DNA of 54,388 nt from the NCBI GenBank assembly GCA_003646025.1, contig QNDR01000004.1, forward strand, positions 1 through 54,388, read 5' to 3'. How positions within the stretch are numbered: position 1 is the stretch's first letter; every line of letters starts with the position of its first letter. Of this stretch, positions 1 through 54,388 are shown piece by piece. This DNA is from Candidatus Fermentibacterota bacterium. Its GTDB lineage: Bacteria; Fermentibacterota; Fermentibacteria; Fermentibacterales; JCC-6. The notes under the pieces are model-generated. The model made no database searches. It was not told where the DNA came from and worked only from the letters and a program-made list of their open reading frames with translations. The position numbers and the translations under genes are program-made.

Positions 1-2163
1 ATTGCTCCGACCTCACCTGAGCTGATGTTTCTGGCCGCAGAAGACTTAATTGGAAAAACTCTGCACCAGGTTTTTCCAAAAGCCGAGGCAGATCAGTTTC
101 TTTCCTTTATCCGCCGGTGTATCGACGAGAATGAAACCATCTCTATAGAGTACCCTATGGTTATAGGGAAGAGAACAGTCTGGTTCGAGGGAAGAGCAAC
201 TCCCAAGACGAAAAACACTGTTCTTTACATCGCAACGGATATCACGAAGAAGAAACTCTCTGAGGATGCGTTGCGGGAAAGTGAAGAGCGTCTTCGTGCT
301 TTAATAAATGCCATGCCCGATATTGTTTGTTTCAAAGATGGCCAGGGCAGGTGGCTTGAAGCGAATGAGTCTGACATCAGGCTGTTTCAACTTGATGGTG
401 TTGATTTCAGGGGGAAGAAAGATTCCGAACTCGCAGAATTTACTCCATTCTACAGTGATGCTTTTAATACATGTGAAGAAACTGATGAGCATGCCTGGGA
501 GGCCGGTTGCATAACTCGATCAGAGGAAGTTATTCGCCGCCCGGATGATTCCCCGGTTGTTCTTGATGTTATAAAAGTTCCCACTTTCTACGCAGACGGG
601 CAACGGAAGGGACTTGTTGTTGTTGGCCGCGACATCACTCTTCGCAAGAATGCTGAAGCCGAGCGTGTACGGTTGATGATGGCTATTGAGCAGGCTGCAG
701 AGACCATAGTCATTACCGATCCTCAAGGCATTATCGAGTATTTGAACCCTGCTTTCGAAAAGGTAACGGGTTATTCCAGAGATGAGGTTATCGGGCAGAA
801 TCCCAGTATGTTGGCAAGCGGTGAACATGATCTTGCATTTTACCAGGACATGTGGGAAACACTTACCAGAGGTGAAAACTGGGCCGGACGGATCATAAAC
901 AAAAAGAAGGACGGCTCTTTTTACACTGAAGAAGCAACTATTTCACCCGTAAGAGACCCCTCCGGTGATGTCATAAACTATGTTGCTGTTAAGCACGACA
1001 TTACCACTGAACTGAAGCTTGAGGAACAACTGCGACAGGCACAGAAGATGGAAGCCGTAGGGCAGCTTGCCGGTGGTGTTGCACACGATTTTAACAACAT
1101 TTTACAGGTAATAAACGGGTACACGCAACTGACCCTGGCTGAAATCAACAAGGAGCATTCTGCTTATGAATTTGTCCGGGAAATAGCAAAAGCAGGGGAT
1201 CGAGCTCAATCACTTGTCAGCCAGCTGCTTTCCTTCAGCCGACGACAGATAATCAACCCGGTAGATCTTGACCTGAATGAAGTAACAGAGAAACTCATGA
1301 AGATGATACGACGGGTTATCGGGGAACACATTCACTGCGAGTTCATTCCCGGTCACGAGCTTGGCACGATTCAGGCTGATTCCGGGCAGATGGAGCAGAT
1401 CCTTATGAATCTTTGTGTTAATTCCCGCGATGCTCTTGCTGGTGGAGGGAATATCTCAATTGAGACCGGGAATGTTCTTATCGATGCAGAGTATGCAGCA
1501 AAACACCCCTGGGCCAAACCCGGTCGATATGTTCTGCTAAGCGTAACTGATGATGGTTGCGGGATGGATAAGAAAACACTTGCAGGCATATTTGACCCAT
1601 TTTTTACTACCAAATCCGTTGGGAAGGGAACCGGGCTGGGCATGTCTACAGTATACGGTATTGTTAAACAGCACAAGGGGGAAATTCAGGTTTACAGCGA
1701 ACCCGGCAGGGGAACGGTGGTTAAGATTTACCTGCCTGTTGTTGCGAGAAGAGCTGCAGATGTAGCGAGCCAGGTGGATGCTTCCGTAACTGGTGGAGCA
1801 GAGACTATTCTTGTTGCAGAAGATGATAACGCGGTTCGAAACCTGACAAGGCAGACTCTTGTCACGGCTGGATACACAGTTATTGATGCAAAGAATGGAA
1901 ATGATGCTGTTAGCCTGTTCCATAAACATGCTGACAAGATCAACCTCCTTATGCTGGATGTTGTCATGCCCGGGCTTGGTGGAAAAGAGGTTTATGACAG
2001 AATTCACGAAACACACCCTGATGTACCGGCACTGTTTTGCAGCGGATACAGCAGGAATGCTATTCACACAGGGTTTGTTCTTGATTCCGATCTGAATTTT
2101 ATACAGAAACCATACGGTTCTGATTCGCTTCTTCGTAAGATACGCCAGGTGCTTGACTCATGA
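1..2163 (+). CDS. PAS-domain hybrid sensor histidine kinase with C-terminal receiver (5' partial)
   Basis: The reading frame is open through base 1 and begins inside a PAS domain, so the start lies upstream of the window. Numbering from the ATG at 25, the order is a partial PAS (to about 80), PAS (about 88-205), PAS (about 218-335), HisKA, HATPase and receiver (about 592-710). The H-box GGVAHDFNN places the phospho-accepting histidine at H354. The N-box (NLCVNSRDAL), G1 (DDGCGMD), F-box (FDPFF) and G2 (GKGTGLGMS) are all present, so the kinase should be active. The receiver aspartate is D645 in LLMLDVVMPG. No membrane segment is visible in this part, so the sensor seen here is cytoplasmic. 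Its stop overlaps the ATG of the next kinase (ATGA), which indicates one operon. The ligand cannot be inferred. Confidence 0.93.
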   Translation: MAPTSPELMFLAAEDLIGKTLHQVFPKAEADQFLSFIRRCIDENETISIEYPMVIGKRTVWFEGRATPKTKNTVLYIATDITKKKLSEDALRESEERLRALINAMPDIVCFKDGQGRWLEANESDIRLFQLDGVDFRGKKDSELAEFTPFYSDAFNTCEETDEHAWEAGCITRSEEVIRRPDDSPVVLDVIKVPTFYADGQRKGLVVVGRDITLRKNAEAERVRLMMAIEQAAETIVITDPQGIIEYLNPAFEKVTGYSRDEVIGQNPSMLASGEHDLAFYQDMWETLTRGENWAGRIINKKKDGSFYTEEATISPVRDPSGDVINYVAVKHDITTELKLEEQLRQAQKMEAVGQLAGGVAHDFNNILQVINGYTQLTLAEINKEHSAYEFVREIAKAGDRAQSLVSQLLSFSRRQIINPVDLDLNEVTEKLMKMIRRVIGEHIHCEFIPGHELGTIQADSGQMEQILMNLCVNSRDALAGGGNISIETGNVLIDAEYAAKHPWAKPGRYVLLSVTDDGCGMDKKTLAGIFDPFFTTKSVGKGTGLGMSTVYGIVKQHKGEIQVYSEPGRGTVVKIYLPVVARRAADVASQVDASVTGGAETILVAEDDNAVRNLTRQTLVTAGYTVIDAKNGNDAVSLFHKHADKINLLMLDVVMPGLGGKEVYDRIHETHPDVPALFCSGYSRNAIHTGFVLDSDLNFIQKPYGSDSLLRKIRQVLDS

Positions 2164-5100
2164 TAAAGGAAAATGAGCTTCCTGCTCCTCTGAAGGAGCA
2201 GTCTGAAAAAGAACTGCACATGTACAAACATCTTGTCTCTTTAACCAACGATCATATGTCTTTTGTCGGCACTGATTATGTGTACCGTGCTGTAAACAAT
2301 GCGTATCTCGCAGCTCATGGTAAAACCAGCGATATGATCGTTGGCCATACCATTGCTGAACTTATGGGTGAAGATGTTTTTGCGGGTCAGATAAAGGAAA
2401 GGTACGACAGATGTCTTGCCGGAGAGATGGTTCAATATCAGGAGTGGTTTGATTTTCCAAACCTCGGGCTTTGCTGCATGGATGTGGTCTATCATCCTTA
2501 TCTTAATGAAACAGGCGATGTTACGGGAGTTGTTGTAAGCAGTAGAGATATTACAGAGCTTTACAATTCAAAAAGGGAACTGGATGAAAAAACATCTCTC
2601 CTGGAAAGCATTCTTCACAGCACCACCGAAACGGCAATTATTACAACCGATCTTGACTTGCGCATTAACTATTTCAATCCCGCAGCTGAAAAGTTGTATG
2701 GCTACAAGGCTGATCAAGTTACAGGTAGAACCGTTATGGATATTCACAAATCATTCAATGTTGCACCGGAAAGACTGGAAAGAGCTCTTGAAATAGTTCG
2801 CAAAACAGGTTGCTATGATTACCTGCATGATCTGGATACAGGAGCAGGTTCCGGTATTCGTCACATAAAATCCCGACTTGAGGGAATCTATAACTCAAAA
2901 GGGGAGATGACAGGTTATTCAAAGTTCGCCTGGGATGTTACTGACAGCAGACAGATGGAAATGAAGCTTCGTGAAAGTGAACAGCGTTTTCATGCATTGT
3001 TTGACGAAATAAGCGATGGGGTTGCTGTTTACGAAGCTGTTGATGATGGTGCAGATTTTGTTTTTCTGGATCTTAACAGAGCCGGGCAGAAAATGGATAG
3101 TGTATCCAGAGAAGATGCAGTGGGACGCAGAGTTACGGATGTCTTTCCCGGCGTCGAGCAGTTCGGACTTATGGATGTTTTACGAAGAGTCTGGAAAACA
3201 GGGGTTTCTGAAGTTCATCCTGCGTCACTCTATCAAGATGGCAGGGTATCGTTCTGGCGGAGGAACACTGTCTACAAACTGCCTTCCGGGGAAGTTGTGG
3301 CAGTTTACTCCGATGAAACTTTAAGGAAGCAATCGGAAGAAGCACTGCGGAAAAGCGAAGAAAACTACAGGCTTCTTGTTGAAACCAATACCAGCGGGAT
3401 TCAGGAAATAGATGTTTCCGGAATGATTGTTTTCGGGAACCAGGCTTACCACAACCTTCTGGGTTACACGAATGGTGAACTGATGGGCAGATCGATGTAT
3501 GATCAGCTCGAAAAGGATGAGGCAATAAGGCTTTCCGATCACATCAAGTTCCTGATAGAGCAGCAGCCTGAACCGGAGCCCTGGTTCGGTACTCTAACAA
3601 AAAAAGACGGTACGGTTATAGATTTTCGCGCAGACTGGAACTACAAGCGGAACGAAAGCGGTGAAGTAATCGGGTTCATTTCTGTTCTGACTGATATAAC
3701 CCAGCGGAAACTGGATGAAGAGATTCTGAAGGCGGAACACGCAAGATTTGTTACTGTCATGGATTCTCTGGACGCAATGGTGTATGTGGCGGATATGCAG
3801 ACACACGAGATCCTTTTTGTTAACAGGTACATTCGAGACAGCTTTGGTGATGTTACCGGAAAGATCTGCTGGCAGGTACTGCAATCCGGACAGACCGAAC
3901 CATGCAGCTTCTGCACAAACCACCTGCTTCTTGATCAGAACTCCAAGCCTGCGGACCCTGTGATCTGGGAATTCAGGAATACCGCTGACGGGAAATGGTA
4001 TCAATGCAGAGACCAGGCAATCCCATGGCTTGATGGACGACTTGTTCGAATAGAGATAGCATTTGATATAAGCCACAGAAAGCTAACAGAAGAGTCTCTT
4101 GCCGTAGAAAAGCGAAGACTGTCGGACATTATCTCCGGAACCAATGTGGGTACATGGGAGTGGAATATTCAAACGGGAGAACTTCTTGTTAATGAGCGCT
4201 GGGCCGGGATCATCGGTTATACCCTTAAGGAATTGTCTCCAGTCACCACGGACACCTGGAACGGATTTGTTCACCCTGAAGACCTGCCAAAGGTGGATGA
4301 GAATCTTGAAAAGCACTTCAGCGGTGAACTTGAGTACTATGTGCTTGAGGCCAGAATAAAACACAGGAATGGAGATTGGGTCTGGGTGCAGGACAGAGGC
4401 AGGGTGTCCACATGGGCTGCTGATGGTAAGCCTCTTCTAATGTCGGGAACCCATATTGACATTACAGAGCGTAAGCATGCAGAAGAAGAAATTATCAAGC
4501 GCGAGCGATACCTGAAAGGTCTGAATGAATCTGCCAAGATTCTGCTTGCTTCTGTGGGATCAATTCCCTTCCAGGAATTTATCGACTGTCTCGGGCCGGC
4601 TTCTGGGGCCAGCCGTACTTACATATTTATGAATCATTACGGACCCCGGGGAGAGCTGTTGTTAAGCCAGAAAGCAGAATGGTGTGCTCCGGGGATTCTG
4701 CCGGAAACAGACAATCCACTGCTGCAGAATCTCTCCTATGACAGGTGGTTTCCAAGGTGGTGGGATATTCTCCACAAAGGCGATCTTATAAACGGTCGTG
4801 TTGCTGATTTTCCGGAATCTGAACGGGAAGTCCTTGATCCTCAGGACATTCTGGCAATCCTGATAATTCCGTTAGTAGTAGATAACGAATTTATTGGCTT
4901 TATTGGTTTCGACAATTGTGTCTCTGACATGGAATGGGACGACGTAGAACAGACTTTTCTCAGTACTGCTGCAAACGATCTTTCTCAGGCCATCAGGCGT
5001 GTTCGCATGGAAGAGAAGGTGCGAATCTCACTGAGGGAAAAGGAAGTGCTTCTTCGTGAGATACACCACCGGGTAAAGAACAACATGCAGGTTGTCTCAA

Positions 5101-5693
5101 GTCTGCTTAATCTTCAGGCACGAGGAGTGCCTCCGGGCAAAGCACTGGATGCTATTCGAGAGAGCCAGAGACGCATCAGTGCAATATCTCAGGTACATGA
5201 GGCTCTTTATCTGTCAAGTGACCTGAGTCGCATTTCCATGGACAAGTACCTTACTGGGGTTCTAAGAGAGATCACTAGTTTGTGTTCTTTAGAGGAAGAG
5301 AATATTCGATACAGCATTGATGCTCACGATCTGGCACTTACCATCTCTGACGCAATCCCCATTGGTCTTGTAACCAATGAACTGGTAACCAATGCATTCA
5401 AGCATGCCTTTCCGGAACAACGAAAGGGTTTGATTCAAATTACTATTAGAGAGCTTTCTGATAATACTGTAGAACTTATGGTAGCAGACGACGGGGTAGG
5501 GATGCCTGGGGAGATGGATATTATGGGTGCTAAAACCCTGGGATTGCAGATAGTTCGCAGTCTGGTTAAGACGCAACTCGGCGGAACGATAAATATTATT
5601 CGCGATAAAGGTACCACTTTCAGCATCAAATTCAGCCGGTCAATTGATCCGGGATCTGAAAGTAAGTTGCCTGACCAGGCAGGGAGAGGGTAA
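2160..5693 (+). CDS. Multi-PAS/GAF sensor histidine kinase, HisKA_2 type
   Basis: This is an 1177-residue soluble kinase with about six PAS repeats over residues 15-780, several ending in the usual DIT/DIS motif. A GAF-like domain follows at about 795-945. The catalytic core is of the HisKA_2 class: the motif REIHHRVKNNMQ carries tandem H969/H970, of which H970, just before R, aligns with the usual phospho-acceptor. The HATPase has an N-box at VTNELVTNAFKHAF and a G1 box at DDGVGM. There is no receiver and no transmembrane segment. HisKA_2 kinases commonly phosphorylate a separate single-domain receiver; the N-terminal receiver of the next gene is of that type and is the likely partner (inference). 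The start ATG overlaps the upstream stop, and the stop overlaps the next ATG by one base. Confidence 0.93.
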   Translation: MIKENELPAPLKEQSEKELHMYKHLVSLTNDHMSFVGTDYVYRAVNNAYLAAHGKTSDMIVGHTIAELMGEDVFAGQIKERYDRCLAGEMVQYQEWFDFPNLGLCCMDVVYHPYLNETGDVTGVVVSSRDITELYNSKRELDEKTSLLESILHSTTETAIITTDLDLRINYFNPAAEKLYGYKADQVTGRTVMDIHKSFNVAPERLERALEIVRKTGCYDYLHDLDTGAGSGIRHIKSRLEGIYNSKGEMTGYSKFAWDVTDSRQMEMKLRESEQRFHALFDEISDGVAVYEAVDDGADFVFLDLNRAGQKMDSVSREDAVGRRVTDVFPGVEQFGLMDVLRRVWKTGVSEVHPASLYQDGRVSFWRRNTVYKLPSGEVVAVYSDETLRKQSEEALRKSEENYRLLVETNTSGIQEIDVSGMIVFGNQAYHNLLGYTNGELMGRSMYDQLEKDEAIRLSDHIKFLIEQQPEPEPWFGTLTKKDGTVIDFRADWNYKRNESGEVIGFISVLTDITQRKLDEEILKAEHARFVTVMDSLDAMVYVADMQTHEILFVNRYIRDSFGDVTGKICWQVLQSGQTEPCSFCTNHLLLDQNSKPADPVIWEFRNTADGKWYQCRDQAIPWLDGRLVRIEIAFDISHRKLTEESLAVEKRRLSDIISGTNVGTWEWNIQTGELLVNERWAGIIGYTLKELSPVTTDTWNGFVHPEDLPKVDENLEKHFSGELEYYVLEARIKHRNGDWVWVQDRGRVSTWAADGKPLLMSGTHIDITERKHAEEEIIKRERYLKGLNESAKILLASVGSIPFQEFIDCLGPASGASRTYIFMNHYGPRGELLLSQKAEWCAPGILPETDNPLLQNLSYDRWFPRWWDILHKGDLINGRVADFPESEREVLDPQDILAILIIPLVVDNEFIGFIGFDNCVSDMEWDDVEQTFLSTAANDLSQAIRRVRMEEKVRISLREKEVLLREIHHRVKNNMQVVSSLLNLQARGVPPGKALDAIRESQRRISAISQVHEALYLSSDLSRISMDKYLTGVLREITSLCSLEEENIRYSIDAHDLALTISDAIPIGLVTNELVTNAFKHAFPEQRKGLIQITIRELSDNTVELMVADDGVGMPGEMDIMGAKTLGLQIVRSLVKTQLGGTINIIRDKGTTFSIKFSRSIDPGSESKLPDQAGRG

Positions 5694-7243
5694 TGGATAA
5701 AGCAAAAATAATGATAGTTGAGGACGAGGGTCTTGTAGGGCTTGATATTCAGAACAGTCTTCAGGATCTGGGATACAGCACGACATCTGTTTTCTCCAGG
5801 GCCGGCGATGCTCTTGAGTGCCTGGAGAATGAATCTGTTGATCTTGTTTTGATGGACATCCATTTGATGGGTGATATGGATGGTATTGATGCAGCGAAAG
5901 AGATTAATGAGCGTTTTAGTATTCCAGTTATTTTCCTTACTGCTTTTGCCAACAGTGAAGTGATACAGCGCGCTCGCAGTGTTGGTGCTTCTGGATACCT
6001 GCTGAAACCTTTCAAAACAAAGGAACTGGAAGCAATGGTCGAAGTTGCTCTGTACAAGCACAGAGCCGATCTGGACAGGGGCATTCTGGAGAAAAGGCTT
6101 CAAAGGGCACAGAAGTACGAAAGCCTGCGGGTTATGGCCGGGGGGGTTGCTCACCAGTTTAACAACAGCCTGCATGCCGTTCTAGGGAATATATCTTTTG
6201 CCCTGGAGGACATTCCCAGAGAGTCTCCCTCCAGACACAGTTTGATGGAAGCCGAAAAGTCCGCGTGGAAGGCGGCTGAACTGAGCAAGCAGATGCTGGC
6301 TTTTTCCGGCCACGGGTTTGTCAAAACAACGGAACTTGATATTACAGCATTTATAGGGCAGTTGAAGCACCTGTTGAAGGCTATGCTTCCTCCGCATGTT
6401 GTTCTTGAATTTGATCTTACCCACATGCTTCCATTGATAAAGGCCGATCCGGGTCAGCTGAAACAGATTGTCATTGCTTTGATATTAAATGCCATGGAAG
6501 CTATTGATGGAAAGAGTGGCATAATTACAGTCAGAACTTCTTATATGGAATGTGACACAGATTATCTTGTACCGTTGCGGTTAGGCGAATTTCTTGAAGA
6601 AGGAACTTATGTCACCCTGGAAATTGCTGATACAGGGGTCGGTATGGATAGTGACACAATTCAGAAAGTATTTGATCCATTCTTTTCAACCAAATTCGCA
6701 GGAAGAGGCCTTGGCCTTCCGGCGTCTTTAGGTCTTGTTCAGGCACACCATGGAACTATCAGTATCAGCAGCAAACCTGGACAGGGATCAACGGTGAAGG
6801 TTCTGTTTCCCGCCTGCCAGGGGGAACATCATGAAGACAATATTCTAAGAGCCGGAGGATCACCGGCCTGGCAGGGCAGTGGAACCATCCTGCTTGTGGA
6901 TGACGAAGAAGCAGTTCGGACAATAAGCAAAACTATGCTGGAACGGTTTGGTTTTAAAGTTCTTACAGCTGAGAATGGTACTGAGGCAGTCAAAATATTA
7001 AACAGGAATTCAGAAGAGATAGTTTGCATTCTTCTTGATCATACCATGCCTGGAATGAGCGGAGAACAGGTATTTCAAGAAATTCGCAGGATACTGCCTG
7101 ATGTGAAAGTCGTTTTATGCAGTGGTTACAGCGAGGAGGAAGCCACACTCAATTTTCAAAAGGGAGATCTGGCCGGTTTTCTGCAGAAACCTTACGGATT
7201 TGCAAACATGGCTAATAAAATCAGGAAAGTTCTTGAATCCTGA
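5693..7243 (+). CDS. Receiver - histidine kinase - receiver protein
   Basis: The 516-residue protein has a receiver at residues 5-120 (D55 in LVLMDIHLMG), a HisKA/HATPase core at about 145-370 and a second receiver at about 396-515 (D449 in CILLDHTMPG). The kinase H-box is GGVAHQFNN, with H154 followed by Gln, where the two other HisKA kinases of this window have Asp. The acidic residue after His normally assists autophosphorylation, so activity could be altered, although HQFNN variants do occur in related hybrid kinases. The ATP-binding boxes DTGVGMD and FDPFFSTK are intact. There is no DNA-binding or enzymatic output domain, so the protein looks like a relay: receiver 1 probably takes phosphate from the upstream HisKA_2 kinase, and receiver 2 passes it on or acts as a sink. 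Last gene of the cassette; a 30-base gap separates it from the convergent crcB. Confidence 0.92.
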   Translation: MDKAKIMIVEDEGLVGLDIQNSLQDLGYSTTSVFSRAGDALECLENESVDLVLMDIHLMGDMDGIDAAKEINERFSIPVIFLTAFANSEVIQRARSVGASGYLLKPFKTKELEAMVEVALYKHRADLDRGILEKRLQRAQKYESLRVMAGGVAHQFNNSLHAVLGNISFALEDIPRESPSRHSLMEAEKSAWKAAELSKQMLAFSGHGFVKTTELDITAFIGQLKHLLKAMLPPHVVLEFDLTHMLPLIKADPGQLKQIVIALILNAMEAIDGKSGIITVRTSYMECDTDYLVPLRLGEFLEEGTYVTLEIADTGVGMDSDTIQKVFDPFFSTKFAGRGLGLPASLGLVQAHHGTISISSKPGQGSTVKVLFPACQGEHHEDNILRAGGSPAWQGSGTILLVDDEEAVRTISKTMLERFGFKVLTAENGTEAVKILNRNSEEIVCILLDHTMPGMSGEQVFQEIRRILPDVKVVLCSGYSEEEATLNFQKGDLAGFLQKPYGFANMANKIRKVLES

Positions 7244-7273
7244 TCTGTTTCTGCTGTATTCCCGTTTATGATT

Positions 7274-7621
7274 CTAAGAGAGCAGATGTGTATTTAGATG
7301 AAGCCCAAGAACAAAGGCGGATATTCCAGCCAGAACATTGATAAGTATAAACGCACCTGCTGTAACAACATCCCCTGAGTTCCAGAGCTTTACCGCGTGC
7401 CCGCTGAAAGCGCTGAAAGTGGTTAAAGCACCAAGAAAACCGGTGGCAGCGAACAGAGCAAACCTCGAGTCGTGTGAGAGCAGTCCCATAACAAGACATC
7501 CGGCAAGGTTTACGGCAATGATCCCAATTGTACTTCCGGTAACGCTTACCACCAGATGGCGGACAACAGCACCGGCAAATCCGCCGGCTCCTACGGCTGC
7601 TGCTTCATAGATAAGCTTCAC
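7274..7621 (-). CDS. crcB: CrcB/Fluc fluoride ion channel
   Basis: A small (115-residue) four-helix membrane protein of the CrcB/Fluc family, which exports fluoride through a dual-topology dimer in the inner membrane. Family landmarks are the glycine-rich [11 protein letters not shown] near residues 11-21, N38 in [11 protein letters not shown], and [12 protein letters not shown] at 61-72 with the polar track. Length is a little under the usual 120-130. The start is a GTG whose GTGA overlaps the fusA stop, so translation is probably coupled to EF-G. I see no fluoride riboswitch upstream, as expected if the gene is expressed from the fusA transcript. Confidence 0.9.
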
Positions 7622-9699
7622 TTGTTTTTGTATTGTTTCAGCACTTCTTCAGCTACAGACGCCGGAACAGCTTCGTAGTGTTCGAACTGCATGGAAAAAG
7701 ACGCTCTTCCCTGTGTGGAATTGCGAAGATCGGTTGCGTAACCGAACATTTTAGACAGAGGAATCCTGGCTTTGAATTCCTTCGCATTTCCACGGGCTTC
7801 CATGGCTACAATAATTCCCCGACGTTCATAAATACTTCCCGATACTCCGCCGGAGTATTCTTCGGGAGTAACGATTGAAACAGTCATCATCGGTTCAAGA
7901 AGGCGGGGACTGCACTTCATAAAGGCCTTCTTAAATGCATTTCTTGCACAGATACGGAATGCCATTTCTGAGGAATCAACTGCGTGGCTGGATCCGTCTT
8001 TCAGTGTGACTTTAACATCCACAACGGGGAAGTTGCAGTAAACTCCGTCTTTCATGGCGTCTATTATACCTTTTTCCACCGATGGTATGTATTCCTTTGG
8101 TATGTTTCCGCCCTTTACAGAGTTCTTGAATTCAAACCCGCTTCCTGCAGGAAGAGGTTCAAGAGTGAAAATAATCTGGGCGAACTGACCCTTTCCACCG
8201 GTCTGTTTCTTGTATCTTTCGTTCCAGTCCACAGAACCCATAATGGTTTCTCGGTAGGCCACCTGTGGTTCATTGACTTCAACCTCAACAAAGAATTCCC
8301 GCTTTATTCTGTCTATAAGTATTTCAAGATGCAGTTCCCCCATGCCGGAAAGAACGGTATCTCCTGTTTCATCGTTGGTTTCCACGGTAAAAGTAGGGTC
8401 TTCCTCAGCCAGTTTTGTCAGGGCGTCGGTGAGTTTGTCTCTGTCCTGCCTCTTAACCGGTTTTACAGCAATGCTCAGAACCGGAGCAGGGAACTCGATG
8501 GCTTCAAGAATGATCGGATCTTCCGGTGAACAGAGCGTGTCACCTGTAATGGTGTCTGAAAGACCAATGACAGCACCTATCTCACCTGTATTCAGTCGGT
8601 CAACAGCCTCACGCTTGTTGGCATGCATTCTAAGTATCCTGCCAACTCTCTGTTTCTTTCCGGTTGTAGAATTCAGTACGTGGGTTCCTGCTTCAAGAAC
8701 TCCGGAGTAAACTCTGGTGTAGATCAGTTTTCCCGTGTGTCTGTCTGTTACCACCTTGAATGCAAGGGCTGCAAGGGGACCATCGTTTCCAGGTTCACGC
8801 TGTTCAAGCTTTCCCGTTTTGCTTCTGCCGCTGATAGGCGGAAGGTCAACAGGAGATGGGAGATAAGAAATTACAGCATCAAGCAGCCTCTGTATACCTT
8901 TGTTTTTGTAGGCGCTTCCACAAAGAACAGGGCAGACCAGCCCGGAGTGGGTTGCCTTCCTGATTGCTGCCGAAAGCTCGGATTTTGTTATCTCTTTATC
9001 GGCACAAAACTTGTCAAGGAGTTCTTCATCAACTTCGCTCACTTTTTCAACAAGGATCAGTCGCTGTCTGGCTGCCAGGGCTTCCATTTCTGCAGGAATG
9101 GGTTTTTCTTCAAATATTTTTCCGCCGGACTGTTCGTCGTAGTACACCGCACAGTTGTCAACCAGGTCGATGATGCCCAGGAAATCGCCATTTTTACCGG
9201 TAATGGGAATAGTAATGGGGATGGCATTGGCATTCAGCCTTGAGTGCAGTTCTTTCACAACGCCGTAAAAATCTGCGCCGGACCTGTCCATCTTGTTGAC
9301 GAATGCAATACGGGGAACACTGTACTTGTCCGCCTGACGCCAGACAGTTTCACTCTGAGGCTCAACGCCGCCTACTGCGCAGAAGAGAGCGATGGTTCCA
9401 TCCAGTATTCTAAGGCTTCTTTCTACCTCTACAGTAAAATCCACATGTCCCGGGGTATCAATCAGGTTGATCTGATGCCCTTTCCATTCTGTTGTTGTGG
9501 CAGCGCTTGTAATGGTAATTCCCCGCTCCTGCTCCTGGGCCATCCAGTCAAGTGTGGCCTCTCCGTCGTGTACTTCACCGATTTTGTGAGATTTTCCAGT
9601 GTAGTAAAGGATTCTTTCGGATACGGTGGTTTTACCGGCATCAATGTGAGCCATTATTCCTATATTGCGAATCATCTCGAGATTGTAATCCCGTGCCAT
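7618..9699 (-). CDS. fusA: Translation elongation factor G
   Basis: EF-G catalyses GTP-dependent translocation of tRNA and mRNA on the ribosome. At 693 residues it is full length. G-motifs are AHIDAGKTT (17-25), RGITI (59-63), DTPGH (81-85) and NKMD (135-138), and the remaining EF-G domains continue to the C-terminus. The ATG is preceded by a clear ribosome binding site (GGAGAAGG on the minus strand near 9704-9711). It does not sit in the usual str operon with rpsL, rpsG and tuf; the only linked gene is crcB downstream. A promoter candidate lies at 9740-9769. Sequence features are those of canonical EF-G rather than a divergent paralogue. Confidence 0.97.
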
Positions 9700-9739
9700 C
9701 TATCCTTCTCCGTTCCTGATTGATTGAAATTAGCGCCCG

Positions 9740-9769
9740 AATATACCCCGGTACCTGTGTTGTGTGCAA
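9740..9769 (-). promoter_or_regulatory. Predicted sigma-70-type promoter for fusA-crcB
   Basis: On the minus strand TTGCAC (9769-9764) and TATATT (9745-9740) are separated by 18 bases. Transcription would start near 9733 and give a leader of about 33 bases that contains the fusA ribosome binding site. The rest of the 9700-9839 gap shows no convincing terminator for queF. Confidence 0.5.
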
Positions 9770-9839
9770 TTCTTCACAGAATTACTCTTTTCACCTTCAG
9801 CTGGGTGAGGAACGTGGTATGTTTCAGAAAGACAGGCAA

Positions 9840-10238
9840 TCAGTCACGGTCTCCGGTGTATTCTGCTTCTACTGTAATTGAGATACCACCTCTTACGCCG
9901 AAATCCGCCTGAACACGGCACCATCTGGGATGGATGGCTTCCACAAGATCGTCCAGGATCATGTTCGTGACGTGTTCGTGAAAAACACCCCTGTTGCGGT
10001 ATGTCTGAAAGTACAGTTTAAGAGATTTTGATTCCACTATCCTTTTATCCGGTATGTAGGTGATGGTGACTGTGGCAAAATCAGGCTGGCCTGTTTTCGG
10101 GCAGACACAGGTAAACTCATCAGTTGAAAGGGTCACTGTGTAATCCCGTTGGAGATTCCTGTTCGGGAACGCTTCCAGTCCCCTGAATTCATCCGTGGAT
10201 CTCCCAAGGAGGGATAGCTCGTTTAGATCATTTGTCAT
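9840..10238 (-). CDS. queF: NADPH-dependent 7-cyano-7-deazaguanine reductase QueF
   Basis: QueF reduces preQ0 to preQ1 with NADPH, a late step of queuosine biosynthesis for tRNA wobble modification. This is the short unimodular form (132 residues). The catalytic cysteine is C46 in FTCVCPKTGQPDF, with the partner aspartate D53, and the NADPH-binding family motif ESKSLK is at 69-74. A FHEH segment supplies further conserved residues. The ATG lies 11 bases inside the end of the upstream kinase gene, so the two are probably co-transcribed. No other queuosine gene is in this window. Confidence 0.95.
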   Translation of the reverse strand: MTNDLNELSLLGRSTDEFRGLEAFPNRNLQRDYTVTLSTDEFTCVCPKTGQPDFATVTITYIPDKRIVESKSLKLYFQTYRNRGVFHEHVTNMILDDLVEAIHPRWCRVQADFGVRGGISITVEAEYTGDRD

Positions 10239-12747
10239 GTCTCTCCAGTTCGGAACCTGTTATTCTGTGTATTATGGACACGAGATCACGCATCGCATAC
10301 GGTTTGTTAAGAACTTCATGAGTTTCTTTCATGTCTGCGAGCCAGTCACCTGCGTAGCCTGTTGTGAACACAACTGGAACTTCTGCACCCAGAGCGACGA
10401 TTTTCCTGTAGGCCTCAGGTCCGCTCATTTCAGGCATCATTACATCAAACACAAGTATTTCAATCTCCCTGCGTCTTTTCTTAAAAATCTCTACAGCTTC
10501 TTTGCCGTTTTTTGCCCGGATTACCTTTATCCCGGCCATTCCCAGCCCCTCAACTGCAAGTGTCATTACACGTTGGTCATCTTCAGCAAGAAGTATACAC
10601 ACAGGATGGTTATCCTTAGATTCAGTCTGCTTAAGGGGGATTGTTTCGTTTTTATGCGGTTGATGGTACAGATGATTCTCTTCCAGCGCAGGGAAGTAAG
10701 CTGTTATCTCGAGTCCCCTGCCGGTTCTGTTCCTCACATTGATGTATCCGGAGTGTTCTTTAAGAACTCCAAGAACGGTTGCAAGACCGAGCCCGGTACC
10801 GCCGTTAAGCAGTTTTGTTGTGAAGAATGGTTCGAATACGTTTTTCAGATGGTCTTCGGGAATTCCAGGTCCGGTGTCTGTTACGGTAACTGCGGCATAG
10901 TTTCCCGGTGAAAGAGTACCGCTTGTTACAGAAAGCGGTTCAATTATGGAAATTTCTTTAAGAACAATGTTCAGCTCTCCACCAAGAGGCATTGCATCCC
11001 TCGCGTTTACGCAGAGGTTCATGAAGACCTGCTCTATCTGCGACGGGTCTCCGTGGACCCATGTATCACGAGAGGTGATATCTGAAGTAATTACGATATT
11101 CTCTTCCATTATTCTTGAAAGAAGCTTAAAAAACCTGGTTGTGAGAGAACTGAGGTTTACATTCTGAAGCTGGGATTTTTTGTCTCTGCTGAACAGAAGA
11201 AGGCCTCTTACAAGTTCCCTCCCTTTCTCGGCCGCTTCAACAATGGGTTTCGAAACATCTGTAATAACCGGGTCATTGTCTGAAACCCTGTCAAGAATGT
11301 CGCAGTACCCTGTTATTACATGCAGAAGGTTGTTGAAGTCGTGGGCGACACCGCCAGCCAGTCGGCCTATGGCTTCCATTTTCTGAGACTGCATATCATC
11401 GATCTTTTTCTGAATCAGAGACAGTTCTTTCTCCTTTATCACTGTTGTATCAAACAGAATACCGGAAATGGTGCGGGGCTTTCCTCTCGCGATTGCACCG
11501 ATGTTGAACCATCTTGTTACAGAGTCCCTGCCTCTGCAGCTGATCTCGCCGAAGAAATTGTCTATTGTGCCGGAAACGAGATCATTCAGTTTCCTTTGTG
11601 TTTCTTCAGGGAGTGAAGATTCCCGAACCCATCTGGAAAAACTGGGCGGGTCTTTCAGCGGTGTGTAGGAAAGAGTATCGAAGAAGGAATTATCAGCCCT
11701 GAGACAGTCTTCTTCCGGTGTGGCATTCCAGATCACGGCACCTGATGCCTCAAGAGCAAGCTGAAGCTGATCAAGTCTGGTCTGCAGAGTTCTTTCAACT
11801 CTTATGAGCTTTGAGATATCAACAGAAACGACAAGAACGGATTTTTTGCTTTTGTAAATGAGTTCCCTGGCATGGACAAGAAAATGCAGAGAACCTCCGT
11901 GTTTGAGCGCAATCTCTATTTGAACTGGAACGCCAGGTGTTGATGAAAATGTCTGGTTGAGGAACTCTTTTAACCGGTTTTCTGTATCGCGGTCTACGAT
12001 CCGGTAAAGATCGCGTTCGATATCTTCAAATTTGCTGAATCCGTATTTGTCCGTAAGGGACTGGTTTACATATGCTACACTGGTTCCCTGCAGAACTATG
12101 ATACCAATGTTCTCGTCAAGTGAAATTTCTTCAAACAGATTGTTTGCTTCAGTAAGCCTGTCTATGACAAGCTGATGTGCATTTTCTCTTTTTCTGATGA
12201 AGAAGATGGCAAGTATTGACAGGATTGACGCAACACAAAGGGGAAGAGCTGCAAGATCGAGGACCTGCCTGTAAATAGAATGTGGCAGAACAAATATCCA
12301 TGCAATGTAAACTGCCGCTGAACCGAATCCGGCAACCATCTGAAACACGACATCGGGAATATGAAGTCTTGATTTTTCTGCCAGTCTGAGAAGCAGACCG
12401 AAAACAAGGGCAGAGAGAATAATACCTATACCCGGCATCGTTCCGGTTCCACCGATGAGAAGCCTGTAAATCAGAAGAGGAACTGCCGCGAGAGCTCCTA
12501 CCACATAGCCGCCGGTAAGGGCAGCTACTACAAGGACAGGTGTACGCATATCGATCAGAACACCAGGAAGAACCTCAACACTGAATAGAATAGCCAGAAT
12601 TCCGCAGGCAGCAAAAACAAAACCCTGAATCAGTACGCTGATGACCGGTTTTCCAACCCTCCACCGGGACAGCCGGAGAAGGAAGAAGAACGATACTATC
12701 AGCAGTGCCGAGTTTTCAATCAGTGCCTTGAGGATATCAATTCTCAA
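10228..12747 (-). CDS. LytS-type membrane hybrid histidine kinase with receiver
   Basis: An 839-residue membrane sensor. The N-terminal 200 residues form several transmembrane helices with the 5TMR_LYT pattern seen in LytS/YhcK proteins (IDMRTPVLVVAALTGG, then a glycine-rich RLLIGGTGTMPG). One clear PAS domain (about 210-320) and a second PAS-like region (about 335-445) follow. The kinase core has H469 in GRLAGGVAHDFNN, NLCVNARDAM as N-box, DTGPGIP as G1 and GGTGLGLA as G2. The C-terminal receiver (about 715-830) has D768 in FDVMMPEMSG. In LytS the 5TM domain relates to cell-envelope signals; the signal here is unknown. The start is TTG with an AGAGG seven bases upstream. It sits between gatE and queF in one orientation without obvious functional link. 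Confidence 0.9.
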   Translation of the reverse strand: MRIDILKALIENSALLIVSFFFLLRLSRWRVGKPVISVLIQGFVFAACGILAILFSVEVLPGVLIDMRTPVLVVAALTGGYVVGALAAVPLLIYRLLIGGTGTMPGIGIILSALVFGLLLRLAEKSRLHIPDVVFQMVAGFGSAAVYIAWIFVLPHSIYRQVLDLAALPLCVASILSILAIFFIRKRENAHQLVIDRLTEANNLFEEISLDENIGIIVLQGTSVAYVNQSLTDKYGFSKFEDIERDLYRIVDRDTENRLKEFLNQTFSSTPGVPVQIEIALKHGGSLHFLVHARELIYKSKKSVLVVSVDISKLIRVERTLQTRLDQLQLALEASGAVIWNATPEEDCLRADNSFFDTLSYTPLKDPPSFSRWVRESSLPEETQRKLNDLVSGTIDNFFGEISCRGRDSVTRWFNIGAIARGKPRTISGILFDTTVIKEKELSLIQKKIDDMQSQKMEAIGRLAGGVAHDFNNLLHVITGYCDILDRVSDNDPVITDVSKPIVEAAEKGRELVRGLLLFSRDKKSQLQNVNLSSLTTRFFKLLSRIMEENIVITSDITSRDTWVHGDPSQIEQVFMNLCVNARDAMPLGGELNIVLKEISIIEPLSVTSGTLSPGNYAAVTVTDTGPGIPEDHLKNVFEPFFTTKLLNGGTGLGLATVLGVLKEHSGYINVRNRTGRGLEITAYFPALEENHLYHQPHKNETIPLKQTESKDNHPVCILLAEDDQRVMTLAVEGLGMAGIKVIRAKNGKEAVEIFKKRRREIEILVFDVMMPEMSGPEAYRKIVALGAEVPVVFTTGYAGDWLADMKETHEVLNKPYAMRDLVSIIHRITGSELERHDK

Positions 12748-12760
12748 AATTAGACCTCTG

Positions 12761-14452
12761 TCAGGCTGGTTTTACCGCCTTGAAGGCTGCCTCCGGTGTA
12801 TCTGAAGGATTCAGAGACATCCAGTCAAGAATGTATCTGGCTCCTTTTGTACTGATACCGTTTTCGAAGCACCATGTCAGTGTGTCTCGAATCCCGTCTT
12901 CCGTAAGTGTTTTCATCCAGTCTTTGCCTTCCCGTCTGGAACCGCGCATCCGGTCAGCCAGCAGGCTGGCAAGTGAAGCTGGTCTGAACTCTGTTCTCGA
13001 CAGCAGTTCATCGAACACATCGCACAGTTCCAGGTTAAGCAGCCGATCGATGAGGTGTTCACTGAGTCCCAGTTTTCTGTAGGTGTCTCTTCTTTCCCAG
13101 GGTTTTTCAGGGAGCAGTTTCTGCAGTCTTTCAAATGTGTCCGGCGTAATGGCCTGCGGTGGGAGATCGGTGTCAGGATACATCCTGTCTGCGCCTGGAA
13201 GAATTCTTTCAAAATCAGTTGTTCCACCTGGTTGTGCCTGTCTGGTTTCTGGAGGAACACCCTGGAACGCCTCCTGTATCCTGATACAGATTTCGTTAGC
13301 CGCAGTCTGAAGATCTTCCTCCGGACCGGCGAATACAATTGCCGCGTCGTCGTGAGAGATGCCCATGGTTGATCGAAGCATGTCCGAAGCGCAGTTAAGA
13401 ACGGGCTGGTATTCAAGGCAGGCAATAACCCTGACCCGCCCTCTGAGTTCGTCCAGGAATGTACGCTCAGGCTGGGTTGGCCAGTCTACGAACTTCCTGA
13501 ATCCTGGAATTATTATCACTGCAGCACTGTGTTGTCTGGATTCAAGAAGGTCGGGGTCAAAGTTCTCGCCTGCAGCTTCAACCCTGCTGAGAGCAGTGTA
13601 TTCCGGTTTGAGCTGGTCTGCCGTGAAATCGGAAGTTTTCAGCTGATACCGCAGGTCGAGCAGCGCTTTCTGTCTGTAGGCTTCAATTCTGGAAAGTGGT
13701 TCTATGTAACCTATCTTAGCCACACCTTTTATCTCGATTCTTGTACCACCCCGGATAGACACGTTTACGTCCTGTCTCACGGAGCCGATTCCTCTTCTGA
13801 CCAGGTGTGTTGATCGCATGGTTTCGCCTATGAGCCTGGCAGCAAGTGCCATCTCATGAGGTGTGTAGAGTTCCGGAGCGGTCACCGGCTCAACAAGCGG
13901 TATGGACAGACGGTCTGTGCGAAACACAACATGATGCCCTCTGTCAGAAACTTCGCGACAGGCGTCTTCCTCCATGCTCATCTGTATGAAGTGGAGTTCT
14001 CTTCCGAGAAAGGGTACTACTCCATTTACTCCTACAATTGCGGTTCTCTGAAAACCAGTTGGAATAGAGCCGTCAAGGTACTGCTTTCGTGTTATGTGAA
14101 TTTCATCCACCAGAGACATGTTGAACATCATGGCTAGTTGCAATGCAATACTTACGGCTTCAGGATTTGCCTGAAAAGGCGGAGTGTCATCCATTTCATA
14201 GGTGCATACGGAATCGTTGTAAAGCAGATAATGAACCTGTTTTTTCGTCTTGAATTCCATGAGGGCAGTTCCGTCATACTCTCCGAATTCGCTGAGAGTA
14301 GGGCGCATGTGACGGAGGATTTCCTGATCATGCTTATCGTTACGGATCCTCGTTGAACACCGGCAGAACAGCTTTCCGGATGTTGCGAGCTGCTGATGGG
14401 TCTCAAGACCCCCTCTGAAACCAAGCTCGCGAAGTTCAGTGTAATCCTGCAA
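12761..14452 (-). CDS. gatE: Archaeal-type glutamyl-tRNA(Gln) amidotransferase subunit E (GatE)
   Basis: GatE is the kinase/transamidase subunit that, with the asparaginase-like GatD, converts Glu-tRNA(Gln) to Gln-tRNA(Gln) in archaea. The 563-residue product shows GatE rather than GatB features: GGLETHQQL with KLFCRC (C30, C32), DSVCTYEMDDTPP, EIHITRKQYLDGS and GFQRTAIV. A GAD-type insertion occupies about 305-400 (VIIIPGFRKF...), which GatB lacks, and PGADRMYPDTDLPP follows at about 420. The remainder is an alpha-helical tRNA-binding tail. It is slightly shorter than archaeal GatE (about 620). TTG start with AAAGG seven bases upstream. No gatD, gatA or gatC is in the window. The family is regarded as archaeal, so this points to transfer or to an unusual bacterial lineage. 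GatB is the main alternative, but the GAD insertion argues against it. Confidence 0.88.
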   Translation of the reverse strand: MQDYTELRELGFRGGLETHQQLATSGKLFCRCSTRIRNDKHDQEILRHMRPTLSEFGEYDGTALMEFKTKKQVHYLLYNDSVCTYEMDDTPPFQANPEAVSIALQLAMMFNMSLVDEIHITRKQYLDGSIPTGFQRTAIVGVNGVVPFLGRELHFIQMSMEEDACREVSDRGHHVVFRTDRLSIPLVEPVTAPELYTPHEMALAARLIGETMRSTHLVRRGIGSVRQDVNVSIRGGTRIEIKGVAKIGYIEPLSRIEAYRQKALLDLRYQLKTSDFTADQLKPEYTALSRVEAAGENFDPDLLESRQHSAAVIIIPGFRKFVDWPTQPERTFLDELRGRVRVIACLEYQPVLNCASDMLRSTMGISHDDAAIVFAGPEEDLQTAANEICIRIQEAFQGVPPETRQAQPGGTTDFERILPGADRMYPDTDLPPQAITPDTFERLQKLLPEKPWERRDTYRKLGLSEHLIDRLLNLELCDVFDELLSRTEFRPASLASLLADRMRGSRREGKDWMKTLTEDGIRDTLTWCFENGISTKGARYILDWMSLNPSDTPEAAFKAVKPA

Positions 14453-14540
14453 AGTAATTCCTTTCGATGCTATGAAATTAGTATAAAATTGTTGGCACGA
14501 AAATAACGATTATCAGGGCCGGGGTAAACAGGTACAGGTA

Positions 14541-14569
14541 TTGACCGAATGAATCTCCGGGGCTATTAT
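14541..14569 (+). promoter_or_regulatory. Predicted sigma-70-type promoter for hpf-hprK-ptsHI
   Basis: TTGACC (14541-14546) and TATTAT (14564-14569) are separated by exactly 17 bases. Transcription would start near 14576, leaving a leader of about 95 bases before the hpf ATG. This is the only strong promoter pattern I can see at the head of the long plus-strand gene run. The same gap carries a TATACT-like element on the minus strand (14485-14480) that could serve gatE, but without a good -35. Confidence 0.6.
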
Positions 14570-14603
14570 CGAAATGTGAGATTGGAAGTCAAACCTTATG
14601 TAG

Positions 14604-14632
14604 CCGCTTCTCCCGCATGTTCGGGGGGGCGG
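14604..14632 (+). promoter_or_regulatory. Leader hairpin upstream of hpf, possible attenuator
   Basis: CCGC-TT-CTCCCG (14604-14615) pairs with CGGGGG-G-GCGG (14622-14632) around a CATGTT loop, giving ten pairs with one small internal loop and one G-T pair. It is followed by a U-rich TATTTAATTT (14633-14642). It lies within the predicted 5' leader, 39 bases before the hpf ATG. The shape fits a weak intrinsic terminator or attenuator, but no alternative pairing was identified. Confidence 0.35.
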
Positions 14633-14671
14633 TATTTAATTTGGCTTCCGTTTAACATGAAAGGAGTTACC

Positions 14672-15220
14672 ATGAACGTCGAGATCAGCGCAAGGCACTT
14701 TGAACTAACCGATTCTCTGAAGGAACATGTTTATGAAAAACTGTCCGTTCTGGACAAATTCTACGACGGAATCGATGATGTTCATGTTGTTCTTGAGCTT
14801 TCGTCCGGAATGAGCAGGTCACATGTTCAGTTGCGGGGAGACCGATTGAGGCTCGACTCCCGGTCACAGGGACATGATATGTACTTTTCTTTCGATGAAT
14901 GTATTTCTTCTCTCGAGAGGCAGCTTAGAAGATTCAAAGAAACCCACCATGACCATCCTCACAGGGAAAACAACGGTAAAAACCCTGTTTCCGGTGCGTG
15001 GTACATAGCGGCAGAACCATCGGAGCTCACGTCCCCGGTTCTTGTGGAAGATGCCGCGGTTTTGAAAAAGTTTTCAACCAACGACGCAATGACAGAGTTC
15101 GAGGTAAGTGGCGACGACAGAAATCTGATATTCTACAACACGGAAACGAACAGCTTCAGTGCTGCATACAGAACTTCCAGCGGTGCTACTCAGGTTGTTG
15201 AGCTTACACGCAAGGAATAG
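14672..15220 (+). CDS. hpf: Ribosome hibernation promoting factor, long form
   Basis: Long HPF binds the 30S A/P-site region with its N-terminal domain and dimerises ribosomes through a C-terminal domain when growth slows. The N-terminal RaiA/HPF fold covers about residues 1-100 (MNVEISARHFELTDSLKEHV, helix-strand pattern). A polar linker rich in His follows, and the C-terminal dimerisation domain is at about 135-182 (DAMTEFEVSGDDRNLIFYN, then AAYRTSSG). The ATG at 14672 was chosen because AAGGAG lies six bases upstream and the family start matches; the frame is open upstream to 14549 but shows no conserved sequence. hprK follows after five bases, a linkage seen in other bacteria with regulatory PTS genes. 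Confidence 0.9.
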   Translation: MNVEISARHFELTDSLKEHVYEKLSVLDKFYDGIDDVHVVLELSSGMSRSHVQLRGDRLRLDSRSQGHDMYFSFDECISSLERQLRRFKETHHDHPHRENNGKNPVSGAWYIAAEPSELTSPVLVEDAAVLKKFSTNDAMTEFEVSGDDRNLIFYNTETNSFSAAYRTSSGATQVVELTRKE

Positions 15221-15225
15221 AAAAA

Positions 15226-16191
15226 GTGTTGGATCGCTACCCAGATCCGGAAGCATTTTCTGTCGGCGTAATGTATGAGAGGCTGGGGAAAAGGCTTGAA
15301 CTTGAGGATATAACCGATACATGGGGATACGACCGTATGGTCGTGTCCCCGGACATCAGCCGTCCCGGTCTGTGTCTTTCCGGTTATACATACAAGTTCA
15401 TGCACGACAGAATCCAGATTTTTGGTGAGACTGAGATCACACTGCTGAAGAAACTTTCTCCACAGGAAAAACAGGCTGCCGTGAAGAATGTCTTCAATTT
15501 TCCAGTGGTGTGCAGTATTATTACGAAAGGTCTTACTCCTCCGGATGAGCTTGTCTCTGCATCACAGTCTTCGGGTTCTGCACTGTTTGTTTCTCCTCAG
15601 GATACAACTCCTCTGATACATGACCTGACTGATTTTCTAAGCGAGGTATTCGCACCTCATGTTTCTCTTCACGGAACCCTTGTGGATGTTTACGGAGAAG
15701 GTCTTCTTGTCATGGGAAGAAGCGCTATCGGAAAGAGTGAGGCAGTGCTGGGTCTGGTGGAGAGAGGGCACAGGCTTGTTGCTGACGACCTTGTTCGGGT
15801 GAGAAAAACAGGGAACCGTCTGATCGGTTCCGGTGATGCAATGCTTGGATTCCACATGGAGATAAGAGGAATCGGATTTGTCAACATTGCCGAACTGTTT
15901 GGCGTGGGCGCGATAAAGGAGATGCAATCGGTTGATCTTGTTGTCAGATTATTTGATACCGACCTCGACGATGAAGCCGACAGGTCAGGGCTTATCGGTA
16001 AACATATGAGTATAATGGGAGTTGACGTTCCCATGGTGGAGATACCGGTGCTTCCGGGCAGAAACATTACACTGCTTCTTGAAGTTGCTGCAATGATGAA
16101 TATTCAGGTAAAGGATACCGGCAGTACATCTGCTGAACGACTTAACAGGAAACTCATTGCCCGTATGGGCAGAAAAAGGCTGAGAGAATAA
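15226..16191 (+). CDS. hprK: HPr kinase/phosphorylase
   Basis: HprK phosphorylates HPr on Ser46 with ATP or PPi and removes that phosphate with Pi. The 321-residue protein has the N-terminal domain (about 1-130) and the catalytic domain with H149, a P-loop GRSAIGKS (164-171), and HRLVADD with D187/D188. The HprK signature EIRGIGFVNIAELFGVGAI is at about 210. Start is GTG at 15226 (or TTG at 15229), preceded by AAGGAA overlapping the end of hpf. Placement directly before ptsH and ptsI says all components of the Ser/His phosphorylation switch are made together. Confidence 0.95.
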   Translation: MLDRYPDPEAFSVGVMYERLGKRLELEDITDTWGYDRMVVSPDISRPGLCLSGYTYKFMHDRIQIFGETEITLLKKLSPQEKQAAVKNVFNFPVVCSIITKGLTPPDELVSASQSSGSALFVSPQDTTPLIHDLTDFLSEVFAPHVSLHGTLVDVYGEGLLVMGRSAIGKSEAVLGLVERGHRLVADDLVRVRKTGNRLIGSGDAMLGFHMEIRGIGFVNIAELFGVGAIKEMQSVDLVVRLFDTDLDDEADRSGLIGKHMSIMGVDVPMVEIPVLPGRNITLLLEVAAMMNIQVKDTGSTSAERLNRKLIARMGRKRLRE

Positions 16192-16192
16192 A

Positions 16193-16465
16193 ATGACAGA
16201 AAAAAAGGTGGTTGTTCCCAACAAGCTGGGGATACATGCCCGTCCAGCCGCACTGATAGTAAGAGCTGCTGTGGAGTTTGCCTGTGATATATGGGTGGAA
16301 AGCCCGGCAGACAAAGTCAACGCAAAGAGCATAATGGGAGTAATGACCCTGGCAGCCTCCGGGGGTACTGAAATTGTTGTTTCCGCAGATGGATCTGATG
16401 AGGTTGAAGCTGTGGAGGCAGTTGCGGAGGTAATCAGAAGCGGTTTCGGCGAAGAGATGATTTAG
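16193..16465 (+). CDS. ptsH: Phosphocarrier protein HPr
   Basis: HPr is the small phosphocarrier of the phosphotransferase system. At 90 residues it has the His active site, H15 in NKLGIHARPA, and the regulatory serine, S46 in KVNAKSIMG. Both the EI-dependent and the HprK-dependent phosphorylation sites are therefore present. It starts one base after the hprK stop and ends directly at the ptsI start. No EII permease genes are nearby, so the role is probably regulatory, although permeases elsewhere in the genome cannot be excluded. Confidence 0.96.
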   Translation: MTEKKVVVPNKLGIHARPAALIVRAAVEFACDIWVESPADKVNAKSIMGVMTLAASGGTEIVVSADGSDEVEAVEAVAEVIRSGFGEEMI

Positions 16466-18229
16466 ATGCTTTTCAAAGGTGTTCCTGCCTCGCACGGCAT
16501 CGCCATAGGATCGGCTTTCCTCCTCAAGGTTGAAGAACTGAAACATGCAAAGCGGCTTCTTGAATCGTCTGAGCAGGCTGAACTTGAGGTTAAGAGATTT
16601 CAAGTCGCCATATCTTCCGTTCGTCACGATCTTGAAAACATTGCAGATACCATGGAAGATGTTGTTGAAGGTCGTCAGATTCTTGAATTCCTTCTGCTTC
16701 TGCTTCAGGATCCAACAATAAAGAGAGATGTTGAAAGTAGAATTCTGGGCGGACTGGTTAATGCGGAGTACGCAGTCAGCACGGCGCTTCGCGGTGTCAT
16801 GGAAAAATTCGAGGTTATGGCCGACCCATACATCCGTGAAAGGGTTGCAGATGTAAGAGATGTCGGCCGCCGGGTTATTGAGAAGCTTACAGGTACGGAA
16901 AAGGATGTTCTCGATAAGATGCAGGAGCCTGTGGTTCTTGTGGCAAAAGATCTTGATCCATCTGAAACTGCCGGTTTGAAACCCGGTCAGATACTGGCCT
17001 TTGTTACAGACATGGGAGGAAGAACTTCCCACACAACCATTCTTGCCCGTGCTCTAGGTATACCTGCCGTGGTCGGTCTTCAGAAGATTACCTCTGAAAT
17101 AAATCCCCGTGACATGATTATTGTAGACGGTATACACGGGCATGTAATTGTTAACCCCACTCAAGAGGAGCTCCGGTACTACGCGGGTATCAAGGAGAAA
17201 TTCCAGAAAGCAGAGAAACTGCTTCAGAAAATGAATCAGGAGCCTGCGGTTACCGAAGACGGTGTTCGAATAGAACTTGCGGCAAATATCGAGCTTCCAT
17301 ACGAGGTTGAACTTGTAAATAAACTCGGGGCTGATGGAATAGGTCTGTTCCGAACTGAATTTCTCAGGCTTGCTCAGGAAAATGGCGAAAACGAGGAAGA
17401 CCATTTTGCTATTTACGACACGGTAGCTTTCCGGATGAAACCGAAACCAGTGATAATAAGAACGTACGATATGGGTGGAGACAAATTCAGAACGGGTCTG
17501 AATTCTGTACCGGAAGCCAACCCTTTCCTGGGTTACCGTGCTGTGAGAATTGGTCTTGACAGACCCCAAGAGTTCTCGATTCAGCTGAGAGCTATTCTAA
17601 GGGCGTCTGTTCATGGCAACATACGGCTGATGTTTCCAATGGTTACCCATGTGGAACAACTGCGCAGATTGAGAGACCTGCTTGAGAAAGTAAAGAATCA
17701 GTTGCGTGTTGATGAAATTCCATTTGATAACGATATGCAGGTGGGGATAATGGTAGAAACACCGGCAACTGTTATTGCTCTTGATCTTATGCTGCCATAC
17801 GCAGATTTTGTATCCATAGGAACCAACGATCTCACGCAGTATTCTCTGGCAGTTGACCGGGGGAATCCCAGGGTGGCCGATCTTTACGATTCATTCCATC
17901 CGGCTATTCTCCGCCAGATTGATACCGTGGTCAGATTGTGTCACAGTCAGGGAAAATGGGTTGGAGTGTGTGGCTCCATGGCCGGTAATCCACTGGCCGT
18001 TCCTCTTATGATCGGTTTTGGAGTGGACGAGCTGAGTGTTGCACCGTCTCTGATACCTGATGTGAAGAGAATGATTGGTGTTGTTACCACAGATGCCGCC
18101 CGGGAAATGGCCGAGAAATCTCTTGTAACTGAAACCGGTCTCGGTGTCAGATCGCTTGTTCACTCTTACGTTATGGGAAAATATCCTGAAATTCTCCTTG
18201 ATGAGAATGACTGGGAAACGGGAGGCTGA
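16466..18229 (+). CDS. ptsI: Phosphoenolpyruvate-protein phosphotransferase (enzyme I)
   Basis: Enzyme I takes phosphate from PEP onto a histidine and passes it to HPr. The 587-residue protein has the HPr-binding and phosphohistidine domains with H189 in GGRTSHTTILAR, then the PEP-binding TIM-barrel with IGLFRTEFL, GTNDLTQY and the C-terminal cysteine in VCGSMAGNP. The length is that of a plain EI with no GAF extension, so it is not the PtsP form of PTS-Ntr. ATG follows immediately on ptsH. It ends at 18229, and a GGAGG just before its stop serves the next gene. Confidence 0.96.
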   Translation: MLFKGVPASHGIAIGSAFLLKVEELKHAKRLLESSEQAELEVKRFQVAISSVRHDLENIADTMEDVVEGRQILEFLLLLLQDPTIKRDVESRILGGLVNAEYAVSTALRGVMEKFEVMADPYIRERVADVRDVGRRVIEKLTGTEKDVLDKMQEPVVLVAKDLDPSETAGLKPGQILAFVTDMGGRTSHTTILARALGIPAVVGLQKITSEINPRDMIIVDGIHGHVIVNPTQEELRYYAGIKEKFQKAEKLLQKMNQEPAVTEDGVRIELAANIELPYEVELVNKLGADGIGLFRTEFLRLAQENGENEEDHFAIYDTVAFRMKPKPVIIRTYDMGGDKFRTGLNSVPEANPFLGYRAVRIGLDRPQEFSIQLRAILRASVHGNIRLMFPMVTHVEQLRRLRDLLEKVKNQLRVDEIPFDNDMQVGIMVETPATVIALDLMLPYADFVSIGTNDLTQYSLAVDRGNPRVADLYDSFHPAILRQIDTVVRLCHSQGKWVGVCGSMAGNPLAVPLMIGFGVDELSVAPSLIPDVKRMIGVVTTDAAREMAEKSLVTETGLGVRSLVHSYVMGKYPEILLDENDWETGG

Positions 18230-18234
18230 TTTAA

Positions 18235-19215
18235 ATGCACTGTATAATACCTGCCGCTGGCAAGGGAACCAGAATGAGACCTCTTACGTGGTCGTTGCCG
18301 AAACCTCTTATCCCAGTTGCAGGACAACCGATTCTGGCCCATGTGATAGATTCACTTCTTGATGCTGACGTAGATCACATCACGCTGATAACAGGTTATC
18401 TCGGTGACACCATAGTTTCCTGGGCCCGGACACAATACCCGGGCATAAGAATTGATTTTGCAGTTCAGGAAGAGACCGACGGTCTAGCTTCTGCGGTTCT
18501 GCTTGCAGAACCGTACGTTGAAGATGAACCTCTGATGGTGGTTCTGGGTGATACACTGTTTTCAGCGGACCTGTCTGTACTCCGTGGAGAAACAAGAAAC
18601 ATGATTGTTGCGTCTCCGGTGGAGGATCCTTCAAGGTTCGGTGTTGTTGTAATGGACGGGGACAGAGTTGCAGAGCTTGTGGAGAAGCCTTCAGAACCTG
18701 TAAGCAATCTGGCAATAGTAGGTGTGTATTACTTCTCAAACGGGAGAAAGATAATGCAGAGCTGCCGTTACCTGAAGGAAAACCAGCTCAGAACACGGGG
18801 AGAGTACCAGCTCACAGATGCTATGCAGCTTATGCTGAAGGGAGGAGAACCCTTCGGAACACTGGATATAGACGGGTGGTATGACTGCGGTAAACCGGAA
18901 ACACTCCTGGAGACCAACAGGGTACTACTGGAAAAGAACGGCAGCTCCGGCTCTCCTGTTCTTGAGAATTCCGTGATTGTTGCTCCCTGTTTTTTCGGTG
19001 ATGCTACAGTGGTAAAAAACTCTGTTGTGGGCCCCTGGTTTTCCGGAGGTGCCGGTGTTCACATAGAGAACTCAGTGATCTCGGACACAATTGCCGGAAG
19101 TGGTTCAAAGTTCAGGCATGTGGTGCTGATGGAATCGATTATCGGGGAAAGGTCAGTTGTGCAGGGGACTCCGGCCAGACTGTACGCAGGTGACGATTCT
19201 GTTGCGGAGATATAA
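18235..19215 (+). CDS. Sugar-phosphate nucleotidyltransferase (RmlA-like)
   Basis: The protein belongs to the NTP_transferase family that makes NDP-sugars for surface glycans. The nucleotide-binding start IPAAGKGTRMRPLT with SLPKPLIPV is intact, GDTLF supplies the metal-binding aspartate, and VEKPSEP and DIDGWYDCGKPE match glucose-1-phosphate thymidylyl/uridylyltransferases. After residue 240 the tail (NSVIVAPCFFGDATVVKNS) looks like left-handed beta-helix turns. The exact sugar and nucleotide are not determinable. GGAGG nine bases before the ATG. The two downstream glycosyltransferases overlap in series, suggesting joint glycan synthesis. Confidence 0.9.
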   Translation: MHCIIPAAGKGTRMRPLTWSLPKPLIPVAGQPILAHVIDSLLDADVDHITLITGYLGDTIVSWARTQYPGIRIDFAVQEETDGLASAVLLAEPYVEDEPLMVVLGDTLFSADLSVLRGETRNMIVASPVEDPSRFGVVVMDGDRVAELVEKPSEPVSNLAIVGVYYFSNGRKIMQSCRYLKENQLRTRGEYQLTDAMQLMLKGGEPFGTLDIDGWYDCGKPETLLETNRVLLEKNGSSGSPVLENSVIVAPCFFGDATVVKNSVVGPWFSGGAGVHIENSVISDTIAGSGSKFRHVVLMESIIGERSVVQGTPARLYAGDDSVAEI

Positions 19216-20224
19216 CAGACGGATAGCTCTGTACGCATCTTCAGCGGTCAACAGAGGAGGCACCGGTGTTTACACAGCCAGGTTGATTGAGGGGTTTCAG
19301 AAAGCTGGTATAACACAGGTTGTTCCGATTGGATTGACCGCTTCGGGTTACCGGGGAAAATTTATTTCAGAACACATGGGGTTGCGCCGTATTCTCCGAA
19401 AACAACACTTCGATCTGGCACATCTTCCCGCTTTTGCCGGAGCAGTCCCAGGTGGTATTCCCTACGCTGTGACAGTTCACGATATGGCTTTTATGGCACA
19501 ACCCGGCTGGTTCCCGATTCTTAAATCGCTGTACTACAGGCTTCACTTTCCCAGAGTTGCTACAGGAGCTTCAGTTGTAATCGCAGACAGCGATTTTACT
19601 GTTTCAGAAATAAAGAAGTATCTGGGGCTTTCATCAACAAGAGTTTACCTCTCTGCACCACACAACACAGCTTCCGATGCTGTGTTCAGAAAAACATCCG
19701 GAATAACCGGAGACTACATACTTTCAGCAAGTACAATAGAGCCCAGAAAGAACATAGATGCGCTGCTGGAGGCGTGGCCGGAGATAAGACGGATACATCC
19801 GGGAATGACCCTGGTAGTTGCTGGCAGATGGGGCTGGGGAAAAAAGAAAACGAAAGACGCACTGACTGATACTCCTGGAGTCGTATGGATTGGATCTGTT
19901 GGAGAACAGTTGCTTTCAAGTGTATTCTCAGGCGCAAAACTGCTTGTTTATCCGTCACTTTATGAAGGGTTCGGGCTGCCCCCTCTGGAAGCCGCAGCTT
20001 CTGGAGTTCCGTTTGTGGTGGGACCTGCTGGAACGCTCCTGGAGGTTTACGGGTCTGTGGCTGCAGCAGTTTCCGGAGAAACACCGCAATCTATTGCGGA
20101 AGCTGTTCTGAATGCCCTTGAAAAAAAGCAGAATCCGGAAGAGCTCCGTGAATTTGCCGGTAGATTTACGTGTAAAACCATGGCTGAGAATACATACCGG
20201 GCTTACGGAAAGGCGTTTCAGTGA
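19202..20224 (+). CDS. Glycosyltransferase family 4 protein
   Basis: A GT4-type retaining glycosyltransferase of about 340 residues. The N-terminal donor-independent domain opens with IALYASSAVNRGGTGVYTARL, and the C-terminal domain has EPRKNIDALLEAW and the nucleotide-sugar E-x7-E region in YEGFGLPPLEAAASG. I chose the TTG at 19202, with AGGTGA eight bases upstream, because it places the conserved beta-strand at the N-terminus. An upstream in-frame start at 19157 would add 15 residues of non-conserved sequence inside the previous gene. The next glycosyltransferase starts on its stop (GTGA). Acceptor and sugar are unknown. Confidence 0.88.
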   Translation: MRRYNRRIALYASSAVNRGGTGVYTARLIEGFQKAGITQVVPIGLTASGYRGKFISEHMGLRRILRKQHFDLAHLPAFAGAVPGGIPYAVTVHDMAFMAQPGWFPILKSLYYRLHFPRVATGASVVIADSDFTVSEIKKYLGLSSTRVYLSAPHNTASDAVFRKTSGITGDYILSASTIEPRKNIDALLEAWPEIRRIHPGMTLVVAGRWGWGKKKTKDALTDTPGVVWIGSVGEQLLSSVFSGAKLLVYPSLYEGFGLPPLEAAASGVPFVVGPAGTLLEVYGSVAAAVSGETPQSIAEAVLNALEKKQNPEELREFAGRFTCKTMAENTYRAYGKAFQ

Positions 20225-21288
20225 AAATCCTCCAGGTGTACAAAGATATTTTTCCTGAGGTTCACGGCGGAATCGAGCGCCATATATACGATCTATCACA
20301 GTTTCTTGTTTCCCGGGGGCACAGTGTGGAAGTTCTGGTTGCCGGTGGCGGAAACAGAGACGTGGACGGACTGGCTGTTAAAGGTATTTGGTCTCCAGCC
20401 CGTGTGCTTTCAAATCCTGTGGTACCTGGATTCAGCAGGTTTCTTGCTGGAACAGACGCAGATGTTGTTCATTTCCATCTTCCACTGCCAAGTGCTGTGC
20501 TGGCCTGGGCTGTGCTTAAAAAGAAAAAGCCATACGTAGTTACCTACCACAGCGATATAGTCCGCCAGGCTTTTGTGATGCCTGTTTACGGTCCTGTTCT
20601 TGGAAGATTCCTTGCAGGGGCCCGTAGTGTGATTGTTTCTTCAGATAACTATATCCGTACCTCACCCTACCTGAGAGATCTGCACAACACACAGACTATT
20701 CCCATTGGAGCTGATCTGGAACGGTTCAAGCCGGGAGGAACAGCGGGGAAGGCATACTATCTGTTTGTGGGAAGATTCAGAAGGTACAAAGGCATTTTTG
20801 TTCTTCTGGACGCCTGGCGTAAAATGGAGAATCCTCCTGATCTTATCCTGGCCGGGGGGGGCGGGCTGGAGAAAAAGGTAAATGCCTTTATTTCGGAACA
20901 CCATCTGCCTGTCAGTGTTGTAACCAATGTCTCAGACGAAGAGCTCATTTCGCTGTATCAGGGGGCAAAAGCTCTGATTCTCCCATCCATTCAGCGCAGT
21001 GAAGCCTTTGGAATGGTGCAGGTTGAGGCAATGGCCTGTGGAGCTGCAGTGATAAGCAGTAACCTTCCCACAGGTGTGTCCTGGGTGAACAGCCACGGTG
21101 AAACCGGCCTTCTTTTTACTCCAGGTGATTCGTCTGACCTGTGCAGAGCTGTAGCCCGTTTCGAAGAGTCGGAAACCATGAGAGCCGCGATGTATACGCA
21201 GGCCAGAAACAGGGCAGAGGCCCTTTTTAACAGCAGGACGCTTCTGAAAAGAGTTGAAGAATGTCTGATAGAAGCCACCGTGATCTGA
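20221..21288 (+). CDS. Glycosyltransferase family 4 protein
   Basis: A second GT4 enzyme (355 residues). The N-terminal motif FPEVHGGIERHIYDLSQFL is typical of GT4 enzymes acting on lipid- or polymer-linked acceptors. The C-terminal half has YLFVGRFRRYKGIFVLLDAW, LILAGGGGLEKKV and the E-x7-E element in SEAFGMVQVEAMACG. GTG start overlapping the preceding stop (GTGA) indicates translational coupling. It is not a recent duplicate of the upstream gene; the two share only family-level motifs. It probably acts in the same glycan pathway as the nucleotidyltransferase and first GT4. Confidence 0.9.
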   Translation: MKILQVYKDIFPEVHGGIERHIYDLSQFLVSRGHSVEVLVAGGGNRDVDGLAVKGIWSPARVLSNPVVPGFSRFLAGTDADVVHFHLPLPSAVLAWAVLKKKKPYVVTYHSDIVRQAFVMPVYGPVLGRFLAGARSVIVSSDNYIRTSPYLRDLHNTQTIPIGADLERFKPGGTAGKAYYLFVGRFRRYKGIFVLLDAWRKMENPPDLILAGGGGLEKKVNAFISEHHLPVSVVTNVSDEELISLYQGAKALILPSIQRSEAFGMVQVEAMACGAAVISSNLPTGVSWVNSHGETGLLFTPGDSSDLCRAVARFEESETMRAAMYTQARNRAEALFNSRTLLKRVEECLIEATVI

Positions 21289-21779
21289 CAGTTCTTGTGC
21301 TGTATGCCACTGCACTCGGGGTGATAGACAGTCTTGTTCCGAGGCCTGTTCCATTTATGAAGCTGGGGCTTGCAAATGCTGCAGCTGTAGTTGCAGTTGT
21401 CAGGTATGGTTTTCTGAAAACACTGGAACTCAATCTACTTAGAGTATTTGCTGTAGCCCTTATCACCGGGTTACTGGCGACGCCCTCTTTTCTCCTCTCG
21501 GTAACAGGTGCTGTAACAAGCGCTGTTGCAATGGGGTCCATGAGATTTGTGTTCAGAGACAGGCTGTCCTATGCAGGTGTGTCCGTTACTGGAGCAGTTG
21601 CATCGCTGTGGATGCAGCTGGTTGTTGCGCGTATTGTTCTGCCGGGACTTCCGCTGCAGAATATTGTATTATTGCTCACTGTGTGGGGAATTATTTCCGG
21701 TGCAGTTACAGGTCTGATTGCACAGGCTGCTGTGTGCAGGAGACAGAAAACTGAAGTGTTGCATAAAGACGAGTGTTAA
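21261..21779 (+). CDS. Gx transporter / heptaprenyl diphosphate synthase component I-like membrane protein
   Basis: A hydrophobic protein of 172 residues with five to six predicted helices. The pattern LGVIDSLVPRPVPFMKLGLANAA matches the family named Gx transporter or Hpre_diP_synt_I, which resembles ECF-type S components. The substrate and the relation to prenyl diphosphate synthase are unproven in most bacteria. It overlaps the preceding glycosyltransferase by 28 bases. A purine-rich AAAAGAGTTGAAGA precedes the ATG. A prenyl-related role would suit a lipid carrier for the glycans made upstream, but that is inference. Confidence 0.75.
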   Translation: MSDRSHRDLTVLVLYATALGVIDSLVPRPVPFMKLGLANAAAVVAVVRYGFLKTLELNLLRVFAVALITGLLATPSFLLSVTGAVTSAVAMGSMRFVFRDRLSYAGVSVTGAVASLWMQLVVARIVLPGLPLQNIVLLLTVWGIISGAVTGLIAQAAVCRRQKTEVLHKDEC

Positions 21780-21806
21780 ATTAAGATACAGTTACAGAAA
21801 GGACAG

Positions 21807-22082
21807 GTGTTGTTAAACGGAAGGTCCACAGGATTCTGGGTTTTCATTGCCGTTGCAGGCATGATGACCGGTACTGTGTTCGGTGAGGCCGTGGGGGCCG
21901 TGCTGCCGGACAGTTCTGTGGCGTTGAGGCAGTTTTTCAGCGGTGGGGCCGAGTTCTCTGTAGGGCCTCTGGGCTTCGATATCTACATTCTGAGGTTTCA
22001 GATCGCTGAAATTGCGGTGAAGCTTAACATAATGACATTTGCCGGTCTTCTTGCGGTGGGTGTTTTATACAAATGGTTCTGA
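21807..22082 (+). CDS. DUF4321-like small membrane protein
   Basis: The product has 91 residues and two hydrophobic helices (about 9-33 and 70-90) joined by a soluble loop. The pattern GFWVFIAVAGMMTGTVFGEAVG followed by a C-terminal NIMTFAGLLAVGVLYKW fits the DUF4321 family, of unknown function. The GTG at 21807 lies only three bases after AAAGGA. The TTG at 21810, with six bases of spacing, is an equally good or better start. It precedes tatA by 18 bases. Confidence 0.7.
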   Translation: MLLNGRSTGFWVFIAVAGMMTGTVFGEAVGAVLPDSSVALRQFFSGGAEFSVGPLGFDIYILRFQIAEIAVKLNIMTFAGLLAVGVLYKWF

Positions 22083-22100
22083 CTGCACGGGGGGGTTATT

Positions 22101-22298
22101 TTGGGTCGTATAGGAACCACCGAGCTTGTGCTGATTCTTGTGGTGCTTCTTCTTCTCTTCGGAGCAAAGAGGATTCCTGATATTGCCAGAGCTGTCGGGA
22201 AATCCATGAGTCAGTTCAAAAAGGGTTTGAAGGACGTGGATATTGAATCTGATGAGGTTGGCAGTGATGACGGAAAAAAAGAGCAGAGCGAGGAGTAA
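22101..22298 (+). CDS. tatA: Twin-arginine translocase subunit TatA
   Basis: TatA forms the pore-like oligomer of the Tat pathway that exports folded proteins. The 65-residue product has the hallmark order: a short periplasmic start (MGRIGTTE), one transmembrane helix (LVLILVVLLLLFGAKRIPD), a FGxxxxP hinge, an amphipathic helix (ARAVGKSMSQFKKGLKD) and an acidic tail. TatB-like lengthening is absent. The start is TTG with a GGGGGG five bases upstream. No tatC is in the window, so the rest of the system must lie elsewhere. Confidence 0.92.
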   Translation: MGRIGTTELVLILVVLLLLFGAKRIPDIARAVGKSMSQFKKGLKDVDIESDEVGSDDGKKEQSEE

Positions 22299-22304
22299 TA
22301 CTTT

Positions 22305-22907
22305 ATGGCAACTGTGAGCTACAGCGCTAAGGAAATTGACTGCAAGATTGTGTATGCAGGTCCGGGGTTGTCAGGGAAAACAACTAATGTAAAATATATC
22401 CACGGTCAGGTCGCCTCAGATTCAAGGGGAAAACTGATTTCCCTTGCTGCCGGTAACGACAGAACTCTGTTTTTTGATTTTCTCCCGCTGGATTCCGGCG
22501 AGATCAATGGCTTCAAGATACGTCTGCATCTCTACAGTGTCCCTGGTCAGGCCATGTATTCAGACAGCCGCCGGCTGATTCTTCAGGGTGTTGACGGTAT
22601 TGTTTTTGTTGCCGATTCTCAGGAGTCAAGAATGGATGCCAACATTGCAAGTCTCAGAGACCTGAAAGAGAATCTCCGCAATCAGAGGAGGAAGGGCGTC
22701 AGTCTTGTTCTGCAGTGCAACAAGAGAGACCTGCACGATGCTATTCCTGTGGATGAGATTGTTCGTGAGCTCGGGTTGTCTCGTGTCGCGTGTCTTGAAT
22801 CTGTGGCATCCGAGGGCAAAGGCGTGTTTGAGACCCTGCGCAGGGTGAGCCGGATGGTGATAGCAAGACTGCACAGACAATTTGAAATACTGGAGGGAAG
22901 AGCCTGA
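22305..22907 (+). CDS. MglA-like small Ras-family GTPase
   Basis: A 200-residue soluble GTPase of the bacterial MglA/Gtr-like group, which controls polarity or motility in some bacteria. The P-loop is GPGLSGKT (19-26). The family-specific RTLFFDFLPLD is at about 53-63. Switch II contains YSVPGQ (VPGQ at 79-82) in place of the DxxGQ of Ras. The guanine-specificity motif is NKRD at 139-142. No Roadblock/LC7 (MglB) partner is adjacent. The next gene starts on its stop codon and is a candidate partner. A second, distinct MglA-like gene is at 32261. Confidence 0.9.
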   Translation: MATVSYSAKEIDCKIVYAGPGLSGKTTNVKYIHGQVASDSRGKLISLAAGNDRTLFFDFLPLDSGEINGFKIRLHLYSVPGQAMYSDSRRLILQGVDGIVFVADSQESRMDANIASLRDLKENLRNQRRKGVSLVLQCNKRDLHDAIPVDEIVRELGLSRVACLESVASEGKGVFETLRRVSRMVIARLHRQFEILEGRA

Positions 22908-24343
22908 TGTCTGATTCTTTCGTTGATCTGTTGCTTGTGAGACTGGGAAGAGAAGAGGAAAAGAAGAAAGTATTAAAACTTCTCATTACGGGTCTTGATC
23001 TTTCGGTAACTGAGGCTGAGAATGCGGTTAACAACTCGCCGTCGGTGATCAAAGAAGCCGTTCCAATGAATGAAGCAAGGGCCATACAGAAGGATCTTTA
23101 TCCCTATATCGATCTTCTTCCCCGCCTGGAGGATGAGACCGGTGTCGAAGAGGAAGCGTCATCAGGAGCGGTTCTGGATTCTTCGGGAGGAACAGTCAAT
23201 CCTGAGGGAACTGAGGCTGAACCCGGGGTAGAAACCACGGAAAAGCCCGGGGATGCACAGAGTGAAGAGACAGTACAGCAGCCTGCTGTTGAGGAAGAAG
23301 AACCAATTGTAATTACTTCTGCAAGCGAGGAAATTCGCTCTACGGCAAGGTGCCACATCTGTGGAAGAACGCCTACGGACGGGGAGAGGCTTGCACCGTG
23401 CAGAACATGCGGGCAGCTTACCTGCAGGAACTGCTTTGACAGAGTGGCCCATGTGTGCAGCCACTGTGCCAGTGACGGAAAGTCCGTGGACAGGCCCAAC
23501 AAGGGTGTTGCTTCAGAGAGCAGAGAAGGTCTTGAATTCGATGCGGAACAACCGGTCAGCGAGGAGACAGGTGCAGGGTCAACTGTTCTGAAAACCGTGG
23601 TCGCTGTTTTCCTTGTGATCGCTCTGGCTGCAGCATTTTACTTCACAGACCCTCTGAATCTTTTCTCGCCGATTACCGGGGATTCCACATCCGGCGATGG
23701 TCTGGTTTCTGTCGATACATCCGGCACGGCAGTTCAGGATTCATCCGATACCGGAATACCTGCGCCGCAGGATTCTGTAGATATAAACGAAATACAGGAG
23801 GATACATCGTTTGTAGAAAGTGATTCTATTGCTGTTGATGATCCTTTTGGCCTGCGGCTTATTGCTCTGCCGGACAGCTGTATACCTGCGGAGAATCCAG
23901 TTCCTATCAGTTTTCAGACCAGAGCTCCCCGGAACACAGATGCAGAAATTCCTGTGGAAAGCAGTGAGGTAGTGTTCAGTGAGCTGGAGCTGCTTGCGTC
24001 GGCGATTCCAGTTGTGGTGGATGACGGGGCATTTCTGGTTTATGAAGACTCTACAACCGTTCTGGTTATGGCGATTCTTCATCCGGAAGAAGCAGAAGTA
24101 AGAATTCGTCTCATGAGGGATGCGGCGGCCATGCTGGAACCTGCAGACGTTGATCAGCTGGTGCTTGTCTACAGAGAAAACCGATACCAGGAGGCTGTTG
24201 TATACAGTCTGGTACACGAGGCTTTCTCAGAGGTAGCAGGCGTTCTCAATCCAAGACAGTTCCAGAATATCATGGGTTACAGAGAGAGCTGCTGGGAGTC
24301 TGTCAGCGGCCCTGTGGCTCTGTGGCTTTCCACCATGGAATAA
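22907..24343 (+). CDS. Unknown membrane protein with L7/L12-like domain and eight-cysteine zinc motif
   Basis: I do not recognise a named family for the whole protein (478 residues). Residues about 15-70 resemble the C-terminal domain of ribosomal L7/L12: KKVLKLLITGLDLSVTEAEN then VIKEAVPMNEARAIQ. An acidic low-complexity linker (80-135) follows. Next is a compact zinc-binding motif with C149, C152, C165, C168, C173, C176, C184 and C187, spaced like a treble-clef or RING-type cross-brace. A single transmembrane helix covers about 227-246. The C-terminal 230 residues are outside the membrane if the N-terminus is cytoplasmic. They begin with a Ser/Thr/Asp-rich linker. It is coupled to the MglA-like GTPase by a one-base stop/start overlap, so it may anchor or sense for that GTPase (inference). 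Confidence 0.8.
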   Translation: MSDSFVDLLLVRLGREEEKKKVLKLLITGLDLSVTEAENAVNNSPSVIKEAVPMNEARAIQKDLYPYIDLLPRLEDETGVEEEASSGAVLDSSGGTVNPEGTEAEPGVETTEKPGDAQSEETVQQPAVEEEEPIVITSASEEIRSTARCHICGRTPTDGERLAPCRTCGQLTCRNCFDRVAHVCSHCASDGKSVDRPNKGVASESREGLEFDAEQPVSEETGAGSTVLKTVVAVFLVIALAAAFYFTDPLNLFSPITGDSTSGDGLVSVDTSGTAVQDSSDTGIPAPQDSVDINEIQEDTSFVESDSIAVDDPFGLRLIALPDSCIPAENPVPISFQTRAPRNTDAEIPVESSEVVFSELELLASAIPVVVDDGAFLVYEDSTTVLVMAILHPEEAEVRIRLMRDAAAMLEPADVDQLVLVYRENRYQEAVVYSLVHEAFSEVAGVLNPRQFQNIMGYRESCWESVSGPVALWLSTME

Positions 24344-24375
24344 TCTTCTTACAAAAAAACCAGGAGTCTGTATTC

Positions 24376-26571
24376 ATGACAGGAGATACAAAGAAAAAGC
24401 TTGTTATTATAGAATCCCCAGCCAAAGCAAAGAGCCTTAAAAACTACCTGGGCCGAGGCTGGGATGTTGTTGCCTCATATGGTCATGTAAGGGATCTGCC
24501 TCTTAATCGTCTCGGTGTAAACACGGAAACACTTGAACCTGTCTACACAATTCTTCCCAGTAAAAGGGCAGCTGTGGCCAAGCTCAGGAAAACAGCATCA
24601 GCTTACAGTGAAATCTATCTGGCCGCTGATCCTGACCGCGAAGGGGAGGCTATCTGCTGGCATATCTACAAACTGCTTCAGGGTAAGGGAATATCCTTCA
24701 GGCGGATCAGGTTTAATTCCATAACAAGAGAGGCAGTTCGGGCTGCTTCCAGAACCGCTTCAGATATAGATATGAACCTGGTTGATGCACAGCAGGCCAG
24801 AAGAGTGATGGACCGTCTGGTGGGTTACAAGATCAGCCCGTATCTGTGGAGAACTGTGGGCAAAGGACTCAGTGCAGGCAGGGTACAGACTGTAGCTCTC
24901 AGGTTGATAGCTGAGCGGGAACTTGCCATAAGAAGCTTTGTCCCCAGAGAATTCTGGCCGGTAACTGCAGAATTCAGGCAGAATGGTTCTGTGTTTCAAA
25001 CCAAACTTTATAAAATAGACGGAAAAAGGGCAGACGGAGACAGGCACTCTCCAGGAAGTCGTGAAACTGCCGACAGAGTTCTCAGTCAGACCCGCGGGGA
25101 GGCCCTGTGGAAGATCAGCTCCCTGGTGGAAAAGAACAAGGCCAGAAAACCTGTTCCTCCGTTTATCACCAGCTCTCTTCAGGTTGCTGCGTCTGCAAGG
25201 TTGTCCATGCCGCCATCGGTAACCATGCGACTGGCTCAGGATCTGTATGAAGGTTTTGAAATCAACGGAGAAACAACAGGTCTTATTACCTATATGAGAA
25301 CGGATTCTGTCAGGATTGAACCTGCTGCGATTGCAGACTGCCGCAGTTTTGTAGAACAGAAGTGGAGTACCCGGGAACTCTCTCCGAAACCAAGACGCTA
25401 CAGAGCCAGCGGTGGCGCCCAGGACGCCCACGAAGCCATCAGGCCCACAGATGTAAGGCGAACTCCAGAGGAGATGGCCGGCATACTGGACGACAGGCAT
25501 CTGAAACTATACTCGCTTGTGTGGAAGAGATTTGTGGCTACTCAGATGGCTGATGCCATTGTCGCTGAAACTGAAGTTCTGGTTTCCAGCGGAGAATTGG
25601 TATTCAGAGCAACCGGGCAGAAGGTTGTAAGTCGGGGATTTTCACTGGTAGACCCGGCACAGCTTAAAATAGTCGGGAAAATCCCGGAACTTGCGGAGGG
25701 TGTTGTTGAATTCCTGGATGTAACAGCGGAGCAGAAGTTTACAAAGCCCCTGTCCAGGTATTCAGAAGCGGCTCTTGTATCGGAAATGAAAAAGAAAGCA
25801 ATTGGAAGACCTTCCACTTATGTATCGATCATATCAACATTGAAGAAGAGGACCTATGTAGAGGCCAGGGAGAAGAAACTTTTTCCCACTGAAGTGGGAA
25901 TGGTTACTGCAGACCTTCTGGTAAAGCTGTTTCCCCATCTGTTTGATGTTGGTTTCACAGCGACTCTTGAGGAATTGCTTGATCTCGTAGCTTCGGGGAA
26001 AACCAGTTACAAAGAAGCGGTAAAACAGCTTTACACACCGCTCGCTGCATCTCTGGAGGAAGCCATGAGACGCCTTCCCGAGATCAAGGCATCAATGGTA
26101 AAAGAAACTGCTGAAAAGTGTCCCCTGTGCGGTAAAGTGCTTCTGGAAAAGATGGGGAAGTACGGCAAATTTCTGGCATGCAGCGGATTCCCTTCGTGTC
26201 GGTATACCCGTCCTGTGAATGAAGATTCATCTTCTACAGTTTCTGATGTCAAATGTGCAAAGTGCGGTAAGGATATGCTTCTTCGAAACGGCAGATACGG
26301 CCGGTATCTTGCATGTTCAGATCCTGCATGCGGTCACACACAGCCTGTTCCTGTCGGGGTGAAATGTCCTGTTCCGGACTGCACCGGTGAGCTGGTTGAA
26401 AGACGGTCACGCAGAGGAAAGGTGTTTTATTCATGCAGCAGATACCCGGACTGTGACTATGCCATGTGGAACAAGCCTGTGGCAAGAGAGTGTCCCAGGT
26501 GCGGGTTTCCTCTGCTTGAAGAGAGAAAGAAAGGTGTGTTCTGTCCCCGTTGCAAGAAGAAGATAGACTGA
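24376..26571 (+). CDS. topA: DNA topoisomerase I (type IA)
   Basis: TopA relaxes negative supercoils through a 5'-phosphotyrosine intermediate. The Toprim domain begins KLVIIESPAKAKSL and contains AADPDREGEAI. The active-site tyrosine is Y306 in LITYMRTDSVR. The C-terminal tail has four cysteine zinc ribbons, each of four cysteines. The ATG at 24376 was chosen because AGGAG lies nine bases upstream; an in-frame ATG at 24322 would sit inside the preceding gene. It gives 731 residues, slightly shorter than the E. coli enzyme. It overlaps xerC by 22 bases. Confidence 0.96.
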   Translation: MTGDTKKKLVIIESPAKAKSLKNYLGRGWDVVASYGHVRDLPLNRLGVNTETLEPVYTILPSKRAAVAKLRKTASAYSEIYLAADPDREGEAICWHIYKLLQGKGISFRRIRFNSITREAVRAASRTASDIDMNLVDAQQARRVMDRLVGYKISPYLWRTVGKGLSAGRVQTVALRLIAERELAIRSFVPREFWPVTAEFRQNGSVFQTKLYKIDGKRADGDRHSPGSRETADRVLSQTRGEALWKISSLVEKNKARKPVPPFITSSLQVAASARLSMPPSVTMRLAQDLYEGFEINGETTGLITYMRTDSVRIEPAAIADCRSFVEQKWSTRELSPKPRRYRASGGAQDAHEAIRPTDVRRTPEEMAGILDDRHLKLYSLVWKRFVATQMADAIVAETEVLVSSGELVFRATGQKVVSRGFSLVDPAQLKIVGKIPELAEGVVEFLDVTAEQKFTKPLSRYSEAALVSEMKKKAIGRPSTYVSIISTLKKRTYVEAREKKLFPTEVGMVTADLLVKLFPHLFDVGFTATLEELLDLVASGKTSYKEAVKQLYTPLAASLEEAMRRLPEIKASMVKETAEKCPLCGKVLLEKMGKYGKFLACSGFPSCRYTRPVNEDSSSTVSDVKCAKCGKDMLLRNGRYGRYLACSDPACGHTQPVPVGVKCPVPDCTGELVERRSRRGKVFYSCSRYPDCDYAMWNKPVARECPRCGFPLLEERKKGVFCPRCKKKID

Positions 26572-27440
26572 TACTGGAATCTTTTAAAGATGAGCTTACC
26601 TACGGCAGGGGGCTTTCTCCACTGACAGTCAAAGCTTATCTGACACAGATGACGGATTTTGCAGCTGCCGGTGGATCGTTTGTAAAGGGTTTTGACATCT
26701 CTCAGATGCGGGAGTATCTCATGAAACGGGCTTCAACCGGTATGTCTCCAGGCAGTATTGCCAGAATGGTAAGCTGTTTTCATACCTTTTCCAGATGGCT
26801 TGTGGAGACAGGCCGTTCCGAAATAGACCACAGTGAGTTACTCAAGGCTCCCAGGGTGCCCAGAAGGCTTCCCGGGTTTCTTGGTGTCAGCGAAGTCAAA
26901 AGTGTTTTGAATGCTTACGATACCTCAACCACAAAGGGCCTGCGCAACAGAGCAGTAGTTGAACTGCTTTACGGAGCAGGTCTGCGGGCTGCCGAAGCTG
27001 CATCTCTTCTGCTTAAAAATACAAGTATAGCTTCAGGTACTGTAAGGGTCATGGGAAAGGGAAGAAGAGAAAGAATTGTTCCTGTTCCCGGTGGAACTGT
27101 GGAGTACCTTGGTAAATGGATTCAGAAACGAAATGAGTATATCTCAGGTGATGATCCTGGAACTCTTTTTATCAGTGTCAGAGGGCGAAAGCTTGACCCA
27201 AGGGATATACGGCGTATTGTTTCCGCTGGTGTTGACGGCGCAGCCAGGGCTGCAGGGGCCACTCCTCACACTTTCAGGCACAGTTTTGCCACACATCTTC
27301 TGAATGGAGGAGCGGATATCAGAACAGTTCAGGAACTGCTTGGGCATGCCGGGATAGGAACAACACAGATATATACGCATCTCACAACAGAGAAATTAAA
27401 AGGTGTTTACATGAAGACACACCCCAGGGGGAAAAAGTGA
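26550..27440 (+). CDS. xerC: Tyrosine recombinase XerC/XerD
   Basis: A chromosome-dimer-resolving type of tyrosine recombinase (296 residues). The N-terminal SAM-like DNA-binding domain covers about 1-100. The catalytic residues are all present: R146 (GAGLRAAEA), K170 (MGKGRRER), H240 and R243 (HTFRHSFATHLL), H266 (LGHAGI) and Y275 (IYTHLTTEKLK). The TTG start lies inside topA, with a weak Shine-Dalgarno, so an alternative start a few codons later is possible. The order topA-xerC-hslV-hslU matches Firmicutes (topA, codV, clpQ, clpY), which favours a housekeeping XerC over a mobile integrase. XerD cannot be excluded. Confidence 0.9.
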   Translation: MQEEDRLILESFKDELTYGRGLSPLTVKAYLTQMTDFAAAGGSFVKGFDISQMREYLMKRASTGMSPGSIARMVSCFHTFSRWLVETGRSEIDHSELLKAPRVPRRLPGFLGVSEVKSVLNAYDTSTTKGLRNRAVVELLYGAGLRAAEAASLLLKNTSIASGTVRVMGKGRRERIVPVPGGTVEYLGKWIQKRNEYISGDDPGTLFISVRGRKLDPRDIRRIVSAGVDGAARAAGATPHTFRHSFATHLLNGGADIRTVQELLGHAGIGTTQIYTHLTTEKLKGVYMKTHPRGKK

Positions 27441-30379
27441 ATATCAAAGGTGCATTTACAACAGACAGGCTCGTTGCGCTGGCAGCGGCCATGGCCGCTT
27501 TTACCGTTTACGCCATTACCCTGGCGCCGTCCGTCAGTTTCTGGGACAGCGGAGAGTACATTACCTGCTCCTGGGTTGCCGGGATTCCCCACCCGCCGGG
27601 AGTTCCCTTTTTTGTGCTTCTGGGGAGAGTAAGTACTCTGCTGTTCAGTTTTATCCCTTCCATTGCTGCCAGAGTTAACCTTATGTGCGCAATCGCGGGA
27701 ACTGTTACCATCGGTCTTGTGGCAAGGCTGATACAGAGATGGAGTGTCAGGCTGGGCTTTGAACCATGGCTTTACAGACCTGTTTCCATTGCCGGGGCAC
27801 TTATGGCCGCTTTCAGCTACACTGTATGGAGAAACAACAATGCAACCGAAACCTATGCCATGGCAGCCCTTCTTTCCCTTCTCATTCTCTGGGTTTTTGA
27901 TCTGTGGATAGAGAGAAGGCTTCATGGCAGACCTGCAGGTCGTCAGCTGTTTCTCACCGGTTACCTTATGACGCTGGCAATAGGCAATCATCTCAGTGCT
28001 CTTATTGTTACCCTTCCCATTGTGGCAATGTATGTGCTGTATGCTGTGAGAAAGAAAGCGTTTGAGTGGAAATCTCCCGGGTTTCCAGTGATGTTTCTCG
28101 GTCTGATGGTTCTCGCATTCAGCATTCACCTTTACATGCCTATCCGGGCGATACAGAACCCTGAGATCAACGAGACAAATCCCTCTGTATGGACCGAATT
28201 CAAGGAAGCTATCGAAAGAAAACAATACGGCCAGGTCTCTATTTTCAACAGAAAAGGACCATTTCAGGATCAGCTGGGACTGTTTGCCGAATACCTGTCC
28301 TGGCAGGTGGGAAGACCGGAGGCATGGACAGGTGCCATGGGTACACCTGGCGGTGTAGTGTGGGCATTTCTCTGGATGGGAATGGCCGTTCTTGCAGTTA
28401 CCGGTCTTGTTGTTATGGGAAAAAGGCGTCCTGATCTTCTGGTTCTTGTGGGATTGTCTTTTATCATGGCGAGTTTCGCCTTTGTGGTGTATCTGAATTT
28501 TAAGACAGGGCCCGAAGGAACATCACTGGGTGAAGTTCGCGAGAGAGATTACTTTTTCGGTGCATCTTTCATTTTCTTTGCCGTTTTGTCCATGATCGGG
28601 ATGGGGTCACTGTTTGCCTCTGCTAAGAGCAGAGCGGTAAAGAACGCCGCGTGGGCAATGGTTGTTTTCCCATTTATATCTCTGGGGATGAACTGGCATC
28701 ACTGTGACCGCTCAGGTGATTATGCCGCCCGGGATTACGGTATCAACCTGCTGCAGTCATGTCCGGAAAATGCGGTGATAATCACCAACGGAGACAACGA
28801 TACTTTCCCTCTGTGGTTTGCCCAGGGAGTGCTTGGGATCCGCCGTGATGTGATAATTTCCAATCTGAGTCTGATGAATACAAGGTGGTATGTAGAACAG
28901 CTTGTTGCAAAAGATCCTGATCTTCTCAGTTATTCACAGGAGACTATTGACAACATGCAGCCCATATTCATCTGGGGTCCCAATTTCTTTCATGTTTCAT
29001 CGGAAGGTCTGCCTGTCACAGGCGAGTATGACAGGCAGGTTCTTGACGATACATTTAACGGTCAGTGGCCGTGGGTGCTGAATGACGGCAACACAAGCAT
29101 ACCGGTTCCATCAATGGGAAGAGGCAGCCAGGGCTCTGTTCCCATGCAGGATCTTCTTCTTATCAATATGCTTGGAAACAGAAGCCTTCACGGCAGGGAA
29201 GTGATGATCGCCGGAACAGTTTCAGGGGAAAACAGAAGTTACATCGAGAGCTATCTGCAGATGCAGGGAATTGCTTTCAGAGTGATGCACGAGCCTGTCC
29301 GTGAACTTGTAAACACAGATCTGGGATGGACCCTTGCAGACAGTTTTCTTACAACAGGTCTTGCAGATCCTTCTGTCTACAAGGACGATCAGGCAATCCA
29401 GATTGCAAGGAATTATGTCAGTGCCTACAATCGCCTTGCGTATCAGTTTATGGCTGAGGGCAACACAGAAATGGTGGGTGTGTGTCTGGACAGGTCTGAG
29501 GCTGTATTCTCAGCCATGCCTGAGGAGTGGCTCAGCATCATGCCCAGTTTTGTTCTGTTGAAAGCAAGATTCATTCATGGCAGGGACGGTGCTGATGCGG
29601 CAATAGACTACGTTCAGCAGGCTACGGCATACATGGACAGCATGGCAGTTGAATACAACAACTCCGCTGCCGCTGCCGCCTCGTCTCAGCTTGCAGCGGT
29701 GGCCGGTGAGTTTGAACAGGAGTCGGCTTTTAACGGGGTCATCGATTTTATCAGCGACGGTTCTCCTGCGCAGGAGTGGATACGCATAGAGAAAGATCTT
29801 TCATTCGGAAATTACATTGCAGCAAGAGAACATCTGGCGGGTCTTCAGGCGGGATGGGGTTCTGAATACCAGCCTGTGCTGGATCTTATGGCGCAGACTG
29901 TGGATCAATACACCATTTACAGCCCGGTCAACACCGGTCTCAGCATGCTTGACACCGCCCTCGCATTCGTTTTCAATCACACTGATCAGGAAAGCTCCAC
30001 GCTGGAATGGAAGCAGGATATAACTGCGGCATCCATAGCCGTTGAAATGGCCGGACTCGCGGCCAGAGGAGGTGTGATGGCAGCTGTTTCCCTTGGGAAT
30101 ATCATGGTTTCCCAGATGAAAACGCAGCGTGAAGCACAGTTGATCACAGATCTCTGCGACAGGTTTGTTGCCGATCCGGAAAATGCGAAGGAAACAGCTC
30201 TGTGGTTCCTGCTTTCCACAGAAACATTCTCGTCAGAAGCAAGAGCCGTAAGTCTTGCCGACAATGGATACAGCGGGCTTGCCTATGCTGTTCTTGTTAA
30301 CGACGTTGGAATGACTGAAGAGTATGCGCTTTCCATAGAAATAACGGGAAACACCCTGGCTCATTTGCTGGAGGAGTAA
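27437..30379 (+). CDS. DUF2723 (TMEM260-like) membrane glycosyltransferase-type protein
   Basis: A 980-residue membrane protein. The first 420 residues carry about ten hydrophobic helices with the GT-C-like acidic motif SFWDSGEYI (D37, E40) after the first helix. The soluble C-terminal half has the family block GDNDTFPLWFAQG followed by RRDVIISNLSLMNTRWYVEQL. DUF2723 proteins are related to TMEM260, a protein O-mannosyltransferase, so a role in glycosylating exported proteins is plausible but unproven. The GTG start overlaps the xerC stop (GTGA) and the stop overlaps hslV. It interrupts the otherwise conserved xerC-hslVU order. Confidence 0.85.
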   Translation: MNIKGAFTTDRLVALAAAMAAFTVYAITLAPSVSFWDSGEYITCSWVAGIPHPPGVPFFVLLGRVSTLLFSFIPSIAARVNLMCAIAGTVTIGLVARLIQRWSVRLGFEPWLYRPVSIAGALMAAFSYTVWRNNNATETYAMAALLSLLILWVFDLWIERRLHGRPAGRQLFLTGYLMTLAIGNHLSALIVTLPIVAMYVLYAVRKKAFEWKSPGFPVMFLGLMVLAFSIHLYMPIRAIQNPEINETNPSVWTEFKEAIERKQYGQVSIFNRKGPFQDQLGLFAEYLSWQVGRPEAWTGAMGTPGGVVWAFLWMGMAVLAVTGLVVMGKRRPDLLVLVGLSFIMASFAFVVYLNFKTGPEGTSLGEVRERDYFFGASFIFFAVLSMIGMGSLFASAKSRAVKNAAWAMVVFPFISLGMNWHHCDRSGDYAARDYGINLLQSCPENAVIITNGDNDTFPLWFAQGVLGIRRDVIISNLSLMNTRWYVEQLVAKDPDLLSYSQETIDNMQPIFIWGPNFFHVSSEGLPVTGEYDRQVLDDTFNGQWPWVLNDGNTSIPVPSMGRGSQGSVPMQDLLLINMLGNRSLHGREVMIAGTVSGENRSYIESYLQMQGIAFRVMHEPVRELVNTDLGWTLADSFLTTGLADPSVYKDDQAIQIARNYVSAYNRLAYQFMAEGNTEMVGVCLDRSEAVFSAMPEEWLSIMPSFVLLKARFIHGRDGADAAIDYVQQATAYMDSMAVEYNNSAAAAASSQLAAVAGEFEQESAFNGVIDFISDGSPAQEWIRIEKDLSFGNYIAAREHLAGLQAGWGSEYQPVLDLMAQTVDQYTIYSPVNTGLSMLDTALAFVFNHTDQESSTLEWKQDITAASIAVEMAGLAARGGVMAAVSLGNIMVSQMKTQREAQLITDLCDRFVADPENAKETALWFLLSTETFSSEARAVSLADNGYSGLAYAVLVNDVGMTEEYALSIEITGNTLAHLLEE

Positions 30380-30927
30380 TGAATATTAAATCGACTACGG
30401 TTATCGGTATCGTCAGGAACGGAAAAGCTGCCATGGCGGCAGATGGTCAGGTTACACTTGGTGATACCATAATGAAGATGAGTGCCAGGAAGCTGAGGAA
30501 GCTCAGTGGAGGAACGGTTCTCGTGGGTTTTTCCGGTGCCGGGGCAGATGCTTTTGCTCTGGTGGAAAGGCTGGAGGAGAAACTTGAAGCTTTTCGCGGT
30601 AATCTTCCGAGGGCATCCATGGAGCTTGCACGGGAGTGGAGGGCAGACAAATACCTCAGGGAACTCAATGCCATGATTGCGGCGGTGGACAGCCACCATG
30701 CCCTTGTTATCGGGGGTTCAGGAGAGGTAGTTGAGGCGCCAGACGGTATAGTTTCGGTGGGCTCAGGGTCACCGTATGCGATTGCAGCAGCGAGATCTCT
30801 TGTGAAGCACACAAAAATGGGTCCTCTGAAGGTGGCAAGGGAAGCTATTGTCATAGCAAGCGAAATCTGTATCTACACAGGTGGAGAGATCATGTCGGAG
30901 GAAATATGCGAACTCAAAAAACCATGA
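30379..30927 (+). CDS. hslV: ATP-dependent protease subunit HslV (ClpQ)
   Basis: HslV is the N-terminal-nucleophile peptidase that forms a double ring capped by HslU. The catalytic threonine is T6 in MNIKSTTVIGIV, so a five-residue propeptide must be removed. The conserved AADGQVTLGDTIMK and ARKLRKL segments follow, and GSGSPYAIAAAR is near residue 125. At 182 residues the length is typical. The ATG overlaps the DUF2723 stop by one base; the gene overlaps hslU. Confidence 0.97.
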   Translation: MNIKSTTVIGIVRNGKAAMAADGQVTLGDTIMKMSARKLRKLSGGTVLVGFSGAGADAFALVERLEEKLEAFRGNLPRASMELAREWRADKYLRELNAMIAAVDSHHALVIGGSGEVVEAPDGIVSVGSGSPYAIAAARSLVKHTKMGPLKVAREAIVIASEICIYTGGEIMSEEICELKKP

Positions 30928-32225
30928 CACCTGCGGAAACTGTCGCCTGGCTTGACAGGTTCGTTATCGGTCAGGACAAGGCGAAGAGAACCGTTGCCAT
31001 TTCATTGCGGAACAGGTTCAGAAGAAAACTTGTTGAAGAACCCATGCAGTCAGAGATATACCCCAGCAACCTTATCATGATGGGACCTACAGGGGTGGGT
31101 AAAACGGAGATCGCGCGGAGGATGGCGAATCTTGTGGGAGCGCCTTTTGTAAAGGTTGAGGCCACAAAGTATACAGAAACAGGTTACGTTGGCAGGGATG
31201 TTGAGGGAATAATCCGTGACCTTGTCCGTTCTGCGGTAAATCTTGCCACAGGTAAGGCCCGGGAAGAGAAAAAGGCCGAGGCCGAGGCGAGAGTTGAAAA
31301 GAAACTGCTGGATGCCCTCTCGAGAACCGGTATTGAGTTCGGGTCAGAAGGGGAACTTGCGGAACTGCTTGAAAACGGCAGACTTGATGATGTTGAAATA
31401 GAGCTTTCTGTTACGGAGAGGGCTATTGGTGTTGAAGTGTTTCCAATGATACCCGGACAGGGATTTGACAACCAGATAAACGATCAGATGAAAACCATGC
31501 TGGACAAGGTTATTGGAAAGCGAAGGAAGAAAATCACCCTCCGTGTTTCAGATGCACGCAATAAACTTTTTGATGAGGAAATTGCCAGAATCCTTGATGG
31601 CGGGGATCATATCCAGGAAGGACTCCGCCTTGCGCAGGAAGAGGGTATTGTTTTTGTTGATGAGATAGACAAGATAATAGGTTCTGAGGGAGGAAGCGGC
31701 CCTGATGTGTCAAGAATGGGAGTTCAGAGAGACCTTCTTCCCCTGGTTGAGGGGTGTACTGTTTCTACCAGGTACGGCCCGGTAAAAACAGATCACATAC
31801 TGTTTATCGCGGCAGGAGCCTTTCACGGCAGCAGCCCTGCAGACCTGATTCCTGAGCTTCAGGGAAGGTTTCCGCTCCGGGTTTCTCTTGATCCACTGTC
31901 GGAAGAAGATCTTTTTCGTATTCTTACAGAACCTGAGGGCTGTATTCTTGAACAGTACACAAGGCTTCTGGAGGCAGACGACCTGAAACTTGTGGTGGAA
32001 GAGCAGGCGAAGAGAAACATAGCTGCGACTGCAAGGTACCTGAATGAGGAAAAGGAAGACATCGGCGCCAGGAGACTCCGCTCTGTCCTTTCATTTCTGT
32101 TCGACGAGTATCTTTTCGGTGCGCCGGATCTGATCAGGGGCAGGGTAAGGCTTACTGGTAAGAAGGCGCAGAACAGGCTGGCAGTGCTGGTTGAAAGAAA
32201 AGACGAAGAGGGTTATATTCTCTAG
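30906..32225 (+). CDS. hslU: ATP-dependent protease ATPase subunit HslU (ClpY)
   Basis: HslU is the AAA+ unfoldase that feeds HslV. Motifs are IGQDKAKRTVAISLRNRFRR near the N-terminus, Walker A GPTGVGKT (60-67) and Walker B VDEIDKI (D252, E253). The charged, coiled I-domain lies between them. The C-terminus EGYIL is the tail that inserts into HslV. The ATG at 30906 has GGAGGA only three to four bases upstream. The ATG at 30924 overlaps the hslV stop (ATGA) and matches the family N-terminus equally well, so either could be used. Confidence 0.96.
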   Translation: MRTQKTMTPAETVAWLDRFVIGQDKAKRTVAISLRNRFRRKLVEEPMQSEIYPSNLIMMGPTGVGKTEIARRMANLVGAPFVKVEATKYTETGYVGRDVEGIIRDLVRSAVNLATGKAREEKKAEAEARVEKKLLDALSRTGIEFGSEGELAELLENGRLDDVEIELSVTERAIGVEVFPMIPGQGFDNQINDQMKTMLDKVIGKRRKKITLRVSDARNKLFDEEIARILDGGDHIQEGLRLAQEEGIVFVDEIDKIIGSEGGSGPDVSRMGVQRDLLPLVEGCTVSTRYGPVKTDHILFIAAGAFHGSSPADLIPELQGRFPLRVSLDPLSEEDLFRILTEPEGCILEQYTRLLEADDLKLVVEEQAKRNIAATARYLNEEKEDIGARRLRSVLSFLFDEYLFGAPDLIRGRVRLTGKKAQNRLAVLVERKDEEGYIL

Positions 32226-32260
32226 GAATACTGCGAGTTTCTTTACGAATAGGGGGAGGG

Positions 32261-32839
32261 ATGCACAGGTCAGGTAATGAGGTTGCATACAAAATAGTCT
32301 ACTACGGTCCCGGTCTTTCCGGGAAGACAACCAATCTCAGGGGGATACGCGATATCATAGCCCCTGAAAACAGAGGAAGACTTGTAACTCTCTGCACAAG
32401 ATGCGAAAGAACAGTTTTTTTCGACTTTCTTCCAGTGAATTTCGCCAGAATTGGCGACATGAAAATCAAGCTCCACCTGTATTCCGTACCCGGTCAAGCG
32501 TATTATGCACTGAGCAGAAGGGTGATCCTTGACGGTATAGACGGGGTTGTTTTCGTTGCCGACAGTCAGAAGGAAAGAGCAGAGGCAAACATCAGTACCA
32601 TAGATGATCTGGAGCACAACCTGAAAAGCTACGGTCTGGATATGTCCATGATTCCCATGGTTCTGCAGTTTAACAAACGCGATCTTCCCGGAATTATGTC
32701 TACCACCAGAATGAACGAAGAACTGAACAGGTTCCAGTGGCCCACTGTGGAGTCAGTTGCCATCGGCGGCAGCGGTCCTGCGGAAACTCTCAAAATTATT
32801 GCTACCCAGATGGCCAAGCGCCATGCACGCACAGGCTGA
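32261..32839 (+). CDS. Second MglA-like small Ras-family GTPase
   Basis: A 192-residue paralogue of the GTPase at 22305, sharing the P-loop GPGLSGKT (16-23), the RTVFFDFLPVN block, YSVPGQ (VPGQ at 76-79) and NKRD (138-141). It differs in the region after the P-loop, which has a CTRCERT cysteine pair. A GGGGGAGGG lies directly before the ATG. No Roadblock/LC7 gene is adjacent. It lies between hslU and an STT3-like membrane protein, whose start overlaps its end. Confidence 0.9.
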   Translation: MHRSGNEVAYKIVYYGPGLSGKTTNLRGIRDIIAPENRGRLVTLCTRCERTVFFDFLPVNFARIGDMKIKLHLYSVPGQAYYALSRRVILDGIDGVVFVADSQKERAEANISTIDDLEHNLKSYGLDMSMIPMVLQFNKRDLPGIMSTTRMNEELNRFQWPTVESVAIGGSGPAETLKIIATQMAKRHARTG

Positions 32840-34958
32840 CAGCAGGGTAAAACTCCGAACAGTTCTGCTCCTGCTGCTGCTGGTGGCAGGTGGTTTTGTT
32901 TTCCGGAGTGTTTTTGCCATTTCAGTTATGCCGCCTCCAGCCAGAATGCAGGGGGAAACAACCCAGGCTTACCGATACACGAAAATGGTTTCAAACGGCA
33001 GCGGCATTCCCGCGGTAGATACGCTGGTAATGCGTCCGCAGGGTCTGAGAACAGCAGAGAACTCTATTTTTGAAGAGTACATTGCAGGTGGAATACATCG
33101 CGTGACAGGCGGCGACCTGGACAGTTTCCTCCATGTGTTCTGTATCCTGTTTCCACTTCTGGTGATTCCTGTAATTTTCTACTGGATGCGAAGTTCAAAC
33201 TTCTCCAGTCAGGAATCTTTTACAGGTGCGGCACTGTACGCCGTGTTTCTCCCGGCTCTTCTTCGAGCCAGGGGGGAAAGTTTCTACCGCGAAATAGTAG
33301 CTTTGCCGCTGATAGTTCTCACTTTTGCCCTTATAGACATGAGCTGTGGTAAAAAAGAGTCATTGAAGTACTCTGTTACCGCAGCTCTGACACTGTTTCT
33401 GGCTCTGGCATCGTGGAAGGTCACCGGGTTTGTGTCTTTCTTCGTCTTTGCCTGGATGGCTTTTAGAAGGCCGGGGCTTAAAACAGTTCTTCCGGTGGCT
33501 GTAAGTCAGCTTCTTGCCTCTGTTTTTTTAAGCCATATGCGCCACGACGGAGCTATTCTTTCTCCAGCTGTTCTAATGGCCGCTGCTGCTGTGGCTTCAT
33601 CGGTGTACCGAAGCAGAATTGTTCCATGGGCAGGTCTTGCAGTTTCTTTAGCCTCCGGTTTCTTTTTCAGGTCATCTTCAGGCGGTCATGTGGCCTCAGT
33701 GATTTTGGCGAAGATTAAATTCATGTTCAGTCACCCTGAAAACCCTGCTCTGCTTTCGGGCGACGCCCGACTTTTCTGGGTAAGCGGTTACACTTCTCCG
33801 TCTTCAGGGCAGATAGTGCTTCTGTTCGGGGTGGCAGTTCTTGCAGCGATTCTGGGGTGGAAACGTTTCAGAGAGAAGACCGGACAGTCGCTGATGCTTT
33901 TCCTTGTACCTCTTTCACTTGCCGGATACCTGTTTTTTGACAGACTTCATGTTGTTCTTGCTGTGGGTATTATCCCGCCGGTGGTGGCTGCCTGCAGAAA
34001 CCGCAGATGGGCTCTTCCTGTTGTTCTTACAGTTTTTGGACTGCAGACCATGTATGCCCCGGGAATAGCAGGTGCGCTCTCAGGGGCAGGGCTGACCTTT
34101 GAAGACTCGTCATCTCTTCTTACTGAGGATGAACTCACAGGACTTATCGGATGGGCGGAAGACAACCGGGGAACAGTACTTTCTTTCTGGCACATTTCAG
34201 GTCTGCTCTCAGCTTATGCAGATATGCCTGTGGTTACACACACCTTCTTTGAAAACACCCGGAACCGGGAAACCATCATTGAATTTGCCCGGAGGATTTT
34301 TGGAACCGAGCGGGAAATGCTGGCTTTTATGGATGAAAAGGGTGCGGAGTACCTTATCTACCAGGCCGATTTTGTTTTTGACAGATCTCCACAGGGTCTT
34401 GTTTACCTGGCAGGGCTTACAGAAATTCCCGATGGTTGTCTTGCTCTTCGGCTCCATTACTATCCGCAGTCTCTTGAAAGCCTTGGAATCGTCTGGCAGG
34501 GACCTTCAATAAGGGTATACAGTCTTGACGGCGGCGTTGAAGGATTACCCCGTCAGCCGTTGTGGGAAGTACGTTATGCCCCTTTTCTGCACGACAGAGA
34601 AATGGCGGGTGCCGTTGTGAACTCGCCTGTTGAAACAGCTATCTACCTTGCAGACCAGGGAATGGAAACAGGTAATTTCCAGAAGATTTCAGCGGCTCTG
34701 CTGCTATTGTCAGGGTCACCCGATGAGGTACCTGCTGATGCTGCAATCGGTCTTCTGCAGGAACTTCTTCAGGCTCATCTGGCGGGAAACTACCCAATAG
34801 ACGATCTGGAGGAGGACTTTGTTGCCTACCTGGATGGCTGGGGACCGGATCCGCAGCTTCGTTTCGATCTGGTAAGACTGTTGCGGAACAGCAATCTTGA
34901 TGACAGAGCGGAGTATCATATGGAAATCATTGAAAGAATGGGAACACAGAACCTATGA
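32823..34958 (+). CDS. STT3-like GT-C membrane protein
   Basis: A 711-residue membrane protein with about eleven hydrophobic helices to residue 420, then a soluble domain. The first loop, after helix 1, reads ARMQGETTQAYRYTKMVSNG followed by MRPQG, a pattern like the D/E-x-Y-x-r and P-x-G elements of STT3/PglB/AglB oligosaccharyltransferases. LLRARGESFYREI resembles the second acidic loop. The region LSFWHISGLLSAYADMPVVT aligns by eye with the WWD segment, but the WWDYG core is FWHIS. It could be a divergent oligosaccharyltransferase or another GT-C enzyme. The ATG at 32823 is chosen as it is directly before the first helix; an in-frame ATG at 32757 would overlap the GTPase gene by 83 bases. 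Confidence 0.6.
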   Translation: MHAQADSRVKLRTVLLLLLLVAGGFVFRSVFAISVMPPPARMQGETTQAYRYTKMVSNGSGIPAVDTLVMRPQGLRTAENSIFEEYIAGGIHRVTGGDLDSFLHVFCILFPLLVIPVIFYWMRSSNFSSQESFTGAALYAVFLPALLRARGESFYREIVALPLIVLTFALIDMSCGKKESLKYSVTAALTLFLALASWKVTGFVSFFVFAWMAFRRPGLKTVLPVAVSQLLASVFLSHMRHDGAILSPAVLMAAAAVASSVYRSRIVPWAGLAVSLASGFFFRSSSGGHVASVILAKIKFMFSHPENPALLSGDARLFWVSGYTSPSSGQIVLLFGVAVLAAILGWKRFREKTGQSLMLFLVPLSLAGYLFFDRLHVVLAVGIIPPVVAACRNRRWALPVVLTVFGLQTMYAPGIAGALSGAGLTFEDSSSLLTEDELTGLIGWAEDNRGTVLSFWHISGLLSAYADMPVVTHTFFENTRNRETIIEFARRIFGTEREMLAFMDEKGAEYLIYQADFVFDRSPQGLVYLAGLTEIPDGCLALRLHYYPQSLESLGIVWQGPSIRVYSLDGGVEGLPRQPLWEVRYAPFLHDREMAGAVVNSPVETAIYLADQGMETGNFQKISAALLLLSGSPDEVPADAAIGLLQELLQAHLAGNYPIDDLEEDFVAYLDGWGPDPQLRFDLVRLLRNSNLDDRAEYHMEIIERMGTQNL

Positions 34959-35758
34959 AATTTACCAAAATGAGCGGTGCCGGGAATGATTTCATCATGG
35001 TTGACAACCGGGACGGCAGCCTTTCGCGGCTGCTCGATCGTGAAACAATTGCCGAACTATGCAGGAGAGGTCTTTCTGTCGGGGCAGATGGGCTTATAGA
35101 AATAACAGAGGATCCCGTTCACGCTTTCGCCATGAAGTACTACAATTCAGACGGCGGAGCCGCGAGCATGTGCGGCAATGGTGCAAGGTGTATCTGCCGG
35201 TTTGCAGAAGAGCTGGGAATGGTAAAAACAGGAGTTGAATTTACTTTTGTAAGCGATGCCGGTGTTCACAAAGGCCGTGTCACAGGAGACAGGGAAGCAA
35301 GGATCTGGATGACTGAACCGGTTCTTCACTACCTGAAGAAAGTAATTGATGTTACTGACGGTGTTGTTATCGCTGTCGGATTTGCAGACACCGGCGTGCC
35401 CCATGCAGTTGTTTTCAGTGAAAATATTATAGACGGGACCTTTGAAGAATATGCTCATGTAATAAGATCGCATGATGAATTCGGACCGGAAGGTGTGAAT
35501 GTAAACTGGGTAAAGGTTCAGCAGGATGGATCAATGTCGATCAGAACCTTTGAGAGAGGGGTGGAGGGTGAAACCCTGGCCTGCGGGACCGGTGCCGTGG
35601 CATGTGCCCTCGTGGCCTCTGAAAGATTTGATTCTGTAACTCTACCTGTTAGAATAGCGGTGAAGAGCGGGCTGTTTCTTACCGTGGGAAAAGACGAAAG
35701 CGGCTGGTGGCTTCAGGGCGAAGCCAGTATAATTTACAGAGCGGAGACAAATTCTTGA
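34955..35758 (+). CDS. dapF: Diaminopimelate epimerase
   Basis: DapF interconverts LL- and meso-diaminopimelate for lysine and peptidoglycan synthesis. The two catalytic cysteines are C73 in SMCGNGARC and C210 in ACGTGAVAC, and the N-terminal KMSGAGNDFI is diagnostic. Length 267 is typical. ATGA overlap with the upstream gene. It supports a peptidoglycan based on meso-DAP. The tRNA-Gly gene begins five bases after its stop. Confidence 0.97.
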   Translation: MKFTKMSGAGNDFIMVDNRDGSLSRLLDRETIAELCRRGLSVGADGLIEITEDPVHAFAMKYYNSDGGAASMCGNGARCICRFAEELGMVKTGVEFTFVSDAGVHKGRVTGDREARIWMTEPVLHYLKKVIDVTDGVVIAVGFADTGVPHAVVFSENIIDGTFEEYAHVIRSHDEFGPEGVNVNWVKVQQDGSMSIRTFERGVEGETLACGTGAVACALVASERFDSVTLPVRIAVKSGLFLTVGKDESGWWLQGEASIIYRAETNS

Positions 35759-35763
35759 ACAGA

Positions 35764-35839
35764 GCGGGCATAACTCAGTTGGCAGAGTGTCAGCCTCCCA
35801 TGCTGAATGTCGCGGGTTCGAAACCCGTTGCCCGCTCCA
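35764..35839 (+). tRNA. tRNA-Gly (anticodon CCC)
   Basis: A complete cloverleaf: acceptor GCGGGCA/TGCCCGC, D-stem ACTC/GAGT around AGTTGGCA, anticodon stem TCAGC/GCTGA with loop CTCCCAT giving anticodon CCC, and T-arm GCGGG-TTCGAAA-CCCGT. Discriminator base is U, as usual for tRNA-Gly, and CCA is encoded (35837-35839). It reads GGG codons. It lies between dapF and the next coding sequence in the same direction, so it is probably excised from an operon transcript. A run of seven T follows at 35844-35850. Confidence 0.96.
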
Positions 35840-35855
35840 TATATTTTTTTCAATC

Positions 35856-36455
35856 ATGATAGTTATCCTGGCGTTGCTTGTTTCAGGTTCCCAGTTCTCC
35901 GTGGGAGATTCGTGGCTTCTGCGTGCCGGGGGTGAAGCAGTTGGTAATCCTCTTGATATGGTTTCATATCTGTATACAGATGCCAACACTGTTCTCCTTT
36001 CAGATATTTCATTTTCAGCTGCAACAGACAGGATCAAAGGAGGAGATGCTTCTATTGTTGTTCCGCTTGTCGCTTCCCTTGTTTCCCAGGGGGAAATGGA
36101 ACTGGCAGAGACCTGCTGGAATCTTCACGGAAATGACCTGCCGGCAACCAGGAGCGATCTTCTTGATGCACTTTCATGGTTCGGCAGGTATGAACTCTAC
36201 AGAGAAATGGCGTTGAACCCCGCAATCCCGCCGGATATGGAGGGGAAAATGCACAGTGATCAGTGTGGAGCCGTGTGTTCCCTGGGATGGATGAGAACCA
36301 GAATAGATGGTATGTTCCACGGTGAAGAAATTGTGTCTCCTCTTGATATAAAGGTGCTTTCCATCTATTTCCCTGTCGTTGACGCATCAGCAGAGTACAT
36401 TACCGTTGCTGAAATTGAGAGTTTATTTCATCGTTCCAGCGGAGGTTCTCTGTGA
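35856..36455 (+). CDS. Predicted exported protein of unknown function
   Basis: No family recognised. The 199-residue product starts with a short hydrophobic segment (MIVILALLVSGSQFSVGDSW) that looks like a signal peptide, then a mainly helical sequence with two nearby cysteines (DQCGAVCS). The ATG at 35856 was selected because upstream in-frame codons run into the tRNA gene. No Shine-Dalgarno is visible; the upstream bases are a T run. Its end overlaps the following GTG start (GTGA), tying it to the CDP-alcohol phosphatidyltransferase. Confidence 0.7.
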   Translation: MIVILALLVSGSQFSVGDSWLLRAGGEAVGNPLDMVSYLYTDANTVLLSDISFSAATDRIKGGDASIVVPLVASLVSQGEMELAETCWNLHGNDLPATRSDLLDALSWFGRYELYREMALNPAIPPDMEGKMHSDQCGAVCSLGWMRTRIDGMFHGEEIVSPLDIKVLSIYFPVVDASAEYITVAEIESLFHRSSGGSL

Positions 36456-37081
36456 ATATCAGCGAAGCTCAGCAGAGACATCGCGAACAGTTTTCTCAAA
36501 CCATAGAGATGATAAAGAGAACACAGGAGCAGCTTCCGGTTGCTCCGGCAATGGTTTCGTGGGTTCGAATTGTAATTCTTCCCTTCAGCGTCTGGGCAGG
36601 CTGGTATTCTCACTACGCCACCATGTTTCTGCTGTGTCTTATTGCTGCCGCAAGCGACTATGCTGACGGCTGGCTGGCAAGAAAACTTAAAAAATCCAGT
36701 ACTCCCGGTAAGACACTTGATATTCTGGCAGACAAACTGTTTCTTTCTGTAATGCTGATCTTCCTTGCCCGGCTTGGTGTGGTAAATGGTCTTCTTGCCC
36801 TTATTCCCGCGTGGTACCACATCGCTGTGGTTCTGGGTCTGCTGATTGTTTCGTGGAGTATAAAAATCCCTGTTGTAGCCATCACCACAAGTGAAAGGCT
36901 TACGATCATTCTCAGTTATGTTCTGGTTCTTACAGCCGCCGGCGGGCTTGCCTACCCTGAAAAGAGTATTTTCATGAAGCTGACTCAGGTTGCGCAGATA
37001 CTTACACCCATTGCTGCAGTGCTGGGTATTGTGAGTTATTTCAGATTCAGCAGAAGATTGATACAGAGGTATCTGCAATGA
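36452..37081 (+). CDS. CDP-alcohol phosphatidyltransferase family membrane protein
   Basis: This family swaps CMP of CDP-diacylglycerol (or another CDP-alcohol) for a second alcohol, making phospholipid headgroups. The complete signature D-x2-DG-x2-AR-x8-G-x3-D-x3-D is visible in DYADGWLARKLKKSSTPG followed by KTLDILAD. Five to six hydrophobic helices fill the rest of 209 residues. The length and motif fit PgsA-like glycerol phosphate transferases, but the acceptor alcohol is not determinable. The N-terminal 30 residues are a charged extension. GTG start with GGAGG upstream; coupled on both sides by four-base overlaps. Confidence 0.88.
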   Translation: MNISEAQQRHREQFSQTIEMIKRTQEQLPVAPAMVSWVRIVILPFSVWAGWYSHYATMFLLCLIAAASDYADGWLARKLKKSSTPGKTLDILADKLFLSVMLIFLARLGVVNGLLALIPAWYHIAVVLGLLIVSWSIKIPVVAITTSERLTIILSYVLVLTAAGGLAYPEKSIFMKLTQVAQILTPIAAVLGIVSYFRFSRRLIQRYLQ

Positions 37082-37746
37082 CTGTTGTTCTGCTTTTTGT
37101 TGTGTGTTTCTCTCCACTTGACCTGGAGCTGGCTGGAAAACTGCCGGAAGCAGGTGCCGCGTGGGAGGAGCAGGGCAGTCTGTCCGGGCAGGTCAGGGTG
37201 ATGGGAAGGCTTGTAGAGGAGGCAATCTACGCCGGCGATGGCAGAAGGGCTTTTCTACTGTCAGGCGAGCTGGGAAATATCTGCGGCAACGCCGATCTTC
37301 AGCAGTTCTGGCTGGCAAGGATTGCCTGGACTTCCGGACTTCCGGTGCTGGCTGCTGAACAACTGAAGCAGATGAATCCCTCTGACCCCTGGCTTCTTCA
37401 CAGGGCTCACGGATTGTCTGCGCTGTTTTCGGAAAACAGCGAGGTGGCAATACAGGAGCTTACAATGTCTATTGCTGAGGCTTCCACAGCCAGAAAGGCT
37501 TTCTGGAGCGGTATAGACCTGTGTTCCGCTTATCTGAATGCAGGACGGTTTTCTGAAGCTCTTCAACTGTCCCGCCTGATAAGAGTTCGTTACCCCGGTG
37601 ACGCTATGGGTGATGTTATGTACGGACTGTGTCTCCAGGTGTCCGGGCAGTTTGGGGAGTCTTCAAGAGTTCTGAATTCTGTAGATACAGAAAACCCGGC
37701 AGCGGTTTCTCTTGCACGGAGTATTATGGAAGGATTTGAGCAGTGA
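37078..37746 (+). CDS. TPR-like exported protein
   Basis: A 222-residue protein with a short N-terminal hydrophobic segment (MTVVLLFVVCFSP) that may be a signal peptide. Helical repeats that look like degenerate tetratricopeptide units follow (for example AGRFSEALQLSRLIRVRYPG). No enzymatic motif is visible. ATGA overlap with the preceding CDP-alcohol transferase and GTGA overlap with the following gene suggest a shared envelope function, perhaps as a scaffold. Function otherwise unknown. Confidence 0.65.
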   Translation: MTVVLLFVVCFSPLDLELAGKLPEAGAAWEEQGSLSGQVRVMGRLVEEAIYAGDGRRAFLLSGELGNICGNADLQQFWLARIAWTSGLPVLAAEQLKQMNPSDPWLLHRAHGLSALFSENSEVAIQELTMSIAEASTARKAFWSGIDLCSAYLNAGRFSEALQLSRLIRVRYPGDAMGDVMYGLCLQVSGQFGESSRVLNSVDTENPAAVSLARSIMEGFEQ

Positions 37747-38636
37747 AATTCATAAGAAATCTCTTTGGTAAACGAAGAGTCACCAGAGTTTCTTCAAACT
37801 GGAGTGATTTCAAGTTCCCGTCTGATATTCTGGAACCTGAAGCAGTTGGAGTATTTTCACCTTCAGGTATTTCCCCTGCGTGGTCTGCGGTTTATATGGC
37901 CAGGGTACTTCAGAATGTGTACTCCGGTATTCCAGTTCATTTTGTAGCTCACAGCAGCGTGGCTGAGCTTGCAGGATTCCTGCCGGTAATACCGCAGATG
38001 CACATTTACACAAACGATCCGGGGTCTGTTGATCCAGGTGTCCCTGAAGGTGTTCTTATGTTCTCTCCACAGCCGGAAGATGATCTGCTGCGTTTTGTGG
38101 AGAAAGTGCCTCCTCTTGCCTGTGTTTCCTTTCAGGAGCATCCTGCAGTAAACATCAGAGTTAAAACCGGCTCTGATGTTATTTTTCCAGATGGCATCTA
38201 TGAGTTAATGAAAGTTCTTAAAATGGAAACGGATACAGTCTGGAAACCCACGGTGCCCGGCGTCCTTGCAGAAAAGGCTTCAGCAGTTCTGTCTCCTGTG
38301 TCTCACCGTACTCTGCCCTATATTCTGGCCACTGAAGCAGCGGCAAATGTACTGGAGAGAAAGAGAGCGGAAGTTCCACTGAAGATCGTTGCTGTAGATG
38401 GAAAGAGCACAGTCATTCCACCGGATACAAGTGTCGGTCTGCTGGCCGCCATGGTTGCCGGCGCTTCTGCTGTGGCTACAACAGACCGGGATCTCTGGAT
38501 ACATGCCAGAGCACTGGGAATACCGGTGATAGGGCTGGACAGAAAGGGAGTATTCAGCGGATGGGGAGGGGAGCCCGCACCGGGAGACACAAAGTTTCTT
38601 GAACAGTGGGCAACCCTTATCAGGATCGGCTGGTAA
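37743..38636 (+). CDS. GT9-like (heptosyltransferase-fold) protein of uncertain function
   Basis: The 297-residue soluble protein resembles a shortened glycosyltransferase family 9 enzyme. The N-terminal part compares with the GT9 opening (ARVLQNVYSGIPVHFVAHSS). The C-terminal stretch VGLLAAMVAGASAVATTDRD followed by HARALGIPVIGL matches the GT9 pattern around the donor site. It lacks the clear substrate motifs of a heptosyltransferase, such as the GD pair near the start, so activity is doubtful. GTG start overlapping the TPR gene stop. Confidence 0.5.
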   Translation: MKFIRNLFGKRRVTRVSSNWSDFKFPSDILEPEAVGVFSPSGISPAWSAVYMARVLQNVYSGIPVHFVAHSSVAELAGFLPVIPQMHIYTNDPGSVDPGVPEGVLMFSPQPEDDLLRFVEKVPPLACVSFQEHPAVNIRVKTGSDVIFPDGIYELMKVLKMETDTVWKPTVPGVLAEKASAVLSPVSHRTLPYILATEAAANVLERKRAEVPLKIVAVDGKSTVIPPDTSVGLLAAMVAGASAVATTDRDLWIHARALGIPVIGLDRKGVFSGWGGEPAPGDTKFLEQWATLIRIGW

Positions 38637-38641
38637 TTGCG

Positions 38642-39043
38642 GTGAAAAAGGTAATCACATACGGTACATTCGATCTTTTTCACATAGGTCACCTTAACAT
38701 TCTGAAAAGGGCAAAAGCTCTCGGCGACTACCTTATTGTGGCTGTTTCAACAGATGAATTCAATACAGGAAAACACAAGCAGTGTGTGTATCCATATTCT
38801 CACAGAGCGCAGATAGTTGAAGCTATCCGCTATGTAGACGAAGTGATTCCTGAAACCAGCTGGGAACAGAAAATTGATGATATCAGAAAGCATTCCATAG
38901 ACATTTTTGTTATTGGGGAAGACTGGGCTGGAAAGTTTGATTTTCTGAAGGACTACTGTGAGGTGGTGTACCTGCCCAGAACGAAAAGCATTTCAACAAC
39001 ATCCGTCAGGAATACAGTAAAGAACGGCAAGTCAATTACCTGA
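38642..39043 (+). CDS. tagD: Glycerol-3-phosphate cytidylyltransferase (TagD-like)
   Basis: TagD makes CDP-glycerol from glycerol-3-phosphate and CTP, the activated unit for wall teichoic acid in Gram-positives. The protein (133 residues, close to the usual 129) has VITYGTFDLFHIGHLNIL with HIGH at 14-17, and near the C-terminus RTKSISTT, a variant of the RTxGIST motif. GTG at 38642 is the first start in frame that preserves the family N-terminus. Its TGA overlaps the ATG of a TagF-like gene by one base, consistent with that enzyme using CDP-glycerol. CDP-ethanolamine or another polyol is the main alternative. Confidence 0.88.
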   Translation: MKKVITYGTFDLFHIGHLNILKRAKALGDYLIVAVSTDEFNTGKHKQCVYPYSHRAQIVEAIRYVDEVIPETSWEQKIDDIRKHSIDIFVIGEDWAGKFDFLKDYCEVVYLPRTKSISTTSVRNTVKNGKSIT

Positions 39044-40083
39044 TGAAACTGCTGTTCTATGTTTCAAAACTCTACTCCCTTCCAGTTGTGCTTCCTCTGG
39101 TGGAAGAGGCAAAGCACACAGATGCGGAAATCGCATTTTTCGTCAGTTCAAAAGTAAAGAAAAAACTTCCGGATGAAATATCAGACCTGCAGGTGTTTAC
39201 AGACTTGAACAGTGCAGCCGATTTCAACCCTGAGTTTGTTCTGTGTCCCGGAAACTTTGTGGATTTCCGCCTGCCGGGGATAAAGGTGGAGCTGTTCCAC
39301 GGAATCGGTGTGGAAAAGCCTTCACACTACAGGATAAGGCACTTCTTCGATATGTACCTTACATCGGGGCCGGTTGTAACAAGACGGTTTACACAGATGC
39401 AGAACAGGTACAGATACTTCAGAACAGTGGAAACCGGGTGGTCCAAGATAGACCACATACTGAAATACAATACGGAGAATCTCAGAGAAAGGTTCGAGAT
39501 CCCTGCTGACAGGAAGGTTATCCTTTATGCCCCCACGCACAGCAGAACCATGCAGTCTGCAACAATGCTTCTCCCGGAGATTGAAAAAACGATGAAGCCG
39601 GATGAGATCTGGCTGTGCAAGCCACACGAATTCATGGACAGATCTCTTGTACACGGAATTACAGACAAACAGCACTTTCGCCTTATTACCGATTACGACA
39701 TTACGCCGTATCTTCACCTGGCGGATGTGATGGTTTCAGATACATCTTCCGTGATCTACGAGTTTATGGTTCTGGACAAACCGGTTGTAACCTTCAGAAC
39801 ACTCGCGAGAAAAGACAAGGGTATTAACATACACAAGCCCCTGGAACTCAGAGCTGCACTGGACAGATCATTCCTGAATCCAGGAGAGTTTTCAAACAAT
39901 CGGAAGCGTCATCTTGAACAGGTAAATCCCAGGCTGGACGGAAACATATCAAAGGGTATTCTTGACCTTCTGGCCACAATAGACCCTGAAGAACCTGTGG
40001 GAACAAGGCGGAAACCTCTGAATCTGTTCCGTAAAATGCAGATTCTGTACCACAGCCGTTTCCGAAAGGGATACATGCGTTAA
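39043..40083 (+). CDS. CDP-glycerol glycerophosphotransferase family protein (TagF/TagB-like) 1
   Basis: The 346-residue protein belongs to the Glyphos_transf family that transfers polyol phosphate from CDP-polyol. The N-terminal active-site histidine region is ELFHGIGVEKP. The C-terminal part has ILYAPTH, KPHEF and the family-specific SDTSSVIYEF beginning at S232. No transmembrane helix, as in TagF, which is peripheral. It directly follows tagD by one-base overlap. The size is that of TagB rather than the longer TagF, so it may prime a polymer or add single residues. Confidence 0.85.
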   Translation: MKLLFYVSKLYSLPVVLPLVEEAKHTDAEIAFFVSSKVKKKLPDEISDLQVFTDLNSAADFNPEFVLCPGNFVDFRLPGIKVELFHGIGVEKPSHYRIRHFFDMYLTSGPVVTRRFTQMQNRYRYFRTVETGWSKIDHILKYNTENLRERFEIPADRKVILYAPTHSRTMQSATMLLPEIEKTMKPDEIWLCKPHEFMDRSLVHGITDKQHFRLITDYDITPYLHLADVMVSDTSSVIYEFMVLDKPVVTFRTLARKDKGINIHKPLELRAALDRSFLNPGEFSNNRKRHLEQVNPRLDGNISKGILDLLATIDPEEPVGTRRKPLNLFRKMQILYHSRFRKGYMR

Positions 40084-40141
40084 ACACTTGCAATATGAGT
40101 AGGAACAAACGATCGTTGCTGCTGCTATTACCTCAAGTGTT
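40083..40141 (+). repeat. Inverted repeat enclosing a palindrome between two genes
   Basis: AACACTTG (40083-40090) is repeated inverted as CAAGTGTT (40134-40141). Between them lies the perfect palindrome AACGATCGTT (40108-40117). It starts at the stop codon of the TagF-like gene and ends 59 bases before the next start. There is no T tract, so it is not a standard intrinsic terminator. It could be a transcript-end structure or a protein-binding site. Confidence 0.4.
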
Positions 40142-40200
40142 ATCCAGGTCTGCCCCACAGAAGAATAACAGTGGATTCAAACAGCCCGGCTGGAGGAGAG

Positions 40201-40737
40201 ATGAAGAGAGCGTCAGCAGAGATATTAACAATGCTGATACCAGTGTTCCTGATACTGACCGCCTGCGGTAATGACACTACAGGGATAACACCTCCGGTTC
40301 TTCCGCATGACCCTGTGAACGAAGGCTGGAAAGCCATCGACAACTACGAGTACGCCTACAACACTATGGACACTGATCTTCTTGCAGTTACTCTGGACAA
40401 TGGATTTCTGCACCATCTGCTGGAGGAGAACTGGGATGACTACAACGGAGACGGAGTAATTGACAGCACCTGGGGCTACAACCTGGAACTCACATTTGCA
40501 GAGGGGTACTTCTCCGCATACGACTGCTGTGAGTTTACTCTCACAGGAGAGGATCAGTACACCTGGCCCGAGGATCCATCAGGGGAATCAATTGCATATC
40601 CCAGAAGTTATCTGATGCGATTCTACAAAATCAATCCATCAGGGCAAACGGGTTTTACAGAGACAGGAGAATTCATCCTTGTCTGCAAACCGGACAGCTC
40701 CGGGAACCGGCACCTTACACACCTGATCGATCTGTAG
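40201..40737 (+). CDS. Predicted lipoprotein with calcium-loop-like motif
   Basis: A 178-residue lipoprotein with signal peptide MKRASAEILTMLIPVFLILT and lipobox LTAC (C22). The segment at 80-88, DYNGDGVID, matches the acidic calcium-binding loop of EF-hand, dockerin and thrombospondin type 3 repeats. The pattern before it (DNYEYAYNTMDTDLLAVTLD) is like the start of NTF2-like domains. The ATG was placed at 40201 because GGAGGAG lies just upstream. The gene stands alone and meets the minus-strand GT9 gene after 46 bases. Function unknown. Confidence 0.75.
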   Translation: MKRASAEILTMLIPVFLILTACGNDTTGITPPVLPHDPVNEGWKAIDNYEYAYNTMDTDLLAVTLDNGFLHHLLEENWDDYNGDGVIDSTWGYNLELTFAEGYFSAYDCCEFTLTGEDQYTWPEDPSGESIAYPRSYLMRFYKINPSGQTGFTETGEFILVCKPDSSGNRHLTHLIDL

Positions 40738-40783
40738 TGCAGAGCGTTATTTGCGTGCAGTGACATTGTCAGTGCGTTAAATC

Positions 40784-41836
40784 TCAGATGTGTCCGGACT
40801 CCATAAGTCTCTCAAATTCCCTGAAAACCATTTCAGGTGTAACACCAAAGCCACCGTCTGTATACTCATCAAGATCACTGTTGATAAGATAGGTATGCTG
40901 CGGCATGTGCCACGCAACCCATTTCAGAGGGCTGGTTCCCGGGCCGAATACAGTTACGGTAGGTGTTCCCACTGCAACGGCAAGGTGGTGAATGCCTCCA
41001 TTGTTTCCAAAGTAGATTCTGGCGTGTTTCAGCATTGCTGCTGCTTCGTTGAAAGTTGTGGGAGGTGCCACCAGCGGCATGTTCTTCATCAGGGAGGCCA
41101 TGTGTTCAACCTTTTTCTTTTCTCCAGGTCCCCAGAGCAGAACGACATTGAATCCATACTTTTCCGTCACCATGTCTGCAACTTCTGCAAAACGCCTGAA
41201 ATCCCACTGTCTTTTTCTGATAGGTGTTACCGGAGAGAACACTGCAATACTTTTGTTCAGTATTCCCATTTGCTTCAGCCAGTTTCGTACTTTGTTTTCG
41301 GACTCCGAAAGCACATGGATGTATGTATTGTGTGGAATTTCCTGTATTCCAAGAGGACGCAGCAGCCCGAACTTTGCTCTGGCTGAATAGATATTGTGGT
41401 TTTTTAACTCACGGTAGTTGTAAACCCAGTTGTGCCCTTTGAACCAGCTCCATTTCTTTGTTTTGTGCCAGCCAATGCGGTATTGGGCCCCGCTGAACAG
41501 GGTGATCTCGGCAGCACCCGGGCCGCGGGCCTGGTCTATTACAACATCGTAGTTCTCCCTGCGAATTCTTGAAATCAGATGGAGTCTGTCAGCTGCATAT
41601 GCCAGTGTTCCGGTTTTGAGCTTGTTCATCACGATAATGTTGTCAATACAGGCATTGTTCTCAAGGATGGTTGTATAGGGTTTCTGAACCAGGTAGTCTA
41701 TCGTGGCTTCTGGAAACGCCGCCCTGAGTGCAGGCAGGTACCCTGTGTTAAGAAGAACATCCCCGAACGGTTTGTACTGAATGATCAGAATCTTGTTTAT
41801 CTTAAGCAGTTTGTCTTGAGTAATGAGCTTGCTCAC
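40784..41836 (-). CDS. Glycosyltransferase family 9 (heptosyltransferase-like)
   Basis: A 350-residue GT9 enzyme. The opening ILIIQYKPFGDVLLNTGYLPAL gives the conserved GD pair, and the C-terminal half has FSPVTPIRKRQWDFRRFAEV and the donor-site GNNGGIHHLAVAVGTPTV (GIHH in place of the usual GPMH). In LPS synthesis such enzymes add heptose to the inner core, though other sugars are possible. GTG start overlapping the stop of the DUF6165 gene (GTGA). Together with the LpxL-like gene it supports an LPS-type outer membrane. Confidence 0.88.
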   Translation of the reverse strand: MSKLITQDKLLKINKILIIQYKPFGDVLLNTGYLPALRAAFPEATIDYLVQKPYTTILENNACIDNIIVMNKLKTGTLAYAADRLHLISRIRRENYDVVIDQARGPGAAEITLFSGAQYRIGWHKTKKWSWFKGHNWVYNYRELKNHNIYSARAKFGLLRPLGIQEIPHNTYIHVLSESENKVRNWLKQMGILNKSIAVFSPVTPIRKRQWDFRRFAEVADMVTEKYGFNVVLLWGPGEKKKVEHMASLMKNMPLVAPPTTFNEAAAMLKHARIYFGNNGGIHHLAVAVGTPTVTVFGPGTSPLKWVAWHMPQHTYLINSDLDEYTDGGFGVTPEMVFREFERLMESGHI

Positions 41837-42222
41837 TTGAGCTTCTGCCTGTAATCCGTGTACTGCTTCTCTTCCACAACACGGGAATTGTACCGGGTGT
41901 TGATCTGCTTTTTCAGTGCAGCCCGTCTGTCGTTGTCGAAGTACACATTCCTGGCATGTGTTATAAACTCAGCATCAAACCGCTTCTCTGCTTCAAGTTT
42001 CCGTATTCTGTCTTCTGTTTCCCAGATGCAGAGATTTATCTTCTTCAATTCCAGAAAAATATCCGAGTGATTTGACAGATCAAGCAGTTTCATGCTTTCA
42101 AGCAGAAGGTTGTATTCTATTTTTACATTGGCCAGTTTTTCAGGATTCAGTATTTTCTCGAGTTTTATCTCCAGGATGGAAACTTTGTCCACCAGTTCTC
42201 CCACGGAAACCTCTATTTTCAT
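41833..42222 (-). CDS. DUF6165-like small protein
   Basis: A 129-residue soluble, helical protein that begins MKIEVSVGELVDKVSILEIK and contains FITHARNVYFDNDRRAALKKQ. This matches my memory of the DUF6165 family, small proteins found near LPS glycosyltransferase genes with no known activity. The start at 42222 is preferred: GGAG lies eight bases before it, whereas an ATG two codons earlier (42228) is only two bases from that site. It is co-transcribed with the GT9 gene. Confidence 0.7.
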   Translation of the reverse strand: MKIEVSVGELVDKVSILEIKLEKILNPEKLANVKIEYNLLLESMKLLDLSNHSDIFLELKKINLCIWETEDRIRKLEAEKRFDAEFITHARNVYFDNDRRAALKKQINTRYNSRVVEEKQYTDYRQKLK

Positions 42223-42303
42223 CTGCATATCTCCAAAGCGAACTGTGATAATAACGTATTTTCAGCAGACAAATATAACACAGAGCCATACACGCTGCTT
42301 TTC

Positions 42304-42332
42304 TTGCAAAAACACAGACCGATAGTTATAAT
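42304..42332 (+). promoter_or_regulatory. Predicted sigma-70-type promoter for the second TagF cluster
   Basis: TTGCAA (42304-42309) and a perfect TATAAT (42327-42332) are 17 bases apart. Transcription would start near 42339, 63 bases before the gene at 42402. The surrounding 42229-42401 gap is AT-rich and is divergent with respect to the DUF6165-GT9 pair; I found no convincing minus-strand promoter. Confidence 0.65.
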
Positions 42333-42401
42333 CCGCGTTAAGCATCATGTCACTATGTTTCGTAACATTATTATATACAATAAGATACACGGGAGCATCT
42401 G

Positions 42402-43160
42402 ATGAAGGCAGTCATTATCGCGGCAGGATCAGGTTCCCGGCTTGAGTCGCGGCACAATGGTATTCCAAAGACACTTCTGAAAATCGGGGGAAACAGAATA
42501 ATTGATATCATTCTTAACTCCATACAACAGTCCGGAATAACGGATGTGGTTGTGGTTACAGGTTACAAAGCAGAGGTTCTTGAAGATTACCTGACATCTT
42601 CAGGTCCGGAATCCGTCAGTATTCAGTTCTGTCGCAATCCGCAGTGGAATCTTTCCAACGGTGTATCGGTTCTAACTGCTGAACAGGCTGTTGAGCCGGA
42701 CGAAGAGTTTATTCTTTTAATGAGCGATCACATCTTCGAGCCTGAGATGCTGAGAATAACGGCGAACACACCTCTGGAACACAACCAGGCGGTTCTTGCA
42801 ATCGACTTTAAACTAAGCGGAATTCCAGACATCGATGACGGGATGAAGGTGAAGTGTGAAAGAGTTGATTCCGGCAGATACAGGATAACCGGTCTGGACA
42901 AAAAATTCACCGACTATCAGGCAATTGACTGCGGGATGTTTAAACTCAACCAAAGCTTTTTCAGTGTTCTGAGGCAATCCATACAGGATGGAAGAGATTC
43001 CCTCTCTGATGCCTGTAACGTGTATGCCGGGCTGGGGAACATGACCGGTATTGATATAGGTGGCCTGCAGTGGATCGATCTGGATACACCTGAGATGTTC
43101 GGGTTTAGCGATCTTATAGACAGAATTACCGCCCACATGAGAGGCGGCGGTATCCTGTGA
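42402..43160 (+). CDS. MobA-like / alcohol-phosphate cytidylyltransferase
   Basis: A 252-residue NTP-transferase with IIAAGSGSRLE at the N-terminus, and the motifs VTGYKAEVLEDYL, NPQWNLSNGVSVL and LMSDHIFEPEML. These resemble CTP-dependent enzymes such as inositol-1-phosphate or phosphocholine cytidylyltransferase more than sugar thymidylyltransferases. It would supply an activated CDP-alcohol to the three overlapping TagF-like genes behind it. A sugar nucleotidyltransferase is the alternative. The stop overlaps the next GTG (GTGA). Confidence 0.8.
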   Translation: MKAVIIAAGSGSRLESRHNGIPKTLLKIGGNRIIDIILNSIQQSGITDVVVVTGYKAEVLEDYLTSSGPESVSIQFCRNPQWNLSNGVSVLTAEQAVEPDEEFILLMSDHIFEPEMLRITANTPLEHNQAVLAIDFKLSGIPDIDDGMKVKCERVDSGRYRITGLDKKFTDYQAIDCGMFKLNQSFFSVLRQSIQDGRDSLSDACNVYAGLGNMTGIDIGGLQWIDLDTPEMFGFSDLIDRITAHMRGGGIL

Positions 43161-44218
43161 ACACCTACTATTTTGCAAATCAAATTTACCAGTTGTCTTA
43201 TGCGTGGCCGCTTTACAACCGTATAGGCGGGGAGTTCATCGTAAGGAAGTACAAAACACTTCTCAAGTTCAAGAGATTTCTTAGAGGCAGTGTTACAGAT
43301 GGCAGTGGCACATTCATGGGAACTCCGGTGGTTAAGCGAAGAAAACTGAGATATGTATCCGATTTAACAGGTGTTATTCTTTCCCAGTCAAACGCAAGGG
43401 TACGGAATGACAGGGAGAAATCAAGAAGCATCTTCATCGGCCACGGAACAGGTGACAAAAAGTATGGGGGAAAGGCACATATTCTTCTTAACTACCAGTA
43501 TGTTTTTGTTTCCGGACCCAAGCACATGGAAAAGTTCAAAGACAGCGATCTTAGTTTTCCGGAAAACAGCCTTGTGAAGATAGGTAATCTAAGGTTTGAC
43601 GACTATGTAAACGGTAAACTGGACAGAAACGCAATCATGAACAGGATGGGAGTTCCTGAAGCTGACAGAGGCAGAAAAACCGTTCTGTACGCACCTACAT
43701 GGGAATGGGGCAACGGAACACTGGGTAAGTATGCAAAACTGTTTATGAAAGAGATAACCGCAGAACACAACCTCATTATCAGACCGCATCATTTCGACTC
43801 CCACAGGGTGCCCGGGCTCAAGCTGTGGGCGAGACTCAATGGAATAAAGCGTGTTTATTTTTCTAATTCCAACAGGATCGCAGCCAGCGATACAATGCAC
43901 GATTTCGCGGTTTCGGATATCCTGATCAGCGATACCTCTTCTGTGCTGTATGAGTATCTCATCACAGGAAAGCCGATAGTTGTAGCAGACACGGATTTCA
44001 GCGGTCTGCACAGCATGCCGGACACAATGAATGTAATGAAGATCGCAGCTTTTTTTCACGGTTCGGAAAAAATTCTGGATGTTGTAAACGGGAACCTGTC
44101 GATAGACAATTCGAAATATTTTGAAATGCTTCACAACTGTTTTTACTTCAACGACGGAAAGTCTGTAGACCGTGCGGTGGAATTTATCAACGGTGTGGCT
44201 GGTGAGCTGAAACAGTGA
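43157..44218 (+). CDS. CDP-glycerol glycerophosphotransferase family protein (TagF/TagB-like) 2
   Basis: A 353-residue member of the Glyphos_transf family. Visible landmarks are FIGHGTGDKKYGG (active-site His region), TVLYAPTWEWG, IIRPHHFDS and ILISDTSSVLYEYLITGKPI. It begins with a GTG inside the previous gene's stop and is followed by another homologue with the same arrangement. It is well diverged from the neighbouring homologues and shares only the motifs, so it is not a recent duplicate. It probably moves a polyol phosphate (from the CTP enzyme upstream) to a glycan. Confidence 0.85.
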   Translation: MNTYYFANQIYQLSYAWPLYNRIGGEFIVRKYKTLLKFKRFLRGSVTDGSGTFMGTPVVKRRKLRYVSDLTGVILSQSNARVRNDREKSRSIFIGHGTGDKKYGGKAHILLNYQYVFVSGPKHMEKFKDSDLSFPENSLVKIGNLRFDDYVNGKLDRNAIMNRMGVPEADRGRKTVLYAPTWEWGNGTLGKYAKLFMKEITAEHNLIIRPHHFDSHRVPGLKLWARLNGIKRVYFSNSNRIAASDTMHDFAVSDILISDTSSVLYEYLITGKPIVVADTDFSGLHSMPDTMNVMKIAAFFHGSEKILDVVNGNLSIDNSKYFEMLHNCFYFNDGKSVDRAVEFINGVAGELKQ

Positions 44219-45306
44219 AGAAGATTCTTTTTGATCTGAAAAAACAGTACTATTTCAATTCACTTTATCCCCTGTACAAAGTTATGAAGCAGGATCCCCG
44301 GTACGACCTGTGGATCAGATCGGGGAAAGACCAGCACCGGTTTCTCGGTGTATTTATGATCTCAAACAGAGGGAAAATTCAGAGTGAACTCCGCTCCAGA
44401 GGTTTTCAGGTAACAGACAGAACCTCCGGGTTTGACGGAGTCGTCTGCGGAGATGCATTGAAGAAACCTGAAAAGTACGGAGATGTTCCAAAGTTTCACC
44501 TTGACCACGGAGTGGGAATAAAGACACTTCGCATCAGGAACATTGTCAGACAGAAAAACGCAAGGTATCATGTGTTTCTCGAAGGGCAGTACTGGTACGA
44601 CTACATAAAGAGCCTGGGATATGAAAACACCGCCGAATTTCATGTTACAGGTCTTCCGAAACTGGATCCGTTTTTTCAACCGGGTCACTTCGACAATCCA
44701 TCGCTGGTAAGCAGGCTGGGGCTTGATCCGGGTAAAAAAACTGTACTGTTCGCACCTTCGTACAAACCCAGCTGTATTGATCACATAGGAGACAGTATTC
44801 TGGAACTGCTGCCGCAGTACAACCTGGTAGTCAAGCTTCATCCCTATTCCTGGGGTGGAAAGTATGCTCCCCATTCCCAGCACCGACTGTATCAGGAACT
44901 GGCCGGAAACCACAGAGAGATGTTTCTTGTCCCTGCTGATGAATACGATGTCTATCCCTATCTGTTTCTTGCAGATACACTTATAAGCGACACTTCCAGT
45001 GTTGTAAACGAATTTCTTGCTCTGGGAAAGCATGGTATTATCTACCAGCTGCCTAAGAGTAACCCCAGGCATTCAGACGGCATGCCGGTTCTTTCAATAG
45101 ACCCTGAAGACTGGCTCAAAGGTGCTTTCCCGCACATTTCCAGGCCGGATCAGCTGCAATCCGCAGTAGAGTTGGCGCTGTCTCCTTCTTCGGGGATGAA
45201 GCAGAAGATGGAGGAATACAGGAACTACTTTTTTACAGAACTCGATGGGAAGGCTTCCGAAAGGGTAAAACACTGCATAGATTCTGTTCTGCTGGGGGAT
45301 AAATAG
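44215..45306 (+). CDS. CDP-glycerol glycerophosphotransferase family protein (TagF/TagB-like) 3
   Basis: A 363-residue homologue. HLDHGVGIKTLRIR carries the active-site His, TVLFAPSYKPS starts the C-terminal domain, VKLHPYSWGG provides the conserved HP, and TLISDTSSVVNEFLALG is the donor-site motif. The HP pair matches classical TagF better than in the two neighbouring homologues. GTG start overlapping the upstream stop. No membrane segment. Confidence 0.87.
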   Translation: MKKILFDLKKQYYFNSLYPLYKVMKQDPRYDLWIRSGKDQHRFLGVFMISNRGKIQSELRSRGFQVTDRTSGFDGVVCGDALKKPEKYGDVPKFHLDHGVGIKTLRIRNIVRQKNARYHVFLEGQYWYDYIKSLGYENTAEFHVTGLPKLDPFFQPGHFDNPSLVSRLGLDPGKKTVLFAPSYKPSCIDHIGDSILELLPQYNLVVKLHPYSWGGKYAPHSQHRLYQELAGNHREMFLVPADEYDVYPYLFLADTLISDTSSVVNEFLALGKHGIIYQLPKSNPRHSDGMPVLSIDPEDWLKGAFPHISRPDQLQSAVELALSPSSGMKQKMEEYRNYFFTELDGKASERVKHCIDSVLLGDK

Positions 45307-45307
45307 C

Positions 45308-46474
45308 ATGCCGGGGAACTACAGAATTGCCTACTGGCTCAGGACGGACATTCAGCACTTCGCCCATGTTCAGCACATCTATGAGAGCCTTGGGGGAGTG
45401 ATACTGACAAAAAACCCTGATATATACAGCCATCTCAGAGACAGACATCCTGAACTGAATGATGACCTGGTTCTGGTAAAAAACTCAACTGAAGCAAAGA
45501 AACTGATGAACCGTCTGGACACAAAGATAGTTGTATACACAGGATTTCAGCTGATATTCTGGGGGTATTCCATTCAGGTGTTTCACGGTGCTTCTGATAA
45601 ACACTACCTGCTGAACCACAAAAGAATTCTGCTGTACGATCTTCTGCTTCTCCCGGGGAAGAAGCACATGGAGAAAATAGCAGGTGCCTACAGGCTTAAG
45701 CATCCGGAGAGGTTTAAGGTTGTGGGTTATCCAAAGTTTGACAAACTGGTAAGCGGTATTATTTCAAAAAAGCCACTTTTCAGTAATGGAAGACCCACGA
45801 TCCTGTACGCTCCTACCTGGATAACACAGGGTTCCGGTTCAAGGCTGAAGTTTTCAGAGCATGGTGAGAGCTCACTGCCGCTGTGGGGAACAAAGCTGAT
45901 AAAGAGTATCTCACCCCGCTGGAACCTTATTATAAAATACCACTCTCGTATCTATGAAAGCCACGGAGACATCTACGACAGTATCGACAGATGCATTGCA
46001 GATCTGAAAGCTGAAGACCATGTTAAAGTTGTAATAGATTCCAACATAACAGAGTACATGAATCAGGCTGATCTGATGATCTCCGATATATCCGCAGTGT
46101 GCTACGAGTGGTTTCATACAGGCAGACCAATTGTGTTTGCAAATCCTTCTCCTGAACACTACAGACCTTCAGACGATCAGCTTTCAAACACCTATTCGTG
46201 GCAGGCGGGAGATGTCCTTTATGCAGAGGAAGATATTGTCCCGGTCATACAGCGAAACCTTGCTTCTGATAACCACGCCGATATTCGGAAAAAACTGCTT
46301 GAACACTCCTTCTACAAGCCTGATGGTCACGCAGGAGAGAGGCAGCTGGCGGAGATCGTAAAACTCTATGAAAAAGTTGAAAACATCAGCAAGCTGCGAA
46401 TGGTGCTGCACAACATAGGTGTGTTTCTGAAAGACGCCCTGTGCCACTCGGAGGAAAAAGGGAACAGGTCCTGA
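45308..46474 (+). CDS. CDP-glycerol glycerophosphotransferase family protein (TagF/TagB-like) 4
   Basis: The fourth homologue (388 residues) is the most divergent. It has VFHGASDKHYL, ILYAPTWITQG, IIKYHSRIYES and LMISDISAVCYEWFHTGRPI, so the usual SDTSS is SDISA. It starts one base after the preceding stop and ends four bases from the convergent acyltransferase gene. The ATG lacks a clear ribosome binding site beyond GGGGG at 45294-45298. Substrate unknown; a different polyol phosphate acceptor is likely given the divergence. Confidence 0.82.
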   Translation: MPGNYRIAYWLRTDIQHFAHVQHIYESLGGVILTKNPDIYSHLRDRHPELNDDLVLVKNSTEAKKLMNRLDTKIVVYTGFQLIFWGYSIQVFHGASDKHYLLNHKRILLYDLLLLPGKKHMEKIAGAYRLKHPERFKVVGYPKFDKLVSGIISKKPLFSNGRPTILYAPTWITQGSGSRLKFSEHGESSLPLWGTKLIKSISPRWNLIIKYHSRIYESHGDIYDSIDRCIADLKAEDHVKVVIDSNITEYMNQADLMISDISAVCYEWFHTGRPIVFANPSPEHYRPSDDQLSNTYSWQAGDVLYAEEDIVPVIQRNLASDNHADIRKKLLEHSFYKPDGHAGERQLAEIVKLYEKVENISKLRMVLHNIGVFLKDALCHSEEKGNRS

Positions 46475-46477
46475 CTG

Positions 46478-47350
46478 CTACTTCCGCCATCTGTTGTGAA
46501 ACCAGACCCATTGCTCGGGAGCGCTTAGAATCCAGCTGCTGATTCTGTTGTTGAGCTGTTCCAGTATATCAGAAACAGAATCTTTTTCGTCGAAGAAAAG
46601 TGGTTTGTCGATTTCAAGAATATATCTGTGATTTTTCCTTCGTGTTATATGCAGCGTAACTACAGGAACTTTTAACCTCTTAGCAAGGATTGCCGGTGAA
46701 ACAGGGGTAGGTGCCTGGCGGCCAAGAAAATCACAAAGTTCACTGTCTACTCCTCTGGTGCTCTGATCGATAAGTATTCCCAGTACGTGACCGCTGCGAA
46801 GCAGACGCACGATGGGGGAAGCACCTGCATCTCTGTCCACCGTCTGTATCCCCGGTTTCTGCCTCAGTTTGTCAAGAACACAAGAGGCATTCTTCTGTGA
46901 TAGGGATCTTCCAACAACAGCGGTTTCAAACCCCAGCAGTTTTACCGCTCTTGGAAGAAGTTCCCACGCACTGAAGTGAGCAGTTACCGCAATAACTCCG
47001 GTTCCCCGGGACACTGCCTCAGCCATGTTTTCTGCACCACTGACCTCAACAAGTTTTCTGTAAGCCGAATCGCTTCTGTAAGACAGATAGAAGAAGTCAA
47101 AGAAGCTCGTCAGAACACTTGAGTATATGCCGGCAGCTTTGGTCACTATGCCGTTGTCCTTCATAACACCTTGGATGTGTTTTTCAATTATCCTGTTGGA
47201 GGGCAGGGGAAGACGGGAGAGTAACCACCCCAGAACACAGGCGTTTATGCGTGAAAGCCATCTCGGTGTGACTGCGGCCGCAAGTATCACCAGCCTGAAG
47301 GCCGGAAAGGTAAGGGTATGCCGAAGAGTCTTGAAGGGTAGTCTTTTCAT
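46478..47350 (-). CDS. LpxL/HtrB-type lysophospholipid acyltransferase
   Basis: The 290-residue protein is of the lipid A late acyltransferase family. The catalytic H-x4-E is HFSAWE (H125, E130 from the ATG at 47350), followed by GVIDQ-like ILIDQSTRGV and the C-terminal PEQWVWFHNRWR. A hydrophobic N-terminal anchor precedes it. An in-frame TTG at 47389 would add 13 residues, but that codon falls in the -35 element of a predicted promoter, so the ATG is preferred. No Shine-Dalgarno precedes it. The donor (acyl-ACP or acyl-CoA) and the acceptor cannot be told. Confidence 0.85.
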   Translation of the reverse strand: MKRLPFKTLRHTLTFPAFRLVILAAAVTPRWLSRINACVLGWLLSRLPLPSNRIIEKHIQGVMKDNGIVTKAAGIYSSVLTSFFDFFYLSYRSDSAYRKLVEVSGAENMAEAVSRGTGVIAVTAHFSAWELLPRAVKLLGFETAVVGRSLSQKNASCVLDKLRQKPGIQTVDRDAGASPIVRLLRSGHVLGILIDQSTRGVDSELCDFLGRQAPTPVSPAILAKRLKVPVVTLHITRRKNHRYILEIDKPLFFDEKDSVSDILEQLNNRISSWILSAPEQWVWFHNRWRK

Positions 47351-47359
47351 AGTTGGTGA

Positions 47360-47389
47360 AGAATACGAGGTTTTGAGGTGAACTGTCAA
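47360..47389 (-). promoter_or_regulatory. Predicted promoter for the LpxL-like gene, giving a nearly leaderless mRNA
   Basis: On the minus strand TTGACA (47389-47384) and TATTCT (47365-47360) are 18 bases apart. Transcription would begin near 47353, three bases before the ATG. On the plus strand a TATATT at 47408-47413 with TGTCAA (47384-47389) at 18 bases could serve polA, so the divergent promoters may share the -35 region; the polA one is weaker. Confidence 0.45.
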
Positions 47390-47442
47390 GAAAGACCGGC
47401 TTCTGATTATATTCCGCAGTCACATTGGCGGAAGGAACACAC

Positions 47443-50085
47443 ATGGCACGCACGCTTATACTGGTAGATACCTTAAGCCTTGTTTACCGGGGTCACTATG
47501 CCATGATGAGAAATCCTCTCCGAAGTTCAGACGGTACGGTAACAAGTGGTCTGAATTTTCTTCTCAATGAACTTTATTCTTTAATCAGTGCCAATCCTGA
47601 CAGTCTTGTGGCTGCCATCAGTGATGCTCCGGGTCCTACTTTCAGAAAACAGCTTTATCCCAGGTACAAGGCCAACAGACCGCCCACACCACCAGACCTC
47701 AGAAAACAGACGAGAATTGCCAGAGAATTGATACCGCTTCTGGGTATTCCTTTTGTTGAACAAAAAGGTCTGGAGGCTGATGATATCATTGCCGCCTACG
47801 CGGGAGAGTCAACAATTCCTGTGATTGTTCTATCGCCGGACAAGGATCTTCTTCAGCTTGTAAGCAGCAATGTATCTGTCCTCCGGCCGGGGAAATATGG
47901 TGGTTCTTCGACACTGATTAAGCCTGGAGATGTTGCAGAAATCATGGGGGTTGAGGCAAAATACATAGCCGATTTTCTTGCCATCTCCGGAGATTCTGCA
48001 GACAACATACCAGGTGCAAAGGGGATTGGTCCAAAAGGTGCCGTGAAACTTATACAGCGGTTCGGTGGTGTTGAGCAGATATACGGCAGTATTGACAGCG
48101 TCACTCCGGATTCGCTTCGAAAGAAACTGATAGATTCCAGAGAAATGGTGGAGCTGAGCCTGAAGCTTACCAGGTTGAACACTCCTCTCAGCGATGAACT
48201 GAAACACAGAGATCTGGAGCTTAAAGAACCTGAACTGGAAAAAGCCCTGCCGATTCTTAAAAAACTGGGGCTTTCAAAAATGGCTGAGAAGATCGGTCTC
48301 GACGGATCTGATCCCGCAGGACCGGAAATATTCTCCTGCAGAACAAACATTGTTGACGATCTGAAGACGGTTGATCTTCCTGGAGAAGGACCGGTTTGTA
48401 TCGATACGGAAACAACATCTGCTGATCCCATGAGTGCGGAGCTTATAGGTTTTTCGGTAACATCAGTAGAAACACAGAGCTGGTACCTTCACTTTGCGGA
48501 GTCAAACAACAGAGAACAAGTGCTTGAAGACCTGGGAAAACTGCTCAACACAAGAGGGTACATAGCTCAGAACGCCAAGTATGACAGTCATGTTCTCGCC
48601 AGATACGGAGTAACTCTTCCTGTTCCTGCAGACGACCCGTATCTGGCCGACTACATCCTGAGACCGGAGGCAAGAAGCCACGGTCTGAAGAAAATTGTTC
48701 CGATCTGGCTCGGCAAGACCATGCAGACTTTTGATGAGGTTTCCGGAGGGACCGGCTCTCTCGCCGGTGTTCCAGTTGAAACAGTTGCCAGGTACTGCTG
48801 TGCAGATTCCGCATCAACCGTTGCACTTGCGCACAGGATGTCTGTTGAATTGTCTGGTGATCCTGAGCTGGAAAAGCTTTACCGTGAAGTAGAGCTTCCA
48901 CTTTCCTCTGTTCTGGGAAAGATGGAGAGTCTGGGTATAGGAATTGACAGAGACGCCCTCCGCCGTGAGGGAGAGTTGATAAGCAAAAAGATATTTGAGC
49001 TCATGGAGACCGCCTCTCAGCAGGCAGGGCGACCTGTTAACCTGGCCAGTCCCGCCAGGGTGGCTTCAGTGATGTTCGATACTCTTGGCCTTGCTCCTGT
49101 AAGAAAAACCGCAAAAGGAGCAAGATCAACGAGTATGACCGTGCTGTCCGCCTTGAGGAATGAACATCCGTTTGTTGAGACTCTTATTGAATTCAGAGAG
49201 CTTTCCAAGCTTCTCAATACCTATGTAGAAAAACTCCCCGGATACATTAATCCTGTCACAGGTTTGATTCACACCAGCTTCAATCAGGCGGTTACTGCGA
49301 CAGGCAGACTGAGTTCCAGCAATCCGAACCTGCAGAACATTCCAATCAGAACCAGCAGAGGCAGAGAGATCAGAAAGTGTTTCATACCACCAGTTAAAGG
49401 TCATGTTTTTGTTTCGGCGGATTACTCACAGATCGAGCTGAGAATTCTGGCTCACCTTGCCGGAGAAGGTGTGCTGCGAGGTGCATACAGGGAGAATGCC
49501 GATATCCATTCCAGAACAGCAGAGGCAGTTTTCGGTGACGCTTCCCCTGATCACAGAAGGAAAGCCAAAGAGGTTAATTTCTCCATCATATACGGTATAA
49601 GCGCTTTTGGACTCGCACAGCGACTTTCCATCTCGAGGGGAGAGGCTGCAGGAATTATTTCCAGGTACTACGAAACCTACCCTGAAGTTGAATCTTTTTA
49701 CAGAAAAATGGTGCAATTAGCCGGGGATAACGGAGAGATCAGAACAATTCTCGGTAGGAGGCGGCTGTTCAACGGTATGAAAGAAGCTTCAGGTAATATC
49801 AGGAAACAGATGGAGCGGGCTGCTGTTAACACTGCTGTACAGGGTTCCGCTGCAGACATAATAAAGATTGCAATGATCGGGGTTGAGAACCGCCTGAGAA
49901 AGGAACTTCCAGCGGCCGGTCTTGTATTACAGGTACATGATGAACTTGTCGTATCATGCCCTGAAGGGTACAGGGATACGGCGGAGGAAATACTGAAACA
50001 GGAAATGCAGGGGGCGGTTCATCTTGAGGTTCCCCTTACCGTTGAAACTGGCTTTGGCTTCAACTGGCTTGATGCCGGCCACTGA
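47443..50085 (+). CDS. polA: DNA polymerase I
   Basis: Full-length family A polymerase, 880 residues. The 5'-3' exonuclease domain (about 1-260) has EADDIIAAYA and DNIPGAKGIGPKGA. The 3'-5' exonuclease retains all three motifs: D321/E323 in IDTETTS, N-x3-D in QNAKYDS and Y-x3-D in YCCADS, so proofreading should be active. The polymerase domain has motif A DYSQIELR (D660), motif B KEVNFSIIYGISAFG and motif C HDE (D833). The ATG at 47443, with GAAGGAA five bases upstream, was chosen over a TTG at 47425. It functions in replication and excision repair. Confidence 0.97.
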   Translation: MARTLILVDTLSLVYRGHYAMMRNPLRSSDGTVTSGLNFLLNELYSLISANPDSLVAAISDAPGPTFRKQLYPRYKANRPPTPPDLRKQTRIARELIPLLGIPFVEQKGLEADDIIAAYAGESTIPVIVLSPDKDLLQLVSSNVSVLRPGKYGGSSTLIKPGDVAEIMGVEAKYIADFLAISGDSADNIPGAKGIGPKGAVKLIQRFGGVEQIYGSIDSVTPDSLRKKLIDSREMVELSLKLTRLNTPLSDELKHRDLELKEPELEKALPILKKLGLSKMAEKIGLDGSDPAGPEIFSCRTNIVDDLKTVDLPGEGPVCIDTETTSADPMSAELIGFSVTSVETQSWYLHFAESNNREQVLEDLGKLLNTRGYIAQNAKYDSHVLARYGVTLPVPADDPYLADYILRPEARSHGLKKIVPIWLGKTMQTFDEVSGGTGSLAGVPVETVARYCCADSASTVALAHRMSVELSGDPELEKLYREVELPLSSVLGKMESLGIGIDRDALRREGELISKKIFELMETASQQAGRPVNLASPARVASVMFDTLGLAPVRKTAKGARSTSMTVLSALRNEHPFVETLIEFRELSKLLNTYVEKLPGYINPVTGLIHTSFNQAVTATGRLSSSNPNLQNIPIRTSRGREIRKCFIPPVKGHVFVSADYSQIELRILAHLAGEGVLRGAYRENADIHSRTAEAVFGDASPDHRRKAKEVNFSIIYGISAFGLAQRLSISRGEAAGIISRYYETYPEVESFYRKMVQLAGDNGEIRTILGRRRLFNGMKEASGNIRKQMERAAVNTAVQGSAADIIKIAMIGVENRLRKELPAAGLVLQVHDELVVSCPEGYRDTAEEILKQEMQGAVHLEVPLTVETGFGFNWLDAGH

Positions 50086-50094
50086 GGGAATAAC

Positions 50095-51423
50095 ATGAAA
50101 ACAGGTTTTGTTGCTCTGGCTGTTGTGATGGTTGTTCTGGCCTCTTCCTGTGGAACAGGTGAGCATATCAATGTTGTTCTGATTCTTACAGATACAGTAA
50201 GGGCAGATCATCTGAGCTGTTACAGGTATGAAAGAAATACTTCCCCACACATGGACAGCCTTGCTGCTGCAGGCACCCTGTTTGAAAAGTGTCAGGGTCA
50301 GGCTTCATGGACCCTTCCCTCCATGGCATCAATTATGTCCGGTGTAGCTCCGGTTGTTCACGGTGCAGGCAGAAACAGCAGTGGTTTCCATGGAATTTCA
50401 ACTGATGCTCCGTGGCTGCCGCTGGCTTTTTACCGCAGCGGATACAGAACAGCAGCTTTTTTCAATGTGATGTTCATGAATGAAGATTTTGGGTTTCATC
50501 GGGGTTTTCAGCATTTCGACTGCCAGGGCGTTGCAAGCGGAAACAGCCTCAGAAAAGCCGGGCCCACTGTGGATGATTTTCTGGAATGGCTTGATGCAGA
50601 CGATGCTGACAAGCCGTTCTTTGCCGCGGTACACTTTTACGACCCTCACATTCCCTACAGAGCCCCTGAACCCTACAGGTTTCTTTACACAGACCCTGAA
50701 TACACCGGAGATTACGGAGACACATGGGGCGAAGGCATAACAGAGATGATAGATGTGAATTCCGGCGCGGTTGTTCCCACGCAGGCGGATATTCAGAACC
50801 TAATGGCACTCTACGATGGAGAAATCACATACATGGACTCTGAAATCGGAAGGCTGCTGGCTGAACTGCGCGCCAGAGGGCTTGCAGAAAACACCATCAT
50901 TGTTATCGTCGGCGACCACGGAGAGGAATTCCTCGACCACAGCGGCATAGAACATGGCCGTACTCTTTACCAGGAGACGACACATGTCCCGCTGATAATT
51001 GCAGGTCCCGGTTTCAACGGAGGCGGTGTTGTTACGCAGCATGTTGCACAGCTGGATATTGCCGGAACACTTGCAGCGGCAGCCGGGCTTGAATTCACAG
51101 TGTTTGAGCCTTCACAGAACCTTATGGAAGAACTGAACACAACAAGGGATATTCCCGCAAGCGGTGTTCTGTGGAGAACACAGGGTGACCTGGTTTCGAT
51201 TGTCTGTGACGACAGCAAGATCATCTGGTCTGTGGAAGATGATTCTGTGGAGTCCTTTAATCTGGCAGCGGACCCGCTGGAGCAGGAAGTACTTGAACCT
51301 TCAGAGAACCTGGTGCAGGCAGCAGGATTCTACTGGACAACACCTCCTGCAGGGGAGGCGCCCCTTGTGGATTACAGTGAAACAGCAGCAAGGGAGCTGA
51401 GGAATCTGGGTTACATCAGATAG
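50095..51423 (+). CDS. Sulfatase-fold lipoprotein, probable phosphohydrolase or phosphotransferase
   Basis: A 442-residue protein of the alkaline phosphatase/sulfatase superfamily. A signal peptide ends at a possible lipobox (VLASSC, C19). Metal ligands include D33 in ILTDTVRADH and VGDHGEE. The nucleophile region reads SWTLPSMAS: the catalytic position is T73, where true sulfatases have C or S (C/S-x-P-S-R) for formylglycine. Thr is used by LtaS-type lipoteichoic acid synthases and by phosphoethanolamine transferases, so sulfatase activity is doubtful. It starts nine bases after polA and overlaps the convergent ferredoxin gene by eight bases. Confidence 0.85.
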   Translation: MKTGFVALAVVMVVLASSCGTGEHINVVLILTDTVRADHLSCYRYERNTSPHMDSLAAAGTLFEKCQGQASWTLPSMASIMSGVAPVVHGAGRNSSGFHGISTDAPWLPLAFYRSGYRTAAFFNVMFMNEDFGFHRGFQHFDCQGVASGNSLRKAGPTVDDFLEWLDADDADKPFFAAVHFYDPHIPYRAPEPYRFLYTDPEYTGDYGDTWGEGITEMIDVNSGAVVPTQADIQNLMALYDGEITYMDSEIGRLLAELRARGLAENTIIVIVGDHGEEFLDHSGIEHGRTLYQETTHVPLIIAGPGFNGGGVVTQHVAQLDIAGTLAAAAGLEFTVFEPSQNLMEELNTTRDIPASGVLWRTQGDLVSIVCDDSKIIWSVEDDSVESFNLAADPLEQEVLEPSENLVQAAGFYWTTPPAGEAPLVDYSETAARELRNLGYIR

Positions 51424-51892
51424 CGGTAAAAACCGCTGACCCCTGTTCAGTTACAACAAGATATGAGCCTTCCGGCATGTCGGACATGTTCACTGTAAGG
51501 TGTCCGTCTTTATCTGCGGTGGCCTGAAGGATCTGTCTTCCAGCCCGGTCAATAATCTGCACACTGGAAAAAGGTACAATTCCTGTAACTGTTACACTGG
51601 TTCGGGGCACAGGGTTCTGAGAAAAAGAAACAGTCCGGGGTTCTGATTCGTCTTCCTCGATTCCGGTGTACCATTCTCTGTAGATAGCACCTCTGGGGCA
51701 GTGATTTACGCAGGTACCGCAGCCGTCACACAACTCCGGGTCTATGTAGGCATTACCGGCAACCAGTGATATTGCACCCTGCGGGCAGGATGATATGCAG
51801 TTGCAGCAGCCGTTGCACTTTGCGTCATCAACAACATAGATCCATCTCAGAGGTGAGAGCAGTACAAAGGCCAGTGCTATTATTCTAAGCAT
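51416..51892 (-). CDS. Predicted exported 2[4Fe-4S] ferredoxin with type IX-like C-terminal sorting domain
   Basis: The 158-residue product begins with a hydrophobic, signal-like segment (MLRIIALAFVLLSPLRWIYV). Two complete ferredoxin motifs follow: C26, C29, C32, C36-P and C55, C58, C61, C65-P. The C-terminal 70 residues (about 90-158) read like a type A C-terminal sorting domain: FSQNPVPRTSVTVTG, VQIIDRAGRQIL, and MPEGSYLVV. That domain targets cargo to type IX secretion in Bacteroidota. AGGAG lies six bases before the ATG at 51892, which is why the start is not the in-frame TTG-like upstream option. It overlaps the methyltransferase gene by eight bases. Confidence 0.82.
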   Translation of the reverse strand: MLRIIALAFVLLSPLRWIYVVDDAKCNGCCNCISSCPQGAISLVAGNAYIDPELCDGCGTCVNHCPRGAIYREWYTGIEEDESEPRTVSFSQNPVPRTSVTVTGIVPFSSVQIIDRAGRQILQATADKDGHLTVNMSDMPEGSYLVVTEQGSAVFTAI

Positions 51893-52367
51893 GTTTTTCT
51901 CCTGTAAGTCTTCTTCGTTGAATTTCCCAGGCAATCATGGCGGCAGTGCTGGAAACATTGATGCATCCCCGAACACCTGACTGCGGTATTACGACTTTCA
52001 TCTGGCACATATCAAGAACCTCCGGTGAAATTCCGTCGGCTTCATTTCCGAGAACAAAGGCGGAGTTAAGGGGAAAATCGGCAAGATGGAGAGGAACAGC
52101 ATCGGGAGTATTCTCAGCTGCAATTACCACTCTGTTTAATCGTATGTATTCCACAGCTTCAGCGGAGCTGTGAAACCACCTCCACGGAACAATGCCGTGG
52201 GTGCCCCTGGATGTTCTGCCGACTTTCCGTCCGCCGGGCCGTGCCGAAATTCCAGTGAGGATAACGCCGGCAGGTGACACTGACTCTGCAGTGCGGAAAA
52301 CAGAACCTACATTGAAAGCGCTTCTCAGCGAGTCAAGAACAAAAAGGGGATAATTCTCAGTAAACAT
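51885..52367 (-). CDS. SpoU/TrmH-family RNA 2'-O-methyltransferase
   Basis: A short (160-residue) SPOUT methyltransferase that uses SAM to methylate a ribose in tRNA or rRNA. Motif 1 is RSAFNVGSVFRTAES, motif 2 FVLGNEADGIS and motif 3 IPQSGVRGCINVSST, where Cys-Ile replaces the more common Ser-Leu before NVS. There is no N-terminal RNA-binding extension. The ATG at 52367 matches the family start. No Shine-Dalgarno is visible, and a promoter lies immediately upstream. The target nucleotide is unknown. Confidence 0.9.
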   Translation of the reverse strand: MFTENYPLFVLDSLRSAFNVGSVFRTAESVSPAGVILTGISARPGGRKVGRTSRGTHGIVPWRWFHSSAEAVEYIRLNRVVIAAENTPDAVPLHLADFPLNSAFVLGNEADGISPEVLDMCQMKVVIPQSGVRGCINVSSTAAMIAWEIQRRRLTGEKHA

Positions 52368-52374
52368 GAGGCTG

Positions 52375-52403
52375 ATTCTACCATTCTACTGGTGTACGGT
52401 CAA
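52375..52403 (-). promoter_or_regulatory. Predicted promoter giving a leaderless methyltransferase mRNA
   Basis: On the minus strand TTGACC (52403-52398) and TAGAAT (52380-52375) are exactly 17 bases apart. The start site would fall at or one base before the ATG (52367), leaving no room for a ribosome binding site. The rest of the 52368-52556 gap holds nothing else I can name with confidence. Confidence 0.55.
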
Positions 52404-52556
52404 TAACCCAGTGAAAGTATACGGAATTACACAAAGTTATTTAATCACACTACACGGCAAACTGTTGCATTACCGGTGCTGCTCTGGAAACGGACAACAA
52501 CACGGAAGCCATTGACAAGTCCATCAGATGGGCTTAAGTAGAGAACAGGAGGCTGT

Positions 52557-53018
52557 ATGATGTTTATCGTTGCAGTTCTGGCCCTGTACGGGCCGCTTCT
52601 GGAGCTTCCAGGCGAGGAAGTCAGTTATTCTTTCCTTCTGGAAGACAGTTCTGTGGTCTCGTTCGTGTCAGACGCAGGCAGTGTTTCATTTCGGTGGGGT
52701 TATCCCGATACTCTTTTTGTAAATTATCCCGGTCAACCACAGCTTTCTTCCCGAAATCTGTTTTCAATCAGCAGTTATTTCAGGGGAGGCGGGGAGCAGA
52801 ACGAAGGCATGGAGCTTTACAGCGTAAAGTTCGTCTACAATGACTCGATTTATGAAGTTTACGACAATTACTATTCTGCCGGTGAGGTGTATGCCACCGG
52901 GCTTACCGTTTTTGTCGGACCGGACACCATGATAAACGCGGCAGGTCTGTACAGTTCAAGAACTGGAAACATGAATCAGCTGTTGGAGAGGTTTCAAACC
53001 ATGGAGGATCTGCAATGA
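52557..53018 (+). CDS. Predicted exported protein of unknown function
   Basis: The 153-residue product has a hydrophobic N-terminus (MMFIVAVLALYGPLLELPG) consistent with a signal peptide. The rest is beta-rich, with several aromatic residues. No family recognised. Two ATGs follow each other; AGGAGG at 52547-52552 has better spacing (seven bases) for the second, at 52560. Its stop overlaps the DUF6982 gene (ATGA), so the two are coupled. Confidence 0.72.
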   Translation: MMFIVAVLALYGPLLELPGEEVSYSFLLEDSSVVSFVSDAGSVSFRWGYPDTLFVNYPGQPQLSSRNLFSISSYFRGGGEQNEGMELYSVKFVYNDSIYEVYDNYYSAGEVYATGLTVFVGPDTMINAAGLYSSRTGNMNQLLERFQTMEDLQ

Positions 53019-53416
53019 ACAAGGTTGTGGTTCGCACTCTCAAAGGTGAAACTATAAAGGGGTACACAGGAGATTTTTCAAGGAGCAAGCCGTCATTCCT
53101 GCTATCCAGTGATGACGGATCTGTCAGAATTAATCAGATCATCAGGTTAAAAGATCTGAAGGCAGTTTTCTTTGTAAAGGCATTTGACGGTAACTTTCTG
53201 TACAAGAAAAAGTTGTATTTCGATGAAGACAGTTCCTACGGGAAGAGAGTTGTTGTGAAGTTCAAAGACGGGGAGGAGTTTATCGGCAGGGTGGAAACCA
53301 TGCATTCGGATTCTGAATATTCCGGTTTTTTTATCTTTCCGCTGGACACAGATTCAAACACGATCAGGGCCTTTATTCTTAACGGATCCATTGAGAGTAT
53401 CAGGCTCTACAAATAA
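53015..53416 (+). CDS. DUF6982-like protein
   Basis: A 133-residue soluble protein with RTLKGETIKGYTGDFSRSKP, KDLKAVFFVKAFDGN and VKFKDGEEFIGRVET, a tandem beta-barrel pattern that matches the DUF6982 family, whose function is unknown. ATG start in an ATGA overlap with the exported protein. The end overlaps the convergent sfsA by 17 bases. Confidence 0.72.
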   Translation: MNKVVVRTLKGETIKGYTGDFSRSKPSFLLSSDDGSVRINQIIRLKDLKAVFFVKAFDGNFLYKKKLYFDEDSSYGKRVVVKFKDGEEFIGRVETMHSDSEYSGFFIFPLDTDSNTIRAFILNGSIESIRLYK

Positions 53417-54110
53417 CCTCAAGATTTCCTGTATACATTAGGTGTTTTTCGTTGAATTCAATTTGAACAGCAAAGGTCTGAACGCCTGCATCCGCCGCTT
53501 TGCAAAGTGCATCTGCAAATTCCGGGTCTGTCTGTCTGTTTGTCCTGAAGCGGTCTGTATCCCTTACAAACACCAGAAAAACCACGGCGGTTCCCATGCC
53601 TGCAAGTGCCAGTTCGGTGAGTTCTTTTACATGTTTCAGCCCCCTGGCTGTGGGTGCATCGGGAAACAGTGCTTCTCTTCCTGATTTAAGGGTACAGCCT
53701 TTTATCTCTACCCAGATCTTGTCGTTCAGAAGGAAATCGAATCTGCTGTTTCCGGAAGGGGCAGACACTTCCGCCTGCAGTTCATGCGCCGGTCCAAGGG
53801 GGGAGTGGGGTCCCCAAAGCAGGGCTTCGGCAATTCTGCGGTGATACCCTGTGTTCACAAGTATCCACCCTGTGGGGTCTTCAGCCGCAGCCAGAGACCA
53901 CTTTGTTTTACGGTCAGTTCCAGGTGGAGCTGGTACAACAAGAACTCTGTTGTCTGTGTAAAGGAGCTCTTCAAGCCTTCCCGGGTCGGCTACATGAGCG
54001 ATTATTGTTTCCCCGTGTGCAAGTTCAGCTTCCATGAGAAACCTGTTAGGCCTGTTTTGAAAAACAGCGGGAACACAGCCGGGTATGGACAGCAGGCGGG
54101 CAGAGTTCAA
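53400..54110 (-). CDS. sfsA: SfsA family DNA-binding protein
   Basis: SfsA was named for stimulation of sugar fermentation in E. coli; the family combines an OB-fold and a nuclease-like domain. At 236 residues it is full length. Visible are RPNRFLMEAEL and HVADPGRLEELL in the OB region, and FDFLLNDKIWVEIKGCTL, which holds the nuclease-like acidic and lysine residues (E-x-K). The TTG start has AAAGGA five bases upstream. The biochemical role is not settled. Confidence 0.93.
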   Translation of the reverse strand: MNSARLLSIPGCVPAVFQNRPNRFLMEAELAHGETIIAHVADPGRLEELLYTDNRVLVVPAPPGTDRKTKWSLAAAEDPTGWILVNTGYHRRIAEALLWGPHSPLGPAHELQAEVSAPSGNSRFDFLLNDKIWVEIKGCTLKSGREALFPDAPTARGLKHVKELTELALAGMGTAVVFLVFVRDTDRFRTNRQTDPEFADALCKAADAGVQTFAVQIEFNEKHLMYTGNLEVICRA

Positions 54111-54206
54111 AACAGTCCTTTCATAAAACTTCCGATACGAAATCCTTTACATGGGTAAACTACAGCTTTTGCGAAAGGCGGTACACCGGTGGACTGTCGT
54201 GATTGA

Positions 54207-54235
54207 TTGACCGGTGTTCAGCAGAGGTGTATAGT
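54207..54235 (+). promoter_or_regulatory. Predicted sigma-70-type promoter for the downstream lipoprotein
   Basis: TTGACC (54207-54212) and TATAGT (54230-54235) are separated by 17 bases. The start site would be near 54242, 56 bases before the next ATG. This is the only clear signal in the 54111-54297 gap. Confidence 0.6.
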
Positions 54236-54297
54236 TCCTCCCGTTCGTTATCGGGATTGAGTACAGACGGTTTCAGAACTCATTTAAGGGAGATGCC

Positions 54298-54388
54298 ATG
54301 GTTACAAAGATGTTGTTTGTTCTTGCGGCTGCAGCAGTGCTGTTTTCCGGTTGCGGAAGTGAAACACCGGGGGAAGACGCAGCGGAAG
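54298..54388 (+). CDS. Predicted lipoprotein (3' partial)
   Basis: Only the first 30 codons are in the window: a signal peptide with a positively charged start (MVTKMLF), a short hydrophobic stretch, and the lipobox LFSGC followed by an acidic mature start. AGGGAG upstream of the ATG serves as ribosome binding site, and a good promoter lies at 54207-54235. The mature protein cannot be identified. Confidence 0.75.
   Translation, partial: MVTKMLFVLAAAAVLFSGCGSETPGEDAAE

Follow-up and report, generated by a model that had tools for sequence, protein, structure and literature searches.

A tail-less, archaeal-type GatE encoded together with GatD and GlnRS in a Fermentibacterota genome

Introduction

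The amidotransferase GatDE has been described as the archaeal enzyme acting on Glu-tRNA(Gln), where it uses the A1:U72 pair and the D-loop of the tRNA. According to a review from 2022 it is now found only in archaea, which are said to lack GlnRS (PMC9499178). Bacterial GatCAB catalyzes the same type of reaction, and its GatB subunit contains homologous cradle and helical domains. At the elbow of tRNA(Gln), the small D-loop is sensed by the C-terminal tail of GatCAB and GatDE (PMC4810234), and the activity of yeast GatFAB was abolished in vitro when GatB lacked its YqeY domain (PMC4027206). In a survey of 547 bacterial genera from 2014, no bacterium was known with both routes to Gln-tRNA(Gln); here, GatCAB of the Bdellovibrio, Deinococcus and Thermus type of bacteria, which possess GlnRS and AsnRS as well, is believed to produce Asn on tRNA(Asn) (PMC4206432). 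For bacterial GatDE, no report was found in the open-access literature (CC-licensed PubMed Central). NCBIfam models already allow annotation pipelines to name such genes, which may thus carry labels in databases without discussion in papers.

Here, a stretch of 54,388 nucleotides (the window) from a Candidatus Fermentibacterota bacterium (contig QNDR01000004.1) was analyzed, which encodes a GatE. Together with the GatD of the same genome, it shares with archaeal GatDE from Methanothermobacter (2D6F) and Pyrococcus (1ZQ1) the two subunits, the folds and the catalytic residues, as well as a GAD-like insertion at the same place in GatE and asparaginase motifs in GatD. In contrast to archaeal GatDE, it resides in a bacterial host, lies outside the canonical archaeal clade and co-occurs with GlnRS. 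Furthermore, the host tRNA-Gln carries U1-A72 and G73, the insertion is not seen by PF02938, and the whole clade is devoid of the tail domain. Bdellovibrio, Deinococcus and Thermus likewise have an amidotransferase beside both direct synthetases, but here the enzyme is GatDE, which serves Glu/Gln in archaea.

Identity of the gatE gene

The gene encodes a tail-less form of subunit E of the Glu-tRNA(Gln) amidotransferase (563 aa) and is located at positions 12761-14452 on the minus strand; read on the plus strand, the same coordinates contain stops. A ribosome-binding-like GAAAGGA is present 6 nt 5' of the TTG start (14459-14465, minus strand). The initial annotation had placed a 563-residue open reading frame at exactly these positions, to which the minus strand is added here, and had called the product a GatE in a bacterium. 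Profile models, phmmer and structural comparison all agree with this call. The protein passes the GatE model TIGR00134 (404.5 bits, cut-off 319.55) and lies narrowly below the cut-off of NF003107 (455.5 versus 456 bits), whereas the GatB equivalog models reach at most 124 bits, all far under their cut-offs. By phmmer, the archaeal GatE chains 2d6f_C (4.5e-94) and 1zq1_C (2.9e-88) are matched near full length, in contrast to the best GatB chain (2.6e-19), which is matched over part of the catalytic domain only. Also the AlphaFold model (pLDDT 89) has its best structural matches in 1zq1 and 2d6f, with TM values of 0.67-0.73 by query length. GatB of GatCAB was rejected as an identity, since the GatB models stay below cut-off and the genome contains no match to GatA; the tree does not place the protein within GatB either. 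The gene is therefore firmly identified as gatE. A dN/dS of 0.05 toward its nearest relative indicates that it is under strong purifying selection.

Domain architecture, GAD-like insertion and lost tail

The catalytic (cradle) domain common to GatB and GatE comprises residues 15-440 (13133-14410, minus strand; PF02934, 154 bits) and is interrupted by an insertion. In a set of 41 GatEs from bacteria and archaea, E17, H19, E161-E162-D163, D228, N230, R238, E240 and K242 do not vary, and the catalytic residues of the window GatE are intact.

An AspRS-like (GAD) insertion is a feature of GatE and absent from GatB. In the window protein, the corresponding region spans about residues 290-402 (13247-13585, minus strand), is collinear with the insertion of archaeal GatE and matches it in profile-profile comparison. 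Here, the insertion of the window's own clade matched that of bacterial GatE at 99.95% and that of archaeal GatE at 93%, and bacterial and canonical archaeal insertions matched at 99.8%, compared to less than 1% for the controls. PF02938 gave no match on the window GatE even at E<=10, although it does match canonical archaeal GatE. The GAD-like insertion proposed initially is therefore retained as a homologous element that this Pfam model fails to see; taken literally, the failure is the refuting outcome named initially, but it does not refute the insertion, because the profile-profile comparison shows homology.

The helical domain, residues 437-560 (12773-13144, minus strand), was delimited from the AlphaFold helices, and the protein ends here without a YqeY-like tail. 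This C-terminal tail of about 60 residues is missing throughout the window's clade: all sampled members have 0-9 residues beyond the end of the window GatE, whereas other bacterial and archaeal GatEs continue for 40-78 residues, mostly 51-78, apart from one case at a contig end. In line with this, PF02637 was not detected in the window GatE, although it matches canonical archaeal GatEs and most of the other bacterial GatEs tested. Since only 13 bp separate the gatE stop from the next called gene, no remnant of the tail is evident. The absence of the tail makes the window GatE a variant rather than a typical member of the family, in which nature has deleted a domain regarded as essential for tRNA-dependent amidation.

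Partner and tRNA-charging genes of the host

The host is represented by a Fermentibacterota MAG of 136 contigs that is 90% complete, in which presence and absence of genes were judged from profile searches. Among the matches listed, its closest records are MAGs of Candidatus Fermentibacteraceae with 95% identity. The initial annotation had left the partner of GatE open, but gatD is encoded elsewhere in this genome, on a different contig (C20:28285-29490; 461 aa), with 480.9 bits for TIGR02153 at a cut-off of 324, and its product aligns with the GatD of 1zq1 through the asparaginase motifs. GlnRS (C24:14360-15934, 738.7 bits) and AsnRS (C21:23591-24925, 562 bits) are also encoded. GatA gave no match in this 90% complete MAG, nor did it exceed the cut-off in any other searched genome of the order, and gatE is the single GatB/GatE-type gene of the window genome. 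Based on these gene assignments, the cell encodes the direct GlnRS route as well as an archaeal-type amidotransferase. The unusual route to Gln-tRNA(Gln) suggested before is thus only half the story, since GlnRS is present too and GatA was not found.

Two tRNA-Gln genes (UUG and CUG) are present in the host. Both display the bacterial pattern of U1-A72 and G73, and neither has the A1-U72 pair of archaeal-type tRNA(Gln). GluRS was seen in the window genome as a contig-end fragment only; in close relatives, it has an Arg aligned with Arg358 of Thermus thermophilus. Such a residue marks a discriminating GluRS, a rule that is not general and whose meaning varies by phylum (PMC3927822).

The sole AspRS-like gene seen in the window genome (L264:883-2226, on contig C60) is of the short archaeal type (448 aa) and coexists with AsnRS in the absence of a GatA match.

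Gene neighborhood

Within 12761-16465 of the window, gatE stands apart from gatD and is divergent from a series of hpf-, hprK-, HPr- and ptsI-like genes. The gene order around gatE, between bacterial genes, is kept in seven loci of the window's clade, and gatD of this clade is located on a different contig, behind an rpoN-like gene. Genus g2, which belongs to the same family, has gatE and gatD as an operon. Across phyla, the two genes are usually adjacent and were the only ones found conserved together; no other neighbor recurs that could provide a functional hint.

A relic, in which GlnRS superseded GatDE and the tail loss is a first sign of decay, would fit the redundancy with GlnRS and the fact that the operon is gone in the window's clade but kept in genus g2. 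Nevertheless, the dN/dS of 0.05, the invariant catalytic residues and the same truncation with open frames in every clade genome sampled argue for a maintained gene, and decay is considered quite improbable.

Distribution in bacteria

GatDE had been regarded as specific to archaea in the initial annotation. This view does not hold: one scan returned at least 583 related loci, and nearly all of the 80 listed are bacterial. Among the matches listed are Fermentibacterota, Zixibacteria, Ignavibacteria, Calditrichota, Acidobacteriota, Myxococcota, Aminicenantes, Planctomycetota and Gemmatimonadota, others, and two archaeal-labelled MAGs. Judged from these sequences, GatDE is common in bacteria of many phyla rather than the outcome of an isolated transfer.

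From the 80 listed loci, 47 GatE-bearing genomes including that of the window were drawn. GatD exceeds its cut-off in 45/47, GlnRS is present in 39/47 and GatA in 15/47, leaving 32/47 without GatA. Broken down, 28 have GlnRS without GatA, 11 have both, four have GatA without GlnRS, three have neither and one has a partial GlnRS only. Two closed single-contig chromosomes, CP070758 and CP054675, contain gatD, gatE and glnS but gave no match to GatA.

These chromosomes rule out MAG contamination by archaeal DNA as a general explanation. For the window itself, the fragmentation of the host MAG into 136 contigs would allow it, but the flanking genes are bacterial, synteny is kept in the seven loci of the clade and the tree position lies outside canonical archaeal GatE, so that contamination is extremely improbable.

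In a broader set of 388 bacterial genomes, each at least 90% complete, the GatE cut-off was exceeded in 46. Outside the window's order, GlnRS occurs in 17 of 27 GatE-positive genomes (counted by the author's own reading) versus 143 of 337 GatE-negative ones, a weak link (Fisher p 0.045, uncorrected for kinship). One genome of the window's family, G015 (95% complete), has GlnRS without GatD and GatE matches; here GatDE seems dispensable, and the genome represents a natural control in this respect.

GatDE as the main route to Gln-tRNA(Gln), with GlnRS minor or conditional, would be in line with two intact genes that are conserved across the genus and family. However, most of the 10 surveyed GatE-positive genomes without a GlnRS match carry further GatB-type matches instead, and no clear case of GatDE as the sole route was seen among the well-assembled genomes surveyed. 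As also the discriminating appearance of GluRS and the loss of the tail speak against it, such a main route is clearly unlikely.

Phylogeny and transfer

In a GatE tree built by a quick method with SH-aLRT support only, the 21 canonical archaeal GatEs form one clade with full support. The bacterial GatEs fall outside of it, as do a small number from MAGs of archaea (Thermoplasmatota and others), and the window's clade of eight sequences is fully supported. A recent transfer from canonical archaea is unsupported, since the tree puts the window GatE outside the 21-sequence clade. The acquisition by transfer proposed initially is thus not borne out as a recent import, the protein belonging to a mostly bacterial GatE group, but the old transfer between the domains may have gone in either direction, because all archaeal sequences, canonical and unusual, as one group were not rejected by the AU test (p-AU 0.445).

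A group uniting the window's clade with the GatE of genus g2, which has the tail and is encoded in an operon, was rejected (p-AU 0.008). A single origin for both is therefore dismissed, and the family holds two GatE lineages.

Proposed mechanism

The window gene would encode the GatE subunit of a functional tRNA-dependent amidotransferase, GatD-GatE, from a lineage that is mostly bacterial. Here, the asparaginase-like GatD would free ammonia from Gln or Asn, GatE would use ATP to activate the side-chain carboxylate of Glu on tRNA(Gln), and the activated Glu would be amidated to yield Gln-tRNA(Gln). Since GlnRS is present and GatA absent, here and in most GatDE bacteria examined, a back-up or repair role is most likely, in which GatDE would convert misacylated Glu-tRNA(Gln) and most likely not be the sole route. 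A conditional second route, or the repair of Glu-tRNA(Gln) formed by misacylation, would be the simplest reason to keep the enzyme beside GlnRS. Because the elbow-binding tail is lost in the Fermentibacterota clade, the tRNA would have to be selected by the cradle and helical domains, by GatD or by a further partner. That a functional GatDE amidates Glu-tRNA(Gln) in a back-up or repair role, with altered tRNA recognition in this lineage, is the preferred explanation, although its chances are judged as about even. The identity, the intact catalytic residues, the partner gene, the occurrence together with GlnRS, the purifying selection and the tail loss are established, whereas the reaction, the substrate and the repair role are inferred. 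Points against this explanation are that the source of Glu-tRNA(Gln) is hypothetical and that GluRS of near relatives has the discriminating-type Arg. Further points against it are the absent tail, the U1-A72 instead of A1-U72 in tRNA-Gln, the weakness of the link to GlnRS outside the window's order and the apparent dispensability of GatDE in G015.

The surveyed genomes contradict the claim that GatDE is confined to archaea and, if GatDE works as in archaea, also the claim that no bacterium has both routes. Why cells keep both becomes a directly testable question. This bears as well on the argument that the specificity of GatDE molded tRNA(Gln) in archaea and prevented GlnRS from entering them.

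tRNA genes beside gatDE loci

The tRNA genes adjoining gatDE loci are mostly tRNA-Gln (L043, L046, L047, L229 and L230), found in two related Deltaproteobacteria and at three archaeal loci. The others are one tRNA-Leu and two tRNAs that combine a stop anticodon with a tRNA-Gln-like acceptor end; 36 loci from canonical archaea, the majority of which are shorter, have one tRNA-Phe only. The tRNA-Gln neighbors tie the enzyme to tRNA(Gln) and support the ordinary reaction.

This linkage also argues against a changed substrate, for example Asp-tRNA(Asn) supplied by the archaeal-type AspRS or Glu on a carrier tRNA. Such a change would explain why the tail was cleanly lost clade-wide while the rest is strongly conserved, and GlnRS already supplies Gln-tRNA(Gln). 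Furthermore, the only AspRS-like gene exceeds the cut-off of NF003483, a model for 'aspartate--tRNA(Asn) ligase' (519 versus 353), and gatE of G123 and G256 is found beside a stop-anticodon tRNA and a radical-SAM gene. On the contrary, archaeal GatDE is described as a Glu-tRNA(Gln) enzyme (PMC9499178), AsnRS makes amidation of Asp-tRNA(Asn) unneeded, and the same AspRS misses the cut-off of TIGR00458 (357 versus 368). A changed substrate is therefore regarded as unlikely. Somewhat less doubtful, but still tentative, is the broader idea that the tail was lost since GatE either amidates another aminoacyl-tRNA or is handed its tRNA by a new partner, for instance GlnRS or AspRS. If true, a tRNA-dependent amidotransferase would have been re-targeted in nature and would operate next to a direct pathway that is complete.

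The genomes G123 and G256 represent two genera of one family. Their stop-anticodon tRNAs, with the anticodon UUA in one genome and CUA in the other, precede the gatE match by about 120 nt and have G73 and CCA, with U1-A72 in one case and an A1.A72 mismatch in the other. Both genomes have extra GatB-type matches and no GlnRS match. In locus L270, a tRNA (10136-10210) is followed by gatE (10277-12244) and a radical SAM/SPASM gene (12225-13226); in L271, the corresponding positions are 8449-8523, 8539-10554 and 10490-11554. The stop-anticodon tRNA possibly serves limited recoding or as a carrier tRNA. For family f35, a global reassignment of UAG or UAA as the origin of its stop-anticodon tRNA was rejected, since both codons end ordinary open reading frames in the sampled stretches; limited recoding may occur in this family.

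Finally, two archaeal-labelled MAGs, G073 and G087 (Thermoplasmatota and Euryarchaeota), contain a GlnRS gene that adjoins archaeal-type tRNA-Gln genes with A1-U72 or lies between them (L266:1740-3649 and L268:3226-5833, respectively), the tRNA-Gln of G073 having G73. Both also encode an archaeal-type GluRS, model-confirmed in G073, and a bacterial-like GatDE.
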